Origin: Sphingobacterium allocomposti
GTDB taxonomy: Bacteria > Bacteroidota > Bacteroidia > Sphingobacteriales > Sphingobacteriaceae
Reading direction: 5' to 3'
DNA length: 64,000 nt
NCBI RefSeq assembly: GCF_008124885.1
Contig: NZ_VNHX01000015.1
Location: 1 to 64,000, forward strand
The notes under the pieces were generated by a model. That model did not search any database. It saw only the letters and a program-made list of their open reading frames with translations, and had not been told where the DNA came from. A program made the translations under genes and the position numbers. Position 1 is the stretch's first letter. Each line of letters begins with the position of its first letter. Positions 1-64,000 of the stretch are shown in pieces.

Positions 1-49
1 GCCAGAGCCGATGGTATTGCCGTAACAGGTGGGAGAGTAGGTCGGTGCC
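1..49 (+). rRNA. 5S ribosomal RNA, 3' end (partial)
   Basis: The first 49 bases match the conserved 3' part of bacterial 5S rRNA, including the GCCGATGGTATTGCC helix region and the GGGAGAGTAGGTCG segment that pairs back to it. The 5' part lies outside the window. A strong terminator follows at once, so this is the end of an rRNA operon transcribed rightwards. The exact 3' end is estimated. Confidence 0.9.
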
Positions 50-62
50 TAATTTTACAGGA

Positions 63-96
63 AAGCCCCTTCAGGAAACTGCAAGGGGCTTTTTTT
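63..96 (+). terminator. Rho-independent terminator of the rRNA operon
   Basis: Inverted repeat AAGCCCCTT (63-71) / AAGGGGCTT (83-91), extended by CAG/CTG closing a GAAA tetraloop, and followed by a run of seven T (90-96). It lies 14 bases after the 5S rRNA end, as expected for an rrn operon terminator. Confidence 0.9.
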
Positions 97-431
97 ATGT
101 TAAGAGATGTGAGATGTGGGACATCAGATGGGAGACATCAGATGTGGGACCCCTGTCTGATATTTCCAATCCCGCTACGTGATACCGGCTGCCCCTATAC
201 CACTGATAATAAAGAGATAATAGACACGGCACCCGCCACTGGGCCGATATCTCCGATCCCAATACTAGCTATTCAATTTCACCGTTTAGCCTATCATCTG
301 TTGCCATTTTCAGGATCACTTTCTGACGATCGTCGCCCTACTTTTATATTAACATTTTTACAAGTTGATTTCGCTAAATAGCGCTATCTTGGCAGCGGAT
401 AACTCGTTCGTATGTTTAGTTTTAAGTATTT
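97..431. other. Intergenic region after the rRNA operon
   Basis: No convincing gene. The left part holds a short repeat cluster (113-150). The rest is unremarkable sequence leading to the efflux operon. A weak promoter-like pair (GTTG near 364, TATCTTGG at 385-392) lies about 40 bases before the adaptor gene, but its spacing is short. A 94-codon frame in this stretch has no signal, domain or plausible composition. Confidence 0.5.
113..150. repeat. Short interleaved direct repeats
   Basis: GATGTGGGAC occurs at 113-122 and 141-150; ACATCAGATG occurs at 121-130 and 135-144. The low-complexity purine-rich GATGTGGGA/CATCAGATG pattern resembles the simple-repeat debris elsewhere in this window (43.4 kb and the right end) in character, though not in sequence. 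Confidence 0.7.
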
Positions 432-1490
432 ATGAATAGGAAGGTAGCGATAATTCTAGCTTGTTTCCTGCTGCTGATCGGACTCCTCGTAGGGTATCGG
501 ATAGTTGTTAACAAAGAAAAATCTAAGGAAAATAGTGTGGGGCCTGGACGTGCCGAAGCCAAGGTATACGGCATCGTTGTACGCGGTAAGCCCTTTTCAG
601 ACTTTTTGTCCTTGTCGGGCGCAATAGAGGCAAACGAGAATGTCCTTCTTCGTTCGGAAATATCGGGAGTTGTGGAATCCATTAACTTCTCGGAAGGGGG
701 AAAGGTAAACGCGGGACAGGTGCTTGTTCGTATTAATGATGCTGAATGGAAGGCTCAATTGGCACAAGCGAAGACCAGAAGTAACCTTGCGGCAGAAAAT
801 GAACGACGCGCGCGGCTTCTATTAGAAAAAGAGGCCATCAGTCAGGAAGAATATGACATAGCCAGTGCGGACTACCGAACCGCCCAGTCGCAAATCCAGG
901 TCATAGAGGCGCAACTGGCAAAAACGGTTATTACAGCTCCGTTCTCGGGAATCGTGGGGCTTCGGAACGTTTCTAAAGGAAGCTACGTAACACCGGCCGA
1001 CGACATTGCGCAGCTTGTTAATAGGAGTAAGGTTAAAGTCCAGTTTTCTATTCCTGAAAAATATGCAAACAGGGTACAGATCGGTAGTGCTATTAAGTTT
1101 ACCGTCCAGGGATTAATGGAAGAGTTTGTGGCAAAGGTTTATGCCATTGAGCCAATGATTGAAGCTACAACAAGAACACTGCGGGTACGAGCGCTGGCTG
1201 ATAACGCTGATAGTCAGCTTATTCCGGGAACTTTTGCAAACATTATTTTCCCACTAGAGACTGTGGAAAACGGACTTCTCGTTCCTGCGGAAGCCTTAAT
1301 ACCTATTCAGAACGGCAAAAAGGTATTTGTTCAACGAAACGGCGTGGCTAAAGAGATGCTGGTCGAAACCGGGGGACGTACAGATGCGGAGGTTCTTATC
1401 CAGAAAGGTATCCAAGAGGGAGACACTGTCTTAACATCAGGTATGATGTCATTGCGCGACGGTAGCCCGGTAAAAGTGACATTGCGATAG
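432..1490 (+). CDS. RND efflux periplasmic adaptor (HlyD/membrane fusion family)
   Basis: Inner-membrane-anchored periplasmic adaptor of 352 residues that would link the RND pump encoded next to its outer-membrane channel. A hydrophobic N-terminal anchor at about residues 4-23 is followed by a biotinyl-lipoyl-like half (LLRSEISGVVESINFSEGG), an alpha-helical hairpin around residues 100-165, the second lipoyl half (ITAPFSGIVGLRNVSKGSYV), a beta-barrel and a membrane-proximal C-terminus. There is no correctly placed lipobox cysteine, so it is more likely membrane-anchored than a lipoprotein. It is the first gene of a three-gene operon, 13 nt before the pump. The ATG at 432 places the anchor at the extreme N-terminus. 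The transported substrate cannot be told from sequence. Confidence 0.92.
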   Translation: MNRKVAIILACFLLLIGLLVGYRIVVNKEKSKENSVGPGRAEAKVYGIVVRGKPFSDFLSLSGAIEANENVLLRSEISGVVESINFSEGGKVNAGQVLVRINDAEWKAQLAQAKTRSNLAAENERRARLLLEKEAISQEEYDIASADYRTAQSQIQVIEAQLAKTVITAPFSGIVGLRNVSKGSYVTPADDIAQLVNRSKVKVQFSIPEKYANRVQIGSAIKFTVQGLMEEFVAKVYAIEPMIEATTRTLRVRALADNADSQLIPGTFANIIFPLETVENGLLVPAEALIPIQNGKKVFVQRNGVAKEMLVETGGRTDAEVLIQKGIQEGDTVLTSGMMSLRDGSPVKVTLR

Positions 1491-1503
1491 AAAAGAATCA
1501 GCT

Positions 1504-4500
1504 ATGAGTTTATCTACGTTAAGTATCAAGCGCCCGGTGTTGGCGATTGTTATGAACCTGCTGTTAATTCTGTTCGGGATTATTGGATACACATTTTTAG
1601 GTATCAGGGAGTTTCCGTCAATAGATCCGGCTCAGATTTCAGTGCGCACGAGTTATGCGGGAGCGAATGCTGATATCATTGAGTCGCAGATCACGGAACC
1701 TCTTGAAAAATCCATTAATTCGATTGATGGTATCCGGAATATATCGTCGTCCAGTAACCAGGGAACGAGTAACATAACCATCGAGTTCAATTTAGGGAAG
1801 AACCTGGAAGAAGCTGCTAACGACGTTCGCGACAAAGTATCTCAGGCGTTGAGAAACTTGCCCCAGGATATTGATGCCGCGCCTGTTGTGTCGAAAGCAG
1901 ATGCCGACTCGGAACCAATTATTACGATGACTGTTCAGAGCTCGACAAAGAACGTGCTGGAGCTGTCCGATTACGCCGAAAATGTTATTGCACAACGGCT
2001 GCAGACCATACCGGGGGTGAGTTCCGTACAGATATGGGGACAGAAGCGCTACGCTATGCGGTTGTGGATTGATCCCGCCCGACTTGCTTCTTATGGATTA
2101 ACTGTCCTTGACGTCCGTACGGCACTAAACAATCAGAATGTCGAACTGCCTTCAGGAAAATTGACCGGTGCCAATACGGAGTTAGCTGTAAAGACGTTGG
2201 GAAACCTGCAGACCGAAGAAGAATTTAACAACATCATTATCAAAGCAGATAACAATCGTATCATCCGGATGGGGGATGTAGGAACAGCTGCCCTGGAAGC
2301 CGAAAACTTCGAGACCAAAATGTCGGACTCTGGTTATCCTATGGTGGCGTTGGCTGTTATCCCGCAGCCAGGCACAAACTATCTGGATATTGCGAAGCAG
2401 TTTTATCAGGAATACGATAAACTGCAGCATGACCTGCCTCCCGGATTTGAATTGAACATCGCTATAGATAACACCGCGTTCGTAAAAAAGGCTGTTCTCG
2501 AAGTTGTCGAAACGCTCTTAATCGCTATCGTCCTCGTCGTTATTATTATCTATGTTTTTTTTAGAAACTGGGCTATTGCTTTCCGACCTTTGATCGATAT
2601 TCCTGTCTCTTTAATAGCCACTTTTTTTATCATGTATTTATGTGGCTTTTCGATCAATGTTCTGACACTGTTGGCAATTGTCTTGGCAACGGGGCTGGTC
2701 GTTGATGACGGTATCGTGGTCACGGAAAATATATTCAAGAAAGTCGAAGAAGGAATGTCCCCCATAGAGGCAGCTATTAAAGGGTCGAATGAGATCTTCT
2801 TTGCTGTAATCTCAATTTCCGTAACGCTAGCCGCGGTATTCTTGCCGGTGATCTTCCTAGAGGGATTTGTCGGGCGGCTATTTCGGGAGTTCGGTGTGGT
2901 TATCGGCGCGGCGGTTTTAATTTCGGCATTTGTTTCGCTGTCGTTGACGCCGATGCTTAACGCATATCTGATGAAGGGCGGTGAGCAGAAGAAGTCGAAA
3001 TTTTACGAAAAGACGGAACGTTATTTCGAGCTCATGAACAAGGAGTACGAAAGTTCGCTGCGTGGTTTTTTAAAGATGAAGTGGCTGAGTTTTGCCGTTA
3101 TCGGCGGATGTTTTCTTTTGATCTATTTTTTCTATCAGATTTTGCCTAAAGAGACGGCACCTTACGATGACCGTAGTTACGTAAGTTTGAGGGCCACCGC
3201 GCCGGAAGGCGTCTCTTACGACTATATGGACCGGTTTATGACCGAACTGACGATGTTGATTAACGACTCCATTCCGGAGAAGAAGGTCAGTTTAGTGATT
3301 ACGTCTCCGGGATTTGGCTCAGCGTCTTCGAATAGTGGAATTGTGCGGTTGGGGCTCGTTCAGCCAAATGAAAGAGAACGTAGCCAGGGAGAAATCGCCG
3401 ACAAGCTTTCGCGGTTGATGCGGCAGTATTCCGAGGCGCGGGTTGCCGTTTCCCAACAACCAACTATATCGGTCAATCGAAGGGGAGGCCTCCCGATACA
3501 GTACATTATTCAGGCGCCGAATTTTCAAAAATTGGAGGAAAAGATTCCGGAATTCATGGACGAGCTGGCGAAAGACCGCACATTCTCTATGGTTGATGTC
3601 AACCTGAAGTTTAACAAGCCGGAAGTGTACGTCACGATCGACAGAGCGAAGGCGCAATCGCTGGGCGTTTCGGTACTTGATGTTGCCCAGACGTTGCAGA
3701 TGTCTTTGTCGGGACAGCGTTTTGGATATTTTATGATGAACGGCAAGCAGTATCAGGTAATGGGACAGTTTGACCGTAAAGATAGGGCAACGCCGATGGA
3801 TTTGGCCTCTGTCTTTGTAAAAAACAAAGACGGGCAGTTAATTCAGCTCGACAATATCGTTGAAATGGAGGAGCGAAGCAGTCCACCACAGCTGTATCAC
3901 AACAACCGGTATATGTCGGCAACAGTCTCCGCGGGATTAGCGCCGGGCAAAAGTATGGGCGATGGCATTGAGGCGATGGATGCTGTAGCAGCAAAGGTCC
4001 TCGACGCTAGCTTTACCACAGACCTGGGTGGGGAGGCGAGAGATTTTGTGGAAAGTGGCTCCAATACAATGTTCGCATTTGGCTTAGCCGTGCTACTTAT
4101 TTTTCTGATTCTTGCTGCCCAGTTCGAGAGCTTCGTAGATCCTGTCATTATCCTGTTAACGGTACCGATGGCGGTCGGAGGAGCGCTGTTTTCCCTTTGG
4201 CTGTTTGGACAGAGCTGGAATATCTTCAGTCAGATAGGTACGATCATGCTTATCGGGCTGGTGACTAAAAATGGTATTCTCATCGTAGAATTTGCTAATC
4301 AGCTTCGTGACGAGGGTTACGAAAAGTATCACGCGGTGGTGAAGGCTTCCGAAGCAAGGCTGCGCCCTATTTTGATGACCTCATTAGCTATTGCACTTGG
4401 TGCGCTACCTATTGCCCTATCCTTGGGGGCTGCGTCGACAAGCCGTATCGGCATGGGGGTAGTCATCGTCGGAGGAACGATGTTTTCCCTGATATTGACG

Positions 4501-4581
4501 CTGTATGTCATCCCCTCTTTTTATTTGATGATGTCACGGTCACGGAAGAGAAGGCCGGAGTTTGATAAAATAGATGAATAA
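1504..4581 (+). CDS. RND multidrug efflux pump (AcrB/HAE1-like permease)
   Basis: Inner-membrane proton-driven exporter of 1025 residues, the usual length for the HAE1 class. It has the duplicated layout: a membrane helix at residues 10-30, a large periplasmic porter/docking loop, a six-helix bundle, then the same arrangement again. The proton-relay residues are intact: an Asp pair at 401-402 (VVDDGIVV, matching AcrB D407/D408) and Lys922 (VTKNGIL, matching AcrB K940). These features indicate drug or lipophile export rather than heavy-metal efflux. It sits between the adaptor gene (13 nt upstream) and the outer-membrane gene (2 nt downstream). No local repressor gene is present, so control of the operon is not visible here. 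Confidence 0.95.
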   Translation: MSLSTLSIKRPVLAIVMNLLLILFGIIGYTFLGIREFPSIDPAQISVRTSYAGANADIIESQITEPLEKSINSIDGIRNISSSSNQGTSNITIEFNLGKNLEEAANDVRDKVSQALRNLPQDIDAAPVVSKADADSEPIITMTVQSSTKNVLELSDYAENVIAQRLQTIPGVSSVQIWGQKRYAMRLWIDPARLASYGLTVLDVRTALNNQNVELPSGKLTGANTELAVKTLGNLQTEEEFNNIIIKADNNRIIRMGDVGTAALEAENFETKMSDSGYPMVALAVIPQPGTNYLDIAKQFYQEYDKLQHDLPPGFELNIAIDNTAFVKKAVLEVVETLLIAIVLVVIIIYVFFRNWAIAFRPLIDIPVSLIATFFIMYLCGFSINVLTLLAIVLATGLVVDDGIVVTENIFKKVEEGMSPIEAAIKGSNEIFFAVISISVTLAAVFLPVIFLEGFVGRLFREFGVVIGAAVLISAFVSLSLTPMLNAYLMKGGEQKKSKFYEKTERYFELMNKEYESSLRGFLKMKWLSFAVIGGCFLLIYFFYQILPKETAPYDDRSYVSLRATAPEGVSYDYMDRFMTELTMLINDSIPEKKVSLVITSPGFGSASSNSGIVRLGLVQPNERERSQGEIADKLSRLMRQYSEARVAVSQQPTISVNRRGGLPIQYIIQAPNFQKLEEKIPEFMDELAKDRTFSMVDVNLKFNKPEVYVTIDRAKAQSLGVSVLDVAQTLQMSLSGQRFGYFMMNGKQYQVMGQFDRKDRATPMDLASVFVKNKDGQLIQLDNIVEMEERSSPPQLYHNNRYMSATVSAGLAPGKSMGDGIEAMDAVAAKVLDASFTTDLGGEARDFVESGSNTMFAFGLAVLLIFLILAAQFESFVDPVIILLTVPMAVGGALFSLWLFGQSWNIFSQIGTIMLIGLVTKNGILIVEFANQLRDEGYEKYHAVVKASEARLRPILMTSLAIALGALPIALSLGAASTSRIGMGVVIVGGTMFSLILTLYVIPSFYLMMSRSRKRRPEFDKIDE

Positions 4582-4583
4582 GT

Positions 4584-5888
4584 ATGAAAAGAGCAATCAC
4601 TTTTTTGTTTATCGTTGTTTTTCTTCCCTTCGGCGCCCAAAGTCAGGAGTTGTTAACTGTAAAGGAAGCTGTTGAAATCGCATTGGAAAACAACTATAGC
4701 ATCCGTCTTTCTAAAAACGACCTGCTGGTAGCGAAAGAAAACAGCACCTACGGAAATGCCGGTATGCTGCCTTCGGTGACGGCCAACCTCAACCAGAACA
4801 ATAGCGTACAGAATTCACACCAGGTACAGAACAATGGTGAACAAAGGTCATTGGACAATGCGAAGAATAATAGTCTTAACTATGGTGTTAGCATAGGCTG
4901 GACGGTCTTTGATGGGATGGGAATGTTTGCCCGATATGAAAGATTGCAGGAACTGGAGAAGCAAGGCGGTCTGCAGTTGAAGCGTATGGTGCTGACCACC
5001 ATCGGCGACGTTATCACACTATACTATACCATTGTGGAACAACAGAACCTTCTCTCGGCGCTGGATTCTAATATAGCTATTTCGCGAGAGCGGTTAAGAA
5101 CGGCCGAAAACAGATTTTCTATAGGCAAGGCCGCGCGTTTGGAGGTCTTAAACGTTCAGGTCAATCTGAACGAAGATATTTCCGGCAGACTTCGGCAGGC
5201 CGAAACCGTAAGGAATCTGAAAACCGAATTAAACAGCCTGCTGGCGCGCAACCTGGACATAGACTTTTATGTTGAGGACGATGTTCATATTGATGATGGG
5301 TTGATATACGCCGACCTGTTGGACCGTGCAAGCCGGTTTAACCCCGATCTGCAGCTGATAGCACTGAATAAGCGGTTGGCGGAACTGGATCTAAAAAATG
5401 TCAGAGCATCGCGATATCCGACGGTTCGCGTCAGCGGGGGATATAATTTCTCCCGGTCAGAATCAAGCCTTGGGTTTGTGGCTCATTCGAACGCCAGAGG
5501 GTTGACCTATGGAGTCACGGCCTCACTAAATATATTCGATGGCTTCAACCAACGTCGCAACGAGCGCATCGCTAAGATTCAGATCGACAACGCGTCTTTG
5601 CAGATCGAGCAGCAGCGGCTGCTCGTGGAGACAGCCATAAAAACGGCTTATGAGACCTACCTAACCAATATGGAGCTGTCGAAGCTGGAGGAAAGGAACG
5701 AAGATATTGCCCGGCAGAACCTGGAGATTACGCTGGCGAAATACACCATAGGCTCTATCAGCTCGGTAGAGTTTCGCGATGCGCAGGAAAACTTTATCAA
5801 TGCCATATCCCGTAATAACAGTGCGCGGCTCCAGGCTAAGCTATCGGAAGTTCAGCTCAAGGAGCTAATCGGGCAAATTGATTTTTAG
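4584..5888 (+). CDS. TolC-family outer-membrane efflux channel
   Basis: 434 residues with a clear signal peptide (about residues 1-20, ending GAQSQ). Two repeats of the OEP fold carry long amphipathic helices and Ser/Asn-rich beta segments, e.g. LNYGVSIGWTVFDG and its second copy LTYGVTASLNIFDGF. That duplicated Y/G-x-S-x-x-W-x-F-D-G pattern is typical of the strands and turns of TolC-like trimers. The gene starts 2 nt after the pump stop, so it is almost certainly co-transcribed and completes a tripartite adaptor-pump-channel system spanning both membranes. No terminator hairpin with a T-run is evident directly after the stop. Confidence 0.93.
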   Translation: MKRAITFLFIVVFLPFGAQSQELLTVKEAVEIALENNYSIRLSKNDLLVAKENSTYGNAGMLPSVTANLNQNNSVQNSHQVQNNGEQRSLDNAKNNSLNYGVSIGWTVFDGMGMFARYERLQELEKQGGLQLKRMVLTTIGDVITLYYTIVEQQNLLSALDSNIAISRERLRTAENRFSIGKAARLEVLNVQVNLNEDISGRLRQAETVRNLKTELNSLLARNLDIDFYVEDDVHIDDGLIYADLLDRASRFNPDLQLIALNKRLAELDLKNVRASRYPTVRVSGGYNFSRSESSLGFVAHSNARGLTYGVTASLNIFDGFNQRRNERIAKIQIDNASLQIEQQRLLVETAIKTAYETYLTNMELSKLEERNEDIARQNLEITLAKYTIGSISSVEFRDAQENFINAISRNNSARLQAKLSEVQLKELIGQIDF

Positions 5889-6213
5889 ATTCGCACGTTT
5901 CTCTGGCGGGATGTAGAAGCGGCGTTACCGCCCATATCTATATCTATAGGCCCAATGCAGATGGCGGTCGGCGCATGGTTAAGATGTGGACAACGAAAAT
6001 TAAGCAAACGTTTGCTTTACATTTAGGCTTTTTTTTACCTATGAATACTATTATACTTGTATAGACGAAGGAAGCAAGACCTTTGTTGACAACCATTTAT
6101 ATCCCTTCCAGCGTATAAATAGGTTTAAGAGGCGACTGTTTAGTTTGTTTTAAAATAGGTGATTTTAGAGGGGGCTTTATGTCCCCTTTAATGTAAAAGA
6201 AAATTATCGGATT
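5889..6213. other. Intergenic region with a LacI-type palindrome
   Basis: 325 bases with no plausible gene. They contain the 16-bp palindrome at 6002-6017 (listed separately), a small dyad TATAC-TT-GTATA at 6052-6063 that includes a -7-like TATACTTG, and a weak GGGG/CCCC hairpin near 6169-6187 just before the oxidoreductase start. This looks like a regulated promoter region. Confidence 0.5.
6002..6017. promoter_or_regulatory. Palindromic operator-like site, LacI/PurR style
   Basis: Perfect 16-bp palindrome AAGCAAACGTTTGCTT with a central CG, the arrangement bound by LacI-family regulators (the enterobacterial PurR box is ACGCAAACGTTTGCGT). It lies about 200 bp before the GH109-like gene. The regulator and effector are unknown and no LacI-family gene is in the window. 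Confidence 0.55.
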
Positions 6214-7629
6214 ATGGATTCAAATAGAAGAGATTTTTTAAAGAAGGCCTCGTTACTCTCTGGGGTGGCGATTTCCCTGCCATCTATCAATCAGGATGCG
6301 TTCGGAGCGGCACCGAGGTTTAATATGAGCGGCTACGCGGCTCCAAAAATAGACAAGGTCAGAGTTGCCGTAATAGGTCTCGGTATGCGTGGGCCTGGCG
6401 CGGTCGACCGCCTGTCGTATATTGATGGAGCGGAGATAGTAGCTTTATGCGACAAGCATCCGGAGAGGGTGGCCAAAGCGCAAAAGATACTTACCAATAA
6501 AGGACTTCCCGAAGCGAAGTCCTATTCGGGCGAAGACGGTTGGCAAGCCCTTTTGAAAGAAATGGAGCTGGATCTTGTATATATCTGTACGCCTTGGTCG
6601 TATCATGCTCCCATGAGCATTGCTGCGATGAAGGCGGGCGCTCATGCAGCCTGTGAAGTGCCGATAGGTTTGACCGTTAAAGAATGTTGGGATGTTGTAA
6701 AAACGTCGGAGGAAACGAAAAAGCACTGTATGATGCTGGAAAACTGTTGCTACGACTTCTTCGAAATGTTGACTTTAAATATGGTACGCCAAGGGATGTT
6801 TGGGGAGCTTGTGCATGCCGAAGGCGCCTACATTCACGACCTGTTGGAGCTGAATTTTAATAAGAACGGTTATGATAACATGTGGCGTCTGCGCGAAAAT
6901 ATCAAAATGAATGGAAACCTCTATCCAACGCACGGTATAGGGCCCATAGCACAATGTCTTAATATCAACCGCGGAGATCGGATGACTCATTTGGTTGCGA
7001 TGCAGTCTAACGATTTTATGATGGCTGACCGCGCACGGGAACTGGCCGCAGAAGATTCGTTCTATCAGCAGTTCGTCGGTAAGAAATATCGTGGCAACAT
7101 GGATACTACTTTGATAAAAACTGAAAAGGGCAAGACCATGATGGTACAACATGATGTAACTTCTCCCCGTCCTTATTCGCGTATCCATCTGCTCAGCGGA
7201 ACAAAGGGCTTTGCCCAGAAATACCCGAAGGAGGGTATTGCTTTTGGACATAGCTTCGTGAAGGAAGAGCAGCTGAAAGAGCTCTACGAGAAATATACGC
7301 CTGAATTGATCAGGTTTATTGGTGAAAAGGCAAAGGCGGTCGGCGGACACGGCGGAATGGATTTTATGATGGACTGGCGCTTGATAGACTGTCTTCGCAA
7401 TGGATTACCGTTGGATCAGGATGTATACGACGGTGCCTCGTGGAGTGTCATTGTCCCGTTAAGCTGTGAATCTGTGGCAAAGAACAGTAGGACCGTAACC
7501 ATTCCGGATTTCACCCGCGGGGCTTGGAGAAGTAACAAGCCGCATGATCTGACACTGAACGGTGGTGGGAATACGGGGATCCGTCCAAAAATCTCCAAAG
7601 ATCAAAAGAATCAGCTAAAAGTCGACTGA
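6214..7629 (+). CDS. Gfo/Idh/MocA-family protein, GH109-like (possible alpha-N-acetylgalactosaminidase)
   Basis: 471-residue NAD(P)-dependent enzyme with a twin-arginine export signal: NRRDFLKK at residues 4-11 followed by a hydrophobic stretch. The Rossmann domain starts at about residue 47 (VRVAVIGLGMRGPG), with the CEVPIG loop near 150 and MMLENCCY near 175. The last two, together with YPTHGIGP, are features I associate with GH109, whose members hydrolyse terminal alpha-GalNAc by an NAD-dependent redox mechanism. Secretion by Tat fits export with bound cofactor. Not every TAT-signal Gfo/Idh/MocA protein is a glycosidase, so dehydrogenase activity on a sugar or inositol is the alternative. 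A LacI-type palindrome lies upstream and a strong terminator follows. Confidence 0.8.
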   Translation: MDSNRRDFLKKASLLSGVAISLPSINQDAFGAAPRFNMSGYAAPKIDKVRVAVIGLGMRGPGAVDRLSYIDGAEIVALCDKHPERVAKAQKILTNKGLPEAKSYSGEDGWQALLKEMELDLVYICTPWSYHAPMSIAAMKAGAHAACEVPIGLTVKECWDVVKTSEETKKHCMMLENCCYDFFEMLTLNMVRQGMFGELVHAEGAYIHDLLELNFNKNGYDNMWRLRENIKMNGNLYPTHGIGPIAQCLNINRGDRMTHLVAMQSNDFMMADRARELAAEDSFYQQFVGKKYRGNMDTTLIKTEKGKTMMVQHDVTSPRPYSRIHLLSGTKGFAQKYPKEGIAFGHSFVKEEQLKELYEKYTPELIRFIGEKAKAVGGHGGMDFMMDWRLIDCLRNGLPLDQDVYDGASWSVIVPLSCESVAKNSRTVTIPDFTRGAWRSNKPHDLTLNGGGNTGIRPKISKDQKNQLKVD

Positions 7630-7649
7630 TAACGTTTAAAATGTACCTA

Positions 7650-7682
7650 AAGGCCCGGTTTTTTAGCCGGGCCTTCTTTTTT
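7650..7682 (+). terminator. Terminator after the GH109-like gene
   Basis: Perfect 9-bp stem AAGGCCCGG (7650-7658) / CCGGGCCTT (7667-7675), loop of eight bases, then a T-rich tail. Ends the GH109-like transcript and separates it from the FGE gene. Confidence 0.9.
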
Positions 7683-7707
7683 ACGTTAAAGAACGGTATA
7701 TTCGGTT

Positions 7708-8775
7708 ATGTTTTCTTTAAAAATTCTGCTGGGAACATCTTTGTTTTTGATTGCCTGCCAGCAGGGGCGACGGCAAGTTCAGGAGCGGACCGCTGAAGAT
7801 ACTGTCGCCATGTGTCATGGAAACGTTCCTTCGCGTTTTATCGGCCACCGCGATACGGTCCGCCACATCAGGGGCAAGGATAGTGTTCGTATGGTGTTGA
7901 TAGAGGGAGGGAAGTTTATGATGGGGTCCGAAAGCTTTGACGATGCGCAACCTATACACGAGGTGGAGGTTGCTTCTTTTTACATGGACGAGCATGAAGT
8001 GACCAATGAGCAGTTTGAAGCATTTGTCAAAGCAACGGGTTATGTAACGGTTGCGGAGCGCCCCCTAAGGCCAGAAGACTTTCCCGGGGTCGATCCGGCG
8101 ATGCTGGTTCCAGGATCCGCCGTGTTTACACCTCCTAAAGGTGTGCATGGATTACAAAATCATTTGCAATGGTGGACATATGTTCCGGGAGCTAACTGGA
8201 GACACCCAGAGGGGCCGGACAGCTCCATCCGCGGGAAGGAACATCATCCGGTAACGCAGCTTGCCTATCAGGATGCCGCTGCGTATGCCGAATGGGCGGG
8301 GAAACGTCTTCCGACTGAAGCAGAATGGGAGTATGCCGCAAAAGCCGGAAAACATACGACAGAAACATATTACTGGGGGACAGAAAAGAAGGAAAACGGA
8401 CGTTGGCTTGCTAATATTTATCAGGGGGAGTTTCCGATAGATAACACAAAGGAAGACGGTTTTGAAACAACAGCGCCGGTAAAGTCGTTCCCGCCCAATG
8501 CATGGGGATTATACGATATGGAGGGAAATGTTTGGGAATGGTGTGCTGATCTGTACCGCCCTGACTATTATGCCCGCAGTGCGAAGAGCAATCCCAAGGG
8601 GCCTGCCGATTCCTACGACCCGCAGGAGCCAGGTGCCATCAAGCGTGTGCAGCGGGGCGGATCCTTTTTATGCAATGATGAATATTGTGAGCGTTATAAA
8701 GCGGGGAGCAGAGGAAAGGGGGAGGAGAACAGCCCTACAAACAATGTAGGATTTAGGTGTGTCAAGGACATATAA
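7708..8775 (+). CDS. Lipoprotein formylglycine-generating enzyme (FGE-sulfatase/SUMF1 family)
   Basis: 355 residues. The N-terminus is a lipoprotein signal with lipobox LIAC (Cys17), so the enzyme should be anchored in the cell envelope. The FGE-sulfatase fold starts near residue 70 (MVLIEGGKFMMGS), with typical motifs DEHEVTNEQF, KRLPTEAEWEYAA, DMEGNVWEWCAD and RGGSFLC. The two copper-binding/catalytic cysteines are present: Cys322 and Cys327 in LCNDEYCERYK, at the same spacing as C336/C341 of human SUMF1. The protein is therefore predicted to be a competent sulfatase-activating enzyme, not one of the many cysteine-less relatives. It would convert Cys or Ser of a sulfatase to formylglycine. 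No sulfatase lies in this window. An envelope location is unusual because classic bacterial FGE is cytosolic. Confidence 0.85.
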   Translation: MFSLKILLGTSLFLIACQQGRRQVQERTAEDTVAMCHGNVPSRFIGHRDTVRHIRGKDSVRMVLIEGGKFMMGSESFDDAQPIHEVEVASFYMDEHEVTNEQFEAFVKATGYVTVAERPLRPEDFPGVDPAMLVPGSAVFTPPKGVHGLQNHLQWWTYVPGANWRHPEGPDSSIRGKEHHPVTQLAYQDAAAYAEWAGKRLPTEAEWEYAAKAGKHTTETYYWGTEKKENGRWLANIYQGEFPIDNTKEDGFETTAPVKSFPPNAWGLYDMEGNVWEWCADLYRPDYYARSAKSNPKGPADSYDPQEPGAIKRVQRGGSFLCNDEYCERYKAGSRGKGEENSPTNNVGFRCVKDI

Positions 8776-8822
8776 AGTCGATAGTCGTTCGCAGAAACCA
8801 TTTTTATAAAATATACCAAACT

Positions 8823-10466
8823 ATGAAAAACTATATACGCACGCTGGTGCTGGCAATTTCGGTAACCTTGTTTTTGTGCTGCACAACCAATAAGGAGGTC
8901 GATCTTATTGTCTATAACGCAAATATATATACCGTCGACTCGTCCTTCTCGCGGGCACAGGCCTTCGCTATCAAAAACGGGATCTTTATTGATATTGGAT
9001 CTTCGGAGGAGATTATGCAGAAATATACGGCAAAGGAACACATTGATGCTCAGGGAAGGGCTATCTATCCGGGCCTATATGACGCGCATGCACACTTCTT
9101 TATGCTGGCTGAGTTACTGGAGCAGGTGGACCTCGGCGGAGCTCAGTCGATAGCGGAAGTCGTGGAGCGGCTTAAGGCATATCAAAAGGCTTATCCCGAT
9201 AAAAAATGGCTGGTAGGTGGTGGTTGGGACCAAAACTTGTGGGACGGGAAGTCGTTTCCTTCAAAAGATAGCTTAGATAAGTATTTCCCCGAGACGCCGG
9301 TCTTTCTTTCCCGCGTAGACTATCACGCAGCATGGGTAAATAGCAAAGCGCTGGAAGCAGCCCGGATAAGCAGCGCCCAGACGGTTGAGGGGGGATTGAT
9401 TGTCAGCGATACGCTGGGTGTGCCGACAGGTATTCTTTTAGATAATGCGATGCAGTTGGTTTCCCAATATATTCCAGCGGCAGAAGAGCGCTCGTTGTTA
9501 CTCAGCCTCCGGCGCGCCCAGGACTCGCTCCTCTCTGTAGGCCTTACGTCGATTGTCGATGCAGGCCTTACGTTGGAACAGCTGGAATACTTAAAGAAGT
9601 TTTACCAGCAGGACTCGTTAAAGATAAGGGACTATGCCATGATTGCGGGCAACCCCGGCAGTATTGACAAGTATATCCGGGATGGCTTTTACGAATCCGA
9701 TCGTCTGACCATACGCTCGGTTAAGCTTATGGCCGACGGGGCACTGGGATCGCGTGGCGCATGTCTGCTGGATCATTACCATGATGCAGCAACGCGCGGA
9801 TTCCTCCTTCATAGCCCCGAAGAATTTGACCGTGTCATCGAGCGACTTGCACTTACGGATTTTCAGGTGAATACCCATGCTATCGGAGACTCTGCTAACA
9901 GGCTCATATTAGATGCCTATGGCAGGCACCTTAAAGATGGTAAAAATCGCCGCTGGCGGATTGAACACGCACAAGTAGTATCTCCTACGGATTTTGCTAA
10001 ATTCTCCCGGTTTCATATCCTTCCTTCCGTACAGCCTACGCATGCCACGTCCGACATGTACTGGGTTGAGGATCGGCTGGGGCCGCAGCGGGTAAAAGGT
10101 GCTTACGCTTATAAGGAGCTGTTAAAACAATATGGCAAATTAGCGTTAGGCAGCGATTTTCCTGTTGAACATTTTAATCCGTTATACGGTTTCCACGCAG
10201 CAGTTGCCCGTGTCGATAAGACAGGTTTTCCTAAAGGTGGTTTTCAGATCGAGAATGCTATCAGCCGCGAGGACGCGTTACGGGGAATGACAATTTGGGC
10301 GGCGTTTTCCTGTTTTCAGGAAAAGAAAAGAGGAAGCATCGAACGGGGGAAAGATGCTGACTTCGTGATCATGGAAAAAGATATCATGACGGCTCCGGCC
10401 GAAGAGCTCCGCGACATTAAGACCTGGCGTACTGTGATCGGAGGAGAAACCGTATTTTCGAGGTAA
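8823..10466 (+). CDS. YtcJ-like amidohydrolase lipoprotein
   Basis: 547-residue metal-dependent hydrolase. The ATG at 8823 was chosen over an earlier in-frame ATG at 8757 because it starts a good lipoprotein signal (lipobox LFLCC near residue 20) and avoids overlapping the FGE gene. The amidohydrolase-3 fold shows the metal site DAHAH (His89, His91), then VNTHAIGD and LALGSDFPVEHFNP with the late Asp ligand. The N-terminal small beta domain (LIVYNANIYTVD) is normal for the family. The natural substrate is unknown; YtcJ relatives act on amides, imides or N-acyl compounds. It follows FGE by 47 nt and could be co-transcribed. A bidirectional terminator follows. Confidence 0.85.
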   Translation: MKNYIRTLVLAISVTLFLCCTTNKEVDLIVYNANIYTVDSSFSRAQAFAIKNGIFIDIGSSEEIMQKYTAKEHIDAQGRAIYPGLYDAHAHFFMLAELLEQVDLGGAQSIAEVVERLKAYQKAYPDKKWLVGGGWDQNLWDGKSFPSKDSLDKYFPETPVFLSRVDYHAAWVNSKALEAARISSAQTVEGGLIVSDTLGVPTGILLDNAMQLVSQYIPAAEERSLLLSLRRAQDSLLSVGLTSIVDAGLTLEQLEYLKKFYQQDSLKIRDYAMIAGNPGSIDKYIRDGFYESDRLTIRSVKLMADGALGSRGACLLDHYHDAATRGFLLHSPEEFDRVIERLALTDFQVNTHAIGDSANRLILDAYGRHLKDGKNRRWRIEHAQVVSPTDFAKFSRFHILPSVQPTHATSDMYWVEDRLGPQRVKGAYAYKELLKQYGKLALGSDFPVEHFNPLYGFHAAVARVDKTGFPKGGFQIENAISREDALRGMTIWAAFSCFQEKKRGSIERGKDADFVIMEKDIMTAPAEELRDIKTWRTVIGGETVFSR

Positions 10467-10550
10467 GGTTCTGGGATCGCGCAAGCGGCGTGCTACTGCC
10501 CCAGTGCCCATTGGTAGCGACACTTGCCGGTAGGGGCCTATCCGCCTTAA

Positions 10551-10587
10551 AAAAAGGCCTGACAAAAAGTGATGTCAGGCCTTTTTT
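10551..10587. terminator. Bidirectional terminator between the amidohydrolase gene and lipA
   Basis: 13-bp perfect stem AAAAAGGCCTGAC (10551-10563) / GTCAGGCCTTTTT (10574-10586) with A-run and T-run on opposite sides, so it can end both the rightward amidohydrolase transcript and leftward lipA. Confidence 0.9.
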
Positions 10588-10604
10588 ATGTTGCAGTATT
10601 GGCG

Positions 10605-11483
10605 TTACATGTCAAAAAGGTGTTTTTCTGCGTGATAGGAAGAACGAACAAGGGGGCCAGATTCAACGTATTTGAATCCCATTTCTAAACCAATGTTCTT
10701 ATACTTTTCAAACTGAGCAGGCGTTATCCATTCTATCACGGGATGATGAGCTTTTGTAGGTTGCAGGTACTGTCCAAGGGTGAGGATATGGACACCGACG
10801 TTATACAGGTCTTGCATTGCTTCAATAACATCATCTTCCGTCTCGCCCAAGCCTAACATAATTCCTGACTTTGTACGTAGCCCCGCTTCGGAGATACGGC
10901 GTAAGCATTCCAGAGAACGATCGTATTTAGCTTGGATACGGACCTCGCGTGTTAGCCGGCGTACTGTCTCCAGATTATGTGAAACCACTTCCGGTCTGAC
11001 GGCCAGCACCCGTTCCAGATTTTCCCATTGTCCTTTGAAATCCGGAATCAATGTCTCCAACGTGGTGTCCGGGCTCTCCCGGCGGATCGCGTTGATGGTT
11101 TCCGCCCAGATGGTCGATCCCCCGTCTTTCAGATCGTCACGGTCTACCGACGTAATTACGCAGTGCTTTACCTGCATCAGTTTCACCGAGTTAGCGACTC
11201 TGTTGGGTTCATCGAGATCTACTGCCAGTGGACGCCCTGTGGCAACGGCGCAAAATGAACAGGAACGTGTACAGATGTTCCCCAAAATCATAAAAGTAGC
11301 TGTGCCAGCACCCCAGCACTCGCCCATGTTTGGACAATTGCCGCTCTCGCAAATGGTATGAAGCTTATGCTCATCCACCAGATTTCTCACATGGCGATAC
11401 TCTTTACCGACCGGCAACTTAACGCGTAACCAATCGGGTTTGCGTTGCGTCTCAGAGACAGGGATTACAGGAAGTTCAATCAT
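10605..11483 (-). CDS. lipA: Lipoyl synthase
   Basis: 292-residue radical-SAM enzyme that inserts two sulfurs into protein-bound octanoyl groups to make lipoate for 2-oxoacid dehydrogenases and glycine cleavage; cytosolic. Both iron-sulfur sites are complete. The auxiliary cluster uses Cys45, Cys50 and Cys56 ([12 protein letters not shown]). The radical-SAM triad is Cys71, Cys75 and Cys78 (CTRSCSFC). The C-terminal RSSY serine ligand is also present. The start MIELPVIP matches the N-terminus I expect for Bacteroidota LipA. A TAACTTTG -7 box sits 5 bases upstream of the ATG, suggesting a leaderless or nearly leaderless mRNA. No lipB or lplA neighbour is present. Confidence 0.97.
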
Positions 11484-11487
11484 ATTG

Positions 11488-11495
11488 CAAAGTTA
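11488..11495 (-). promoter_or_regulatory. -7 box of the lipA promoter
   Basis: TAACTTTG on the minus strand, an exact match to the Bacteroidota -7 consensus TAnnTTTG, only 4-5 bases before the lipA ATG. No good -33 TTTG at the right spacing is visible. Confidence 0.6.
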
Positions 11496-11695
11496 AACAT
11501 TATTCCACTAAAAAAGCGACATGTCGATTGTAGTTAGAATATCATATTCTATTCCGGGCAGCTGTTAAAGCTCGGCCGACCGATGTACGCCAGGACGCGC
11601 GTGTTGAGCCGTGCAATACCCCTCGAGGTTTATAGACATTCAAGTTGGCGTTGCGAAACAAATTAAATACATATGAAAGGCGTAAGGAAATTATT

Positions 11696-13981
11696 ATGAT
11701 ATTTGTAAATCAAACTAAACGGAAACTAACTATGCGGCTTTTAATCGTTCTAGCAGTTTGTGCATTTTCCTTCCTAAGCGGTATGGCTCAGGAACTCGAA
11801 ATAAACCTTATACCACGTCCGAATAAAGTCGTATATGGCGAGGGTACGGTTGAGTTATCCAGCGACATGCCTCTGTATGCCACGGAAACTTTCGCTGAAG
11901 TGGCCGCCCTGCTAACGGAGTATCCACAATTTCCGGATATCTCCATGGAAGTGATAAAAAAGGTAGGTAAGAAGCATAGGCACGGCATTCGCCTATTTCC
12001 GGCAGAACCCGCTGATAAAATTGAACAGCGGGGATATAAGTTACTCATTGACGAGTCGGGGGTGCTCATCAAGGCGGCCGAGCCCCAGGGCATGCTGTCG
12101 GGTATATATACGTTGGTGCAGTTAGGGATGTTGCAGGCCGATCCGAGATTCCTTCCGCAACTGACTATAGAAGATTCCCCGCGTTTTAGATATAGAGGAC
12201 TTCATTTGGATGTGTCTCGACATTATATGCCTCTTTCCTTTTTAAAGAAATATATCGATCTAATGGCGCTGTATAAGTTCAATTATTTCCATTGGCATCT
12301 AACAGACGGCGCCGGCTGGCGGTTGGAGATTAAGCGTTATCCCGAGTTAACAAGAAAGGCAGCATGGCGCACGCATACGGGCTGGAAGGACTGGTGGAAC
12401 AACGGGCGGCAGTATGTAGAGCAAGGGACGCCAAATGCCAGCGGAGGGTTCTACACGCAGGAACAGGCCAAGGAACTGGTGGCCTACGCAGCCGCGAAGG
12501 GAATAACGGTGATTCCTGAAATCGAAATGCCTGGGCATTCTGAAGAGGTTTTGGCGGTTTATCCCGAGCTTTCCTGTACCGGTGTTCCTTATACACAGGG
12601 CGAATTTTGTATCGGCAATGAAGAAACATTTGCCTTTTTGAAGAATGTGCTGGATGAGGTGCTGGCAATTTTTCCTTCGGAGTATATTCATATAGGTGGC
12701 GACGAAGCCGATAAGAAGCATTGGAAAAATTGTTCAAAATGCCAGGCGTTGAAAGAAGCAAAAGGTTTGAAAGATGAACATGAACTTCAAAGTTACGCCA
12801 TTCAGCAGATGGATGCATACCTTCAATCGAAAGGGCGGAAGCTGGTCGGATGGGACGAAATATTGGAGGGAGGATTAACAAAGGGAGCAACCGTGATGAG
12901 CTGGAGGGGCGAAGATGGGGGCATAAAAGCTGCTAATATGGGGCATGATGTTATCATGACGCCAGGTGAATACCTGTATTTTGACAGCTACCAGGCGGAT
13001 CCCCGGACGGAGCCTGAAGCCATTGGAGGATATCTGCCTTTGGATAAGGTTTATGCGTACAATCCGGTTCCGCCCTCAATCGACAAAGACAAAGTTAAGC
13101 ATGTTCTGGGGGCTCAGGCTAACCTGTGGACCGAGTATATGCCTAACTACCAGCATGTGGAGTATATGGCATTTCCACGGGCTTTAGCGCTTGCGGAAGT
13201 CAACTGGACGAACCAGGAGAACCGGAGTTGGACAGACTTTAAGAGGCGTTTGCAGAAGCATTATAGAATCCTGCAGGAATTGGATGTTAACTATTATCGC
13301 CCTTCCTTCCAAGTGGTTTCACACGTGACATTCAATAGTGAGAAAATGAGTAACGTTGTATCCTTGACATCAGAACAGCTAGAGCCGTTAATCTATTACA
13401 CGACTGACGGTACAGAACCAACCCGTCATTCAACACCATTTACAAACCCCGTAGAGTTAACGACGACGACTACCATCAAAGCAGCATCGTTTATTGATTC
13501 CACCAGGGTGAGCCCCGTCGAGATCGTGCAGCTGGATATTCACAAAGCTATAGGGAAAAAGGTCTATTACAATATACCGTGGGATGGTTACGCAGCACAG
13601 AAGGAGCTGACATTGACAAACGGTACGCGCGGCGGATTAAGTTATCACGATCAACAATGGCAAGGGTTTACCGGAGGCCTCGATGTCTACGTTGATTTTG
13701 AACGCCGCGAGGAAATCAAGTCTGTCGGTGTACGGTTTATGCAGTTACCTGGCCCAGGCGTTTATTTTCCGGGGGAGTTTCGCGTTTATCTATCCGATAA
13801 TGGTAAGAATTACCGCCAGGTCGGCACGGTTATCAATCATGAAAGTCCCAACGACCCAACGCTGAAATTTAAAACATTCGAAATAAAGATGGAAAAGCCG
13901 CAGATGGGTAGATACGTGAAAGTGGTTGCCACCAATCCTATGAAGGGCTACTTATTTGCCGATGAGATTGTCGTGTATTAG
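11696..13981 (+). CDS. Secreted beta-N-acetylhexosaminidase (GH20)
   Basis: 761 residues. The ATG at 11696 is preferred over 11645 because AAGGA lies 6 nt before it and the predicted signal peptide then begins near residue 13 (MRLLIVLAVCAFSFLSGMAQ); 11732 is another possible start. An N-terminal GH20b domain is followed by the TIM barrel. Conserved features are the HLDVSRH strand, FNYFHWHLTDGAGWR, and the catalytic Asp336-Glu337 pair in HIGGDEADKKHW, where Asp assists the substrate N-acetyl group and Glu is the acid. After the barrel come a chitobiase-C-like domain (YYTTDGTEPTRHST) and a C-terminal beta-sandwich resembling F5/8 type C. It would release terminal GlcNAc or GalNAc in the periplasm or at the surface. 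With the GH109-like and FGE proteins upstream it suggests amino-sugar glycan use. Confidence 0.93.
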   Translation: MIFVNQTKRKLTMRLLIVLAVCAFSFLSGMAQELEINLIPRPNKVVYGEGTVELSSDMPLYATETFAEVAALLTEYPQFPDISMEVIKKVGKKHRHGIRLFPAEPADKIEQRGYKLLIDESGVLIKAAEPQGMLSGIYTLVQLGMLQADPRFLPQLTIEDSPRFRYRGLHLDVSRHYMPLSFLKKYIDLMALYKFNYFHWHLTDGAGWRLEIKRYPELTRKAAWRTHTGWKDWWNNGRQYVEQGTPNASGGFYTQEQAKELVAYAAAKGITVIPEIEMPGHSEEVLAVYPELSCTGVPYTQGEFCIGNEETFAFLKNVLDEVLAIFPSEYIHIGGDEADKKHWKNCSKCQALKEAKGLKDEHELQSYAIQQMDAYLQSKGRKLVGWDEILEGGLTKGATVMSWRGEDGGIKAANMGHDVIMTPGEYLYFDSYQADPRTEPEAIGGYLPLDKVYAYNPVPPSIDKDKVKHVLGAQANLWTEYMPNYQHVEYMAFPRALALAEVNWTNQENRSWTDFKRRLQKHYRILQELDVNYYRPSFQVVSHVTFNSEKMSNVVSLTSEQLEPLIYYTTDGTEPTRHSTPFTNPVELTTTTTIKAASFIDSTRVSPVEIVQLDIHKAIGKKVYYNIPWDGYAAQKELTLTNGTRGGLSYHDQQWQGFTGGLDVYVDFERREEIKSVGVRFMQLPGPGVYFPGEFRVYLSDNGKNYRQVGTVINHESPNDPTLKFKTFEIKMEKPQMGRYVKVVATNPMKGYLFADEIVVY

Positions 13982-14295
13982 CGACGTGACGGCCTCATGC
14001 GCCGGTTTGCGACGCTAAATGAGCGCGGGTATAAGGTGTACCGGCAGAGGACCATCAGGGATACTTTCGGGGATACCTGCCGACTGCGTCGGGATGGCAC
14101 GACCGGTCTTTTGATTTCCCTGCTAAAAAAAATGTACCCATGTGTGAAACTTTTTTAAAAACACTTAGGTTTTCATAAAAAAAATGTAACTTTGCACTCC
14201 GACAAAGCAGTCGGAATACTCTCCCCACAAAGGCATTTTTCGTTGCTTTGATCCACACAACATATTGATAGTTAATTTTTTGAAGAAGAAAAATA
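13982..14295. other. Intergenic region and carB leader
   Basis: 314 bases with no gene. The left half has a small hairpin CCGAC-TGC-GTCGG (14080-14092). The right half carries the carB promoter and a roughly 95-nt leader, which starts with a similar hairpin CCGAC-N6-GTCGG (14199-14214). No upstream peptide or terminator-like attenuator is obvious. Confidence 0.5.
14165..14194 (+). promoter_or_regulatory. carB promoter (-33/-7)
   Basis: -7 box TAACTTTG (14187-14194), an exact consensus match, preceded after 18 bases by TTAG (14165-14168) as a weak -33 element. Transcription would start around 14200, giving a leader of about 95 nt. Confidence 0.75.
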
Positions 14296-17115
14296 ATGCC
14301 TAGAAACACCTCCATCAACTCAGTTCTAATCATCGGTTCGGGGCCTATTGTTATTGGCCAAGCCTGTGAATTTGATTATTCAGGATCTCAAGCAGCCCTT
14401 TCCTTAAAAGAAGAGGGGATCAAAGTATCCATTATCAATTCGAACCCCGCAACGATTATGACCGATAAGGTTATTGCAGACCACGTGTATCTGCTGCCTT
14501 TAACGTGTGAAAGTATTGAAAAGATCTTACAAGAACAACAGATTGATGCAGTCCTTCCCACAATGGGCGGACAAACGGCGTTGAATCTATGCATTGAAGC
14601 ATCGAATCTTGGGCTTTGGGAAAAATATAATGTTAAAGTGATCGGCGTAGACGTTGCCGCCATTGAGAAAACGGAAAACCGCGAGGAATTTCGTCAGCTC
14701 ATGGTTGATATCGGCGTAGGCGTTGCGCGTTCAAAAATCGCTAACTCCTTCCTAGAGGGAAAGGAAGCAGCTCAAGAAATCGGTTTTCCGCTTGTTATCC
14801 GTCCTTCGTATACGTTGGCTGGAACCGGGGGAGGCTTTGTCCACCGGAAGGAAGATTTTGACGCCGCACTGAACAGAGGGCTACACGCTTCCCCAACACA
14901 TGAGGTATTGGTAGAACAAGCTGTACTGGGATGGAAAGAGTTCGAGTTGGAGTTGTTGAGAGATTCGAACGATAATGTGATCATTATCTGTACGATCGAG
15001 AACTTTGACCCCATGGGAATCCATACCGGCGACTCCATTACTGTAGCGCCGGGGATGACATTAAGCGACAAGTGTTATCAGGACATGCGTAACCAGGCGA
15101 TCCGAATGATGCGTTCTATCGGGAACTTCGCCGGCGGATGTAATGTGCAGTTCTCCGTAAATCCGGAAAACGAGGATATTATCGCTATCGAGATTAATCC
15201 GCGGGTTTCGCGCTCTTCGGCACTGGCGTCTAAAGCCACCGGTTATCCTATCGCAAAAATAGCTGCAAAGCTAGCTATCGGTTACAACCTGGATGAACTT
15301 CAAAACCAGATTACAAAAACAACGTCAGCCTATTTCGAGCCAACGTTAGACTATGCTATCGTCAAGATTCCGCGCTTTAATTTCGATAAATTCAAAGGCG
15401 CAAATAAAGAGCTGGGCTTACAAATGAAAGCTGTGGGAGAGGTAATGGCTATCGGACGTACGTTTATTGAAGCCTTACAAAAAGCCTGTCAGTCGTTGGA
15501 GACAAACCGTTGGGGCCTAGGCGCCGATGGACGCCAGCTACGTAATCTGGAGGAAATCATGGACAGCTTGGAGCACCCTAGCGGCGATCGCGTGTTCCAT
15601 ATCAAAGATGCCTTCGAGCTTGGCGTACCACTGGAATCTATCCGTAAAGCGACCCGTATTGATAAATGGTTTCTTCTACAAATCCAGGAGCTCGTTCAAT
15701 ACGAAACAGAATTACGTCGATACCAGCTTAATAATATTCCAAGAGACTTCTTTGTCACCTTGAAGCAGAAGGGATACTCTGATGCCCAGATTGCTTGGTT
15801 GCTAGGTAATGTATCCGAGGATGAGGTATATGCACGCCGTAAAGAGCTTGGTATTCACCGCGTATATAAAATGGTTGATACCTGTGCTGCCGAGTTTCCG
15901 GCAAAAACGCCGTATTACTACTCCACATTCGAAGACGAGAACGAGTCAGTGGTGTCCGACCGTAGGAAAATAGTGGTTCTCGGCTCTGGACCAAACCGTA
16001 TTGGACAAGGAATCGAATTTGACTATTCGTGCGTTCATGGCTTGATAGCAGCTAAAGAATCTGGTTACGAGGCTATTATGATTAACTGTAACCCGGAAAC
16101 GGTATCGACCGACTTCAACATGGCCGATAAACTCTATTTCGAACCGGTTTTCTGGGAGCATGTCCGTGAAATCATCGAACTGGAGAAGCCCGAGGGTGTG
16201 ATAGTACAACTAGGTGGGCAGACTGCGTTAAAGATGGCTGAACGTTTGGAAGCCCTAGGTGTTAAGATTATTGGTACGTCATTCCAGGATATGGATTTAG
16301 CTGAAGACCGGGGACGATTTTCAGATTTATTAAAAGAGCTGGATATCCCTTATCCAAAATATGGTGTAGCAACTTCTGCGGAGGAAGCGCTACGCGTGGC
16401 GAATGAAGTTGGGTACCCTGTTCTTGTCCGTCCATCGTATGTACTGGGCGGCCAAGGTATGAGTATCGTGATTAATGACGAAGATCTTGAAAAAGCCGTC
16501 GTAAATCTGTTGAAGAACCTGCCGGGCAACCATATTCTTATTGACCACTTCCTGGACCGTGCCGAAGAGGCCGAGTCTGACTCTATATGCGATGGCGAGG
16601 ACGTACATATAATCGGTATGATGGAACATATTGAACCTGCGGGTATACACTCAGGCGATTCGTCGGCAGTATTACCTCCTTTCAGCCTTTCCGAAAATGT
16701 GCAAAAGAAAATGGAAGAGTACTCCATCAAGTTGGCGAAGGCGCTTAACGTCAAAGGACTGTTAAACATACAGTTCGCCGTTAAGGGAGAGAATGTGTAT
16801 GTAATCGAAGCGAACCCCCGCGCGTCCCGTACGGTTCCGTTTATTGCCAAGGCTTACGATGTGCCATATATCAATATCGCAACCAAGATTATGCTTGGCG
16901 TGAATAAGTTGAAGGATTTCAAGATCGAGCGGAAATTGGAGGGATTTGCGATTAAGGAACCCGTCTTTTCGTTTTCGAAGTTCCCTGAAGTAGACAAAAC
17001 ATTGGGGCCTGAAATGAAATCTACCGGAGAAGCGATCCGCTTTATAAAGGATCTGCAGGACCCATTCTTTAGAGAGCTTTACAGTCAGAAATCGATGTTT
17101 TTAAACGCGCAGTAA
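14296..17115 (+). CDS. carB: Carbamoyl-phosphate synthase large subunit, lacking the allosteric domain
   Basis: 939 residues. It makes carbamoyl phosphate from bicarbonate, ammonia (from the small subunit) and two ATP, for pyrimidines and arginine. Two homologous ATP-grasp halves are present. The first starts at [22 protein letters not shown]. The oligomerisation segment follows around residues 400-550. The second half starts near residue 555 at [20 protein letters not shown]. Both contain the glycine-rich VRPSY loops. The protein stops right after [13 protein letters not shown], where E. coli CarB (1073 residues) continues into a roughly 130-residue MGS-like domain that binds UMP, IMP and ornithine. 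A terminator begins 11 bases after the stop, so this is a natural end. No carA lies in the window. Confidence 0.95.
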
Positions 17116-17125
17116 CAAACGGCGA

Positions 17126-17170
17126 GATGAAAAAAAATAAGCCCGCTGCAGCTGGCTTATTTTTTTCATC
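17126..17170 (+). terminator. carB terminator
   Basis: Long AT-rich inverted repeat, GATGAAAAAAAATAAGCC at 17126-17143 against GGCTTATTTTTTTCATC at 17154-17170, with the T-run inside the 3' arm. Begins 11 bases after the carB stop. Confidence 0.85.
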
Positions 17171-17185
17171 TAAAGTTAAGTTCCA

Positions 17186-17217
17186 TAAAAAAGCCTCTCC
17201 TGGATGGGAGAGGCTTT
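17186..17217 (-). terminator. Terminator of the bacilliredoxin gene
   Basis: 11-bp perfect stem AAAGCCTCTCC (17190-17200) / GGAGAGGCTTT (17207-17217). The A-run at 17187-17192 is the T-tail when read leftwards. Confidence 0.88.
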
Positions 17218-17243
17218 AATTCAAAAAATCAAAATGAAAATGA

Positions 17244-17654
17244 CTAGCAGTACTCGTCGAACGCCGCGATGAGGTTGTCGGCTATCATCTGTGCTGGACG
17301 ACCTTCTATCATGTGCCTTTCAATCATATGTACAAGCTTGCCGTCTTTAAAAAGAGCCATTGCCGGCGATGATGGTGGGTAGGGCAACATATACTCACGT
17401 GCTTTGTCTACTGCATCTTTTTCCATCCCGGCAAAGACAGTAACAAGTTTACTGGGTTTCTTTCCGTTTTCAACGGCGAAGCGAGCTGCAGGGCGTGCGT
17501 TTGCCGCAGCACAACCGCAGACCGAATTGACGACGACGAATACGGTGCCTTCCGACGGAATGGCGGCATCAACCTCTTCTGCTGATTTTAACTCTTGGAA
17601 ACCTGCGTCTACCAGTTCTTGACGCATTGGCGCTACTAAATATTCTGGATACAT
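17244..17654 (-). CDS. BrxA/BrxB (YphP)-family bacilliredoxin
   Basis: 136-residue thioredoxin-fold protein with the family's CGC active site (Cys46-Gly-Cys48 in NSVCGCAAANARP), which in Firmicutes removes bacillithiol from oxidised proteins. The remaining family features are present: FAGMEKDAVDKAREY, YPPSSPAMALFKDGKLVHMIERHMIEGR with the cis-proline region, and a C-terminal Cys136. Length matches the family. In Bacteroidota the low-molecular-weight thiol partner is less certain, so a general disulfide isomerase or oxidoreductase role is possible. It is a single gene with its own promoter and terminator, divergent from ahcY. Confidence 0.9.
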   Translation of the reverse strand: MYPEYLVAPMRQELVDAGFQELKSAEEVDAAIPSEGTVFVVVNSVCGCAAANARPAARFAVENGKKPSKLVTVFAGMEKDAVDKAREYMLPYPPSSPAMALFKDGKLVHMIERHMIEGRPAQMIADNLIAAFDEYC

Positions 17655-17726
17655 GTCTTATTTTTTTTAATCAATCAAAAATTAAATAGGTAACCTCTTG
17701 TTTATTGTTCTCATCTACCTAGAAGA

Positions 17727-17757
17727 CAAAGGTAATGGATTGTTGCTCGCGAATCAA
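17727..17757 (-). promoter_or_regulatory. Promoter of the bacilliredoxin gene
   Basis: On the minus strand TTGA (17754-17757), a 19-base spacer, then the consensus -7 box TACCTTTG (17727-17734). Leader of about 65 nt to the ATG. Confidence 0.7.
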
Positions 17758-17783
17758 GGTGTTATCCTCAAGATAATGTCAGA

Positions 17784-17812
17784 ATTGCCCGATAAGGAAG
17801 TAAATAACTTTG
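17784..17812 (+). promoter_or_regulatory. ahcY promoter
   Basis: Consensus -7 box TAACTTTG (17805-17812) with ATTG (17784-17787) 17 bases upstream as a possible -33 element. Leader of about 43 nt. No S-adenosylhomocysteine riboswitch fold is recognisable. Confidence 0.7.
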
Positions 17813-17860
17813 AAATCAGGGGGATATAGGCTATTTTTGTGATGCAAAAAAAAGGAAATT

Positions 17861-19177
17861 ATGTCTTCAATAGAAACGACGTACGTACCGTACAAGGTAA
17901 AAGATATTTCGCTCGCGGAGTGGGGAAGGAAAGAGATAGAGCTGGCGGAGGCGGAAATGCCGGGGCTGATGAGCCTGAGAAAAGAGTTCGGAGCGACCAA
18001 GCCGCTGAAAGGCGCGCGCATTGCGGGCTGCTTACATATGACTATTCAGACGGCTGTGTTGATAGAAACGCTAGTTGAACTAGGAGCAGAAGTCTCTTGG
18101 TCTTCGTGTAACATATTTTCAACTCAGGACCATGCGGCAGCGGCTATCGCGGCGGCAGGCATTCCGGTATACGCGTGGAAAGGTATGACAGAAGAGGAGT
18201 TCAACTGGTGTATTGAGCAAACCCTATTTTTTGGAGAAGAGCGTAAACCGCTCAATATGATTCTAGATGATGGTGGCGACCTCACGAATATGGTATTCGA
18301 CCAGTACACCGAATTAGTAGAAGGTATCAGGGGATTGTCGGAAGAAACGACTACAGGCGTGCATCGTCTGTACGAAAGAATGAAAAATGGAACGCTGCAT
18401 TTGCCGGCGATCAACGTGAATGACTCGGTTACAAAGTCCAAATTCGATAATAAGTATGGATGTCGGGAATCGTTGGTCGATGCAATCCGCCGAGCTACAG
18501 ACTTAATGTTAGCGGGAAAGGTCGCTGTCGTTGCCGGATATGGCGATGTTGGTAAAGGATCAGCGGAATCGTTACGTTCTGCAGGCGTTCGGGTTATTGT
18601 GACCGAGATCGATCCTATCTGTGCGCTTCAGGCAGCCATGGAAGGGTACGAGGTAAAGAAAATGATCGACGCAGTAAAGGAAGCCAATATCGTCGTAACT
18701 ACGACGGGAAACAAAGATATCGTCCGCCCGGAGCACTTCAAACTAATGAAGGATAAGACCGTAGTATGTAACATTGGGCACTTCGATAACGAAATTGATG
18801 TCGCGTGGCTGAACCAGAATTACGGGGCCACAAAAGTGGAGATAAAACCTCAAGTAGACAAATACACAATTGATGGCAAAGATATTATCTTACTGGCTGA
18901 AGGACGTTTGGTGAACCTTGGCTGTGCAACGGGCCACCCTTCGTTTGTCATGTCGAACTCGTTCACGAACCAAACCTTGGCGCAGATTGAACTATGGACG
19001 AATACGGACAAATATGAAAAAAAGGTGTATACGCTGCCTAAGCATCTCGACGAGAAAGTGGCACGTTTGCATCTGGCACATATTGGCGTGGAGCTGGATA
19101 CGCTTACCGAAGAGCAGGCCGCTTATATCGGTGTGACGGTTGATGGCCCCTACAAACCGGAAGCCTACCGCTATTAA
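17861..19177 (+). CDS. ahcY: Adenosylhomocysteinase (S-adenosylhomocysteine hydrolase)
   Basis: 438-residue cytosolic enzyme that splits S-adenosylhomocysteine to adenosine and homocysteine, removing the product inhibitor of methyltransferases and feeding the activated methyl cycle. It carries bound NAD: the Rossmann loop [14 protein letters not shown] has its glycines at residues 226, 228 and 231. Other family landmarks are [54 protein letters not shown] and the C-terminal KPEAYRY. Full length, with its own promoter and a terminator directly after the stop. Confidence 0.98.
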
Positions 19178-19195
19178 GACTTAGCAGATATTAGC

Positions 19196-19230
19196 AATCC
19201 TCATCTACAGACTAGGTGAGGATTTTTTTT
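19196..19230 (+). terminator. ahcY terminator, overlapping the 3' end of the convergent kinase gene
   Basis: 12-bp stem 19196-19207 / 19213-19224 with one G-T pair and a five-base loop, followed by T8 (19223-19230). The right arm and T-run are also the last codons of the leftward kinase gene (its Lys-Lys-Ile-Leu-Thr end). Confidence 0.9.
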
Positions 19231-19742
19231 ATGGCGTGGAATGCGTTCTCAAACCTGGCATCGCCCTGTCCGGAAATGACTGTGTAGTGGCTTCCAAGCG
19301 CGCCAAGCTCTTTTTTCCAGACCTCCAAAAAGTGCTCGCGTTGATCAGGAAAGTCGCGTAAGGGGTCATCTTCCCAAGGTAGGTCGATATCCATGAGAAG
19401 ATAGTGATTGTAATGCCGCGTGGCAATTTCATCCTTCACGTGCTTCGGCGTGTCGCCAAACAGGTGGTCGCACCAAATTTTTACCGTCATAATTGTCGTG
19501 TCACAGATCAGTAGGTGATTTTTAGCTAAGGGAAATAACGCTTCCTCCAGTGCGATTTGCCCATAAAACATGTTCACCTCGTCCTCCACGGTGTATTGAT
19601 TGTTCAGATGCTGGCAATAGTAACGGGCATATTCGGGTACGCAGACAGTGTGCAGCTGTTGGGCCAGGAACTGTGCCACAGCCGATTTTCCTGTCGATTC
19701 GGGGCCCACTACGGCTATCTTCTGTAATTTGGGGTTAATCAA
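19212..19742 (-). CDS. Ribosylnicotinamide kinase-like P-loop ATPase (NadR C-terminal type)
   Basis: 176-residue single-domain NTPase resembling the kinase domain of NadR. The Walker A loop is GPESTGKS (residues 13-20), followed by PEYARYY, a feature of the NadR kinase/AAA_28 group, and CDTTIMTVKIWCDHLFG as the Walker-B-like region. It lacks the HTH and NMN adenylyltransferase domains of enterobacterial NadR. The gene follows pnuC by 2 nt, which strongly suggests it phosphorylates imported nicotinamide riboside to NMN and traps it in the cell. A thiamine or other nucleoside substrate is less likely but possible, since Bacteroidota also have PnuT variants. Its stop codon lies inside the ahcY terminator hairpin. 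Confidence 0.85.
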   Translation of the reverse strand: MINPKLQKIAVVGPESTGKSAVAQFLAQQLHTVCVPEYARYYCQHLNNQYTVEDEVNMFYGQIALEEALFPLAKNHLLICDTTIMTVKIWCDHLFGDTPKHVKDEIATRHYNHYLLMDIDLPWEDDPLRDFPDQREHFLEVWKKELGALGSHYTVISGQGDARFENAFHAIKKILT

Positions 19743-19744
19743 TG

Positions 19745-20353
19745 TTATCTCGTTTTATTTAAGTAGGCGTGCCGCCAATCGCGGTAACCATTCCATGCAA
19801 TAATAGTAAAAGCTACGTAAAGAATAGCGGTTAACACCAGATCTTTATGTAGATAGAGCGGAATATAGCAAATATCTACTATTACCCAGAGAAGCCAGCT
19901 TTGTAATACCCTTCGCGCCATTAAAAACTGTGCGACAAAACTCATTGCAGTACAAAAGCCGTCAATGTACGGAACGTCCGAATCGGTGAACTTATCTAAT
20001 GCTGTTCCCATTAGCAGGGTTAATAAACCGACAGCGATCAGCACCAATAGCTGTTGTCCGCTCCGAAAGCTGACTACTGGCTTATGCTGGGAAGTCTCGT
20101 CTGTTTTGTTCCAATAGTACCAACCATAAATGGCGGTAGCAACGAAATACAGCTGTAAAAGAGCGTCGCCGTATAGTTTGCTGTCGAGAAAGATAAATGC
20201 ATAGACGCTCACACTGATAATGCTTATCGGCCAGTTAAGTATATGCCGTCTGGCGGCGAGGAAGACACAGAGAAATCCCGAAACGGTTGCCACCCATTCG
20301 GCAAAGGTAGTAGAAAGAAATTGCTGGTAAAGAGAGGTGAAAAAGTCATGCAT
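19745..20353 (-). CDS. pnuC: PnuC-family nicotinamide riboside transporter
   Basis: 202-residue inner-membrane protein with about seven membrane helices, the expected PnuC size. It shows typical PnuC sequence at the front (EWVATVSGFLCVFLAARR, LNWPISIISVSVYAFIFLDSKLYGDALLQ) and the aromatic YGWYYWNK segment. It would facilitate uptake of nicotinamide riboside for NAD synthesis; transport becomes one-way through the kinase encoded 2 nt downstream. It lies 62 nt after the YkuK-like gene on the same strand and may have its own promoter in that gap (TATCTTTA on the minus strand). No riboswitch is recognisable upstream. Confidence 0.93.
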   Translation of the reverse strand: MHDFFTSLYQQFLSTTFAEWVATVSGFLCVFLAARRHILNWPISIISVSVYAFIFLDSKLYGDALLQLYFVATAIYGWYYWNKTDETSQHKPVVSFRSGQQLLVLIAVGLLTLLMGTALDKFTDSDVPYIDGFCTAMSFVAQFLMARRVLQSWLLWVIVDICYIPLYLHKDLVLTAILYVAFTIIAWNGYRDWRHAYLNKTR

Positions 20354-20415
20354 ACCTTTAAATTTTCATTTAAAGATACACTTTCGTTGGAGAAGGCGAG
20401 CCTAAGGGCTACGCT

Positions 20416-20889
20416 TTATTGTACGATTTTGTTTGCGCAATTGGTGCTCGCAAACGACTCGGGCTTGGCTTTAAACTGGAATCCCATGCCCAGGATATAA
20501 CCCATCGCTTCTTTCAGCGCCACGTTAGATTCGAAGTTAGGGTTTGTGTTGATGTCCACATGAACTTCCAGATCGATGTGATACTGGTCGAGAAGCGGAC
20601 ATAATTGATAGGCGATGTCGATAGACTTTTGCACTTCTGTTAACATCCGTTCCTTGATGCTCTGCTTGTGGTTTTTTCGGTCGCGGTGGATAAACATGAA
20701 TCCGCCCTTGTGCTCACGGAGGAAGACGATGACCGTTGCGAATTCGATAACCCCCCGTTTTACCTGGGAATCTGTACCGATGTAGACTTTCAGTTTGTTG
20801 CCTAGATGAGTCTCTCTTTTAATGATGTCCTCAACAGCTTCGTTGATAGACGAGCGGATAGTCTCGCCGTTGTATTTTTGCCAAACCAT
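20416..20889 (-). CDS. YkuK-like RNase H-fold protein (DUF458 family)
   Basis: 157 residues matching the DUF458/YkuK family of small RNase H-like proteins. Visible family features are the first strand KVYIGTDSQVKRGVIEFATVIV with an acidic residue in the IGTDSQ motif, the basic HRDRKNHKQSIKERM segment, and the C-terminal VHVDINTNPNFESNVALKEAMGYILGMGF with conserved Asp. The acidic residues could bind metal as in RNase H, but no activity is established that I know of for YkuK itself. It lies between upp and pnuC on the same strand. Confidence 0.85.
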   Translation of the reverse strand: MVWQKYNGETIRSSINEAVEDIIKRETHLGNKLKVYIGTDSQVKRGVIEFATVIVFLREHKGGFMFIHRDRKNHKQSIKERMLTEVQKSIDIAYQLCPLLDQYHIDLEVHVDINTNPNFESNVALKEAMGYILGMGFQFKAKPESFASTNCANKIVQ

Positions 20890-20967
20890 AACGATGAAAT
20901 ATTTGATATAAATTTATTGATAAAGAAAGCATTATGTTTTTAGTTATTGTTAAGTTTCTGTTATTAG

Positions 20968-21615
20968 TTAATCTTCTTTGTTGCCATAGGCCAGATCGCC
21001 GGCGTCGCCGAGGCCAGGTACTATATAGGCCTTGGAGGTCATTTCATTGTCGACATCGCCTATCCACAGGTTGGCTTCCGGCAGGAAGGCGCGCACATGT
21101 TGAAGACCCTCTTCGGAAGCGATAACGACGGCGATGTGGAGTTCCTTAATATTATATTCCGCTAGCAGGTCTTTACAGCATAAAACAAGGCTACGTCCCG
21201 TTGCCAGCATAGGGTCTGCGACAATGACAACCTTGTCGTTCAAATCGGGCGTATTCGTATATTTTTTGTGAATTTCCATTTCACCGCTTTTTTTGGTATG
21301 TCGGTAGGCGGCGATAAACCCACTGTCAGCCCTGTCGAATACGTTCAATAACCCTTGGTGGAAGGGAAGGCCGGCGCGGATGATGGTAGCCAGTACGGGC
21401 TGATCTTCAAGTACGTGGTGTGTAGCTGTTCCGAGAGGGGTCTCTACAGCGGTAGGCTTATAAGCAAGCGTCTTGCTTATCTCGTAGGCAATGATCTCTC
21501 CCAAGCGTTCCAGATTACGTCTAAACCGCATACGATCCTGCTGTATCTGTACGTCGCGAAGTTCCACGAGATAGTGGTTCGCTATACTGTTTTCTTTCGT
21601 CAAAATCGTTACCAT
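20968..21615 (-). CDS. upp: Uracil phosphoribosyltransferase
   Basis: 215-residue pyrimidine-salvage enzyme that joins uracil to PRPP to give UMP. The PRPP-binding loop is VVIVADPMLATGRSL (about residues 126-140). The uracil-binding C-terminus SKAYIVPGLGDAGDLAYG is intact, and the RAGLPFHQGLLNVF segment matches the UPRT family. Monocistronic in appearance, with about 78 nt to the next gene downstream and 253 nt of upstream sequence shared with divergent uvrB. Confidence 0.96.
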   Translation of the reverse strand: MVTILTKENSIANHYLVELRDVQIQQDRMRFRRNLERLGEIIAYEISKTLAYKPTAVETPLGTATHHVLEDQPVLATIIRAGLPFHQGLLNVFDRADSGFIAAYRHTKKSGEMEIHKKYTNTPDLNDKVVIVADPMLATGRSLVLCCKDLLAEYNIKELHIAVVIASEEGLQHVRAFLPEANLWIGDVDNEMTSKAYIVPGLGDAGDLAYGNKED

Positions 21616-21868
21616 ATTATTGAGTTTCCACTAATTTACTAAATACCATCCAATATTATACCACGTTCATGACGTTAGGACGATAAAGAATTGACGTTTT
21701 TTCAGTAATTTTATACGTCGTTGGAAGTAACCTACGGAACGGACACCGCTCAAACAATCATTTGGGATGCAAACAGTTTAATTGCCCTGATCTGTGTTTT
21801 GATGGGAAATAACGCAAGATGGTTCTTATGTTCCAACGAATGGATTCACGCAGGAAGTACTAGTATAT

Positions 21869-23911
21869 ATGAAATTTAATTTAACATCGGAATATAAACC
21901 TACCGGAGATCAACCTCAAGCTATCAAGGAGCTCGTGGCAGGAATAAATCAGGGGGAGCCGTACCAGACGCTGCTCGGAGTAACCGGGTCGGGAAAGACG
22001 TTCACCATTGCAAACGTCATCCAGGAGACGCAGCGGCCGACCTTGATTTTAAGCCACAACAAAACGCTGGCCGCGCAGCTGTATGGGGAATTTAAACAGT
22101 TCTTTCCTGATAACGCTGTAAACTATTTTGTTTCTTACTACGATTACTATCAGCCGGAGGCTTTCATCGCTTCGTCGAATACCTATATAGAGAAGGACCT
22201 GGCGATTAACGAGGAGATCGAGAAGCTGAGACTCGCGACGACTTCGTCGCTGATGTCCGGGCGTAGGGACATTATCGTCGTTTCGTCGGTTTCCTGTATT
22301 TACGGTATGGGAAACCCGGAAGATTTTTCCCGATCGATATTCCGCTTCGGCGTGGGGATGACCATAAGCCGAAATGCTTTTTTGCACCGGCTCGTCGAAA
22401 TTTTGTATGCGCGGACGACAAGCGATTTCAAGCGGGGCACATTTCGGGTCAAGGGCGATATTGTAGATGTATATCCGGCCTATCTGGACTATGCGTTTAG
22501 GATATCATTTTTTGGCGACGAGATCGATGAGATTAGCGAAATAGATCCGATCTCGGGTAAGACACTCTCCAGATTGGAAGACATAGCGCTATTCCCGGCG
22601 AACCTTTTTGTTACCCCTAAAGAGAAGTTCACCCAATCTATTTGGGCCATACAGGACGAACTTGTCCAACGGAAGGCGCAGCTCGAGGAAGAAGGAAAAA
22701 TGCTCGAAGCTAAGCGATTGGAGGAACGCGTAAACTACGATCTGGAGATGATGCGTGAACTGGGGTATTGTTCGGGTATCGAGAACTATTCACGGTTTTT
22801 CGACGGCAGGAAGCCGGGAATGAGACCGTTCTGCCTGCTGGACTACTTCCCCGAAGATTACTTATTGGTTATTGATGAGAGCCACGTAACGCTTCCGCAG
22901 CTAAGGGCCATGTATGGTGGCGACCGATCCCGGAAGGTATCTCTCGTGGAACACGGCTTCCGGCTCCCTGCGGCGCTGGATAACCGGCCTTTAAACTTTC
23001 CCGAATTTGAGTCTCTTACGAATCAGACCATCTATGTTTCAGCGACCCCCGGCGATTATGAACTGCAACAGACAGAAGGGGTGGTTGTTGAACAGGTTAT
23101 CCGTCCGACGGGGCTGCTCGATCCGGTTATCGAAGTACATCCGGCTGTCAACCAGGTAGACGACTTCCTCGAAGAGGTGGAAAAAACGATAAAAGAGGGA
23201 GGACGTATACTCGCGACAACACTGACCAAAAGAATGGCCGAAGAATTAACTAAATATATGAGCAGGCTGAATATAAAGGTCCGCTATATCCATTCCGAGA
23301 TCAAGACGCTGGAGCGTGTGGAGATCCTAAGAGGGTTGCGTTTGGGCGAGTTCGACGTGCTCGTCGGAGTCAACCTGTTACGGGAAGGACTTGACCTTCC
23401 CGAAGTAACGCTTGTCGCAATTCTTGATGCCGATAAGGAGGGATTTTTACGTTCAGAGAGGTCACTGATTCAGACCATCGGCCGGGCCGCCCGGAACGAC
23501 AGAGGGCGCGTGATTATGTATGCCGACCAGATGACGGACAGCATGCGCATAACGATAGAGGAGACCAACAGACGCCGGGAGAAACAGATTGCTTACAACG
23601 AAGAGCACGGTATTATTCCGCGTACCGTAGGAAAGACAAGAGAGGAAATTCTAGAGCAGACATCTGTGGCAGACTTTAAGCCTGGCGAAGTTAAAGCCTA
23701 TGTAGATCCGGATCCGACGGCTCCTGTTGCGGCCGACCCCGTTATGGAATATTTAGGCGAGAAGGATCTGAAAAAGGCCATAGACAATGTTCGAAAGCAA
23801 ATGGAGAAAGCAGCGAAAGAAATGAACTTTCTGGAAGCAGCAAAATTGCGGGACGAGATGTTCGCTATGGAAAAACGGTATACGGAGCGCTTCGGTAAAG
23901 AGGTTTATTAG
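21869..23911 (+). CDS. uvrB: Excinuclease ABC subunit B
   Basis: 680-residue DNA-repair helicase-like ATPase, the damage-verification subunit of UvrABC. Walker A is GVTGSGKT (residues 37-44). The beta-hairpin region YYDYYQPEAF follows near residue 93. Helicase motifs later on are LLVIDESHV, TIYVSATPGDYE, VGVNLLREGLDLPEV and QTIGRAARN. The C-terminal UVR motif that contacts UvrC is near residue 640 (KQMEKAAKEMNFLEAAKLRD). Full length. uvrC is 12 kb to the right; uvrA is not in the window. No obvious LexA-type box was identified upstream. Confidence 0.98.
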   Translation: MKFNLTSEYKPTGDQPQAIKELVAGINQGEPYQTLLGVTGSGKTFTIANVIQETQRPTLILSHNKTLAAQLYGEFKQFFPDNAVNYFVSYYDYYQPEAFIASSNTYIEKDLAINEEIEKLRLATTSSLMSGRRDIIVVSSVSCIYGMGNPEDFSRSIFRFGVGMTISRNAFLHRLVEILYARTTSDFKRGTFRVKGDIVDVYPAYLDYAFRISFFGDEIDEISEIDPISGKTLSRLEDIALFPANLFVTPKEKFTQSIWAIQDELVQRKAQLEEEGKMLEAKRLEERVNYDLEMMRELGYCSGIENYSRFFDGRKPGMRPFCLLDYFPEDYLLVIDESHVTLPQLRAMYGGDRSRKVSLVEHGFRLPAALDNRPLNFPEFESLTNQTIYVSATPGDYELQQTEGVVVEQVIRPTGLLDPVIEVHPAVNQVDDFLEEVEKTIKEGGRILATTLTKRMAEELTKYMSRLNIKVRYIHSEIKTLERVEILRGLRLGEFDVLVGVNLLREGLDLPEVTLVAILDADKEGFLRSERSLIQTIGRAARNDRGRVIMYADQMTDSMRITIEETNRRREKQIAYNEEHGIIPRTVGKTREEILEQTSVADFKPGEVKAYVDPDPTAPVAADPVMEYLGEKDLKKAIDNVRKQMEKAAKEMNFLEAAKLRDEMFAMEKRYTERFGKEVY

Positions 23912-24014
23912 AGGCGCTCTGATTCTAAGGCAAAGAGATAAAAGCAGTGCATCGTCGGATAGGCGAAAAGCACAGCCTTTACATACAGACCGTTTCGCTT
24001 ATCAGTGAAATTGT

Positions 24015-24443
24015 TTACTTTTTTTCTTCGTATAGCGTATTTTGTCGGTGGATTAACGACCAACAATAGTTTTCCTGCGACAGTTTGTAGTCGTTGTTTG
24101 TATAAAGATGTGGAGCCACGCTGTCAAGTAATATGCTTTCAGGCTCTTCTTTCAGAAAAAGTTCCGCCTGCTGCTTGGTGGAGTCGATTAAGACGAACGC
24201 TGCTGTTTCGAAGTTGGTAGACGTGTCGGTTACATTCATGGTCACTGTGCCTTCCCATGGACGGATACAGTCCTCTTTCAGTTTTGACCAAGTGTAGCCG
24301 GCCGCAACCAAACAGCCCTTCTCGTCTTTTTCGCTTCCTACTAACGATGGCGCTACTTCAGAAGTTGTTGTCGTTTTTTTCGATGGCTGCTGCTGGCAGG
24401 ATAGAAATGCGACCGAACTGAAAATAACTAGCATGTACTTCAT
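24015..24443 (-). CDS. Small lipoprotein of unknown function
   Basis: 142 residues with a clear lipoprotein signal and lipobox (VAFLSC, Cys16), followed by a Ser/Thr-rich linker. The mature part has a compact motif GCLVAAGYTWSKLKEDCIRPWE with two cysteines 16 residues apart. I recall similar C-x(n)-GYxWSxxKxxCIR stretches in other small Bacteroidota lipoproteins, but no function is known to me. The rest (AFVLIDSTKQQAELFLKEEPESILLD) looks like a small beta-rich fold. It is a single gene, convergent with uvrB and divergent from proB. Confidence 0.75.
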   Translation of the reverse strand: MKYMLVIFSSVAFLSCQQQPSKKTTTTSEVAPSLVGSEKDEKGCLVAAGYTWSKLKEDCIRPWEGTVTMNVTDTSTNFETAAFVLIDSTKQQAELFLKEEPESILLDSVAPHLYTNNDYKLSQENYCWSLIHRQNTLYEEKK

Positions 24444-24584
24444 AGGTATCTTTTTTTGATAGAATGGTCATAAACCGTACCAAACAGCGGCTAAAATTAT
24501 AGCTGATGATTTATTTTTATAAAAAAGCTTATTACATTTACATTAATCTAAAAAAATCATTTTAAAATTATTAAATCATTAATA

Positions 24585-25619
24585 ATGAAAAAACCTGTGT
24601 TGGTCATAAAGTTTGGTTCTGCTGCTATTACGACAAAAGAAGGGGAGGTTGACGAACGTATCGTGCTGGAGATTGCACGGCAGACCGCACAGCTGCAACC
24701 GAGATATAATATAGTACTTGTTTCGTCGGGAGCCGTGGCTGCGGGAAAGCGCTTTTTGACCAAGTATGAAGGATCTATATCAGAGCGGAAGGCTGCTGCG
24801 GCCATTGGTAATCCGCTGCTGTTACGCACGTATAGCACATATTTCAAACCGTTTAATATTGCTTTGGCGCAAAGCTTGTGCGAGCGGCAACACTTTGCAA
24901 ATAGGGCACAGTTTTTACAGCTGAAGGATACCTATCAGGAACTGTGGAAAAACAATATTATTCCCGTAGCCAATGAAAACGATGTTGTTAGCAACAAGGA
25001 GCTGAAGTTCTCGGACAACGATGAACTGGCAACGCTGATTGCAGTCGGTTTTGGCGCCGAGCAACTTCTGTTTAGTACGTCGGTGCCGGGGGTGCTGGAC
25101 GCCAAAGGAAACGTGGTGCCCGAAATACAGATTATTGATAAGGCGGCGCTGGGGTTGGCTAGGAAGGACAAGTCGACCGTTGGCCTGGGTGGAATGACCT
25201 CAAAACTGAATTTTGCCCGTCTTGCAAATCAGATGGGAATCCGAACGGTTATTTTCAGCATGCAAACGGAAGATGGTATACTGAAAGCTGTGCGTGGGGA
25301 AACGGGAACTGTTTGTCTGCCTCAGCCGAAAAAGGTGTCTTCAAGGAATAAATGGATGGCGAGCGGTAGCCTTATTAAGGCCATGATAAAAGTGGACGAG
25401 GGAGCCGTCAAAGCCATTCAAAACAGAAAAAGTCTGTTGGCTGTGGGGATAATTGACATCAATCAGCCAATGGAAACCGGCGAGGTATTCCAGATTGCGG
25501 ACGAGCAGGGGGAGATTTTTGCCGTAGCAAAAGCCAAAATAGATGTCGTTGACCTAGCGGCGATTCATAAGAAGAAAAACACAGCCGTCGCTCATGCCGA
25601 CGATATTGTGCTGTTATAA
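24585..25619 (+). CDS. proB: Glutamate 5-kinase
   Basis: 344 residues; first step of proline synthesis, phosphorylating glutamate. The amino-acid-kinase fold begins VLVIKFGSAAITTKEG, continues with the SSGAVAAGKR glycine-rich loop, NENDVVSNKELKFSDNDELATLIA (glutamate/Mg site) and VGLGGMTSKLNFARLA. A C-terminal PUA-like domain runs from about residue 265 to the end (GSLIKAMIKVDEGAVKAIQ...). It is followed within 17-29 nt by proA, so the two form an operon. The kinase is normally feedback-inhibited by proline. Confidence 0.95.
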   Translation: MKKPVLVIKFGSAAITTKEGEVDERIVLEIARQTAQLQPRYNIVLVSSGAVAAGKRFLTKYEGSISERKAAAAIGNPLLLRTYSTYFKPFNIALAQSLCERQHFANRAQFLQLKDTYQELWKNNIIPVANENDVVSNKELKFSDNDELATLIAVGFGAEQLLFSTSVPGVLDAKGNVVPEIQIIDKAALGLARKDKSTVGLGGMTSKLNFARLANQMGIRTVIFSMQTEDGILKAVRGETGTVCLPQPKKVSSRNKWMASGSLIKAMIKVDEGAVKAIQNRKSLLAVGIIDINQPMETGEVFQIADEQGEIFAVAKAKIDVVDLAAIHKKKNTAVAHADDIVLL

Positions 25620-25635
25620 ACGGGATAGCTGTAAA

Positions 25636-26898
25636 ATGCATTACAAGATGAAAGAAAACATAGAAGCGGAGCTACAGGCTGCATATGGTGCGACAAGAGG
25701 TATCCGTATGTTAACTGATGTGGAAAAGAAAGAGCTCCTATTGGATATCGCCTCTTCGCTGCGGGAAAACAAGCAGGTGATCATTTCGGAAAATAGCAAA
25801 GATCTGGCGCGCATGCCTTCCGAAGACCCTCGTTTCGACCGGCTCTTACTGACAGAAGAGCGGATTGAGGCATTAGCGAGAAGTGTAGAAGCGGTGGCTG
25901 ATCTGCCGGACCCAACGGGCGCCCTTCTGTCCCGTACGACGTTGGCCAATGGCTTGCTTGTCGAGAAGAAGACTGTGCCCCTCGGCGTGGTGGGTGTTAT
26001 CTATGAGTCCCGGCCTAACGTCACCGTGGATGTTGCTGCCTTATGTATACGGTCGGGGAACGTATGTTTGTTGCGAGGAGGCACCGACGCCTGGTATTCC
26101 AACACCATTTTGGTGCAGCTTATTCAAAAGGTGCTGTGCGACAGACGGTCTGACGTGCATATCGTACAGCTTTTGCCTACTGATCGCGTATTTGTCTCGG
26201 AATTGTTGACAGCAACAAAATATGTGGATATTATTATTCCCCGGGGATCTCAGACCTTAATAGATTTTGTCCGGGAGCACGCTAAAGTTCCCGTTATTGA
26301 AACCGGGGCCGGCGTATGCCATACCTATGTAGAGAAAACAGCGGATTTAAAGACCGCCGCGAAAATAGTAGCTAACGCGAAGATCTCGCGACCATCAGTG
26401 TGTAATGCATTGGATACCGTCGTATTAGATGCAGCCATTGCTGAGGGCTTTCTTCGAGAGGTAGCAACGTATTTTCAGGAATCAGCCGTAGACGTGTTTG
26501 CGGATCAAACGGCGTATCAGCTGCTGCGGTCGTTGGACTATCCTTATCTCCATCGGGCAGCCGACGAGGATTTCGGCAGGGAATTTTTGTCGTTACAGTG
26601 TTCTATACGGGTAGTGGATAGCTTTGACGAAGCGCTAGCGCATATAGCGCGGTATTCGTCTAAGCATTCGGAATGTATTGTTTCTGAAGATCAGACGAAA
26701 GTGGACCTGTTCATGGATGTAGTGGACGCCGCAGCCGTGTATGCTAACGCCTCCACGCGCTTCACCGACGGCGGAGAGTTCGGCCTGGGGGCGGAGATCG
26801 GTATCTCCACGCAGAAGCTTCACGCCAGGGGGCCATTCGCACTGGAAAAGTTAGTCACCGAAAAGTGGTATGTAACTGGGAAAGGACAAATACGATAG
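25636..26898 (+). CDS. proA: Gamma-glutamyl phosphate reductase
   Basis: Second proline-pathway enzyme; reduces glutamyl-5-phosphate with NADPH. 420 residues from the ATG at 25636, or 416 from the ATG at 25648. Both fit the family better than an earlier in-frame ATG at 25594 that overlaps proB. Aldehyde-dehydrogenase-fold landmarks are VPLGVVGVIYESRPNVTVDVAALC, LIIPRGSQTLIDFV-like IIPRGSQTLIDFV, the catalytic cysteine in SRPSVCNALDTVV, and the C-terminal TDGGEFGLGAEIGISTQKLHARGP. Three nt separate its stop from the next gene, an unknown protein likely co-transcribed with proBA. Confidence 0.96.
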   Translation: MHYKMKENIEAELQAAYGATRGIRMLTDVEKKELLLDIASSLRENKQVIISENSKDLARMPSEDPRFDRLLLTEERIEALARSVEAVADLPDPTGALLSRTTLANGLLVEKKTVPLGVVGVIYESRPNVTVDVAALCIRSGNVCLLRGGTDAWYSNTILVQLIQKVLCDRRSDVHIVQLLPTDRVFVSELLTATKYVDIIIPRGSQTLIDFVREHAKVPVIETGAGVCHTYVEKTADLKTAAKIVANAKISRPSVCNALDTVVLDAAIAEGFLREVATYFQESAVDVFADQTAYQLLRSLDYPYLHRAADEDFGREFLSLQCSIRVVDSFDEALAHIARYSSKHSECIVSEDQTKVDLFMDVVDAAAVYANASTRFTDGGEFGLGAEIGISTQKLHARGPFALEKLVTEKWYVTGKGQIR

Positions 26899-26901
26899 AC
26901 C

Positions 26902-27300
26902 ATGGGGATTAGATATGAAAAAGACACAATTTTAAATTGGATCGAAGAGATCGGCAAGTTTTTACGGTTATTAATCGATAAATCCTTAGATGGTGATCCT
27001 GTTGACCATCAGGCACTGGAGGAAGCATACATGAAGTTCTTCCATAAAGAAAGACGTTGGATGCTCCTGTGTACAGATGAAGAGCTTCTGCTGTATGTGG
27101 AACAGGAACTCGAAGAGCAACAGATCCGTCCTTTGGCCTTATTACTACTTCGTGATGGGCTGCAGACTGTGGATGGGGAGTCCCAGCGGACCTTACTGCG
27201 CAAAGCAAAGCTGCTGATCGAATACGTTTCCGAAAAACTCGGCAGCTTCTCTTTTGACGATTACCATCATTTATCTGAAATCGAAAAAAGGTTGAAATAG
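26902..27300 (+). CDS. Unknown helical protein coupled to proBA
   Basis: 132 residues, not assigned to a family. The start ATG lies 3 nt after the proA stop, so translation is probably coupled and expression follows proline synthesis. The sequence has no signal peptide or membrane helix and is strongly helical and charged (ILNWIEEIGKFLRLLIDKSL; EELLLYVEQELEEQQ; LIEYVSEKLG), with the single cysteine in MLLCTDEE. The pattern of alternating Leu and acidic residues and the short repeats suggest a small alpha-helical, possibly TPR-like or protein-binding module. The tight linkage to proA is the main functional clue. Confidence 0.7.
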   Translation: MGIRYEKDTILNWIEEIGKFLRLLIDKSLDGDPVDHQALEEAYMKFFHKERRWMLLCTDEELLLYVEQELEEQQIRPLALLLLRDGLQTVDGESQRTLLRKAKLLIEYVSEKLGSFSFDDYHHLSEIEKRLK

Positions 27301-27508
27301 CGTGGCAGCTCGTTCTGTTTGTTTATCTCCAACTATTGTCAGATCTGCTGGGGCATCGCCATCCTCTGCTTAGGTTGTGTGTTACTGCCGCCACCTTTTA
27401 CCGGAAACACCCCGTAAAGGCGTCTAGCCGTAATTTATTGCAATACGAAGTCGCGGCCTGTCGTATATATATATGGAAGAATTGGTCCGCATTTAGTATC
27501 TTACGGCT

Positions 27509-28744
27509 ATGATGATTAATCCGTGGCATCCATTGCAGAAGATAGGCTTTCGTTTTTCATTCATTTTCATTTTATCCTTTATTATCGTTAATAATAACGA
27601 GGCCTTTCCATTATTTAATTATATAAGCAAGCCGTTGGTGCAATTCACACAGCATGTGACACCTTGGTTTGCAGAGAATGTACTCAACTATAGCTACGAC
27701 CATTCAATTGTTATAAATGGAAGTAGTGACACTTCTTACGCGTGGATAACCTTGCTTATTCTCTTTCTCTGGGCCGTCGCAGGTACTATAATTTGGACTG
27801 TCACAGACAGGAAGCAGAAAGATTATAATACAGCTTATTATTGGTTGACAACTTTTGTCCGTTATTATATTGCCTTTATGTTGATAAACTATGGCACTAT
27901 CAAGCTTATCCATGCGCAGATGCTGCCACCGGGGCTGAACCGGCTAATGCAACCGCTGGGAGAGTTTTCCCCCATGGGATTAGCTTGGACATACTTTGGT
28001 TATTCCAAAGGATACAACATTTTTATCGGCATGGTGGAAATACTGTCGGGTTTTCTTTTATTCCGGAAAACAGTTGTACTCGGCGCGTTGATAACCATGG
28101 TCGTAAGTATTAACATCATGACGGCTAACTATTTTTTTGATGTGCCGGTCAAGATCATCTCGACAGCTTTGTTTTTATTGTCTGTCTTTTTGCTATTGCC
28201 CCATATCAAGCCTCTGTTTGATTTTCTCGTCCTCGGAAAGTCCGCCCACATAGACGTACTTCGGAAACCCGAATTTGTCAAGCCTTGGAAAAACAAAATG
28301 CTTACGACAGTAAAAGTTGCAGCAATAAGTATATTCGTTCTGTCACAGTTTTCAGGAGTTCTCAATAGACAGAAACTAATAAAACATTACCTCCGGAAGT
28401 CGCCGTTGTACGGGATATACCAGGTCGAAAGTGGAGATAACAGGCGGACGGCTATTCCGGGTGACTGGTCGTTTATCGTTTTCGAATATGAAGGAGATGC
28501 GACGGTCCGGGATGTGTATTATAGAAAAAAGAAAATCACTCCGGCAATCGATGCTAAACAACGTAAAATATCACTGAACAACTATACGCTTGACTATTTA
28601 ATACTAGAAAATGGAGATATACTTTTGACGAAAGCGTTTGGCGACCGCACGGAAAAAGTCAGGTTAGTTAAGCAGCAACCAGAGCACTTCGAACTAAGGA
28701 GACGGGGATTTAACTGGATACAGGAATACCCATATAATCGATAG
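27509..28744 (+). CDS. DoxX-like multi-pass membrane protein
   Basis: 411 residues. The N-terminal part has about seven hydrophobic segments between residues 12 and 295, including the FVRYYIAFMLINYGTIKLIHAQ and GMVEILSGFLLFRKTVVLGALIT stretches that resemble DoxX-family helices. The last 110 residues (from about YGIYQVESGDNRRTA) form a soluble beta-rich domain with repeated short strands. Function unknown; DoxX proteins are loosely linked to terminal oxidases and redox stress. Stands alone between the proline operon and the peroxiredoxin. Confidence 0.7.
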   Translation: MMINPWHPLQKIGFRFSFIFILSFIIVNNNEAFPLFNYISKPLVQFTQHVTPWFAENVLNYSYDHSIVINGSSDTSYAWITLLILFLWAVAGTIIWTVTDRKQKDYNTAYYWLTTFVRYYIAFMLINYGTIKLIHAQMLPPGLNRLMQPLGEFSPMGLAWTYFGYSKGYNIFIGMVEILSGFLLFRKTVVLGALITMVVSINIMTANYFFDVPVKIISTALFLLSVFLLLPHIKPLFDFLVLGKSAHIDVLRKPEFVKPWKNKMLTTVKVAAISIFVLSQFSGVLNRQKLIKHYLRKSPLYGIYQVESGDNRRTAIPGDWSFIVFEYEGDATVRDVYYRKKKITPAIDAKQRKISLNNYTLDYLILENGDILLTKAFGDRTEKVRLVKQQPEHFELRRRGFNWIQEYPYNR

Positions 28745-28838
28745 ACTGACCGATGCCGTGATGGGAGCTCAGTAACGCCCCGCTTATAGTAAAAATAGTG
28801 TAATGTTTTTGATGATCAGGTAAAAATAAGAAACCATT

Positions 28839-28876
28839 TCTTGGATAAATTGTTTAATCTACTAAATTTGTAGATT
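28839..28876 (+). promoter_or_regulatory. Peroxiredoxin promoter with a dyad over the -7 box
   Basis: TCTTG (28839-28843) then a 19-base spacer and consensus -7 box TAAATTTG (28863-28870). A 7-bp inverted repeat AATCTAC-N7-GTAGATT (28856-28876) is centred exactly on this -7 box, an arrangement expected of a repressor site. The leader to the ATG is about 30 nt. Confidence 0.7.
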
Positions 28877-28905
28877 ATATGGTTTTACAATAAACGCAAA
28901 AAAAA

Positions 28906-29541
28906 ATGAGTTTACGATTAGGAGATACCGCACCCAACTTTCAGGCAGAGACCTCTGTTGGAAAGATTGATTTTTACGAATACATTGATGGTAGCTGGGC
29001 TGTTTTATACTCTCATCCCTCGGATTACACACCGGTGTGTACAACCGAGCTGGGGCGCACGGCACAGCTAAAGTCGGAGTTTGAAAAAAGAAACGTTAAA
29101 GTGCTCGCATTAAGCGTTGATTCTGTCGAAGATCATTTGGGTTGGATCAATGATATTAACGAGACGCAGCAGACCACCGTCGACTTTCCGATTATAGCAG
29201 ACAAAGACAGAAAGATAGCGGAACTTTACGACATGATCCACCCTAACGCTTCGGCTACGGCAACTGTGCGCTCCGTATTTGTGGTCGGTCCTGATAAGAA
29301 GGTTAAGCTGACGTTGACGTATCCGGCGTCTACGGGACGTAACTTCAATGAGATTTTGCGTGTCATCGATTCACTGCAGCTGACGGATCAATATTCGGTG
29401 GCGACGCCCGCCGATTGGAAAGACGGAGAAGATGTCATTGTCGTCCCTGCGATTAAGACGGAAGATATTCCGGATAAGTTTCCGAAAGGGTTTAAAGAGA
29501 TTAAGCCGTATTTGCGGGTCACGCCGCAACCAAACAAATAG
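28906..29541 (+). CDS. 1-Cys peroxiredoxin (Prx6 type)
   Basis: 211-residue thiol peroxidase. The peroxidatic site is HPSDYTPVCTTELG with Cys45. This is the only cysteine in the protein, so it must be a 1-Cys enzyme recycled by an external thiol. The long C-terminal extension after about residue 165 (ADWKDGEDVIVVPAIKTEDI...) is the dimerisation arm of the Prx6 subfamily. Cytosolic; reduces H2O2 and organic peroxides. It has its own promoter with a palindrome over the -7 box and a long hairpin after the stop. Confidence 0.95.
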   Translation: MSLRLGDTAPNFQAETSVGKIDFYEYIDGSWAVLYSHPSDYTPVCTTELGRTAQLKSEFEKRNVKVLALSVDSVEDHLGWINDINETQQTTVDFPIIADKDRKIAELYDMIHPNASATATVRSVFVVGPDKKVKLTLTYPASTGRNFNEILRVIDSLQLTDQYSVATPADWKDGEDVIVVPAIKTEDIPDKFPKGFKEIKPYLRVTPQPNK

Positions 29542-29563
29542 TATGGCGATGTTCTCTCTAATG

Positions 29564-29606
29564 ATAAACAGTACGGGCGCAATTTCTTTGCGCCCGTACT
29601 GTTTAT
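29564..29606 (+). terminator. Long hairpin after the peroxiredoxin gene
   Basis: Perfect 19-bp stem 29564-29582 / 29588-29606 around a five-base loop (TTTCT), with core GTACGGGCGCAA. Only a short T-rich tail follows, so it may act as terminator or as an mRNA 3'-end stabiliser. Confidence 0.8.
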
Positions 29607-29862
29607 ATAGACTGCCGTGCTTTTGACAGTTTTTTATGTGCTCAGCAATTCAATAGCGAGTCCAGCCTTTGCCGGCTTATTGGGGTTAGTCGAGGGAAGG
29701 CTACGCAGCTTAGCGGCTACTAGATTAGCTTCTTTATCAAGTTCACATTGAAACCCTCTTCTTTCGGAAAGCTCTTGACGTAGCCCCCGCTGTTGCTTTG
29801 TCTTCTTCAGCAGCATCTAGCAGTTCAAAGCGCCCTGAGCCGAAATAAGAATCGAACGCTGG
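29607..29862. other. Gene-poor stretch with a tRNA-3'-end-like fragment and a doubtful small ORF
   Basis: On the minus strand, 29836-29857 reads like the last 22 bases of a tRNA: a T-loop GTTCGATTC, then TTATTTCGGCTCA. No 5' tRNA part matches: the five bases before the loop do not pair with CTTAT. Next to it a 60-codon minus-strand frame (29634-29816, MLLKKTKQQRGLRQELSERR...) has a charged helical sequence but no known family or promoter. These could be remnants of an old integration event. Confidence 0.35.
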
Positions 29863-30954
29863 TTAATATACTTTAACGATATAGATATAGTCCTGCAGCT
29901 TCTTTATCTGGTCAGTACGCGGCAAAGCGCTTAGGGAGTTTTTATTGCTAAGCACGATATTCCCTTGCAGGGAGTCTGCCGGTATGCTGTTCAAAGTCTC
30001 CAACAAGGCCTTGGTTTTTATGGCGAATGCGGCGCCGTCGATGCCTTTTTGTTTTCCGCTGATAATACCGATGACGTTCCCGTCTTTATCTAAAACAGGG
30101 CCGCCGCTGTTACCCGGGTTGACCGGAATAGAGATCTGGTAGGCCAACGTGTCGCCTGCATATCCGGTAGCGGAACTCAGGTACCCTTGTCCATATACGG
30201 CTTCGTCGCGTGGGAATCCAATGGTGTAGATATCTTCTCCCAGATCGGAGTCCTGCTTCTTAAACGTATAAGGAATATTTTTTAACGACCTGAAGGTGGA
30301 ATCATTAATACGTAGTATCGCCAGATCTTTCTCCGGATTGGTGAAAATGATGTCGGCTTTAAAAGACTGACCTTTATGGTTCTGTAGGTGAACGGAATCG
30401 GCACCGGTAATCACGTGGTAGTTCGTGACTACATAGCCGTTCTTCGTGATCATAAATCCGGTAGCTCCATAATGCATGGTTTCCACATTATCCTTATGGC
30501 TGCTGATGCTCTTAATCGCAGCGTTGTGCGCATTAACATTCCTTTTTACCGTGTTCATATCGCGGCGCAGGGCGGAGTAGTCCGAAGTGGTTTTGCGCAG
30601 GTTCGAGTAGTATCCTGTAAGCCATAATGTGGAGAATACCGATACGATAGCTATTGCCGCAGCGACCGCCGCGTTTAGTTTTAGGCGATCCCACAGGCTC
30701 ACAACACGGGTGCGTTCGGTCCGGTGAGTTGTATGATAATGGTGCGCTGTTTCGGATAACGATTTTTTAAAGTCTAGCCGTGCTTCGGCCGCCTTAAAAG
30801 TGGACAGAAACGCCGCGTGTTCCTCAAATTTCGTAGCCTCGTCCGGATGCTCCTTACAGTATCCCTCGAACCAAACCCTTTGCTCATCGGAGAGTTCTCC
30901 CCGAAGATACGCGTCTGCCCATTCTATAAATTCCTGCTGGTTTAATTTCCTCAT
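29863..30954 (-). CDS. Anti-sigma-like/transmembrane/trypsin-like serine protease fusion
   Basis: 363 residues in three parts. Residues 1-60 are cytoplasmic and resemble the N-termini of Bacteroidota anti-sigma factors (WADAYLRGELSDEQRVWFEGYCKEHPDE), without a full zinc-binding His-x3-Cys-x2-Cys motif. A single membrane helix lies at about 93-115, then a short coiled coil. Residues 160-320 form an S1C/trypsin-2 protease with His180 (VVTNYHVITGAD), Asp210 (NPEKDLAIL) and Ser283 (PVNPGNSGGPVLD), so the catalytic triad is intact; there is no PDZ domain. The gene lies 16 nt after a sigma factor gene on the same strand, consistent with a membrane sensor controlling that sigma factor. The anti-sigma role is inferred from position and weak similarity. 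Confidence 0.8.
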   Translation of the reverse strand: MRKLNQQEFIEWADAYLRGELSDEQRVWFEGYCKEHPDEATKFEEHAAFLSTFKAAEARLDFKKSLSETAHHYHTTHRTERTRVVSLWDRLKLNAAVAAAIAIVSVFSTLWLTGYYSNLRKTTSDYSALRRDMNTVKRNVNAHNAAIKSISSHKDNVETMHYGATGFMITKNGYVVTNYHVITGADSVHLQNHKGQSFKADIIFTNPEKDLAILRINDSTFRSLKNIPYTFKKQDSDLGEDIYTIGFPRDEAVYGQGYLSSATGYAGDTLAYQISIPVNPGNSGGPVLDKDGNVIGIISGKQKGIDGAAFAIKTKALLETLNSIPADSLQGNIVLSNKNSLSALPRTDQIKKLQDYIYIVKVY

Positions 30955-30970
30955 GCCTGTCTGGAATAAC

Positions 30971-31540
30971 TTACTTCTTAAAAAATAACTTTTTTAGCCG
31001 CTGAAGACACTTGTATTTTTGTGTCTTCGCATTGTCTGTATTGGTATAGCCAAATTTCTCACAGATGTCAGCCATGGATCTATTCTTTATATAAAAGTCA
31101 TACAAGATCGTTTTGCATGGTTCTCCCAGTCCAACCAGTGCTTCTTCCATGTGCAACAGGTTCGCTTCGACGATTTCATGGTTTTCGACAGCCTCTTCGG
31201 CAGCCAGATAATCCTCATGATTGTCGATCTGATCCTTGTGATATTTTGACTCGCCCCGAGTAAGCTGTTTTAGCCATAGCCTCTTTGAAACAGCATACAA
31301 AAAAGTTTGAAGTTTGCTTTGAAGCTCGAAGTTGCTGTTGGTCACTCTGTCGTAGAGCACCATTACGGTCTCCTGAAAGATATCCTGAGCCTCTTCTTTG
31401 CTTCCTTGATTGTTTATAACCATCTTCGCAATTGGCGGGAAATACAGCTTATATAATTTCATTATAGCCAGATTGTCTCCCGACGCCAAGCCGTGAATGA
31501 TATCCAAATCAACGTTGCTATCGCTTTTTTCCTTACTCAC
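30971..31540 (-). CDS. ECF-type RNA polymerase sigma factor
   Basis: 189 residues with the two-domain sigma-70 ECF layout. Region 2 is KLYKLYFPPIAKMVINNQGSKEEAQDIFQETVMVLYDRV (about residues 28-66), with the DIFQE core that binds the RNA polymerase clamp helix. Region 4 covers about residues 130-188, with the helix-turn-helix SMADICEKFGYTNTDNAKTQKYKCLQRLKKLF. It is followed 16 nt later by the membrane anti-sigma-like protease gene. A near-consensus -7 (TACTATTTG, one base long) lies on the minus strand at about 31562-31570. Target promoters are unknown. Confidence 0.92.
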   Translation of the reverse strand: MSKEKSDSNVDLDIIHGLASGDNLAIMKLYKLYFPPIAKMVINNQGSKEEAQDIFQETVMVLYDRVTNSNFELQSKLQTFLYAVSKRLWLKQLTRGESKYHKDQIDNHEDYLAAEEAVENHEIVEANLLHMEEALVGLGEPCKTILYDFYIKNRSMADICEKFGYTNTDNAKTQKYKCLQRLKKLFFKK

Positions 31541-31747
31541 CTATTAATACCTTTTTAATCAAATAGTAACCTGCCTTATGTCGATTTTTTTAGTTCCTGT
31601 CCGGCAAACGCTCTTTTATCTCTTCCAGGCGTTAAAGATATAAAATATCCCCGACTGCTGCGCTAGGTTTGCGTGCCATCGATACAATTCAGGGAGAACA
31701 CCTATCTTACGGCATGTTAGCAGGCTGTCCGTAATAACGACAGTCCC

Positions 31748-31766
31748 TATGCAATTATTTTGCATA
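31748..31766 (+). promoter_or_regulatory. Palindrome in the ispF promoter region
   Basis: 7-bp inverted repeat TATGCAA-TTATT-TTGCATA, centred at 31757. A near-consensus -7 element (TATTTTGC, 31757-31764) lies inside it. It is about 30 bases before the ispF ATG and could be an operator. Confidence 0.45.
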
Positions 31767-31795
31767 TAAAAGTGAATTTATCTATGTTTAGCCCT

Positions 31796-32281
31796 ATGAT
31801 AAAGACAAAGGTAGGTTTCGGATTCGATGTTCACCAAATGAAAGAAGGACATCCATTTATTGTAGGCGGCGTTCAACTTGAACACCACGCCGGAGCGTTT
31901 GGACATTCTGACGCTGACGTGTTGGTCCATGCTATCTGTGACGCTATCTTAGGAGCTGCCAATCTCGAGGACATCGGCCATCACTTCCCCAATACCGACG
32001 AAAAGTGGAAGGGCGTAAATAGCCTCATATTATTGGAGGAGTGTGTCCGGCTGATTGCTGCAAAAGGTTACACGTTAGGTAATATCGACAGTATGTTGTG
32101 TTTAGAAGCGCCTAAGATCAAACCTTATATTGCGGCAATGAAAGAAAATATCGCGCGCGCAACAGGGTTGGATACAGATGACGTATCAATAAAAGCGACG
32201 ACCAACGAGACCATGGGCTTTATTGGCCGGCAGGAAGGTGTCGTCGCCTATGCGGTTTGTCTTATCGCGAAGGAGGGGTAG
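31796..32281 (+). CDS. ispF: 2-C-methyl-D-erythritol 2,4-cyclodiphosphate synthase
   Basis: 161-residue cytosolic enzyme of the MEP isoprenoid pathway that cyclises CDP-ME-2-phosphate. The ATG at 31796 (MIKTKVGFGFDVH) gives the family's normal length; an in-frame ATG at 31760 lies inside the promoter palindrome and is rejected. Metal ligands are visible: DVH near residue 10 and the GHSDADVLVHAICDA segment. DIGHHFPNTDEKWKG, KATTNETMGFIGR and EGVVAYAVCLI complete the fold. It ends 20 bp inside the convergent MFS gene. Confidence 0.96.
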   Translation: MIKTKVGFGFDVHQMKEGHPFIVGGVQLEHHAGAFGHSDADVLVHAICDAILGAANLEDIGHHFPNTDEKWKGVNSLILLEECVRLIAAKGYTLGNIDSMLCLEAPKIKPYIAAMKENIARATGLDTDDVSIKATTNETMGFIGRQEGVVAYAVCLIAKEG

Positions 32282-33509
32282 CCCGAGCATGTCGGGCGAA
32301 ATAGCGCAGGGCGATAAGGAGCGCGCCCGAGGTCAATAGGCCGCCCATGAAGAATGGAGCGCCCGGAAAATATAATGCGGCTCCTTCCTTCGTGAAGAAC
32401 GAAAATAGGTTGCTCATCATGACCGGACCAAAGATAGCTGTTAAGCTGATGACCGAGGCGATCCCGCCCTGAATCTGTCCCTGTTCGTCGTTAGGCGTCA
32501 GGTTCGAAACAAGACTTTGTATGGCCGGACCGGCGATACCGCTACAGACGTAAAGTATGCTGGTGGCGAACAACATCCATGTTTGGGTTACGGCTCCCAT
32601 GAGGGGTAATGCGACAGTGCAGAATACCAAGCCGGTGATGACCGATTTCGGTAGGCCTAGCTTCGGAATGACAATGCGCAGAAGCCCTGCCTGTACGATA
32701 GTTAACAAGGTACCGATGAATCCGAGCGATATGCCCACCATCTTTTCGTCCCAACCGAACTTTTCCATTGTATAATATGACCACGTGCTCTGCACGGCGT
32801 GCGCCGATAGGTTGACCAGAAAGATACAGGTTATCAATGCATATATCCGCGGATATCTTTTCATGTGGCGGAACGTTCCTATAGGATTTGCATTTCGCCA
32901 CGAAAATGGCCTGCGGTTCTCGGTTTTAAGCGACTCTGGTACGACAAAGTATCCGTAAAGGAAGTTTAGAAAGCTTAATACGCCGGCAGCGAAAAACGGA
33001 ATGCGGGGACCGTATTGCCCTAAAAGCCCGCCGAGCACGGGGCCGATAATAAATCCGAGTCCAAAGGCGGCCCCGAGCAGCCCAAAGTTTTGAGCCTTCT
33101 TCTGCGGAGAGCTAATATCCGCGATATACGCAGCAGCAACGGTGTGGCTGGCGCCCGTTATGCCGGCTATCAGCCGGCCGACAAACAGCCAAAGGATAGT
33201 GGGGGCGAGGCCCATGAGAATATAGTTTATGCAAAATCCAAGGAGGGAGAACAGCAAAACCGGGCGCCTCCCGAAGCGGTCGCTGAGATTTCCCAGTACC
33301 GACGCAAAAAGGAACTGCGTAAAAGCGTAGCAAAACATCAGCCAACCGCCATAGCGCGACGCCTCACTGAGATCTCCCTGGATGAGTTCGCGGATCAGAG
33401 ATGGAAGTACGGGGATAATAATTCCCAATCCTACGGTGTCTATCACGACAGTCAGGAAAATAAAAAATAAGCTAGCGTTGTTCTTTCTTTGCATAATCGA
33501 CGTCGGCAC
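32262..33509 (-). CDS. TetA-like MFS transporter (TCR/Tet family)
   Basis: 415 residues, about 12 membrane helices. The DHA1-type motif A between helices 2 and 3 is GNLSDRFGRRPVLL. Motif C-like glycines occur in FGLGFIIGPVLGGLLGQYGP (helix 5), a mark of antiporters. Start may be the ATG at 33509 or 33494 (MQRKNNASLFFIFLTVVIDTVG). It would export small molecules in exchange for protons. Similarity to class A/B tetracycline exporters is at family level only, and chromosomal relatives in this phylum commonly have other substrates. No TetR gene is adjacent. Confidence 0.88.
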   Translation of the reverse strand: MPTSIMQRKNNASLFFIFLTVVIDTVGLGIIIPVLPSLIRELIQGDLSEASRYGGWLMFCYAFTQFLFASVLGNLSDRFGRRPVLLFSLLGFCINYILMGLAPTILWLFVGRLIAGITGASHTVAAAYIADISSPQKKAQNFGLLGAAFGLGFIIGPVLGGLLGQYGPRIPFFAAGVLSFLNFLYGYFVVPESLKTENRRPFSWRNANPIGTFRHMKRYPRIYALITCIFLVNLSAHAVQSTWSYYTMEKFGWDEKMVGISLGFIGTLLTIVQAGLLRIVIPKLGLPKSVITGLVFCTVALPLMGAVTQTWMLFATSILYVCSGIAGPAIQSLVSNLTPNDEQGQIQGGIASVISLTAIFGPVMMSNLFSFFTKEGAALYFPGAPFFMGGLLTSGALLIALRYFARHARATPPSR

Positions 33510-33836
33510 TAATACTTTCCTAAAGTAAGGATTTTTTAATTGCTATTTATTGGCGATAGTAGGCTGGCCGTGGCAACACTGTTAACTGCCGGCCTGTTCA
33601 TGGAAACGCCGGGCGGTATCGGTTGACTTTATCAGGAAAGGGAACAACCGAAACTTTGAAGAAGTTAAAAGTTATCAGACAAGAATATATTACCTTTGCT
33701 TCCGTATACGGACATATGCCACAAGAAGGTTACAATATGTTTACGATAACAAGCAACGGAATTGGCACGTTAACTGATATAGAAAGAGGCTGACGCTCTA
33801 TCAGACGAGGTAAGCTATAAAGTATTAAATCATGCT
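33510..33836. other. Intergenic region with the PBP1A promoter
   Basis: 327 bases between divergent genes. A consensus -7 box TACCTTTG lies at 33691-33698 on the plus strand, implying a leader of about 130 nt for the PBP gene. A good -33 element is not evident. The rest shows no ORF or structure that I can support. Confidence 0.5.
33691..33698 (+). promoter_or_regulatory. -7 box of the PBP1A promoter
   Basis: TACCTTTG, an exact match to TAnnTTTG, 138 bases before the PBP start codon. Confidence 0.6.
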
Positions 33837-36083
33837 ATGAAGAGAGAATCAAAGCAAAATAAACTAACAGAAGAAGACGTTAAACGTTATACCCGGAACT
33901 TTTGGAAGATATTGGCCGGAATAGTCGTATTTGGCGCCGTTTTTATTTTAAGCGTACGGCTGGGCGTATTCGGCAAACTACCTTCGTTCGAAGAGCTGGA
34001 GAACCCCAAGAGCAACTTAGCGTCTGAAATCCTTGCGGACGATCTGCGTGTATTGGGAACGTACTATAAACACAACCGCTCGAATGTCAAATACAGCGAG
34101 CTATCGCCGTATCTGATACAGGCGCTGATCGCAACGGAGGACAAGCGGTTTTACGACCACTCCGGTATCGATTATTCACGCACTATAACCACAGTTTTCC
34201 ACACGTTGCTGGGAAATAAGCAGGGAGGGAGCACGATCACTCAACAGTTGGCATTGAACCTGTTTTCGGAGAGGAGAGAGCGTAATACCATTAAACGTAT
34301 TATGCAGAAATTTCAGGAATGGGTTACCGCGGTGCGTTTAGAGAGAAGCTATACCAAAGAAGAGATTATCACGATGTACTTTAATACGGTCGACTTTGGA
34401 GCCTACAACACGTACGGAATCAAATCGGCCGCCCGCACCTATTTTAACACTACACCTGATAAGCTGAAGCCTGAGGAAGCAGCGCTTCTGGTTGGAATGC
34501 TCAAAGGACCTTCGGCGTACTCTCCTGTACGGTTTCCTGAAAACGCACTTGCGAGACGGAATACCGTTCTGAATAATATGGCCAATCAGCATTTTCTAAG
34601 CAAAGAGGAAGTCCAAAAGGCTAAAGACGAACCTATAAAGCTGCAGCTGCGCATTTCGAACTATGGTGAAGGGCTAGCTCCTTATTTCCGGGCCGTACTC
34701 AAAGAGGAAATTAAAAAAGAGTTTCAGCGCCTGTCCATCACGAAGGCGGATGGCACACCGTGGGACTTGGATCGGGACGGACTGAAAATATATACGCCGA
34801 TTAACTACGTCATGCAGCAGTATGCCGAAGCGGCCCAAAAAGAGTGGATGATGAAGCTGCAACGCGACTTTGATAGACAATACCGGAATGCAGATCCCTT
34901 TAAAGGAGCTAATGCCAAGTTGCTGATTGCGGGAATGCGCCGGTCGGATCGCTATAGGGTATTAAAGGAAGCGGGCATGTCGGAAGAAGATATCAAGGCC
35001 CATTTTAATAAGAAAGTGCCAATGACGTTGTTCACGTACCGAGGAAATGTGGATACGGTGATGACGCCCATGGACTCTATACGGTATAACAAACTCTTTC
35101 TGCGCAATGCGGTCATGTCTATGGAGCCGAAGACGGGCCATATAAAAGCGTGGGTGGGCGGAATCAGTTTTGAGCACTTTAAGTTCGATCACGTGAAACT
35201 GGCCCAGCGGCAGGTCGGCTCAACAGCGAAGCCCTTTACGTATGCTACGGCTATCGATAACGGTTACTCGCCGTGTTTTACGGTTCCGAACCATATGCGG
35301 ACCTACGGCAACTGGACGCCGCGCGGTACCGTACAGGGCGGTGACCCGATCACACTGAAAAACGCATTGAAATATTCGCAGAACTTTGCGACTGCCTACG
35401 TTATCAATGAAGTTGGCGCCTCTAATGTCGCCGCGCTGACGAAGAAGATGGGGATTACTTCAAATGTTCCAAATTATCCGTCAATATCACTAGGCGCCTA
35501 TGAAGCTTCTGTATATGATATGGTAGGAGCATACGCGGCTTTTGTAAACCACGGAACATGGATAGAGCCCACGATGATCTTGCGTATAGAAGATAAAAAT
35601 GGTACGCCCATTTACGAAAAGGCGCCTAAAGTTGTAAAAGCCATCAATAGTGAAACCGCCTATATCATGGTTGATATGCTGAAAGGCGTTGTAGACGGCG
35701 GTACAGGATCCCGTCTGCGGAGAGCAGAATACGGCGGGTTGACAAACCCTATCGGGGGTAAAACAGGAACGACCAACGACAACTCCGACGCGTGGTTCAT
35801 CGGTATCACGCCAGACCTCGTGACGGGCATCTGGACAGGGGCTGAAGATCGCGGGATCCGTTTCTACAGTATGGCATCCGGACAGGGTGCGTCGGCTGCC
35901 TTACCTATCTTTGGGCTATACATGAAAAAGGTCTACGACGATAAAACGCTACATTACACAAAAGACGACTTTCCGTTACCTCCCGGCGGCTTAACCCGCG
36001 AGATCGACTGCAGTAGGTACGTTCCTTTTTATGGTACGCCTTCTGAGGAAGCCGAGTTGGATGACGATCGCCTTGGATTTTAA
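33837..36083 (+). CDS. Bifunctional penicillin-binding protein 1A (class A PBP)
   Basis: 748-residue inner-membrane cell-wall synthase. The cytoplasmic tail and anchor helix (about residues 24-45) are followed by a glycosyltransferase-51 domain with catalytic Glu101 (ATEDKRFYDH) and GGSTITQQLALNLF. After an OB-like linker comes the transpeptidase domain with the SxxK motif Ser462-x-x-Lys465 (QVGSTAKPFTY), an SxN-type region near KYSQNFATAYV, and KTGT starting at Lys642. Both activities should therefore be present: polymerising lipid II and cross-linking peptides. It ends with a strong terminator. The ATG at 33837 is close after a shorter ATG-free leader. Confidence 0.95.
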   Translation: MKRESKQNKLTEEDVKRYTRNFWKILAGIVVFGAVFILSVRLGVFGKLPSFEELENPKSNLASEILADDLRVLGTYYKHNRSNVKYSELSPYLIQALIATEDKRFYDHSGIDYSRTITTVFHTLLGNKQGGSTITQQLALNLFSERRERNTIKRIMQKFQEWVTAVRLERSYTKEEIITMYFNTVDFGAYNTYGIKSAARTYFNTTPDKLKPEEAALLVGMLKGPSAYSPVRFPENALARRNTVLNNMANQHFLSKEEVQKAKDEPIKLQLRISNYGEGLAPYFRAVLKEEIKKEFQRLSITKADGTPWDLDRDGLKIYTPINYVMQQYAEAAQKEWMMKLQRDFDRQYRNADPFKGANAKLLIAGMRRSDRYRVLKEAGMSEEDIKAHFNKKVPMTLFTYRGNVDTVMTPMDSIRYNKLFLRNAVMSMEPKTGHIKAWVGGISFEHFKFDHVKLAQRQVGSTAKPFTYATAIDNGYSPCFTVPNHMRTYGNWTPRGTVQGGDPITLKNALKYSQNFATAYVINEVGASNVAALTKKMGITSNVPNYPSISLGAYEASVYDMVGAYAAFVNHGTWIEPTMILRIEDKNGTPIYEKAPKVVKAINSETAYIMVDMLKGVVDGGTGSRLRRAEYGGLTNPIGGKTGTTNDNSDAWFIGITPDLVTGIWTGAEDRGIRFYSMASGQGASAALPIFGLYMKKVYDDKTLHYTKDDFPLPPGGLTREIDCSRYVPFYGTPSEEAELDDDRLGF

Positions 36084-36104
36084 GCATCTTGTTCAAGATA
36101 TAGT

Positions 36105-36148
36105 TGCCGAACAGCAAATTTTGCCGAAATTTGCTGTTCGGCATTTTT
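36105..36148 (+). terminator. Terminator after PBP1A
   Basis: 17-bp perfect stem 36105-36121 / 36127-36143 (core GCCGAACAGCAAATTT) with a five-base loop and T5 tail. Confidence 0.9.
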
Positions 36149-36200
36149 GTGAATCACTCGTTTATCAATGGCAACTGGTTCACGGTAGAACGTTTACAAT

Positions 36201-38000
36201 ATGAGTTCATTTGACTACAGAGAAGAACTAAAAAAGATACCACACAAGCCCGGCGTCTATCAATATTTTGATAAGAACAACGAGCTTATTTACGTGGGCA
36301 AAGCAAAAGACTTAAGGAATAGGGTTGGCTCGTATTTTGTTAACGATCAGCAGCTGAACAGCAAAACCAGAGTGCTCGTCCGTAAGATTAACCGTATCGC
36401 TTTCACTATTGTCGATACCGAGATCGATGCATGGCTGTTGGAAAACAATCTCATAAAGAAGCATAAGCCACGCTACAATGTGATGCTCAAGGACGACAAG
36501 ACATATCCATGGATCGTCATTAAAAATGAGCATTTTCCACGTATATATTGGACCAGAAAATATGTCAAGGACGGATCGAGGTATTACGGGCCGTACGCTT
36601 CTGTCGGCATGATGCATATCATACTGGATACGATACGGGAACTTTTTCCGCTGCGGACGTGCAACTTAAACCTAGCTCCGGAAAATATTGCGAAAGGGAA
36701 ATATAAGGTGTGTCTGGAATACCAGATCGGAAACTGTAAAGGACCGTGCGAGGGCTATCAGCTGGAAGAAGATTATAATCAAAACCTTGCTGACATTAAA
36801 CATATTCTTAACGGAAGGATCGCGGTCGTAACCGGCAGGCTAAAAAGCCAGATGCAGGACGCTGTTAACGACCTGAACTTTGAACTGGCGCATAAGCTCA
36901 AGGGAAAACTGGATAAGCTTGCCAATTACCAGAGCAAATCGACCGTTGTCAGTTCGTCGATAAGCAATGTGGATGTGTTTAGCATCGCTTCCGACGAGAG
37001 CTATGCGTTTGTAAACTATTTGAAGGTTGTACACGGTGTGGTAATACAGACGCAAACGCTAGAGATGAAGAAGAGACTCGACGAATCGGAAGAAGAACTG
37101 TTAGCACTGGCGATTCCTGAAATCCGTAGCCGCTTTAAAAGTACATCGAAAGAGATTATTGTTCCTTTTGATATTCATATCGAAGAAAGCGACGACATAC
37201 GGTTTACAATTCCGAAAGCCGGCGAAAAAAAGAACTTGCTGGAGCTCTCTTTGAAGAATGTCGCCTACTTCAAAAAAGAACGTATGTTGCAATATGAACG
37301 GCTTAACCCCGAGGTGAAGACTGAACGTATTTTGAAGCAAATGCAAAAGGATCTGCGACTGACGGATCTTCCAAGGCATATCGAGTGTTTCGACAATTCG
37401 AACATTCAGGGGAATTACCCCGTTTCGGCAGTGGTCGTTTTTAAAGATGCAAAGCCGTCCAAAAAAGATTATAGGCACTTTAATGTCAAAACCGTTGTTG
37501 GACCAAACGATTTTGCCACGATGGAAGAAGCGGTATTCAGACGGTATCGCCGCCTGCTTGATGAAGATCAGGATCTGCCGCAGTTGATTATAATCGATGG
37601 GGGAAAGGGACAGCTGGGGGCGGCGTTGAAGAGCCTGAAGCTACTCGGAATTGAGAAAAAAGTAACTGTAATCGGAATTGCCAAGCGGTTGGAAGAGCTT
37701 TATTATCCCGGAGACCAATATCCGCTATATCTCGATAAAAAATCAGAGACACTCAAGATCATTCAGCATCTTCGGGACGAGGCGCATCGTTTCGGTATCA
37801 CCTTTCACCGCCATCAACGGAGCCGGAAGACGTTTGTATCGGAACTGGAAAACATTCCCGGCATAGGCAAGACATCCGTAGAAAAACTACTGAAAACCTT
37901 CAAATCTGCCAAAAGAGTTAAGGAGGCAACGGACGAAGAGCTACGAAAAGTGCTTAACCCGAAACAGGTTAAAGCACTACGTCACTATTTTGAAGGCTAG
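36201..38000 (+). CDS. uvrC: Excinuclease ABC subunit C
   Basis: 599-residue nuclease that makes both incisions in nucleotide-excision repair. The N-terminal GIY-YIG domain (GVY at 18-20, YVG at 31-33) makes the 3' cut. A Cys-rich GNCKGPCEGY stretch, a UVR motif (about residues 205-240), an RNase H-like 5'-nuclease domain (IECFDNSNIQGNYPVSAVVVF; DGGKGQL) and a C-terminal helix-hairpin-helix (LENIPGIGKTSVEKLLKTF) complete it. Its TAG stop shares the palindrome CTAG with the stop of the convergent era gene. Confidence 0.97.
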   Translation: MSSFDYREELKKIPHKPGVYQYFDKNNELIYVGKAKDLRNRVGSYFVNDQQLNSKTRVLVRKINRIAFTIVDTEIDAWLLENNLIKKHKPRYNVMLKDDKTYPWIVIKNEHFPRIYWTRKYVKDGSRYYGPYASVGMMHIILDTIRELFPLRTCNLNLAPENIAKGKYKVCLEYQIGNCKGPCEGYQLEEDYNQNLADIKHILNGRIAVVTGRLKSQMQDAVNDLNFELAHKLKGKLDKLANYQSKSTVVSSSISNVDVFSIASDESYAFVNYLKVVHGVVIQTQTLEMKKRLDESEEELLALAIPEIRSRFKSTSKEIIVPFDIHIEESDDIRFTIPKAGEKKNLLELSLKNVAYFKKERMLQYERLNPEVKTERILKQMQKDLRLTDLPRHIECFDNSNIQGNYPVSAVVVFKDAKPSKKDYRHFNVKTVVGPNDFATMEEAVFRRYRRLLDEDQDLPQLIIIDGGKGQLGAALKSLKLLGIEKKVTVIGIAKRLEELYYPGDQYPLYLDKKSETLKIIQHLRDEAHRFGITFHRHQRSRKTFVSELENIPGIGKTSVEKLLKTFKSAKRVKEATDEELRKVLNPKQVKALRHYFEG

Positions 38001-38875
38001 TCGTCGTAACCAAACTGCTTGAGGTAATTCTTTTTGCTGCGCCAATCAGGGATTACCTTTACAAATAGCTCCAAAAATACTTTGCCGCCAATAAACTCTT
38101 CGATGTCCTGACGGGCATATGTACCGACCTTTTTTATCATTGCGCCGGCTTTTCCGATAATAATGTTCTTTTGGGAGTCCCGCTCTACAATGATCTCGGC
38201 GGCAATTCTTGTCAGGTGCCCATCTTCTTTATAGGAGGTTACAATCACTTCCGTGCTGTATGGAATTTCTTTGTCGTATAGCTTGAAGATTTTTTCGCGG
38301 ATCATCTCTGAGACGAAGAAACGCATGCTTTTGTCGGTCAGCTCATCCTTTTCGTAATACGGTGGGTGTACCGGGAGCTTTTCCTTGATATAGTCCATTA
38401 TCCCACTGACGCCATATCCATGCAGGGCGGAAACAGCAAATATTGTGTCTGGCTCCAGCTTTTCTTTCCAGAATTCTACTTTGGCTTTTACCTCTTCCTC
38501 GGACGACTTGTCTATTTTGTTGATCAGCACGGCAACGGGAGAAGACGTCTTCTGGAGCTTTTCTATAACATCGTTCTCATCGTACTTCTCATGGATATCG
38601 GTAACAAACAGAATGACGTCGGCATCAATTAAAGAGCCTTGGACAAAGTTCATCATGGATTCCTGCAGGGAATAGTTCGGCTTAATGACGCCGGGCGTGT
38701 CCGAGAAGACGATCTGATGATTTTCATCATTTACGATACCTATAATTCTGTGCCTTGTGGTCTGGGCTTTTGGGGTAATGATCGACATCTTCTCGCCTAC
38801 TAATGAGTTCATTAAAGTAGACTTTCCTGCGTTTGGCTTTCCGATGATGCTAACAAATCCTGCTTTATGCGACAT
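37997..38875 (-). CDS. era: GTPase Era
   Basis: 292-residue GTPase that binds the 3' end of 16S rRNA and aids 30S assembly. The ATG at 38875 (MSHKAGFVSIIGKPNAGKST) was chosen over one 12 codons upstream because it gives the normal Era N-terminus. G1 is GKPNAGKS, G3 DTPG (SDTPGVIKPNYSLQ), G4 NKID, and the C-terminal KH domain carries IVERDSQKNIIIGKAGAMIKKVG. The other end overlaps uvrC by the shared CTAG. Its promoter region is divergent from the tRNA-fMet array. Confidence 0.97.
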   Translation of the reverse strand: MSHKAGFVSIIGKPNAGKSTLMNSLVGEKMSIITPKAQTTRHRIIGIVNDENHQIVFSDTPGVIKPNYSLQESMMNFVQGSLIDADVILFVTDIHEKYDENDVIEKLQKTSSPVAVLINKIDKSSEEEVKAKVEFWKEKLEPDTIFAVSALHGYGVSGIMDYIKEKLPVHPPYYEKDELTDKSMRFFVSEMIREKIFKLYDKEIPYSTEVIVTSYKEDGHLTRIAAEIIVERDSQKNIIIGKAGAMIKKVGTYARQDIEEFIGGKVFLELFVKVIPDWRSKKNYLKQFGYDD

Positions 38876-38891
38876 TTTATCTTGTTTTTTA

Positions 38892-38923
38892 TTTGGAATA
38901 CAAAGAAACAAATAATATCTTTG
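38892..38923 (+). promoter_or_regulatory. Promoter of the tRNA-fMet array
   Basis: TTTG (38892-38895), 20-base spacer, TATCTTTG (38916-38923): both elements match the Bacteroidota -33/-7 consensus. A second, weaker pair uses the TTTG at 38920-38923 as -33 with TATCTTGC (38945-38952) 21 bases on, so tandem promoters are possible. Confidence 0.8.
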
Positions 38924-38992
38924 TACTCCAATTAAACGGAATGTTATCTTGCGTTTATGCTATCAAAAGCGCAATTTTTATAAAAAATACAT

Positions 38993-39065
<73 letters not shown>

Positions 39066-39071
39066 CTAAAA

Positions 39072-39094
39072 GAGCTAAGCGCGATGCTTAGCTC
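39072..39094 (+). other. Spacer hairpin between tRNA-fMet copies 1 and 2
   Basis: 9-bp stem GAGCTAAGC (39072-39080) / GCTTAGCTC (39086-39094), loop GCGAT; no T-run, so it is more likely an RNA-processing signal than a terminator. Confidence 0.7.
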
Positions 39095-39113
39095 GAAAAT
39101 ATTAAACATACAT

Positions 39114-39186
<73 letters not shown>

Positions 39187-39192
39187 CTAAAA

Positions 39193-39215
39193 GAGCTAAG
39201 TGCAATGCTTAGCTC
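39193..39215 (+). other. Spacer hairpin between tRNA-fMet copies 2 and 3
   Basis: Same hairpin as between copies 1 and 2, with two substitutions: C to T at the stem top (C-G becomes a T-G wobble) and G to A in the loop. Confidence 0.7.
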
Positions 39216-39234
39216 GAAAATATTAAACATACAT

Positions 39235-39307
<73 letters not shown>

Positions 39308-39312
39308 CTTTT

Positions 39313-39347
39313 AAAGGGGAGTCGGATATATGATTTCCCTTTTTTTA
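39313..39347 (+). terminator. Terminator of the tRNA-fMet array
   Basis: 8-bp stem AAAGGGGA (39313-39320) / TTCCCTTT (39335-39342) with one G-T pair, followed by T7. Confidence 0.75.
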
Positions 39348-39410
39348 TTCAAGCAATTTACAGTTTGAGCTAGATGCTACTGTGTGTATGATTCGAATGC
39401 GTTTCTGGAC

Positions 39411-39447
39411 AAAAAATGGCTTTGCGACAGCGCAAAGCCATTTTTTT
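39411..39447 (+). terminator. Second strong terminator before der
   Basis: Perfect 16-bp stem 39411-39426 / 39431-39446 (core TGGCTTTGCG) with a four-base loop, A-run and T-run. It can work in both directions. No gene lies between it and the tRNA array terminator. Confidence 0.85.
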
Positions 39448-39477
39448 AATCTATCTAAATAATAGCGTATTTTATTG

Positions 39478-39485
39478 TAACTTTG
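39478..39485 (+). promoter_or_regulatory. -7 box of the der promoter
   Basis: TAACTTTG, an exact consensus match, about 58 bases before the der ATG; no clear -33 TTTG. Confidence 0.6.
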
Positions 39486-39542
39486 TAGGCTTGAACAAAG
39501 TGAGTTGCCGTGAGGTAACGTCAGTTAACACCGAATATTATT

Positions 39543-40847
39543 ATGGCTAATATAGTTGCAATCGTTGGTCGCCCGAATGTGGGAAAATCAACCTTATTTA
39601 ATCGTTTAACAGAAAGTAGAAAAGCTATTGTTGATGACTTTAGCGGGGTAACACGTGATCGCCATTACGAAGCTGCCGAATGGATCGGTAAGAAGTTTAC
39701 GGTTATCGACACGGGGGGATTTGTACATGGGTCGGACGATGTCTTCGAAGAGGCTATCCGGGATCAGGTTCATATCGCTATTGAAGAAGCGTCCGTCATC
39801 CTCTTTATGGTCGACGTGACGACAGGAATCACAGACCTGGACGATGAAATTGCCGATATTCTACGGCGCAGCTCTAAACCTGTATATGTGGTTGCCAACA
39901 AAGTGGACCACGCCAAATTGCATCACGACTCCGCCGAGTTTTATGCTTTTGGTTTGGGTGAGGTGTACAACATTTCATCGGCTACAGGATCCGGCACCGG
40001 CGAACTGTTGGATGCGGTGGTATCCCATTTCCCCGACCAGGAGGAGGAAGAAGAGAATACGCTCCCAAAGATAACGATCGTGGGTCGTCCCAATGTGGGT
40101 AAATCGTCGCTGACGAATGCCCTTCTCGGAATAAATCGCAATATAGTGACCGATATCGCGGGTACGACACGCGACTCGATACGCATACATTACAACCAGT
40201 TTGGATACGAGTTTCTGCTGGTCGATACTGCGGGGCTCCGCCGGAAGAGCAAGGTAAACGAAGATATTGAGTTTTACTCGGTTATGCGTACCATTAAAGC
40301 GCTGGAAGATTCTGATGTCGTAGTCTTGATGTTGGATGCCAATGACGGGATCGAAGCGCAGGACATTAATATCTTTCACCTCGCCGAGAAAAACAAAAAA
40401 GGCGTCGTCTTAGTTGTCAATAAATGGGATACGGTAGAAAAAGATCATAAAACAGCTAAAGAGTTTGAAACGCGTATCAAGGAAAAGATAGCGCCCTTTA
40501 CCGATGTTCCCATTATCTTCACGTCGGTGACCGAAAAACAGCGTATTTTTAAGGTTGTCGAAACGGCCATGGAAGTGTATCAGAACAAAATCAAAAAGGT
40601 GCCTACGTCGAAACTCAATGATGTGATGCTTGAGATAATCGAGAACTATCCACCGCCGTCCACCAAAGGAAAGTATATTAAAATCAAATACGCGACACAG
40701 CTGGCTGGACGTTCGCCCATGTTTGCCTTTTTCTGTAACCTGCCGCAGTATATTAAAGATCCTTACAAGCGCTTTGTGGAAAATAAGTTGCGCGAAAATT
40801 TTGATTTCAAAGGAGTGCCTATTCAAATATTTTTTAGACAAAAATAA
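39543..40847 (+). CDS. der: Ribosome-associated GTPase Der (EngA)
   Basis: 434 residues with two consecutive GTPase domains, unique to Der, which assists 50S ribosome assembly. The first P-loop is GRPNVGKS at residues 9-16 and the second is the same octapeptide at 181-188; each has its own DTAG/DTGG and NKxD motifs ([19 protein letters not shown]). The C-terminal KH-like domain ends [10 protein letters not shown]. It is followed 20 nt later by cysS, probably in one transcript. Confidence 0.97.
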
Positions 40848-40867
40848 GCCGTTACTTTATCTTTTTT

Positions 40868-42334
40868 ATGGAAAATAATCTCGTCGTTTATAACACGTTA
40901 ACGCGAACAAAAGAACGATTTGAACCGATTAATGCACCTTTCGTTGGAATGTACGTATGCGGCCCTACCGTATATAGCGATGTACACCTGGGCAACTGTC
41001 GTACTTTTGTTTCATTCGATATGATTTTTCGTTACCTGCAGCATCTTGGATATAAGGTGCGTTACGTTCGTAACATTACGGATGCGGGACATTTAGAAGG
41101 CGACCGGGACGAAGGTGACGATAAGTTTTCCAAGAAGGCGAAGCTCGAACAGCTCGAACCGATGGAGATTGTTCAAAAGTATACGTTGGGGTTCCACGAG
41201 GTGTTACGCTTATTTAACACATTGCCGCCGAGTATAGAACCTACTGCGACAGGTCACATCTCCGAGCAGATAGAAATGGTAAAGCAGATCATCAATAATG
41301 GGTATGCTTATGAGGTGAACGGCACGGTGTATTTCGACGTGGAAAAATACGTCAAAAAATATGATTATACGGTCTTAACCAACCGAAAGCTGGAAGACTT
41401 GCTTAACAACACGCGCGAGCTCGGCGGCCAGGACGAAAAAAGGGGACGGCTGGATTTTGCGCTCTGGATAAAGGCGAAACCCGAACATATCATGCGCTGG
41501 CCAGCGCCTTGGAGCGTTGGCTTTCCCGGCTGGCATATAGAGTGCTCGGCGATGAGCAACAAGTACCTCGGGGCACAATTTGATATACATGGGGGAGGGA
41601 TGGACTTGGCTGCTACACACCATACAAATGAAATAGCACAGTCTGAGGCATGTAACCACGTGCAACCGGCGAAATACTGGATGCATACAAATATGCTGAC
41701 GGTGAACGGTGCAAGAATGTCGAAATCGGCCGGCAACGGCTTTTTGCCACACGAACTGTTTACTGGAAACCACCCGTTGTTAAATCGGGGTTATTCGCCT
41801 ATGGCGGTACGCTTTTTCATGATGCAGGCACATTACCGAAGTACGTTAGATTTTTCAAATGATGCGCTGGAAGCGGCCGACAAAGGTTATAAACGCCTGA
41901 TGAATGCCATAGCGTTGCTGGATAAAATCAAGCCTGCTTCTGGTAAGTCCGGGTTTGATTTGGAAGCTTCGAAAAGACGTTGTTATGCGGCCATGGACGA
42001 TGATTTTAATAGTCCGGTGCTTATCGCTGAGTTGTTTGAGGTGGTTCGTTTCATCAATGCCGCTTACGATGGAAAAGCCGTCGCCGACGTAGAAATGGTA
42101 GTGCAGCTCAAAGATTTTATGCAGGTTTTCGTCGTCGACGTTTTAGGCTTGAACGATGATTTGGGAACCGATACGAATAACATCGAAGAACTCATGCAAA
42201 TCATCATCAATATTCGAAACGAAGCGAAAAAGAATAAAGATTTTACGACATCAGACCGTATACGGGAGGAGCTTCAATCTATTGGGATACAATTAAAAGA
42301 TAGCAAAGAGGGGACACTTTGGAATAAGATTTGA
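40868..42334 (+). CDS. cysS: Cysteinyl-tRNA synthetase
   Basis: 488-residue class I synthetase charging tRNA-Cys. The HIGH-like motif is HLGN at residues 40-43, preceded by the zinc-binding Cys of MYVCGPTVY. WHIECSAM and the HHTNEIAQSEACNH segment supply the other zinc ligands. The KMSKS loop reads RMSKSAGN, and the C-terminal anticodon-binding DALR-like helical part ends KDSKEGTLWNKI. Full length. The next gene starts 24 nt downstream on the same strand. Confidence 0.97.
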   Translation: MENNLVVYNTLTRTKERFEPINAPFVGMYVCGPTVYSDVHLGNCRTFVSFDMIFRYLQHLGYKVRYVRNITDAGHLEGDRDEGDDKFSKKAKLEQLEPMEIVQKYTLGFHEVLRLFNTLPPSIEPTATGHISEQIEMVKQIINNGYAYEVNGTVYFDVEKYVKKYDYTVLTNRKLEDLLNNTRELGGQDEKRGRLDFALWIKAKPEHIMRWPAPWSVGFPGWHIECSAMSNKYLGAQFDIHGGGMDLAATHHTNEIAQSEACNHVQPAKYWMHTNMLTVNGARMSKSAGNGFLPHELFTGNHPLLNRGYSPMAVRFFMMQAHYRSTLDFSNDALEAADKGYKRLMNAIALLDKIKPASGKSGFDLEASKRRCYAAMDDDFNSPVLIAELFEVVRFINAAYDGKAVADVEMVVQLKDFMQVFVVDVLGLNDDLGTDTNNIEELMQIIINIRNEAKKNKDFTTSDRIREELQSIGIQLKDSKEGTLWNKI

Positions 42335-42358
42335 TTGTAAGACGACAAAATTGTGTAA

Positions 42359-43222
42359 ATGAAGTTCGAAAAAATCTATTTTTTTATTGCTATCTGGTTG
42401 GTCTTCGTGTATGATGCGTATGGACAGCTACCTGATAAAGTGGGGAGCCTAATAGCTGCCGACCGTACGGCCGCGAATATAGCGAAGATGAGCAACCCTT
42501 ATGAGGCACTCATGTCTATAGTCGACAAGGAGTCTACCTTATATGTGCCTTCTCCGGTTAATGCCGTTAATTATCTGAACAATCGCCCGAATATTCCCGA
42601 CGTGATGGCCTGGCAGCCCAATTTTGCACTGGTGTCCAAAAGTTTGGATTGGGGGGTAACATCGGGCCCTATGGAGTTTCAGAAAATTGGCGCCGTGAAA
42701 CGGGCCGGGCAATATCTCACTGTCTGGCGCAGAGATAAGAAAGGCAACTGGAAGGTGCATCTGCGTGCGGAAGTGGAAAATTTTGGAAAAGGGCCGAAAT
42801 CGGACCTCGTTTATTACGAACCGGATGATTCCTGGTATCTAAAGCACCGGTCGAAGGTTCGTTTGCAACAACGGGAAGAGGTCGTTATGCAAAGCGACGA
42901 GCTTTTTTCAACAATATTAAAAGCCAACAATGAAACGGCTTTTAACGAATTTCTTTCGGATGACGTCCGCTATTACTACCCATGGGAGTCGGAGATCGAA
43001 GGCAAAAAAGATGTCTTGGCATTTCTTAAGCGGAAGCGTATAGAAATTCATACAGAGCCGACAGGCGTAGGACGCGCCTACAGCGGGGAGTATGCGTACA
43101 CTTCCGGTACTGCCACCGTGCGTTCTAAGGAAAAGGTGGTTAAATTTAACTATGTCCGGATTTGGCAGCTTAAGGACGATTACCAATGGAGGGTCTTAAT
43201 CGAGATGCTGTTTGAGCGTTAG
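42359..43222 (+). CDS. Secreted protein with two NTF2/SnoaL-like domains, function unknown
   Basis: 287 residues with a signal peptide (about 1-22, ending YDAYG). Two similar halves follow, about residues 35-145 and 170-285. Each has the NTF2-like order of N-terminal helices then a curved sheet: EALMSIVDKESTLYVPSPV and TAFNEFLSDDVRYYYPWES at the start, and GQYLTVWRRDKKGNWKVHLRAE and KFNYVRIWQLKDDYQWRVLIEM at the end of each half. Proteins like this are often scored as DUF4440/SnoaL-like. No catalytic residues can be assigned. Its position 24 nt after cysS suggests co-transcription. Confidence 0.7.
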   Translation: MKFEKIYFFIAIWLVFVYDAYGQLPDKVGSLIAADRTAANIAKMSNPYEALMSIVDKESTLYVPSPVNAVNYLNNRPNIPDVMAWQPNFALVSKSLDWGVTSGPMEFQKIGAVKRAGQYLTVWRRDKKGNWKVHLRAEVENFGKGPKSDLVYYEPDDSWYLKHRSKVRLQQREEVVMQSDELFSTILKANNETAFNEFLSDDVRYYYPWESEIEGKKDVLAFLKRKRIEIHTEPTGVGRAYSGEYAYTSGTATVRSKEKVVKFNYVRIWQLKDDYQWRVLIEMLFER

Positions 43223-43360
43223 ACTGCGGTATGAAAGTATGAAACCCGGCCGTCCACGACGAACGTCCTCATATCGATTAGCCTGTTTTGTTAACTTTAT
43301 ACCGCTCAAGGGACGATGTTTTACGAAGTACGATAGGGGCACCCACGCGGCTCGCATAGG

Positions 43361-43560
43361 GATTGCTTCGTCGTCGTAAAAAGGAAGTTGGAAGGTAATA
43401 GCTAGTGGCAGATAGCGGATGGCTTTAAGCCAACAGCTATAAATCGTAAAGTCTTCGATTTGAAGGTGTAAAGTGTCTAGGGGTTAAGCGTAACGACTGA
43501 CTCCTATGAGGTTAATGCCGATAGAAACCCGTCTTCGTGAGGAGGGACGACGACGCGATC
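43361..43560. repeat. Composite intergenic repeat with inverted ends
   Basis: Ends are degenerate inverted copies: GATTGCTTCGTCGTCG (43361-43376) and CGACGACGCGATC (43548-43560). Inside is GGCAGATAGCGGATGGC-type sequence (43407-43423) and ATCGTAAAGTC (43443-43453). The 13-mer GATAGCGGATGGC (43411-43423) recurs exactly at 63917-63929. The GATTGCTTCGTCGT end resembles an intergenic repeat I associate with Sphingobacteria genomes; this was not searched. Confidence 0.6.
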
Positions 43561-43730
43561 TTAAATGTTTTAAAGAGTGTAGACTGGATCACTTCCGTTC
43601 CTCAGGTTCGCAATAATGCTAAGGGCGGCAGGGGACTCAGCGCACGGTGCGTGGTTGCTGCGTCCGTGGGGCACATAAAGGCGTGGCGGATGACATATCA
43701 TCAAGTAAACCAAATCCAAACACGTTCAAC

Positions 43731-43759
43731 AAAAAAAGCTACCCGCAGAGGTAGCTTTT
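43731..43759 (-). terminator. Terminator of the SurA-like gene
   Basis: 10-bp stem AAAAGCTACC (43734-43743) / GGTAGCTTTT (43750-43759); the A-run at 43731-43737 is the T-tail on the minus strand. Confidence 0.88.
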
Positions 43760-43778
43760 CTGTTATGTGAGCGTTCTT

Positions 43779-45149
43779 CTAGTGCGCAGCTAAGGCTTCG
43801 TCTTTATTGATCCAAAGCTTCAGCTCGTCGCATTGCATAAAATCGGAGTTGATGTCTATGAAGGTATTTTCCTTCCGTTGCTCGAACCACTCGCTAAGCT
43901 TTCTATTGATCTTATCCTGCCGTGCGGCCTCCTGTATTTTTGCAAAATCCTGCTCGAGGTTTGCCTTATGAGGGGCAACCCGCGATTTCAGGTACATGAA
44001 TTTGTAAACCTGATTATCCATGCGGTCTTTAGAGAGAAATGATTTCGAATACTGCCCCACTTCAAGTGGATCAATGGCGGTAAACGTTTCCCGGTCTAGC
44101 CTGTCTACAGGAATCAGGCCCGAATGGTCTTCCTCATTCATGATCATCCCTCCGGTATATTTTGTTTCGTTGTTATCCGAGTACTGAGAGGCGGCCGCGT
44201 GGAAGCTGATTTTTCCCTGAGTTACTTTGTCGTATATGCTGTCTATCTTTGCTTTTGCTCTTTCCAGGCTGGCACTGGTTGGTTTTTTCTTAATCAGAAG
44301 GTGCCTAACATTCACCTCTTCTCCACGGCGTTGCAGGACCTGTAAAAAGTGGAACCCGTACATGGTCTCGAAGACCGGCGAGATTTCGCCCTCCTTAAGT
44401 TTAAACGCCATGGCCGAGAATTCTTTCACGTAGCTATCCCGTGTCGCAAATCCCAGTTCCCCGCCATAGGGTGCAGAACCGTCTTCAGAATATAAGCGGG
44501 CTACTGTCCCGAAATCTGAACCATTCAGCACTTGTTGCCGGTAGCCTTCGGCTTTTTGCCTAAATTGTTCTTTCTCTTCCTTCGTAAGCTCCGGATTTAT
44601 GACAATCTCCCCAATTTCCACTTCCGTATTAAAGTAAGGCAGGCTATCCTGATTCAATCCGTTAAAGTAGGTTTTGACTTCCTGTGGCGTAACGTTGATT
44701 GTTGTTACGATATTCTGCTGCATCTTTTGCGCTTTTAGTTGTTCGGCTACGCTCGAGCGCATTTCTTCCTTATATTGCAATAGCGAACGGTTGAGGAACT
44801 CTTCCAGACGTTCTTTTCCTCCGGCCTGCCTCACCATAACCTGCATCCTCCGGTTTAGGTTGTCATCAACTTCGGCCTCGGAGACCTCAATGGAGTCGAT
44901 CATGGCTTGTTGAGACAGTAGTTTTTGCGTTACAAGCTGCTGCAGCAAATAACATTTCATGTCGTCATTAGGTTTTTCACCTTGAGCAAGGTATTGGGCA
45001 TATTGCATTTCCACATCGGACTGCAGAATAATGCTTGAGCCTACCGTCGCCACCACCCGATCGACTAACTTGTTCTGCCCTACAACGGTCTGGATGCAAC
45101 AAAAAGCCACGATAACCGAACTCAATAGTCCTATGTATTTTTTAATCAT
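43779..45149 (-). CDS. SurA-like periplasmic peptidyl-prolyl isomerase/chaperone
   Basis: 456 residues with a signal peptide (about 1-24, ending TVVGQ). The SurA-N-type helical domain starts [22 protein letters not shown]. Two parvulin-like (PpiC) domains follow, about residues 175-270 (FGTVARLYSEDGSAPYGGELGFATRDSYVKEFSAMAF) and 275-375 (VRHLLIKKKPTSASLERAKAKIDSIYDK). It would help outer-membrane proteins fold in the periplasm. It has its own -7 box (TAATTTTG) 24 bases before the ATG and a terminator after the stop. Confidence 0.93.
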   Translation of the reverse strand: MIKKYIGLLSSVIVAFCCIQTVVGQNKLVDRVVATVGSSIILQSDVEMQYAQYLAQGEKPNDDMKCYLLQQLVTQKLLSQQAMIDSIEVSEAEVDDNLNRRMQVMVRQAGGKERLEEFLNRSLLQYKEEMRSSVAEQLKAQKMQQNIVTTINVTPQEVKTYFNGLNQDSLPYFNTEVEIGEIVINPELTKEEKEQFRQKAEGYRQQVLNGSDFGTVARLYSEDGSAPYGGELGFATRDSYVKEFSAMAFKLKEGEISPVFETMYGFHFLQVLQRRGEEVNVRHLLIKKKPTSASLERAKAKIDSIYDKVTQGKISFHAAASQYSDNNETKYTGGMIMNEEDHSGLIPVDRLDRETFTAIDPLEVGQYSKSFLSKDRMDNQVYKFMYLKSRVAPHKANLEQDFAKIQEAARQDKINRKLSEWFEQRKENTFIDINSDFMQCDELKLWINKDEALAAH

Positions 45150-45454
45150 AAAATGTTTGTCTTTACGAGTCGCAAAATTACCAGAATTAACGGGATTTTA
45201 TAGCCCTATATTGCTGAAATCCTGTGAATCTGCTACCTGCCAAATTTACTAAAACTTTGCGCGCTAAATTATTAAAAATGTTAAAAATTAATTTTTCTTT
45301 AACCATATTTAACAGGAGCGTGTTATTAGTAATGATACTATTATGTATCTTGCTTCAATTTCCTCTAAAAATAGGCCTTCAAAGGCAGAGGAGCGTGGAA
45401 TAAATTCATTGACAAAATGAATCTATTTAAGTTTGATACGAGCGAAGATTATTT
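45150..45454. other. AT-rich divergent promoter region
   Basis: 305 bases between the SurA-like gene and the lactonase-like gene. It holds the -7 box for the SurA-like gene (TAATTTTG, minus strand, 45173-45180), a weak -7-like TATCTTGC near 45344 for the rightward gene, and a GCCTT-CA-AAGGC mini-hairpin near 45373-45384. No ORF. Confidence 0.5.
45173..45180 (-). promoter_or_regulatory. -7 box of the SurA-like gene
   Basis: TAATTTTG on the minus strand (TAnnTTTG consensus), 24 bases before the ATG. Confidence 0.55.
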
Positions 45455-46546
45455 ATGAGAGCAGTTGTTACAGTTATTTTAGGTTTTTTTATGGTTCAGT
45501 CTTTTGCACAGGAAATTCCGATGTTCGTCGGTACATACACCAATAAGGGAAGTCAGGGAATCTACCTCTATATGTTTAATACTGACAGTGGAGAAGCAAC
45601 GTTGTATTCCACAACAGCTAGCAACGACCCATCCTTTTTAGCTAGATCTTCGGATGGCAAAATGTTGTACGCCGTAAACGAACGCGAAGACAGTACCGCT
45701 TCCTTGTCGTCTTTTGCATTTGACGGCGACGCCTTGTCGTTTGTCCATGCTATTCCCACCGGCGGAGGCTCGCCGTGCCATGTGGCCGTTAGCAGCCGTT
45801 ACCCCTTAGCGGTCGTGTCCAACTATGGAGGCGGGTCGCTATCGGTCTTCCAGCTGGAAGAGAACGGAGCCCTCGGCGAACGTACGCAATACATTGTGCA
45901 GGAAGGAAGTGGGCCGGATAAAGAACGCCAGGAAGCATCCCATGTACATTCGGCATTTTTTAGCCCTGATGATAAGTTCGTCTACGTGCAAAATTTAGGG
46001 ACGGATCGCATCACCGTGTATCGCATTGAGAAAGATAAGGAAACGTATTCGCTCGTGGAAGACAGCCACATTCCGACCCCGCCGGCCGGCGGACCGCGCC
46101 ACATCGCATTCGATGCAAAAGGCAAAAATTTGTATGTCTTGTTAGAGATGGCGGCGCAGATAGCACACTATACCAAAGAAGGAAAAGACTGGAAGCTTGT
46201 CGAGACCATGTCAGTCAACGAAGACGGTTACAACGGGAAAAATGGAGGAGCTGAAATTAAGCTTTCTCCCGATGGACAATTCTTATACGCTTCCAATAGG
46301 GGAGACGCAAATTCCATTGCGTTATTTGAAATAGAAAAATCGGGGAAGTTAATAAAATCTAAAGTCTACCCCACAAACGGCGTGGAACCCCGAAACTTTA
46401 ATATCACACCGGACGGGAGATTTTTACTCGTAGCAAACCAGTCGACCGATAATATAACCGTTTTTGAGCGGGATATGTCGACGGGCGAACTCAAGCAAAC
46501 GGATAATCAGATTGACGTACCTACGCCGGTCTGCATCGCCTTCTAG
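45455..46546 (+). CDS. Secreted lactonase-family beta-propeller (Pgl/YbhE type)
   Basis: 363 residues: a signal peptide (about 1-19, ending QSFAQ) followed by a seven-bladed propeller of the lactonase (6-phosphogluconolactonase) family. Repeated blade motifs are visible, e.g. ARSSDGKMLYAVNE, FFSPDDKFVYVQNLGTDRITVYR, LSPDGQFLYASNRGDANSIALFEI and ITPDGRFLLVANQSTDNITVFER. Cytosolic relatives hydrolyse 6-phosphogluconolactone. Because this one is exported, its substrate is probably another lactone or it is a binding protein. Convergent with the mrp operon, whose last gene ends 36 bp away. Confidence 0.88.
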   Translation: MRAVVTVILGFFMVQSFAQEIPMFVGTYTNKGSQGIYLYMFNTDSGEATLYSTTASNDPSFLARSSDGKMLYAVNEREDSTASLSSFAFDGDALSFVHAIPTGGGSPCHVAVSSRYPLAVVSNYGGGSLSVFQLEENGALGERTQYIVQEGSGPDKERQEASHVHSAFFSPDDKFVYVQNLGTDRITVYRIEKDKETYSLVEDSHIPTPPAGGPRHIAFDAKGKNLYVLLEMAAQIAHYTKEGKDWKLVETMSVNEDGYNGKNGGAEIKLSPDGQFLYASNRGDANSIALFEIEKSGKLIKSKVYPTNGVEPRNFNITPDGRFLLVANQSTDNITVFERDMSTGELKQTDNQIDVPTPVCIAF

Positions 46547-46581
46547 CTCTTGCTGGGGAGCAGAAGCATGGCTATTGCGTG

Positions 46582-47004
46582 TTATTCTGTCTCTTCCTCG
46601 CTCTTCGCTATATTGGGCGGCTCGGATCCGCCCTCACTGTTTTTTGGCCCCCCGTTGCTTTCCAGCTCGTGCGTCTCTTTATTATACATCCCTGCAAGCT
46701 GGTCAATTACGGTATCTTTCCAAAGCGGAGTGCCCGTGAAATAGGCGGCCCTTCCGATCATATGCGCTGCTATGGGAGCCGTGATAATAAGGAAAAAAAT
46801 AATAGCGATCGCTTTAGTGGTTACCGATACGTCGGGAAACATAATCGCGGCGCAAATCAGCAGTAGGCCCACACCCAATGTAGACGCTTTAACAGTTACG
46901 GAGAGCCGCAGGTAAAAATCGGGCATTCTCAGGATGCCGATCGACGCGAAAAGGATCGATAGCGCGCCCACAGTACTTAAGATGGCTAATATAATATCAA
47001 TCAT
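46582..47004 (-). CDS. mrpG: Na+/H+ antiporter subunit G (MrpG/MnhG)
   Basis: 140 residues, last gene of the mrp operon. The first 85 residues hold three membrane helices with the family's SIGILRMPDFYLRLSVTVKASTLG segment. The remaining 50 residues are a polar, acidic tail (KETHELESNGGPKNSEGGSEPPNIAKSEEETE), a common but variable feature. Its start overlaps the mrpF stop by 4 bases. Confidence 0.92.
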   Translation of the reverse strand: MIDIILAILSTVGALSILFASIGILRMPDFYLRLSVTVKASTLGVGLLLICAAIMFPDVSVTTKAIAIIFFLIITAPIAAHMIGRAAYFTGTPLWKDTVIDQLAGMYNKETHELESNGGPKNSEGGSEPPNIAKSEEETE

Positions 47005-47273
47005 TTTTTCTGTTTTTCAATATAATAAGCAAATGCGATGGTTCCGAGGAAGGCAATAAGCGCGAGGATGATCGCGACATCGAGCATAACCTGCTGATCA
47101 GCCCGGATGCTATACACGGTAATGATGCCGATTCCGATGGTGATAATCAGATCCAGCGCGATGACGCGGTCGACTATAGCAGGGCCCTTGTATAGGCGGA
47201 TAAACACAAGCATTGCCGAAATAGACAATATCGGTAAGATAACAAAGTCAAAGTAAGTTTCTAATGTAATCAT
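47001..47273 (-). CDS. mrpF: Na+/H+ antiporter subunit F (MrpF/MnhF)
   Basis: 90 residues with three membrane helices and the family motif RLYKGPAIVDRVIALDLI, followed by GIITVYSIRADQQVMLDVAIILALIAFLGTIAFAYY. Small membrane subunit of the hetero-oligomeric Mrp complex. 4-base overlaps with mrpE upstream and mrpG downstream indicate coupled translation. Confidence 0.93.
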   Translation of the reverse strand: MITLETYFDFVILPILSISAMLVFIRLYKGPAIVDRVIALDLIITIGIGIITVYSIRADQQVMLDVAIILALIAFLGTIAFAYYIEKQKK

Positions 47274-47746
47274 CGTAATATTGCTAAAAGTCTTCGCTCC
47301 AATCCGGTCTTCGTTTGCATGACAAATTTCTCGGCATCTGTAAGATACATCACATGTATGTATATTGTTTTTTTGTCTTCGCTCACGTCGAGAATCAATG
47401 TGCCGGGCGTGAGCGACAGCATGGTCGTGAGCAAATTAATTTCGAAGTCAGTCTTGGCATTCAACGGGTACTTTACGATGCCGGGTTTAAAAAAATACTT
47501 TGGAGTAACGACATCAAAAGCGACCTGCACATTTGCTTTAATGAGTTCGTACAAGAAATAAAATATGAAGCTGATGATTTTTGGAACACGGTAAAAATAA
47601 CGTTGGTCGGTCTCGTTCCGGTTCATAATCCAAAGTACAAAGAACCCAAGCAGAAAGCCGAAAAGGAAATTGGTATAATACATCGAGCCTGTTAGCGCGA
47701 CCCAAATTCCGGACAGCAATAGATTCATCAAAAAATACTTAATCAT
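47270..47746 (-). CDS. mrpE: Na+/H+ antiporter subunit E (MrpE/MnhE)
   Basis: 158 residues. An N-terminal pair of helices (MNLLLSGIWVALTGSMYYTNFLFGFLLGFFVLWIM) precedes the conserved soluble part LLTTMLSLTPGTLILDVSEDKKTIYIHVMYL, the hallmark of the MrpE family. Overlaps mrpD and mrpF by 4 bases each. Confidence 0.93.
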   Translation of the reverse strand: MIKYFLMNLLLSGIWVALTGSMYYTNFLFGFLLGFFVLWIMNRNETDQRYFYRVPKIISFIFYFLYELIKANVQVAFDVVTPKYFFKPGIVKYPLNAKTDFEINLLTTMLSLTPGTLILDVSEDKKTIYIHVMYLTDAEKFVMQTKTGLERRLLAILR

Positions 47747-49257
47747 AACTCGTTGTTTTTATTTAAGACAGCCTCAATATAGGTTGATGTGTCTATTAAT
47801 TGAGATGATATCTTCTCTGCGACCAGCACGATAGCTTCCGCATTAAGGCCAATATAAAGCGTTGTCAACGCCAGCATTCCGATAGGGAGAACCATTAGCA
47901 GCTTTCTGTACGGCTGCATTGGCGCAAACCTGTCGTCCACCTCTTCTTCTCTCGGTGGGTTTTTCCAGAACACCTGGGCCCACATGTTCGCTATCACATA
48001 GAGGGTGACAAAGCTGCCCACGATTAAGGCTGCCACAAAGAAATATTGGGTCTGCAGAAAGGCTTCCTGGAACAGGAAGATCTTTGGCCAGAATCCGGAT
48101 AATGGGGGAATTCCGACAAGGGAAAATAGTACCAAAGCTATCAGCACCGAAATTTTCGGATAATCCCGGTATAATCCGCCCAGCTTATCCATATCCATCG
48201 TGCCCCGAAGCTGTCGAATAAGTCCGGCGATCAGGAACATGTTCGTTTTAACCGCAATGTCATGTATTAAATAGAAAACAACGCCCATAAGCGCCAGCTT
48301 ACTGAACATAGCTATCCCGCCGATCATAAAGCCTATATGACATACAATTAAATACGAAAACAGCCTTCTTATATTGGTCTTGATTATGGCGCCGAAGGCT
48401 CCCGTCAGAATCGTAGCGCATGCGATGACCATGAGCAGGGTTCGGGTAAACTCGTCGGGAACGAAAATTAAACTGAACACACGCAGCATCGCGTAAATAC
48501 CGACTTTCGTCAATAGTCCCCCAAACGTTGCCGCAACAGCCGAAGGGGGCGTATGGTACGAGGAGGGCAACCAATAGTAGAGCGGAAACACGGCAGACTT
48601 TATGCCAAATCCCAAAATAAAAAAACAAGAAGTTATACCCACCAATGTGCCGTCCTGTACCTGCCGGACCTTCAACGCCAGGTCGGCCATATTTAGCGAG
48701 CCCGTAAGACCATAAAGGAGACCTATCCCCGTTAGGAAAAACATGGAAGCTAGGATATTCATGGCCATATATTTTACCGCTCCCTCCAGCTGCGCCTTTC
48801 GACCGCCCAGTGTCATCAACACAAAAGATGAAATGATAATGACCTCAAAGTAAACGTAGAGGTTGAATATGTCGCCCGTCAGGAAGGCCCCATGCAGGCC
48901 CATGATAAGGAAGTGGAAAATGGGAAAATAACCGTAAAGCATACGTTGCCTGCTGACACCTATAGATGAAAATATCGATACGGCGAAACAGGCTATGGAG
49001 GTCAGCAACACCAACGTGACACTTAACAAATCGGCTACAAAAACGATCCCAAACGGAGCGTCCCAGTTTGCGGCATTCATGGTCAAAATTCCGTCTTGAT
49101 AGACCCGGCTGAACAAACGGATCGCAACTAAGAGACCAATGAAACTTCCTCCTACGCTTAAGTAACGCTGTGTTAGGGTTTTTCGCCAGAACATCAGCTG
49201 GATAACAGCAGTAAACAACTGCACGAAAACAGGAGCTAATATATGGTTGTCTATCAT
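47743..49257 (-). CDS. mrpD: Na+/H+ antiporter subunit D (MrpD/MnhD)
   Basis: 504-residue membrane protein with about 14 helices, homologous to the proton-pumping subunits NuoM/N of complex I. The conserved Lys/Glu helices appear in YFEVIIISSFVLMTLGG (Glu) and FGIKSAVFPLYYWLPSSYHTPPSAVAATFGGLLTKVGIY (Lys pairs). It is one of the two main ion-conducting subunits of the complex. Overlaps mrpC and mrpE by 4 bases each. Confidence 0.95.
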   Translation of the reverse strand: MIDNHILAPVFVQLFTAVIQLMFWRKTLTQRYLSVGGSFIGLLVAIRLFSRVYQDGILTMNAANWDAPFGIVFVADLLSVTLVLLTSIACFAVSIFSSIGVSRQRMLYGYFPIFHFLIMGLHGAFLTGDIFNLYVYFEVIIISSFVLMTLGGRKAQLEGAVKYMAMNILASMFFLTGIGLLYGLTGSLNMADLALKVRQVQDGTLVGITSCFFILGFGIKSAVFPLYYWLPSSYHTPPSAVAATFGGLLTKVGIYAMLRVFSLIFVPDEFTRTLLMVIACATILTGAFGAIIKTNIRRLFSYLIVCHIGFMIGGIAMFSKLALMGVVFYLIHDIAVKTNMFLIAGLIRQLRGTMDMDKLGGLYRDYPKISVLIALVLFSLVGIPPLSGFWPKIFLFQEAFLQTQYFFVAALIVGSFVTLYVIANMWAQVFWKNPPREEEVDDRFAPMQPYRKLLMVLPIGMLALTTLYIGLNAEAIVLVAEKISSQLIDTSTYIEAVLNKNNEL

Positions 49258-49610
49258 AAATCTTCTTCTTCAGGAGTATTTAAATCGTCTAAGTCGTCAG
49301 AATTCACGAGGGCATACACCCGTTTTAGCAGGACGATGGCAAAAGAAGTCAAGGCGAAGCTAATAACAATAGCCGTCAGAATCAGCGCCTGTGGAATAGG
49401 ATCGGCATAAATATCCTGAAACACTTTGTACGATTCATCAATAACAGGCGGGCTTCCCTTTGTAATTTTTCCTAGCAGAAATATGAGAACGTTTGTCCCG
49501 TTGCCTAACAGCATAATACCGAGTAGCAACTTGACTAAACTGCGCCGTAGAATAAGATAAACGCCGGCGGCATACAATAATCCTAGAACCAATACTAATA
49601 GTAATTCCAT
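49254..49610 (-). CDS. mrpC: Na+/H+ antiporter subunit C (MrpC/MnhC)
   Basis: 118 residues, three membrane helices, homologous to NuoK of complex I. Family segment YLILRRSLVKLLLGIMLLGNGTNVLIF and the PIPQALILTAIVISFALTSFAI helix are clear. Acidic C-terminus. 2 nt after mrpB, 4-base overlap with mrpD. Confidence 0.94.
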   Translation of the reverse strand: MELLLVLVLGLLYAAGVYLILRRSLVKLLLGIMLLGNGTNVLIFLLGKITKGSPPVIDESYKVFQDIYADPIPQALILTAIVISFALTSFAIVLLKRVYALVNSDDLDDLNTPEEEDL

Positions 49611-49612
49611 AT

Positions 49613-50023
49613 TTATTCGTCTAAGGCTATAGTGAACAAAATGGTTAACACCACCCCGATCACGACCAGGTATACGCCGAGATCGAAGAACAGCGCCGAG
49701 CCAATCATGCCGATTACCGGAATAGGCTCCTCGAACCAGAGGCCCGTCATGGGCGGTAAATTAAAAAGCATAGGCAGCATAATGCTCACCGTCGATATCG
49801 CCAGCCCGATGGGGATCAATGAAATAGGTTTGTATCCCAATATTTTCATGGTGCTGGCGGTCCCGTTGGCGAGGCTATGAAGCACGAACGCAATGGAGGC
49901 TACCAAGCCTCCTACGAATCCGCCCCCCGGAAAATAGTGTCCCCGGAGCAGCAGGAAAAAAGAAAATAACAATAATATGGGGAGGAGATACCTTGTCGCT
50001 GTCTGTAATATTGCACTCTTCAT
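49613..50023 (-). CDS. mrpB: Na+/H+ antiporter subunit B (MrpB/MnhB)
   Basis: 136 residues from the ATG at 50023 ([22 protein letters not shown]), the usual MnhB N-terminus. An earlier in-frame ATG at 50098 would add 25 residues that do not look like the family. The glycine-rich [23 protein letters not shown] motif and the [18 protein letters not shown] helix identify it. With this start there are 98 bases between mrpA and mrpB, the only sizeable gap in the operon. Confidence 0.92.
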
Positions 50024-50121
50024 ATGTAAATAATATTCATTAGTGTCTATTTTCAAATCTATGATGATGTATAGTCCGACTTCAACGCTTTGCAGCAAAT
50101 CCGTCTGGAACGTTCCTATGA

Positions 50122-52431
50122 TTATTCTTTTTCCGACGACTTTAGCCGCAGTCGTATTAAACTGTAAACACCCAGCGCCGCGATGGACAACACCACTGTT
50201 TCAAATAATGTATCAGCCACCCGGAAATCGACCAGTATAACATTCACAACGTTCTTCCCTTTAGCCAGCAGATAGGCATTTTCGCCGTAGAAATTGCTTA
50301 TCTCTGTCGTGTTCGGTTCAAAAAGAACACGCAGGGCAATCAGCGATAGGATGGCTCCGAATCCCAAAGCCACCAAGGCGTCCCGCATCAGTACCGTTTT
50401 GCTGGTGAAGTTAATAAAGCCCGGAAGCTTATAAAGCACGAGTACGAACAATACCGTGGTCAGCGTGTCAATTGTAAACTGCGTCATTGCCAGGTCGGGC
50501 GCACTGTAGAAAACGAACATCAGACACATGCAGTAGCCAATAACGCTGGTCGATACGACGGAAGCCAGGCGCGATTTCGCTGACACAATAATATATAATG
50601 CTCCTATAAGGATCGCGACGATAACCACCTCATACCAGGACAGCGGGGTTAAGCTGTCGAAATCGATGCTGATAGGGCCACTCAGCCATAGTTTGTAGGC
50701 CAGAAGCAGTTCCGCGAACAGTATAATCTTAAGATGGTAAGCCCGCAGGTAGCCATTATGGAAGCGCCTCGTGAAAAACAGGGCAAAATCTTTTAAGCCC
50801 CGAGCCAGCCGCCGAAAAATCGCCTGCGGAGAAAGGCCGTCAAAGCGGGCAAGCATCTGTAGCTTGCTCGAACTTGGTTTGTTCACGACGTAAAGAAGTG
50901 TTCCAGCAAGTAAGGTGGCCATGCTTAAGATGAGTACGAGGTTGAAGCCATGCCATATTTTGAGATGCATGTCCGTTTCTATACCTGCAATTGCGTTTGC
51001 TGTCTGGTGGTTGAAATAGTTGCCGATTATTCCCGGCACCAGGCCGAAGGCTAGTCCGAAAATAGCTAAGACCAAAGGGGGGATCCACAACGACGGATAG
51101 GGAAGGTGGATATTGCTGAACGCAGAAGGAAGCTTGCCCGCAAACGGCTTAATTCCTGCCATGAACCCAGCAGCCACCAAACCGACGTTCGTTAAGACAG
51201 CCAGTAGCGTTAACCAAATCGTCCAGTTTTCGTTGAAGTGCAGTGTCGCCTCATAGATGAGGTCTTTTCCGATAAAGCCAAATGTAAGCGGAAGCCCAGC
51301 GCTCGAGAGAGCTGCAAGTAACGCCGCCACGAATACGGGAGGTAGAACTTTACGCAAGCCGCTCAAGACTGAAATATCCCGGGTGTGCGTCTCGTGGTCA
51401 ATAATGCCGGTAACCATAAAAAGCGTTGCCTTATATAAGGCGTGTACCAGGATAAATACGCTGGCTGCGATAATGGCAGCAGGTGTGCCCAATCCCAATA
51501 GAAAGGTCAGCACGCCCAGTGCAGATATCGTGGAGTAGGCCAATATGCCCTTCAGATCGATGCGGAACAAAGCATGTACAGCCGCGAAAATCATCGTAAA
51601 GCCCCCGACAACCATCAACGATATACTCCAGAGGTCGGTGCCCCCCAATATCGGTGTGAAACGGGCAAGCAGGTAGATGCCTGCTTTTACCATCGTCGCC
51701 GAATGCAGGTAGGCGGATACCGGCGTAGGAGCTTTCATCGCCCCTGGAAGCCAGAAGTGGAATGGAAACTGGGCTGATTTGGTAAATGCTCCGATAAAGA
51801 GCAGGCCAATGATCAGTGGATAAAGCGGATGGATGGTCAGCACCTCATGCTTCATGAAAAGCTCGCTGATAACAAACGTTCCGGCTATATTTCCCGCGAG
51901 AATCAGTCCGGCTAACAAGAAAAAGCCACCCAGTCCGGTAATACTTAATGCGGTTAACGCGCTATCCCGCGAAGATTTGTCGTCGTTGTTAAAGCCTATC
52001 AGGAAGAAGGAGCTAATACTGGTAAGCTCCCAAAAAATAAATAATGTAAGAATATTGTCTGCCAGCACGACGCCGAGCATCGCGCTCATAAACAGTAGTA
52101 AATAACCGAAGAAACGATCGAAATAGATGTGACCCTTTAAATATGTCCGTCCGTAGAAAAAAATGGCTGTTCCCACTCCGGTTATCAGTAATGCAAAAAG
52201 CAAGGATAAACCATCTAGACGGAAATCAAGATTAACGCCTAAAGAGGGGACCCAGTTAACACGTTGAACGAAATTTGTTCCTTCCGCTATCGACGGAACG
52301 TGCATCACATAAAAGAGAAAGAGAACTACAGGAATGAAGGGAAGCAATATGCTCCATTTCGTCTTAATCAGCTTGCCGAAAGGGATAAGAAGGCTTGATG
52401 TTATTAGTCCTGCTAAAACAGTAAATAGCAT
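50122..52431 (-). CDS. mrpA: Na+/H+ antiporter subunit A (MrpA/MnhA)
   Basis: 769-residue membrane protein, first gene of the operon and homologous to complex I NuoL. The N-terminal two thirds holds the antiporter-like helices, with [21 protein letters not shown] (conserved Glu) and [45 protein letters not shown] (Lys, His). The C-terminal part has an MbhD/DUF4040-like domain ([37 protein letters not shown]) and an MbhE-like end ([30 protein letters not shown]). The Mrp complex exchanges cytosolic Na+ (or other cations) for external protons, giving salt and alkali tolerance. Confidence 0.95.
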
Positions 52432-52564
52432 GCAATCTTTATTTTAATGGATTGTCATAAAAGTAAGAAAAAAAGCTCGTTTTCCGCGCTATTTTCTCAA
52501 CTTTTTCGTTATCCTGCCCGCTGTTTTCCTTGGGTTGGGCTCCTTAGCATGCATTTACCCAGTG

Positions 52565-52605
52565 AAAAAACGAATCCCCCGGATTTTCTTATCGGGGGAT
52601 TCGTT
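52565..52605 (-). terminator. acs terminator
   Basis: 13-bp perfect stem AACGAATCCCCCG (52569-52581) / CGGGGGATTCGTT (52593-52605); the A-run at 52565-52570 gives the T-tail when read leftwards. Confidence 0.9.
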
Positions 52606-52616
52606 GTATGCTATTT

Positions 52617-54533
52617 TTATGATCTGAACTGCGCCGCTCCTTTGATAATGTCGTCGACGACCGATGGGTCCTGAAGCGTCGACGTGTCTCCAAGGTTTTG
52701 GGTTTCTCCCTCGGCTATCTTACGTAAGATGCGCCGCATGATCTTTCCGGACCTGGTCTTTGGAAGATCGGAAACGAACTGGATGATGTCCGGCTTGGCA
52801 ATCGCACCGATAAGCCGTGTGATCGTTTGTAGGATGTCCTGACGCGTGCTGTTTTCATCTATATGGTGATTAGCAATAACGTACGCGTAGATTCCCTGAC
52901 CCTTAACAGGATGTGGGTAGCCCACAATGGCAGATTCGATAACGTCAGAGTGCATGTTAATTGCATTTTCGACTTCTGCTGTTCCGATACGGTGTCCTGA
53001 CACGTTGAGGACATCATCGACCCTGCCTGTAATCTGGTAATAGCCTTCTGGACTCCGGTAACAGCCATCTCCTGTAAAGTATTTGTTTTCGTAAGTGGAG
53101 AAATACGTTTGCCGGCAACGTTCGTGATCTCCCCACGTGGTACGCAACATGCCAGGCCATGGGAATTTTATACATAAGTTGCCGGAGACGTCGTTTCCTT
53201 CGATCTCTTGCCCGTTCTCGTCCATCAGGCAGGGCTGCACGCCGGGAAGGGGCAGCATGGCGTAGCCCGGTATGGTTGGCGATATCCCCGCCATCGGTGC
53301 AATCAGAATGCCGCCGTTCTCCGTTTGCCACCAGGTGTCGGCTATCGGTGCCTTGCCTTTTCCGATTTTTTCGTGGTACCAGTGCCACGCCTCCTCGTTT
53401 ATAGGTTCGCCTACGGATCCTAGCTTCCGGATGCTGCTTAGATCTTTGTTGTCGACATGTTCGTCTCCAAAAGCCATGAGCGAACGGATAGCAGTAGGAG
53501 CGGTATACAAGATATTCACTTTATACTTTTCTACAATATCCCAAAGACGGCCCGCATCGGGATAGGTAGGGGTGCCTTCGAACATGAGCGATACCGCACC
53601 CTGTGACAAGGGGCCATACACGATGTAGCTATGGCCCGTTATCCAACCAATGTCGGCGGTGCAAAAATAAACCTCGCCAGGTTGATATTGAAACACGTTG
53701 GAAAAGGTATAGCCCGTATATACCATATAACCGCCCGTAGTATGGACAACGCCTTTAGGCTTTCCGGTAGATCCTGATGTATATAAGATAAACAGGGGAT
53801 CTTCGGCGTCCATCTCTTCCGCAGGACAAGGTGGATTTCCTTGGGTTTCTACCTTTTTTATCTCATCTTCCCACCAAACGTCGCGTCCTTTAATCATCGA
53901 GATCGGCGTACGTGTACGCGTCAGAACAATCACCCGTTCAACCGATTTGCATTGCATTAACGCATCGTCCACTATGGATTTCAGCTCCAGCACCTTGCCG
54001 GCACGGTAGCCACCGTCCGACGTGATGACCATCTTACATTCGGCATCAATAATACGGTCTGCTATAGACTGCGCAGAGAACCCGCCAAAGACAACCGAGT
54101 GAATGGCGCCGATCCGTGCACAGGCAAGAACGGCAATAACCAGCTCCGGAACCATGGGCAGGTAGATACAGACGCGATCGCCTTTGCTGATGTTGTTGTT
54201 CTTCAAAACATTGGCAAAAGTCTCTACCTTGTTTAATAGCTGCTTGTAGGTAAGGATGCGGTGTGCTTCGTTTGGATCATTGGGCTCCCAGATGATGGCA
54301 GGCTTGTCTCCCAAACTGTAGATATGGCGATCCAGGCAATTCTCGGTGATGTTGAGCTTGCCGCCTTCGAACCATTTGATATTCGGCTCCGTGAAATTCC
54401 AGCTTAATACATTCGTCCACTTTCTTTTCCAAAAAAAGTTTTCGGCCACTTCTCCCCAAAATGCTTCAGGTGTCTCCACACTACGTTTATAGGCGTCTTG
54501 ATACTCTTCAAAAGTTTTAATCTGTAGGTTCAT
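52617..54533 (-). CDS. acs: Acetyl-CoA synthetase
   Basis: 638-residue cytosolic AMP-forming enzyme that activates acetate. The phosphate-binding loop is YTSGSTGKPKGVVH. WWQTENGG is the adenine-binding motif, YFTGDGCYRSPEGYYQITGRVDDVLNVSGHRIGTAEVE is the hinge region, and the C-terminal PKTRSGKIMRR carries the lysine that is commonly acetylated to switch the enzyme off. Full length. A -7 box TAATTTTG lies about 10 bases before the ATG, implying a very short leader; the terminator is 12 bases past the stop. Confidence 0.97.
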   Translation of the reverse strand: MNLQIKTFEEYQDAYKRSVETPEAFWGEVAENFFWKRKWTNVLSWNFTEPNIKWFEGGKLNITENCLDRHIYSLGDKPAIIWEPNDPNEAHRILTYKQLLNKVETFANVLKNNNISKGDRVCIYLPMVPELVIAVLACARIGAIHSVVFGGFSAQSIADRIIDAECKMVITSDGGYRAGKVLELKSIVDDALMQCKSVERVIVLTRTRTPISMIKGRDVWWEDEIKKVETQGNPPCPAEEMDAEDPLFILYTSGSTGKPKGVVHTTGGYMVYTGYTFSNVFQYQPGEVYFCTADIGWITGHSYIVYGPLSQGAVSLMFEGTPTYPDAGRLWDIVEKYKVNILYTAPTAIRSLMAFGDEHVDNKDLSSIRKLGSVGEPINEEAWHWYHEKIGKGKAPIADTWWQTENGGILIAPMAGISPTIPGYAMLPLPGVQPCLMDENGQEIEGNDVSGNLCIKFPWPGMLRTTWGDHERCRQTYFSTYENKYFTGDGCYRSPEGYYQITGRVDDVLNVSGHRIGTAEVENAINMHSDVIESAIVGYPHPVKGQGIYAYVIANHHIDENSTRQDILQTITRLIGAIAKPDIIQFVSDLPKTRSGKIMRRILRKIAEGETQNLGDTSTLQDPSVVDDIIKGAAQFRS

Positions 54534-54543
54534 ATTCTCGGTA

Positions 54544-54551
54544 CAAAATTA
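54544..54551 (-). promoter_or_regulatory. -7 box of the acs promoter
   Basis: TAATTTTG on the minus strand, 10 bases before the acs start, leaving a leader of only a few nucleotides. Confidence 0.55.
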
Positions 54552-54794
54552 ATGCGTTACTATTTATTCGATGCAGACAGGAATTTATTAAATACTGTCT
54601 TTATTGAATATCCTCAAGCTAATTTAGTTTTTTTTGCCATTATTATCAATTTTCGTGGGGGCAAAATGCATAAACGTTGCCTGAGGGCGGAAACAACCGT
54701 TTGTTTATTTTTCGGCTGGCCGCGCGCATGGAAGAGGGGCCGCTTCGCGCGGGTGGATATCCGCAAGTGAACAGATTATTCGTACCTTTAATGT

Positions 54795-55673
54795 ATGAAG
54801 CTTGTCACGCGGTTATACTATTTCTCCATATATACAAACTTGCTAATAGCGCTGGCGGCGGCAGCGCAATGTGCGCTAACATACATCTTCTTCGAGAAAC
54901 CGTTCAATTATTATATTATTGCAATTGAAGGAGCGGCTACACTTTTACTTTACAATTTTAGTTTAATTCTTTCGAAACCGGCTGATCCCGCGGCATCGAT
55001 ATACAGGCGGACCCGCTGGATTTTTAGCAGAGAGTGGCTGTTGTGGCTGAACGGAGGTTGCGCTTTGATCGTTTTGGTGTATGCCGTTTTCCATATCGAT
55101 TTTTATAGTCTGCTTTTCCTCGGCGGAATCGGGGTAGTCAGCGTGGCCTATTCCTTTCCAGTTGCGCGTTATGGCGGTAAATGGGTGGGCTTGCGGCAGA
55201 TTCCCGGTATGAAAATTTTTCATATAGCGCTTGTCTGGACGTTGAGCTCTGTATGTCTGCCGGCGTTTCAGCTGTATCGAGAAGGTGCCGGGGTCAATAT
55301 TCAGGAGCTGTCGATGCTGTTTGTGCTAAAGTTCGTCTTCCTTCTGGTGTGTACGCTACCTTTCGATATACGGGACATCCGGCAGGACTCGTATTATCAC
55401 CTGAAAACGATTCCCAATATGTTGGGAGCGGACAGGGCAATCCGCCTGTGCTACGCATTGCTGCTTCTACATAGCCTTGGGATAGTATTGTCCAGCTTCA
55501 ATCTGTCGCTGAAAATCGGCATCCTGCTGACGAACCTTACTATTGGCCTCGTTTTGTCGGCCGTTGTATTCCGGAATAAAGATAAATACCACTACGCATA
55601 CTTACTTGACTTCGCCCTCGTCGTCCAATTTTTGTTCGGCTTTTTGTCCGTCGCTATCTTCCCAGATATGTGA
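54795..55673 (+). CDS. UbiA-like polytopic membrane protein
   Basis: 292 residues with about eight to nine membrane helices arranged as in UbiA prenyltransferases. The second aspartate-rich motif is present as DIRDIRQD (Asp191, Asp194, Asp198), followed by LKTIPNMLGADRA. The first motif, normally N-D-x-x-D-x-x-x-D, is degenerate here (NFSLILSKPADPA). Prenyl transfer is therefore doubtful; it may bind a lipid or act on another substrate. The last 20 bp overlap the convergent dehydrogenase gene. A TACCTTTA -7-like box ends 4 bases before the ATG. Confidence 0.7.
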   Translation: MKLVTRLYYFSIYTNLLIALAAAAQCALTYIFFEKPFNYYIIAIEGAATLLLYNFSLILSKPADPAASIYRRTRWIFSREWLLWLNGGCALIVLVYAVFHIDFYSLLFLGGIGVVSVAYSFPVARYGGKWVGLRQIPGMKIFHIALVWTLSSVCLPAFQLYREGAGVNIQELSMLFVLKFVFLLVCTLPFDIRDIRQDSYYHLKTIPNMLGADRAIRLCYALLLLHSLGIVLSSFNLSLKIGILLTNLTIGLVLSAVVFRNKDKYHYAYLLDFALVVQFLFGFLSVAIFPDM

Positions 55674-56580
55674 TGATCTTGTCAGCCAGCATGTCGGACA
55701 GTTTAAAATAGCTTTCAAATGTCCAGCCGGCGACGTGTGGGCTTAAGAGTACATTATCTCTGGAGATAAGGTCGCCGTACCAAGGCTGCTCCCCAAGCTC
55801 GGGGAATTTTTCTACCGGCAATACATCGAATGCCGCGCCCAGTATTCTGCCGTTGTCCAGGTATTTTAATACTGCCGGAATCTGGGCAATGCCGCCCCGT
55901 GCCCCCATGAGAAAGAAAATCGGTTTTCTGAAATGAAAAAGGTATTCTTCATCGACCATCCCCTTGGTTTCCCGTGTCAGAGGAATGTGAAAGCTGAGTA
56001 CATCAGCCTGGCGGACAACTTCCTCCATCGATACTTCCGACGCATAGCGGTCAGAAAAGCCTGTCTTATACTTGTCGTAAGCGATGACGTTGACATCAAA
56101 TCCCGACAGCTTCTTGGCCATCGCCTGCCCGTTGTGTCCGTACCCTATCAGAGCAACCGTACGACCTTTCAGTTCATAACCGCGGTTTTCCTCTCTATGC
56201 CATGCCCCCCGGCATATTTGTTGATGCCCGCGGTTAAGGTTGTTCATCAGACTAAGGAGCATACCGATCATATGTTCTCCGACGGCATCACGGTTTCCTT
56301 CGTTCGCTGCTAGTAGCTGAATCCCTTTTGAACGGGCATACTCCTCATCAATATTGTCTATCCCTGCTCCTGGGCGGGCGATAAGCTGTAGGTTGGTGGC
56401 TAGATCAATAAAGGATTCGTCGACTTGAAACTTCGAACGGATAAGCAGTCCCCTATATTGTTGAATAACGTTCTCGGCGTCGGCCCTGCTGAAGCCAGGC
56501 CGATAATCGTACGCAATCGAGGCCTGATCTAGCTTTTCTAACAGTATAGGATGTACATCATCTACAATAAGGATATTCAT
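55654..56580 (-). CDS. D-2-hydroxyacid dehydrogenase (phosphoglycerate dehydrogenase-like)
   Basis: 308-residue NAD-dependent enzyme. The substrate-binding N-terminus is followed by the Rossmann loop VALIGYGHNGQAMAKKL, then the catalytic Arg in MGARGGIAQ (canonical NTARGG), the catalytic Glu in VLPVEKFPE and the catalytic His in LSPHVAGWT. RPGAGIDNID is the usual early motif. The substrate may be 3-phosphoglycerate (serine synthesis) or another D-2-hydroxyacid; lack of an ACT domain and the unusual MGARGG make SerA only one option. Shares its last 20 bp with the UbiA-like gene. Confidence 0.88.
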   Translation of the reverse strand: MNILIVDDVHPILLEKLDQASIAYDYRPGFSRADAENVIQQYRGLLIRSKFQVDESFIDLATNLQLIARPGAGIDNIDEEYARSKGIQLLAANEGNRDAVGEHMIGMLLSLMNNLNRGHQQICRGAWHREENRGYELKGRTVALIGYGHNGQAMAKKLSGFDVNVIAYDKYKTGFSDRYASEVSMEEVVRQADVLSFHIPLTRETKGMVDEEYLFHFRKPIFFLMGARGGIAQIPAVLKYLDNGRILGAAFDVLPVEKFPELGEQPWYGDLISRDNVLLSPHVAGWTFESYFKLSDMLADKIITYLGR

Positions 56581-56777
56581 TTTCTTAGCTAAGTTTCACC
56601 CATTGTGCATTATCACGCCACTATTGCCCGACAGCGCCTGTGCTAAGCCTGCCCAGCGCGATTGTGTTTCAATAAAGCACAGCGAGTGGTTTCATATATG
56701 TATAATTATTTATTCTTTACGTATTCCAATGGCATTCATGAGCTCCCTACGCCCGTTATGTTCACCAACGTTTGTAA

Positions 56778-57962
56778 TTAAGGATATTTCATAAAATCGA
56801 CTGATAACAGCTTGTCGAGGTTTTTTTGAGCCAACCTGGCGGGCATGATTTTCATCAACGTGTTCCGGGCGCTGACCAGCAGGCTGTTGTTCCACTGTGC
56901 GACCTCGCCAATCCGCCTGGATGTATCTATAATATATTTTGTACGGAGCAGTCTTCGTCTTTCAAACGAGGAAAATGCTTCCTTGACGCTCTTCTCTAAT
57001 TGCAGTTCGTCCAACAGAACGGCTACATCCTCTAACGCCTGGCAGGCCCCTTGCCCCATGTTCGGTGTCGTGGCGTGCCCAGCGTCGCCAATAAGCAGAA
57101 TGTTGTCATAAGCCAGATGTTTGAGCGGTGCGATATCCACAATATCGCTCCAGATCAGTTCGCTGTCCCCGGTGTGTGCCAAAATAGCTGGAATAGGATC
57201 ATGATACGATTGAAAGTGTCTTATCAGATCACGGACCTTGTAATTCCGATATATAGGATTATCAGGTGTGGCGTTTATACAGGCGTACCAATATATGCGA
57301 TTATGAGTTAAAGGTGTCATCCCGAATCTTCCCGATTTTCCCCAGGTTTCTGTTCCCGTGTTTAATGTTATTCCGGTGCTGTCAATGGTGGCGCGCCAGC
57401 ATGTATATCCTGCATAACGGGGGGTGGACGAAGGTACGAGCTGTTGCCGGAGTGGAGACCTCACACCGTCAGCCACGATTAGAAAACGTGATGTGTGCTG
57501 TGTGCCGTCTTCAAAAAACAAGGTGACACCGTTTGCCTGTTGTTCTAGCCGGATAGCTTTTTTGCCTAATTGGAGCCTCCGGGCGTTGATTTTAGACAGC
57601 AGGAAAAGATGGAGATCCGCACGATGAATAGCGAAATTTCGTTGTTGATACCTCTCCCGCATCGCACGGGTGTCTGGCGCGACTAAAAGCCTTCCTTTAT
57701 GATCTAAAATATGGTAGCTATCCAGATAATACCCCAGCTGTTCTACTTCCGTCCGCAGGCCAAGTAAGTCCAAAGCCCGCATCGCATTGGCTGCCAAGCC
57801 AAATCCCGCACCGATACCCTTCAGTTCCGGTGCCTGCTCAAAAAGCGCAAAGTCCCTATTAATCTGTTGAAGGGCTATGGCCATGGCAAGCCCCGCTACA
57901 CCGCCGCCTACGATGGCAAAGTCACTATCTATCGTTTGGCTGGCCGGCATTGGCAATCTCAT
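56778..57962 (-). CDS. FAD-dependent monooxygenase (class A hydroxylase)
   Basis: 394 residues. The FAD dinucleotide fold starts FAIVGGGVAGLAMAIAL (GxGxxG near residue 18). It continues with the DG motif VADGVRSPLRQQL (about 165) and the GD motif LIGDAGHATTPNMGQGACQALED (about 292), the three signatures of the p-hydroxybenzoate-hydroxylase class. Relatives hydroxylate aromatic or quinone substrates, but the substrate here is unknown. The start at 57962 (or the ATG at 57950) overlaps the end of rsmA by up to 38 bp, suggesting coupling. No long-range pathway neighbours. Confidence 0.88.
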   Translation of the reverse strand: MRLPMPASQTIDSDFAIVGGGVAGLAMAIALQQINRDFALFEQAPELKGIGAGFGLAANAMRALDLLGLRTEVEQLGYYLDSYHILDHKGRLLVAPDTRAMRERYQQRNFAIHRADLHLFLLSKINARRLQLGKKAIRLEQQANGVTLFFEDGTQHTSRFLIVADGVRSPLRQQLVPSSTPRYAGYTCWRATIDSTGITLNTGTETWGKSGRFGMTPLTHNRIYWYACINATPDNPIYRNYKVRDLIRHFQSYHDPIPAILAHTGDSELIWSDIVDIAPLKHLAYDNILLIGDAGHATTPNMGQGACQALEDVAVLLDELQLEKSVKEAFSSFERRRLLRTKYIIDTSRRIGEVAQWNNSLLVSARNTLMKIMPARLAQKNLDKLLSVDFMKYP

Positions 57963-58719
57963 TTGTTAGCATGACAAAATCTTCTACCGACAACCGCTCC
58001 GCGCGAAGTTCGTACAAGGGATTGTCGCTCATCCTGTCCTTCGGGAGGACTGCCGAAAGAGCGTTTCTCAGTGTTTTTCTGCGCTGATTGAAGGCGGTTT
58101 TAACCACTCTCCAGAAGAGCTTTTCGTCGCAGCTCAACTCTTCACGTGCGTTGCGGGTCATCTTAATGACACCTGAGAGGACCTTGGGCGGAGGATTAAA
58201 GGCACCGGCCTTTACTGTAAACAGGTACTGCACATCGTAATAGGCTTGGAGAAATACACTCAGTATGCCGTACTCCTTGGTGCCGGGTTTAGCAACGCAA
58301 CGTTCCGCAACCTCTTTTTGGAACATGCCTGACACTTGCACCACCCGCTGTCGTTCTTCTAGTATTTTGAAGAGTATCTGCGAAGAAATGTTGTAAGGGA
58401 AGTTGCCGATCACAGCAATCTTGTCGCCGAAGTGGAGGGAGAAATCGAGCTGGAGGAAGTCGCCATGTATCAGGCGATGGTCTAACTGCGGGTATCTGTC
58501 CGCGAGGTATGCAATTGATTCATCGTCGACATCAATTAACCAGGTTTCATAAGCCTCCTTCTGCAGGAGAAAATCTGACAGAACGCCCATACCGGGGCCA
58601 ACCTCCAAGACCTGCGTAAACCCAAGACTGGGATCTAAAGACTCTACGATTTTTTGGGCGGCCCCTCTGTCGTTTAAGAAATGTTGACCTAAATGTTTCT
58701 TCGCGCGTACTGTACTCAT
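57925..58719 (-). CDS. rsmA: 16S rRNA dimethyladenosine transferase (RsmA/KsgA)
   Basis: 264 residues. The ATG at 58719 (MSTVRAKKHLGQHFLND) is the usual start; an in-frame extension of 66 codons upstream has no family similarity and crosses the promoter. SAM-binding VLEVGPGMGVLS and the methylation-site NFPYNISSQILFKILEE are both intact, as is the FNPPPKVLSGVIKM segment. It dimethylates A1518/A1519 of 16S rRNA, a step in ribosome assembly. A TATCTTTG -7 box lies about 16 bases upstream. Confidence 0.97.
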   Translation of the reverse strand: MSTVRAKKHLGQHFLNDRGAAQKIVESLDPSLGFTQVLEVGPGMGVLSDFLLQKEAYETWLIDVDDESIAYLADRYPQLDHRLIHGDFLQLDFSLHFGDKIAVIGNFPYNISSQILFKILEERQRVVQVSGMFQKEVAERCVAKPGTKEYGILSVFLQAYYDVQYLFTVKAGAFNPPPKVLSGVIKMTRNAREELSCDEKLFWRVVKTAFNQRRKTLRNALSAVLPKDRMSDNPLYELRAERLSVEDFVMLTNEIANAGQPNDR

Positions 58720-59031
58720 ATCAGACTCTTTGTGCAAAGATAACATTTTTCCCGGTAGGGACTTTCCCCGATGCTTAGTAACCCCCGGTCCTGAATGCCT
58801 CGGCCAGGGCCATTTGCGGCACGAGGACAGCGACGCCACGCATAATGTAAAATCTCCAAAGTGGCGAAAGCAACAGGAACCGTTGGCGGATAGGGGCAGA
58901 CTTGTTTTAATTACCACGGGGTGTTTTTAATTGTTACGGTACGCAGGCGGAAAATATGTTTATTCTCCTTTAAAATGTACGAAGTGGAGCCGATTTTGAG
59001 GTGTGTTCCGTATGACTTAAATACAAAGAAC
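58720..59031. other. Divergent intergenic region upstream of rsmA
   Basis: 312 bases. The rsmA -7 box is at the left end. The rest holds no ORF, hairpin or clear promoter for the rightward small-protein gene; AT-rich stretches around 58908-58935 could carry it. Confidence 0.45.
58735..58742 (-). promoter_or_regulatory. -7 box of the rsmA promoter
   Basis: TATCTTTG on the minus strand, consensus, 16 bases before the ATG; -33 not evident. Confidence 0.6.
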
Positions 59032-59355
59032 ATGAAAAGGTTAACGAACCTCCGAAGCATGATTGCTATAGTAGCAGCTGCTTCCTTAATGCACGTCGGT
59101 GCTTTACACGCACAGGAGAAGCCGGTTAAAAAGCCGCTACCTGCAAAAACAAAACCTGTCGCACCTCCAAGACAAGCGGATCCGCTGCTTCCCGATTCCA
59201 ACGCATTTACGAAGAAAGTGAAAAAGAGTGATACCACGGCCGTCGAAAAACTTACCGGAGAAAAGCACAACGGATTTGATGTTTTCATGGGAGCCGATAA
59301 AAAACGGTTTTACATCGACAAGAAGGGTAATAAGCAGTATTTGCCGGAAAAATAA
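59032..59355 (+). CDS. Small secreted protein of unknown function
   Basis: 107 residues. The ATG at 59032 starts a good signal peptide (MKRLTNLRSMIAIVAAASLMHVGALHAQ); a longer in-frame start at 58921 adds basic residues that would bury it. The mature protein is short and Lys/Pro-rich (KPVKKPLPAKTKPVAPPRQAD) and ends in a compact GFDVFMGADKKRFYIDKKGNKQYLPEK. Aromatic and Lys residues of that end form a possible beta-hairpin. No family recognised; no cysteines. Its end is followed by a 78-bp gap and pdxA. Confidence 0.65.
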   Translation: MKRLTNLRSMIAIVAAASLMHVGALHAQEKPVKKPLPAKTKPVAPPRQADPLLPDSNAFTKKVKKSDTTAVEKLTGEKHNGFDVFMGADKKRFYIDKKGNKQYLPEK

Positions 59356-59406
59356 TTAAAAGAAGCGCCGACGGAGCAGAAAGCTTTATTATTAACCTAA
59401 AATTTG

Positions 59407-59414
59407 TAATTTTG
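59407..59414 (+). promoter_or_regulatory. -7 box of the pdxA promoter
   Basis: TAATTTTG (consensus), 20 bases before the pdxA ATG; TTTA at 59385-59388 is a possible weak -33 with an 18-base spacer. Confidence 0.6.
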
Positions 59415-59433
59415 GTTTAAAGCTTTCATAAAC

Positions 59434-60489
59434 ATGGTCGAAAAACTAAAAATTGGTATTACTATAGGAGACGTAAATGGCATTGGACTAGAGGTTATTA
59501 TCAAATCATTGATGGACAACCGTGTTTTGGAATATTTTACGCCAATCGTCTATGGTAATACCAAAGTTGCATCTTTTCACCGGAAGGCTATCGGTGTTCA
59601 GGACTTCAGCTTTAACGTGATCCATTCGTCGGAACAGGCAAATCCGAAACGGCCGAATATGATCAACTGCTGGCAGGAAGACGTTAAGATCACGTTGGGT
59701 GAGCAAAATGAAATCGGCGGGCGATATGCCTTCTTATCGCTGGAGAAGGCGATGGATGACCTCCAGGCAGGAAAGATAGATGCATTGGTAACAGCACCGA
59801 TCAACAAACATAACATACAACAGGAGGGATTTCAGTTTCCCGGACATACCGAATACCTGCAGGCGAAGACAGCGGCTGAAGACGTGTTGATGTTTATGGT
59901 AGCAGACGACCTGAGGGTGGGCGTTGTCACGGGACATATTCCGGTGAAGGATATAGCCACGGCAATCTCCCAGGACGCCATCGTCCAGAAGCTGCGCATG
60001 ATGCATGAGAGTTTAAAAAAGGACTTTTGGGTACAGAAGCCAAAGATTGCGGTACTCGGCCTTAATCCCCATGCGGGCGACAACGGATTGATTGGAACGG
60101 AGGATGATGAGGTCGTGCGTCCCGCAATTGAAAAGGCAAATGAGGAGGGCGTGTTCTGTTTCGGTCCTTATCCTGCGGACGGCTTTTTCGCCAGCGATGC
60201 GTATACCAAGTTCGATGCTGTCTTAGCGATGTATCACGATCAGGGTTTAATCCCATTCAAACATATTGCTTCCCGCAAAGGCGTCAATTACACTGCGGGA
60301 TTACCTTTTGTGCGCACGTCGCCGGACCACGGTACAGGGTACGATATTGCAGGGAAGGGTATAGCGTCGCACGAATCTTTCCTGGAAGCGATCTTTTTGG
60401 CGGTGCATATTGTTCAGCGGCGTCGCGAACAGGAAGAGTTGTCCAAGAACCCGTTAGCCTTCCGCCGGTTGACGAAAGACCGCGACTAA
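59434..60489 (+). CDS. pdxA: 4-hydroxythreonine-4-phosphate dehydrogenase (PdxA)
   Basis: 351-residue NAD-dependent enzyme of the DXP-dependent vitamin B6 pathway. Metal-binding residues lie in FPGHTEYL, VLGLNPHAGDNGLIG and AMYHDQGLIPFKH, and the C-terminal RTSPDHGTGYDIAGKG is diagnostic. Length is slightly above E. coli PdxA (329). It has its own promoter with a very short leader. No pdxJ in the window. PdxA2-type enzymes for other substrates exist, but the single-gene promoter and conserved motifs fit B6 synthesis. Confidence 0.95.
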   Translation: MVEKLKIGITIGDVNGIGLEVIIKSLMDNRVLEYFTPIVYGNTKVASFHRKAIGVQDFSFNVIHSSEQANPKRPNMINCWQEDVKITLGEQNEIGGRYAFLSLEKAMDDLQAGKIDALVTAPINKHNIQQEGFQFPGHTEYLQAKTAAEDVLMFMVADDLRVGVVTGHIPVKDIATAISQDAIVQKLRMMHESLKKDFWVQKPKIAVLGLNPHAGDNGLIGTEDDEVVRPAIEKANEEGVFCFGPYPADGFFASDAYTKFDAVLAMYHDQGLIPFKHIASRKGVNYTAGLPFVRTSPDHGTGYDIAGKGIASHESFLEAIFLAVHIVQRRREQEELSKNPLAFRRLTKDRD

Positions 60490-60592
60490 GTACGGCGGAT
60501 TCTCCGAGGTCGAATCAAACCCCGGCCGACTACTGGCCCCGTTTCGGCTTTCTGATTGGTAAGGCACCGAACCCTACGATGGGGGATGAAGC

Positions 60593-60624
60593 ATTGTTTA
60601 CATCTGAAATAATCTGTATTTTTG
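60593..60624 (+). promoter_or_regulatory. Promoter of the tRNA nucleotidyltransferase/poly(A) polymerase gene
   Basis: ATTG (60593-60596), 20-base spacer, consensus -7 TATTTTTG (60617-60624). Leader of about 30 nt. Confidence 0.7.
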
Positions 60625-60659
60625 CCCCTTAATAGGTTTTGAGCCTTGAGAAGTATGCT

Positions 60660-62078
60660 ATGCGAGAAAATTTACAACATCCTATTTTTCAGATAATCAG
60701 AGATTTAGCGGACAAAGAAGAGGTTGCATGCTATGTGGTCGGAGGGTTTGTACGCGATAGGATCATGAAACGTCCGTTCAAAAACGACGTCGACATCGTG
60801 GTTATCGGAAGTGGGATTGACTTCGCAAACAAGCTGGGAGAGATATTGCACACCAAGGTAGCCGTTTATAAAAATTTTGGTACAGCGATGCTGTCCTACG
60901 ATAATATCCATATCGAATTCGTTGGTGCCCGGCGCGAATCATATCGCTCGAATTCCCGAAAGCCCATTGTCGAAGATGGTACACTGGAGGATGACCAAAA
61001 CCGGAGGGATTTCACGATAAACGCGATGGCATATGGCTTAAACAGTTCGAATTTCGGCGAACTGGTAGATCCTTTTGGAGGCTTGGACGATATACAGAAT
61101 CGGATTGTCCGTACGCCGCTGGATCCGGATATCACGTTCTCCGACGATCCGCTACGCATGATGCGCGCCATCCGGTTTGCAACTCAGCTAAACTTTAAAA
61201 TCGACATACGGGCTATCCAAGCTATTACCGCCAACGTCGAGCGTATAAAAATTATATCAAAGGAGCGTATTATTGACGAACTCAATAAAATTATCTTATC
61301 GGCAAAACCTTCTATTGGTTTCCGTTATCTTTTTGATACGGGGTTGTTGAAATATATCTTTCCGGCGATGTGTCAGCTACACGGCGTCGAGGTGATCGAC
61401 GGTAAAGGACACAAGGACAACTTTTACCACACGCTGGAGGTGTTGGACAATGTGGCATTGTTGTCGGACGACCTGTGGCTGCGTTGGGCGGCCATCATGC
61501 ACGATATTGCCAAGCCCGCAACAAAGCGTTTTGACAAACGTATTGGATGGACATTCCATGGGCATGAGGACCGCGGAGCGAAAATGGTGCCCAAGCTGTT
61601 CGCAGAGCTGAAACTGCCACTTCACGATAAAATGAAGTTCGTGCAGAAGCTGGTACAGCTGCACCTGCGCCCGATTGTACTGGCACAGGATATCGTAACG
61701 GATTCGGCTGTCAGAAGGTTACTATTCGAAGCGGGAGACGATATTGACGCGTTGATGCTCCTCTGCCACGCTGATGTCACCACCAAAAACGAATATAAAA
61801 AGCGAAAATATCGAGACAATTTCGAATTGGTTAAACAGAAGTTGAAGGATGTCGAAGAACGGGATAAAATCCGGAATTGGCAACCACCGGTATCAGGGGA
61901 AGATATAATGTATGTGTTTGATCTGCAGCCTGGAAGACTCATCGGAAAGATAAAAAATGCGATGCGGGAGGCCATCCTGGAAGGAGAGATCGCCAATACG
62001 CGGGAAGAGGCCCTGGCCTTTGTCATACGCAAGGGAGAGGAGATGGGATTGGAAAGGAAGAGTAAGACAACGCTTTAA
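60660..62078 (+). CDS. HD-domain tRNA nucleotidyltransferase/poly(A) polymerase family protein
   Basis: 472 residues from the ATG at 60660 (MRENLQHPIFQIIRD); a TTG seven codons upstream is in frame but less likely. Class II nucleotidyltransferase head: VGGFVRDRIM followed by DVDIVVIG (metal-binding Asp-x-Asp), RRDFTINAMAYG and the RIVRTPLDPDITFSDDPLRMMRAIRFA stretch. An HD phosphohydrolase domain follows (HDIAKPATKRF, about residues 280-400). This layout covers CCA-adding enzymes and poly(A) polymerases; the tRNA genes here lack encoded CCA, so a CCA-adding enzyme is needed in the cell. The precise activity cannot be told by eye. Confidence 0.88.
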   Translation: MRENLQHPIFQIIRDLADKEEVACYVVGGFVRDRIMKRPFKNDVDIVVIGSGIDFANKLGEILHTKVAVYKNFGTAMLSYDNIHIEFVGARRESYRSNSRKPIVEDGTLEDDQNRRDFTINAMAYGLNSSNFGELVDPFGGLDDIQNRIVRTPLDPDITFSDDPLRMMRAIRFATQLNFKIDIRAIQAITANVERIKIISKERIIDELNKIILSAKPSIGFRYLFDTGLLKYIFPAMCQLHGVEVIDGKGHKDNFYHTLEVLDNVALLSDDLWLRWAAIMHDIAKPATKRFDKRIGWTFHGHEDRGAKMVPKLFAELKLPLHDKMKFVQKLVQLHLRPIVLAQDIVTDSAVRRLLFEAGDDIDALMLLCHADVTTKNEYKKRKYRDNFELVKQKLKDVEERDKIRNWQPPVSGEDIMYVFDLQPGRLIGKIKNAMREAILEGEIANTREEALAFVIRKGEEMGLERKSKTTL

Positions 62079-62139
62079 TTTTTTAAAAAATATTGTAAAT
62101 TTATACTTCTATAGAAACTAAACTATACACATATTAAGA

Positions 62140-62730
62140 ATGGCTATTTACAGATTTCGAGTGACTTTTGAGGATTACGAAGATATATACCGTGAGATCG
62201 ACATGCCTTCCAGAGGTACCTTTTTGGAACTGCACGAGGCTATCCATCGCTCGACCGGATACCGGTCGGACGTTTCGTCCTCGTTTTACGTGAGTAACGA
62301 CCAATGGAAAAAAGGAACCGAAATCGCGTTGTTGCCGACAGAACGGAAGATCAGTGATGGTGTGTTGAAGATGGAAGATATCCGTTTGAGTAAGTTTATA
62401 GATGATCCCCACCAGAAATTCTACTATGTATACAACTTCGACCGGCCGTATGATTTTCACGTTGAGCTTATCAAAATACTAAAGGAAGAAGAAGGTAAGG
62501 AGTATCCGCTGATATCGAAGTCGGTAGGCGAAGCACCTAAAAATATGGGAGCGGCGAATTTTCCATTGTCCAGCGGCGTCGATGATGAGGACGATGAAGA
62601 CGATGTTCCAACGGATGATACGGAATACGGGGTGGACGAAGAGGAAGAATTCGATATGTTTGACGACGAAGAAGAAGAGAGCGACGAAGAAAGCAAACAG
62701 GGATCGAATGGGTTTGAGGACGAATATTAG
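62140..62730 (+). CDS. pRiA4b ORF-3-like acidic protein (IS1096 passenger TnpR-like family)
   Basis: 196 residues. The first 115 match the pRiA4b ORF-3-like fold: YRFRVTFEDYEDIYREIDMPSRGTFLELHEAIHRSTG, then LSKFIDDPHQKFYYVYNFDRPYDFHVELI. The name comes from plasmid and insertion-sequence passengers, but chromosomal copies without a transposon are widespread in Bacteroidota and function is unknown. The last 55 residues are an extremely acidic tail (about two thirds Asp/Glu), as in some chaperones and histone-binding proteins. No transposase or inverted repeats flank it. A TAAATTTA -7-like box lies about 40 bases upstream. Confidence 0.8.
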   Translation: MAIYRFRVTFEDYEDIYREIDMPSRGTFLELHEAIHRSTGYRSDVSSSFYVSNDQWKKGTEIALLPTERKISDGVLKMEDIRLSKFIDDPHQKFYYVYNFDRPYDFHVELIKILKEEEGKEYPLISKSVGEAPKNMGAANFPLSSGVDDEDDEDDVPTDDTEYGVDEEEEFDMFDDEEEESDEESKQGSNGFEDEY

Positions 62731-62912
62731 CAACACCGCGTCGGAAAAAGCCGGACACCGTTGCCACAAGTAAGACACCGTTTTTCCGGTGTTGCAAGGC
62801 AACGATCGTCAGGTAAGGTGTCAGCCGGAAGCATAGCCGTCTGCACGCAGATTGTTGTTGGATCTTCTGATGCTTTTAGGTAACCCTCTTTCTAGCATGT
62901 GTGCGCCCGCAT

Positions 62913-62948
62913 ACAGTGTCATACAACTGCTGGATACTATGACACTGT
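62913..62948 (+). promoter_or_regulatory. Inverted repeat upstream of miaA
   Basis: 11-bp perfect arms ACAGTGTCATA (62913-62923) and TATGACACTGT (62938-62948) around 14 bases, 25 bases before the miaA ATG. Could be an operator or a leader hairpin; there is no T-run, so it is not a terminator. Confidence 0.55.
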
Positions 62949-62972
62949 TACGGACGACTTCTATCTCTTCAT

Positions 62973-63875
62973 ATGGACGCAAAGAAAAAAAAACTGATTG
63001 TTGTAGTAGGGCCAACCGCCGTGGGGAAGACGGCACTAGCCATTGCCTTAGCCAAACATTACCGTACAGAAATCATCTCTGCAGATTCCAGACAATTTTA
63101 TAAAGAGATGTCCATCGGTACAGCGAAACCCGACGCTGCCGAGCTGATAGAAGTCAAACACCATTTTATCGACTCCCATTCCATAGAAGAAGAATATTCG
63201 GCAGGAGACTTTGAGCGGGATGCGTTGCGCCTATTACATACGCTTTTCAAAGAGCACGACCGGGTAATCATGGTGGGAGGATCCGGGCTCTTTATCCGCG
63301 CAGTATGTGAGGGCTTGGACAACCTTCCCAAAGCACCGCCGGCGGTCCGCGAGGCTCTAAACGATACGTTTGCCCGAGAGGGGATTGAGCCGCTGCAGCG
63401 TCGCTTGAGCGAGGTGGATCCTGCCTATTACGGTTCGGCAGATATTCGGAATCCCCAACGGGTAATCCGTGCGTTGGAAGTATTTGAAGCGACAGGCCAG
63501 CCCTTTTCCTCCTTCCGTATAAAGGCGCAATCCGAAAGGCCTTTTGAATCTATAGCTGTCGGACTCAACATGGAGCGGGAGAGACTCTACGAACGCATTA
63601 ACCTACGGGTGGATAAGATGATGGAAGCGGGGCTGTTGGACGAAGTACGGACACTGAAAGACTATCGTGATAAACCGGCCCTACTCACTGTTGGATATGC
63701 GGAGCTTTTTGATTTTTTGGACGGGAAGCATACTTTGAATGAGGCTGTGACTCAGATAAAGCAAAACTCACGGCGTTATGCCAAACGTCAGATAACATGG
63801 TTTAAAAAATACGGTGGAACCACGTGGTTTCAGCCGGACGACATCGAAGGCATCTTAAAGCACATCGAGTCATAA
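62973..63875 (+). CDS. miaA: tRNA dimethylallyltransferase
   Basis: 300 residues. Adds the isopentenyl group to A37 of tRNAs reading UNN codons. P-loop GPTAVGKTALA near residue 14, ISADSRQFYKEMSIGTAKP (catalytic Asp region), IMVGGSGLFIRAV, RNPQRVIRALEVFEATG and the C-terminal QNSRRYAKRQITWFKKYG are all present. Shorter than E. coli MiaA (316) but full domain set. Preceded by an inverted repeat in its leader; followed by simple-repeat sequence to the window end. Confidence 0.96.
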   Translation: MDAKKKKLIVVVGPTAVGKTALAIALAKHYRTEIISADSRQFYKEMSIGTAKPDAAELIEVKHHFIDSHSIEEEYSAGDFERDALRLLHTLFKEHDRVIMVGGSGLFIRAVCEGLDNLPKAPPAVREALNDTFAREGIEPLQRRLSEVDPAYYGSADIRNPQRVIRALEVFEATGQPFSSFRIKAQSERPFESIAVGLNMERERLYERINLRVDKMMEAGLLDEVRTLKDYRDKPALLTVGYAELFDFLDGKHTLNEAVTQIKQNSRRYAKRQITWFKKYGGTTWFQPDDIEGILKHIES

Positions 63876-63876
63876 G

Positions 63877-64000
63877 GTAAAAGTCGTAAAGATGTAAAGT
63901 CGTAAAGCGAGAGGCTGATAGCGGATGGCGGATAGCTTATGGCAGATGGCTGTAAGCTGTAAAGTCGTTGAGTTGCTGATTCGTAAAGTTAAGATCTAAC
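63877..64000. repeat. Simple-repeat intergenic sequence
   Basis: Mixed short repeats: AAGTCGTAAAG at 63881-63891 and 63897-63907, and GATAGCGGATGGCGGATAGC at 63917-63936, followed by GGCAGATGGCTGTAAGCTGTAAAGTCG-like sequence. The 13-mer GATAGCGGATGGC is shared exactly with the 43.4-kb repeat. No coding potential; the element continues beyond the window. Confidence 0.7.

Follow-up and report, generated by a model that had tools for sequence, protein, structure and literature searches.

A predicted autoregulated ECF σ circuit in the Bacteroidota whose anti-σ domain and HtrA-type protease share one polypeptide, and its putative self-cleavage trigger

The locus and its question

Can a single protein hold a σ factor and also carry the protease whose cut would set that σ factor free? 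The question is raised by two adjacent genes in the 64,000-nucleotide stretch of Sphingobacterium allocomposti DNA analysed here ("the window"): an ECF σ gene and, 16 nt beyond its end, a gene for a protein in which an anti-σ-like domain, a membrane helix and a serine protease appear to be joined. A class I anti-σ partner lies nearby for 6% of Bacteroidota ECF σ factors versus 32% across all phyla (PMC7406223). The answer offered below, to which we assign a probability of about 0.5, is a full scheme in which a self-cleaving anti-σ/protease is cut again by a site-2 protease, σ is released and a lipoprotein is induced. If this is true, the roles of RseA and DegS can sit in one protein without PDZ control.

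An earlier note on the window had described the two open reading frames on the minus strand; their coordinates, strand and spacing prove exact on re-examination (Table 1), and the pairing is not a chance one, since it is conserved throughout the class. The upstream gene, which that note took for an ECF σ factor, does belong to the ECF σ superfamily in the family scan (TIGR02937, 54.6 bits against a curated cut-off of 42.9); Pfam region 2 taken alone falls slightly short (22.6 against 24).

Table 1. Features of the σ/fusion locus (positions in the window; residues of the fusion protein)
Feature	Position	Strand	Basis or detail
ECF σ factor gene	30971..31540	(-)	189 aa, GTG start
Putative anti-σ/HtrA-type protease fusion gene	29863..30954	(-)	363 aa
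N-terminal helical (probable anti-σ) domain, residues 1-76	30727..30954	(-)	AF2 helices; profile search
Single transmembrane segment, residues 91-115	30610..30684	(-)	hydropathy; A98, A99 invariant
Long, probably periplasmic helix/coiled-coil stretch, residues 116-151	30502..30609	(-)	AF2 helix 83-151
HtrA/DegS-fold protease domain without PDZ, residues 158-328	29971..30483	(-)	family scan, alignment, fold search
Catalytic codons His180, Asp210, Ser283	30415-30417, 30325-30327, 30106-30108	(-)
Conserved C-terminal tail (helix + strand), residues 345-363	29866..29922	(-)
Predicted σ-dependent autoregulatory promoter	31544..31571	(-)	GGTTAC 31566-31571, 15-nt spacer, GTATTAA 31544-31550

A membrane-anchored protease with the DegS fold

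The assignment of the protease follows from its fold and its catalytic triad. Trypsin_2 covers residues 164-297 of the fusion protein at 91 bits (Pfam scan; cut-off 27.6), and in an AF2 model built with 64 homologues (mean pLDDT 88) the domain has the trypsin-like fold of DegS and other HtrA proteases, which it matches with Z about 21. H180, D210 and S283 are invariant in 64 of 64 aligned relatives, which argues that protease activity is under selection. The curated DegS model TIGR02038 is not reached (68.9 of 422.95 bits), and Pfam finds no PDZ domain in the fusion protein, whose chain stops 35 residues past the protease fold: unlike DegS, it should have no PDZ-peptide trigger.

Ahead of the protease domain the model places helices at residues 6-17, 23-35, 37-76 and 83-151, its confidence being low at 124-131 and 150-156, within and just after the last and longest of them. 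Residues 91-115 are the sole hydrophobic stretch and thus the only transmembrane candidate, with A98-A99 invariant in the 64 aligned proteins. The parts list drawn up in the earlier note (one membrane helix at about 93-115, a coiled coil between it and the protease, a trypsin-like domain with its His-Asp-Ser triad, and no PDZ domain) accordingly stands, the coiled coil corresponding to the long modelled helix. The likely topology has the N-domain in the cytoplasm and the protease in the periplasm, and residues 116-151 would be the candidate region of a first cut; no fixed cleavage site is visible there because the length and sequence of the linker differ between families.

The aromatic C-terminus (..YIYIVKVY) was considered as a mimic of an outer-membrane-protein tail and rejected on two counts: the last residue is non-aromatic in other families, and the conserved tail is also present in protease relatives that have no N-domain.

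The N-terminal domain as a probable anti-σ module

Why regard the N-terminus as an anti-σ domain? The assignment is drawn from gene layout and domain reuse. The layout is of the class I type: a helical N-terminal domain of ~80 aa encoded directly behind the ECF gene, then one transmembrane helix. Domain reuse became apparent when a profile of residues 1-72 was run on 3743 ORFs, with 11 loci chosen solely by σ similarity: at 8 of the 11 it finds the gene right behind the related σ gene (E 4e-13 to 1e-5), and those 8 matches are the top eight of the 3743 ORFs. The six of these partners that were scanned have no trypsin domain; they carry other, mostly unnamed C-terminal parts, in one case with TPR-like matches. 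Conversely, of the protease relatives that lack the N-domain (386-753 aa) none has a σ gene of this kind next to it. It is thus the N-domain, not the protease, that goes with σ, and what emerges is a predicted modular family of Bacteroidota anti-σ factors with exchangeable sensors.

Among the individual loci, L328:2086-3424, L320, L321, L322, L324 and L327 show the N-domain with other C-terminal parts behind related σ genes. The relatives of 386-753 aa at L089-L094 have the C-terminal tail of the fusion protein, carry N-terminal parts other than the N-domain and have no σ neighbour.

Structure modelling offers a second view. When σ was fused to residues 1-88 by way of its stop codon and the spacer, AF2 returned pTM 0.77 and N-domain pLDDT of 91-95, with the linker below 50. 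The chain is artificial and its linker short; the model would fit a defined σ/N-domain complex. Fold searches are dominated by protease and σ matches, and in the fused model σ regions 2 and 4 match separately. The modelled σ lies at rmsd 9-15 Å from the σ chains of anti-σ complexes and at 15-22 Å from RNA-polymerase-bound ECF σ factors, a weak indication that it is nearer to the former.

The anti-σ-like N-terminus surmised in the earlier note is in this way upheld by a domain that recurs behind related σ genes and by an orderly fused model; an anti-σ role for it is very probable on the sequences compared, and we strongly infer that it binds σ. Curated models do not reach as far. For the fusion protein, zf-HC2 stays under its Pfam cut-off (E 0.049; 14.2 of 22.2 bits), the NCBIfam anti-σ match is weak (E 0.0015; 1.3e-6 for the best family member), NF052375 scores 18.6 of 100 bits, no curated anti-σ model passes its cut-off, and the FecR family is absent among the Pfam and NCBIfam matches listed. 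Membership of the zinc anti-σ subclass was rejected, there being no conserved Cys in residues 1-80 and only the H46 position being mostly His. These sub-threshold scores, together with one family that keeps the pair with half of the N-domain missing, would suit a quite different account, namely that the N-domain is no anti-σ factor and that the protein is simply a membrane-anchored HtrA protease sharing a transcript with a σ factor that induces it and is itself under some different control. That account is very unlikely: it has to contend with N-domains encoded behind related σ genes in protease-free proteins, with N-domain-less proteases that are not σ-linked, and with the ordered σ/N-domain model, artificial fusion though it is.

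In the family just mentioned (f68; L043, L045 and L053) the σ gene, the promoter and the divergent lipoprotein gene are kept and residues 1-41 are missing, so that the minimal σ-holding part may be the third helix.

Conservation of the pair

The protease was found in 37 of the 37 genus genomes first searched and the σ gene in 36; in the remaining one (G033) the σ gene is missing because the protease starts 105 bases from the contig end. All 29 further congeners with enough flank have the σ gene directly upstream. An evenly drawn sample of 395 genomes of the class yields full-length or nearly full-length homologues in 59, spread over at least 10 family-level groups, with σ directly upstream on the same strand in all 58 that have enough flank; the fifty-ninth homologue sits at a contig end. 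The gap between the two genes ranges from -14 to 94 nt in this sample, and an ATGA overlap is frequent. Named carriers include Sphingobacterium, Albibacterium, Daejeonella, Pedobacter, Mucilaginibacter, Chitinophaga and Hymenobacter, and in a sample of the phylum all matches at E 1e-45 or better fall in the same class. The earlier note had made linkage to σ across relatives a test of its reading, and the linkage holds: where flank is present, no full-length homologue is without a σ gene, and only the protease relatives that lack the N-domain are not σ-linked.

Such persistence bears on how the system might be triggered. One can suppose that some other envelope protease makes the first cut and that the HtrA domain is a quality-control effector, not a trigger, which the response frees or makes more abundant. 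The genome does have other HtrA-like genes (a second match at C8), and the predicted autoinduction of the operon would raise the dose of protease; this supposition nevertheless leaves the fusion of protease to anti-σ domain, kept over at least 10 families, unexplained, and it is improbable.

A shared promoter and a lipoprotein target

The motif GGTTAC-N15-GTATTAA precedes the σ gene throughout the genus, with small variations across the class, in alignments of upstream DNA; its general form is GGTTAC-N15/16-GTAT(T/A)AA. There are only two exact sites in the S. allocomposti genome. The one before σ ends 3 nt ahead of the GTG start, so that the σ-driven transcript may be leaderless; the other, on another contig, stands 45 nt before the gene of a 72-aa lipoprotein (G000:C6:120367-120582). 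Over the genus, 129 exact sites are found versus 26 for the reversed pattern, the exact motif occurs in 60 of 61 genomes and a homologue of the lipoprotein in 59 of 61, and in every one of the 30 Sphingobacterium loci fetched the lipoprotein gene has the motif 40-52 nt ahead of it. (A technical note: allowing up to 2 mismatches in the S. allocomposti genome gave 73 matches against 112 for the reversed control; as this is no better than the control, the analysis was confined to sites that are exact or conserved.)

The lipoproteins predicted to be co-regulated are small (55-113 aa), with an unstructured-looking tail rich in Asp, Ser, Thr and Ala. Their gene is unlinked to σ in Sphingobacterium and elsewhere is usually divergent and adjacent; outside the genus, one to three such genes stand in tandem, each with its own motif. 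In 65 wider loci, a few of them the same genome from two collections and three from Sphingobacterium, the motif is present at σ in 62 (shuffled control: 0.0006 per window) and a co-regulated divergent lipoprotein gene in 50; the three Sphingobacterium loci are expected to have no adjacent lipoprotein gene, because it is unlinked there.

A promoter that is autoregulated and has the lipoprotein as a target is, from these alignments, almost certain, and a predicted autoregulated circuit of σ, anti-σ-protease and lipoprotein is well supported. The conserved promoter before both the σ gene and the lipoprotein gene is new here; with its lipoprotein target it should tell what the system switches on. 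The pair is present in every adequately covered congener searched and in at least 10 families, its promoter is defined and a core target can be named; signal, cleavage and output are therefore directly testable in culturable Sphingobacterium, Pedobacter, Mucilaginibacter, Chitinophaga and Hymenobacter.

Some variations may be recorded. At positions 31538-31571 the GTG start of σ is near-universal in Sphingobacterium and found in most Pedobacter and Mucilaginibacter relatives; in other families σ mostly starts with ATG and the spacing from motif to start is longer. Several Sphingobacterium species (G005, G012 (L337), G026 and G028) have the lipoprotein gene or its motif in two or three copies close together. 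Family f36 (L311, L314, L316, L317) has a second conserved target, a 96-aa protein that by eye resembles a carbohydrate-binding N-domain of the glycogen-branching type (..KTYFKTKDYCKVKF..ILGLNSDW..); the motif precedes its start by 17-29 nt.

How the switch might work

It is proposed that one protein fills both the RseA and the DegS roles. The steps would be these: 1) The N-terminal helical domain, as there are strong grounds to suppose, holds the ECF σ factor in the cytoplasm. 2) The PDZ-less HtrA domain would lie in the periplasm, probably assembled into an HtrA-type trimer; a signal from the envelope, for instance an unfolded or mislocalised envelope protein, would activate it. 3) Once active, it would cut the juxtamembrane stretch of the fusion protein, either in cis or from one subunit to another. 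4) An M50 site-2 protease, of which the genome has one, would complete the intramembrane cut and free σ. 5) The freed σ would transcribe the operon that encodes it, along with at least one small lipoprotein gene, a step that the sequence strongly supports. 6) Freshly made anti-σ-protease would reset the switch. Self-cleavage as the trigger is the likeliest mechanism, a putative one with roughly even odds. Three points count against the scheme: an invariant triad would also suit a protease acting on some other substrate, the variable linker shows no fixed cleavage site, and in three genomes of one family the pair persists although residues 1-41 are missing.

If the protease cuts something else, what then would connect it to σ? 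The main rival to self-cleavage is a protein that senses its substrate without cutting itself: the N-domain is still the anti-σ factor, the HtrA domain degrades envelope substrates, perhaps the lipoprotein among them, and its occupancy or oligomeric state, relayed through the coiled coil and the membrane helix, loosens the grip on σ, so that σ output would track the load on the protease. The invariant triad and the linkage to σ fit this equally well; the helix 83-151, strongly conserved within the genus, runs continuously through the membrane and could carry a conformational signal; and the lipoprotein, with its unstructured-looking tail, is a plausible HtrA substrate. Membrane anti-σ factors, however, less usually release σ conformationally through a single helix than by regulated proteolysis, and a site-2 protease is available in the genome, so that this rival is judged rather unlikely. 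Self-cleavage followed by site-2 cleavage is the preferred reading. It is a more tentative thought that the scheme holds class-wide, as a Bacteroidota envelope-stress switch in which one self-cleaving molecule would serve as anti-σ factor, sensor and site-1 protease; the switch would have a promoter dedicated to it and, as its core output, a small lipoprotein that may be a feedback ligand or a substrate.

Relation to known systems

The closest parallels are E. coli σE/RseA/DegS/RseP and P. aeruginosa AlgU/MucA/AlgW, with which the present system shares an ECF σ factor, a predicted membrane anti-σ domain facing the cytoplasm, a probably periplasmic serine protease of the HtrA type, a site-2 protease in the genome and predicted autoregulation. 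It differs from them in joining anti-σ domain and protease in one polypeptide and in a predicted core regulon that is a small lipoprotein. A description of such a fusion was not found in the literature searched, which consisted of open-licence papers.

Three cases come near it. For anti-σ factors of the RsgI type (Clostridium thermocellum, Bacillus), periplasmic self-cleavage has been proposed to start signalling, with RseP acting next (PMC12203970); there it is a periplasmic (SEAL) domain that undergoes autoproteolysis, while in the present protein the putative self-cleavage would be the work of an entire HtrA enzyme whose His-Asp-Ser triad is invariant. HtrAw of Brevibacillus WF146, in the part of its description consulted (PMC5359297), cuts itself free of its N-terminal membrane anchor when it meets unfolded substrate and needs its active serine to do so; it also requires its PDZ domain, which the fusion protein does not have, and that part describes no link to a σ factor. 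The nearest Bacteroidota case found in the literature is the EcfO-type pair of Bacteroides and Phocaeicola, for which an envelope-stress response is proposed and whose anti-σ factor has a large extracytoplasmic part (PMC9308784). The prediction for this extra part is a stretch that crosses the periplasm and a terminal outer-membrane β-barrel (PMC9308784), where the fusion protein has a protease, and the EcfO-type regulon differs from the lipoprotein regulon.

The lipoprotein itself resembles the PG1828 family of P. gingivalis: that of S. allocomposti scores 44.3 bits against the model NF050142, below the cut-off of 50. PG1828-type lipoproteins as a general partner of this σ factor were considered and rejected, strong matches occurring in genomes of the class that have no pair, with neither the motif nor the σ gene in the flanks searched. 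In P. gingivalis, the ECF σ factor PG1827 and the lipoprotein PG1828 have consecutive locus numbers, a hint of a similar pairing of σ factor and lipoprotein.
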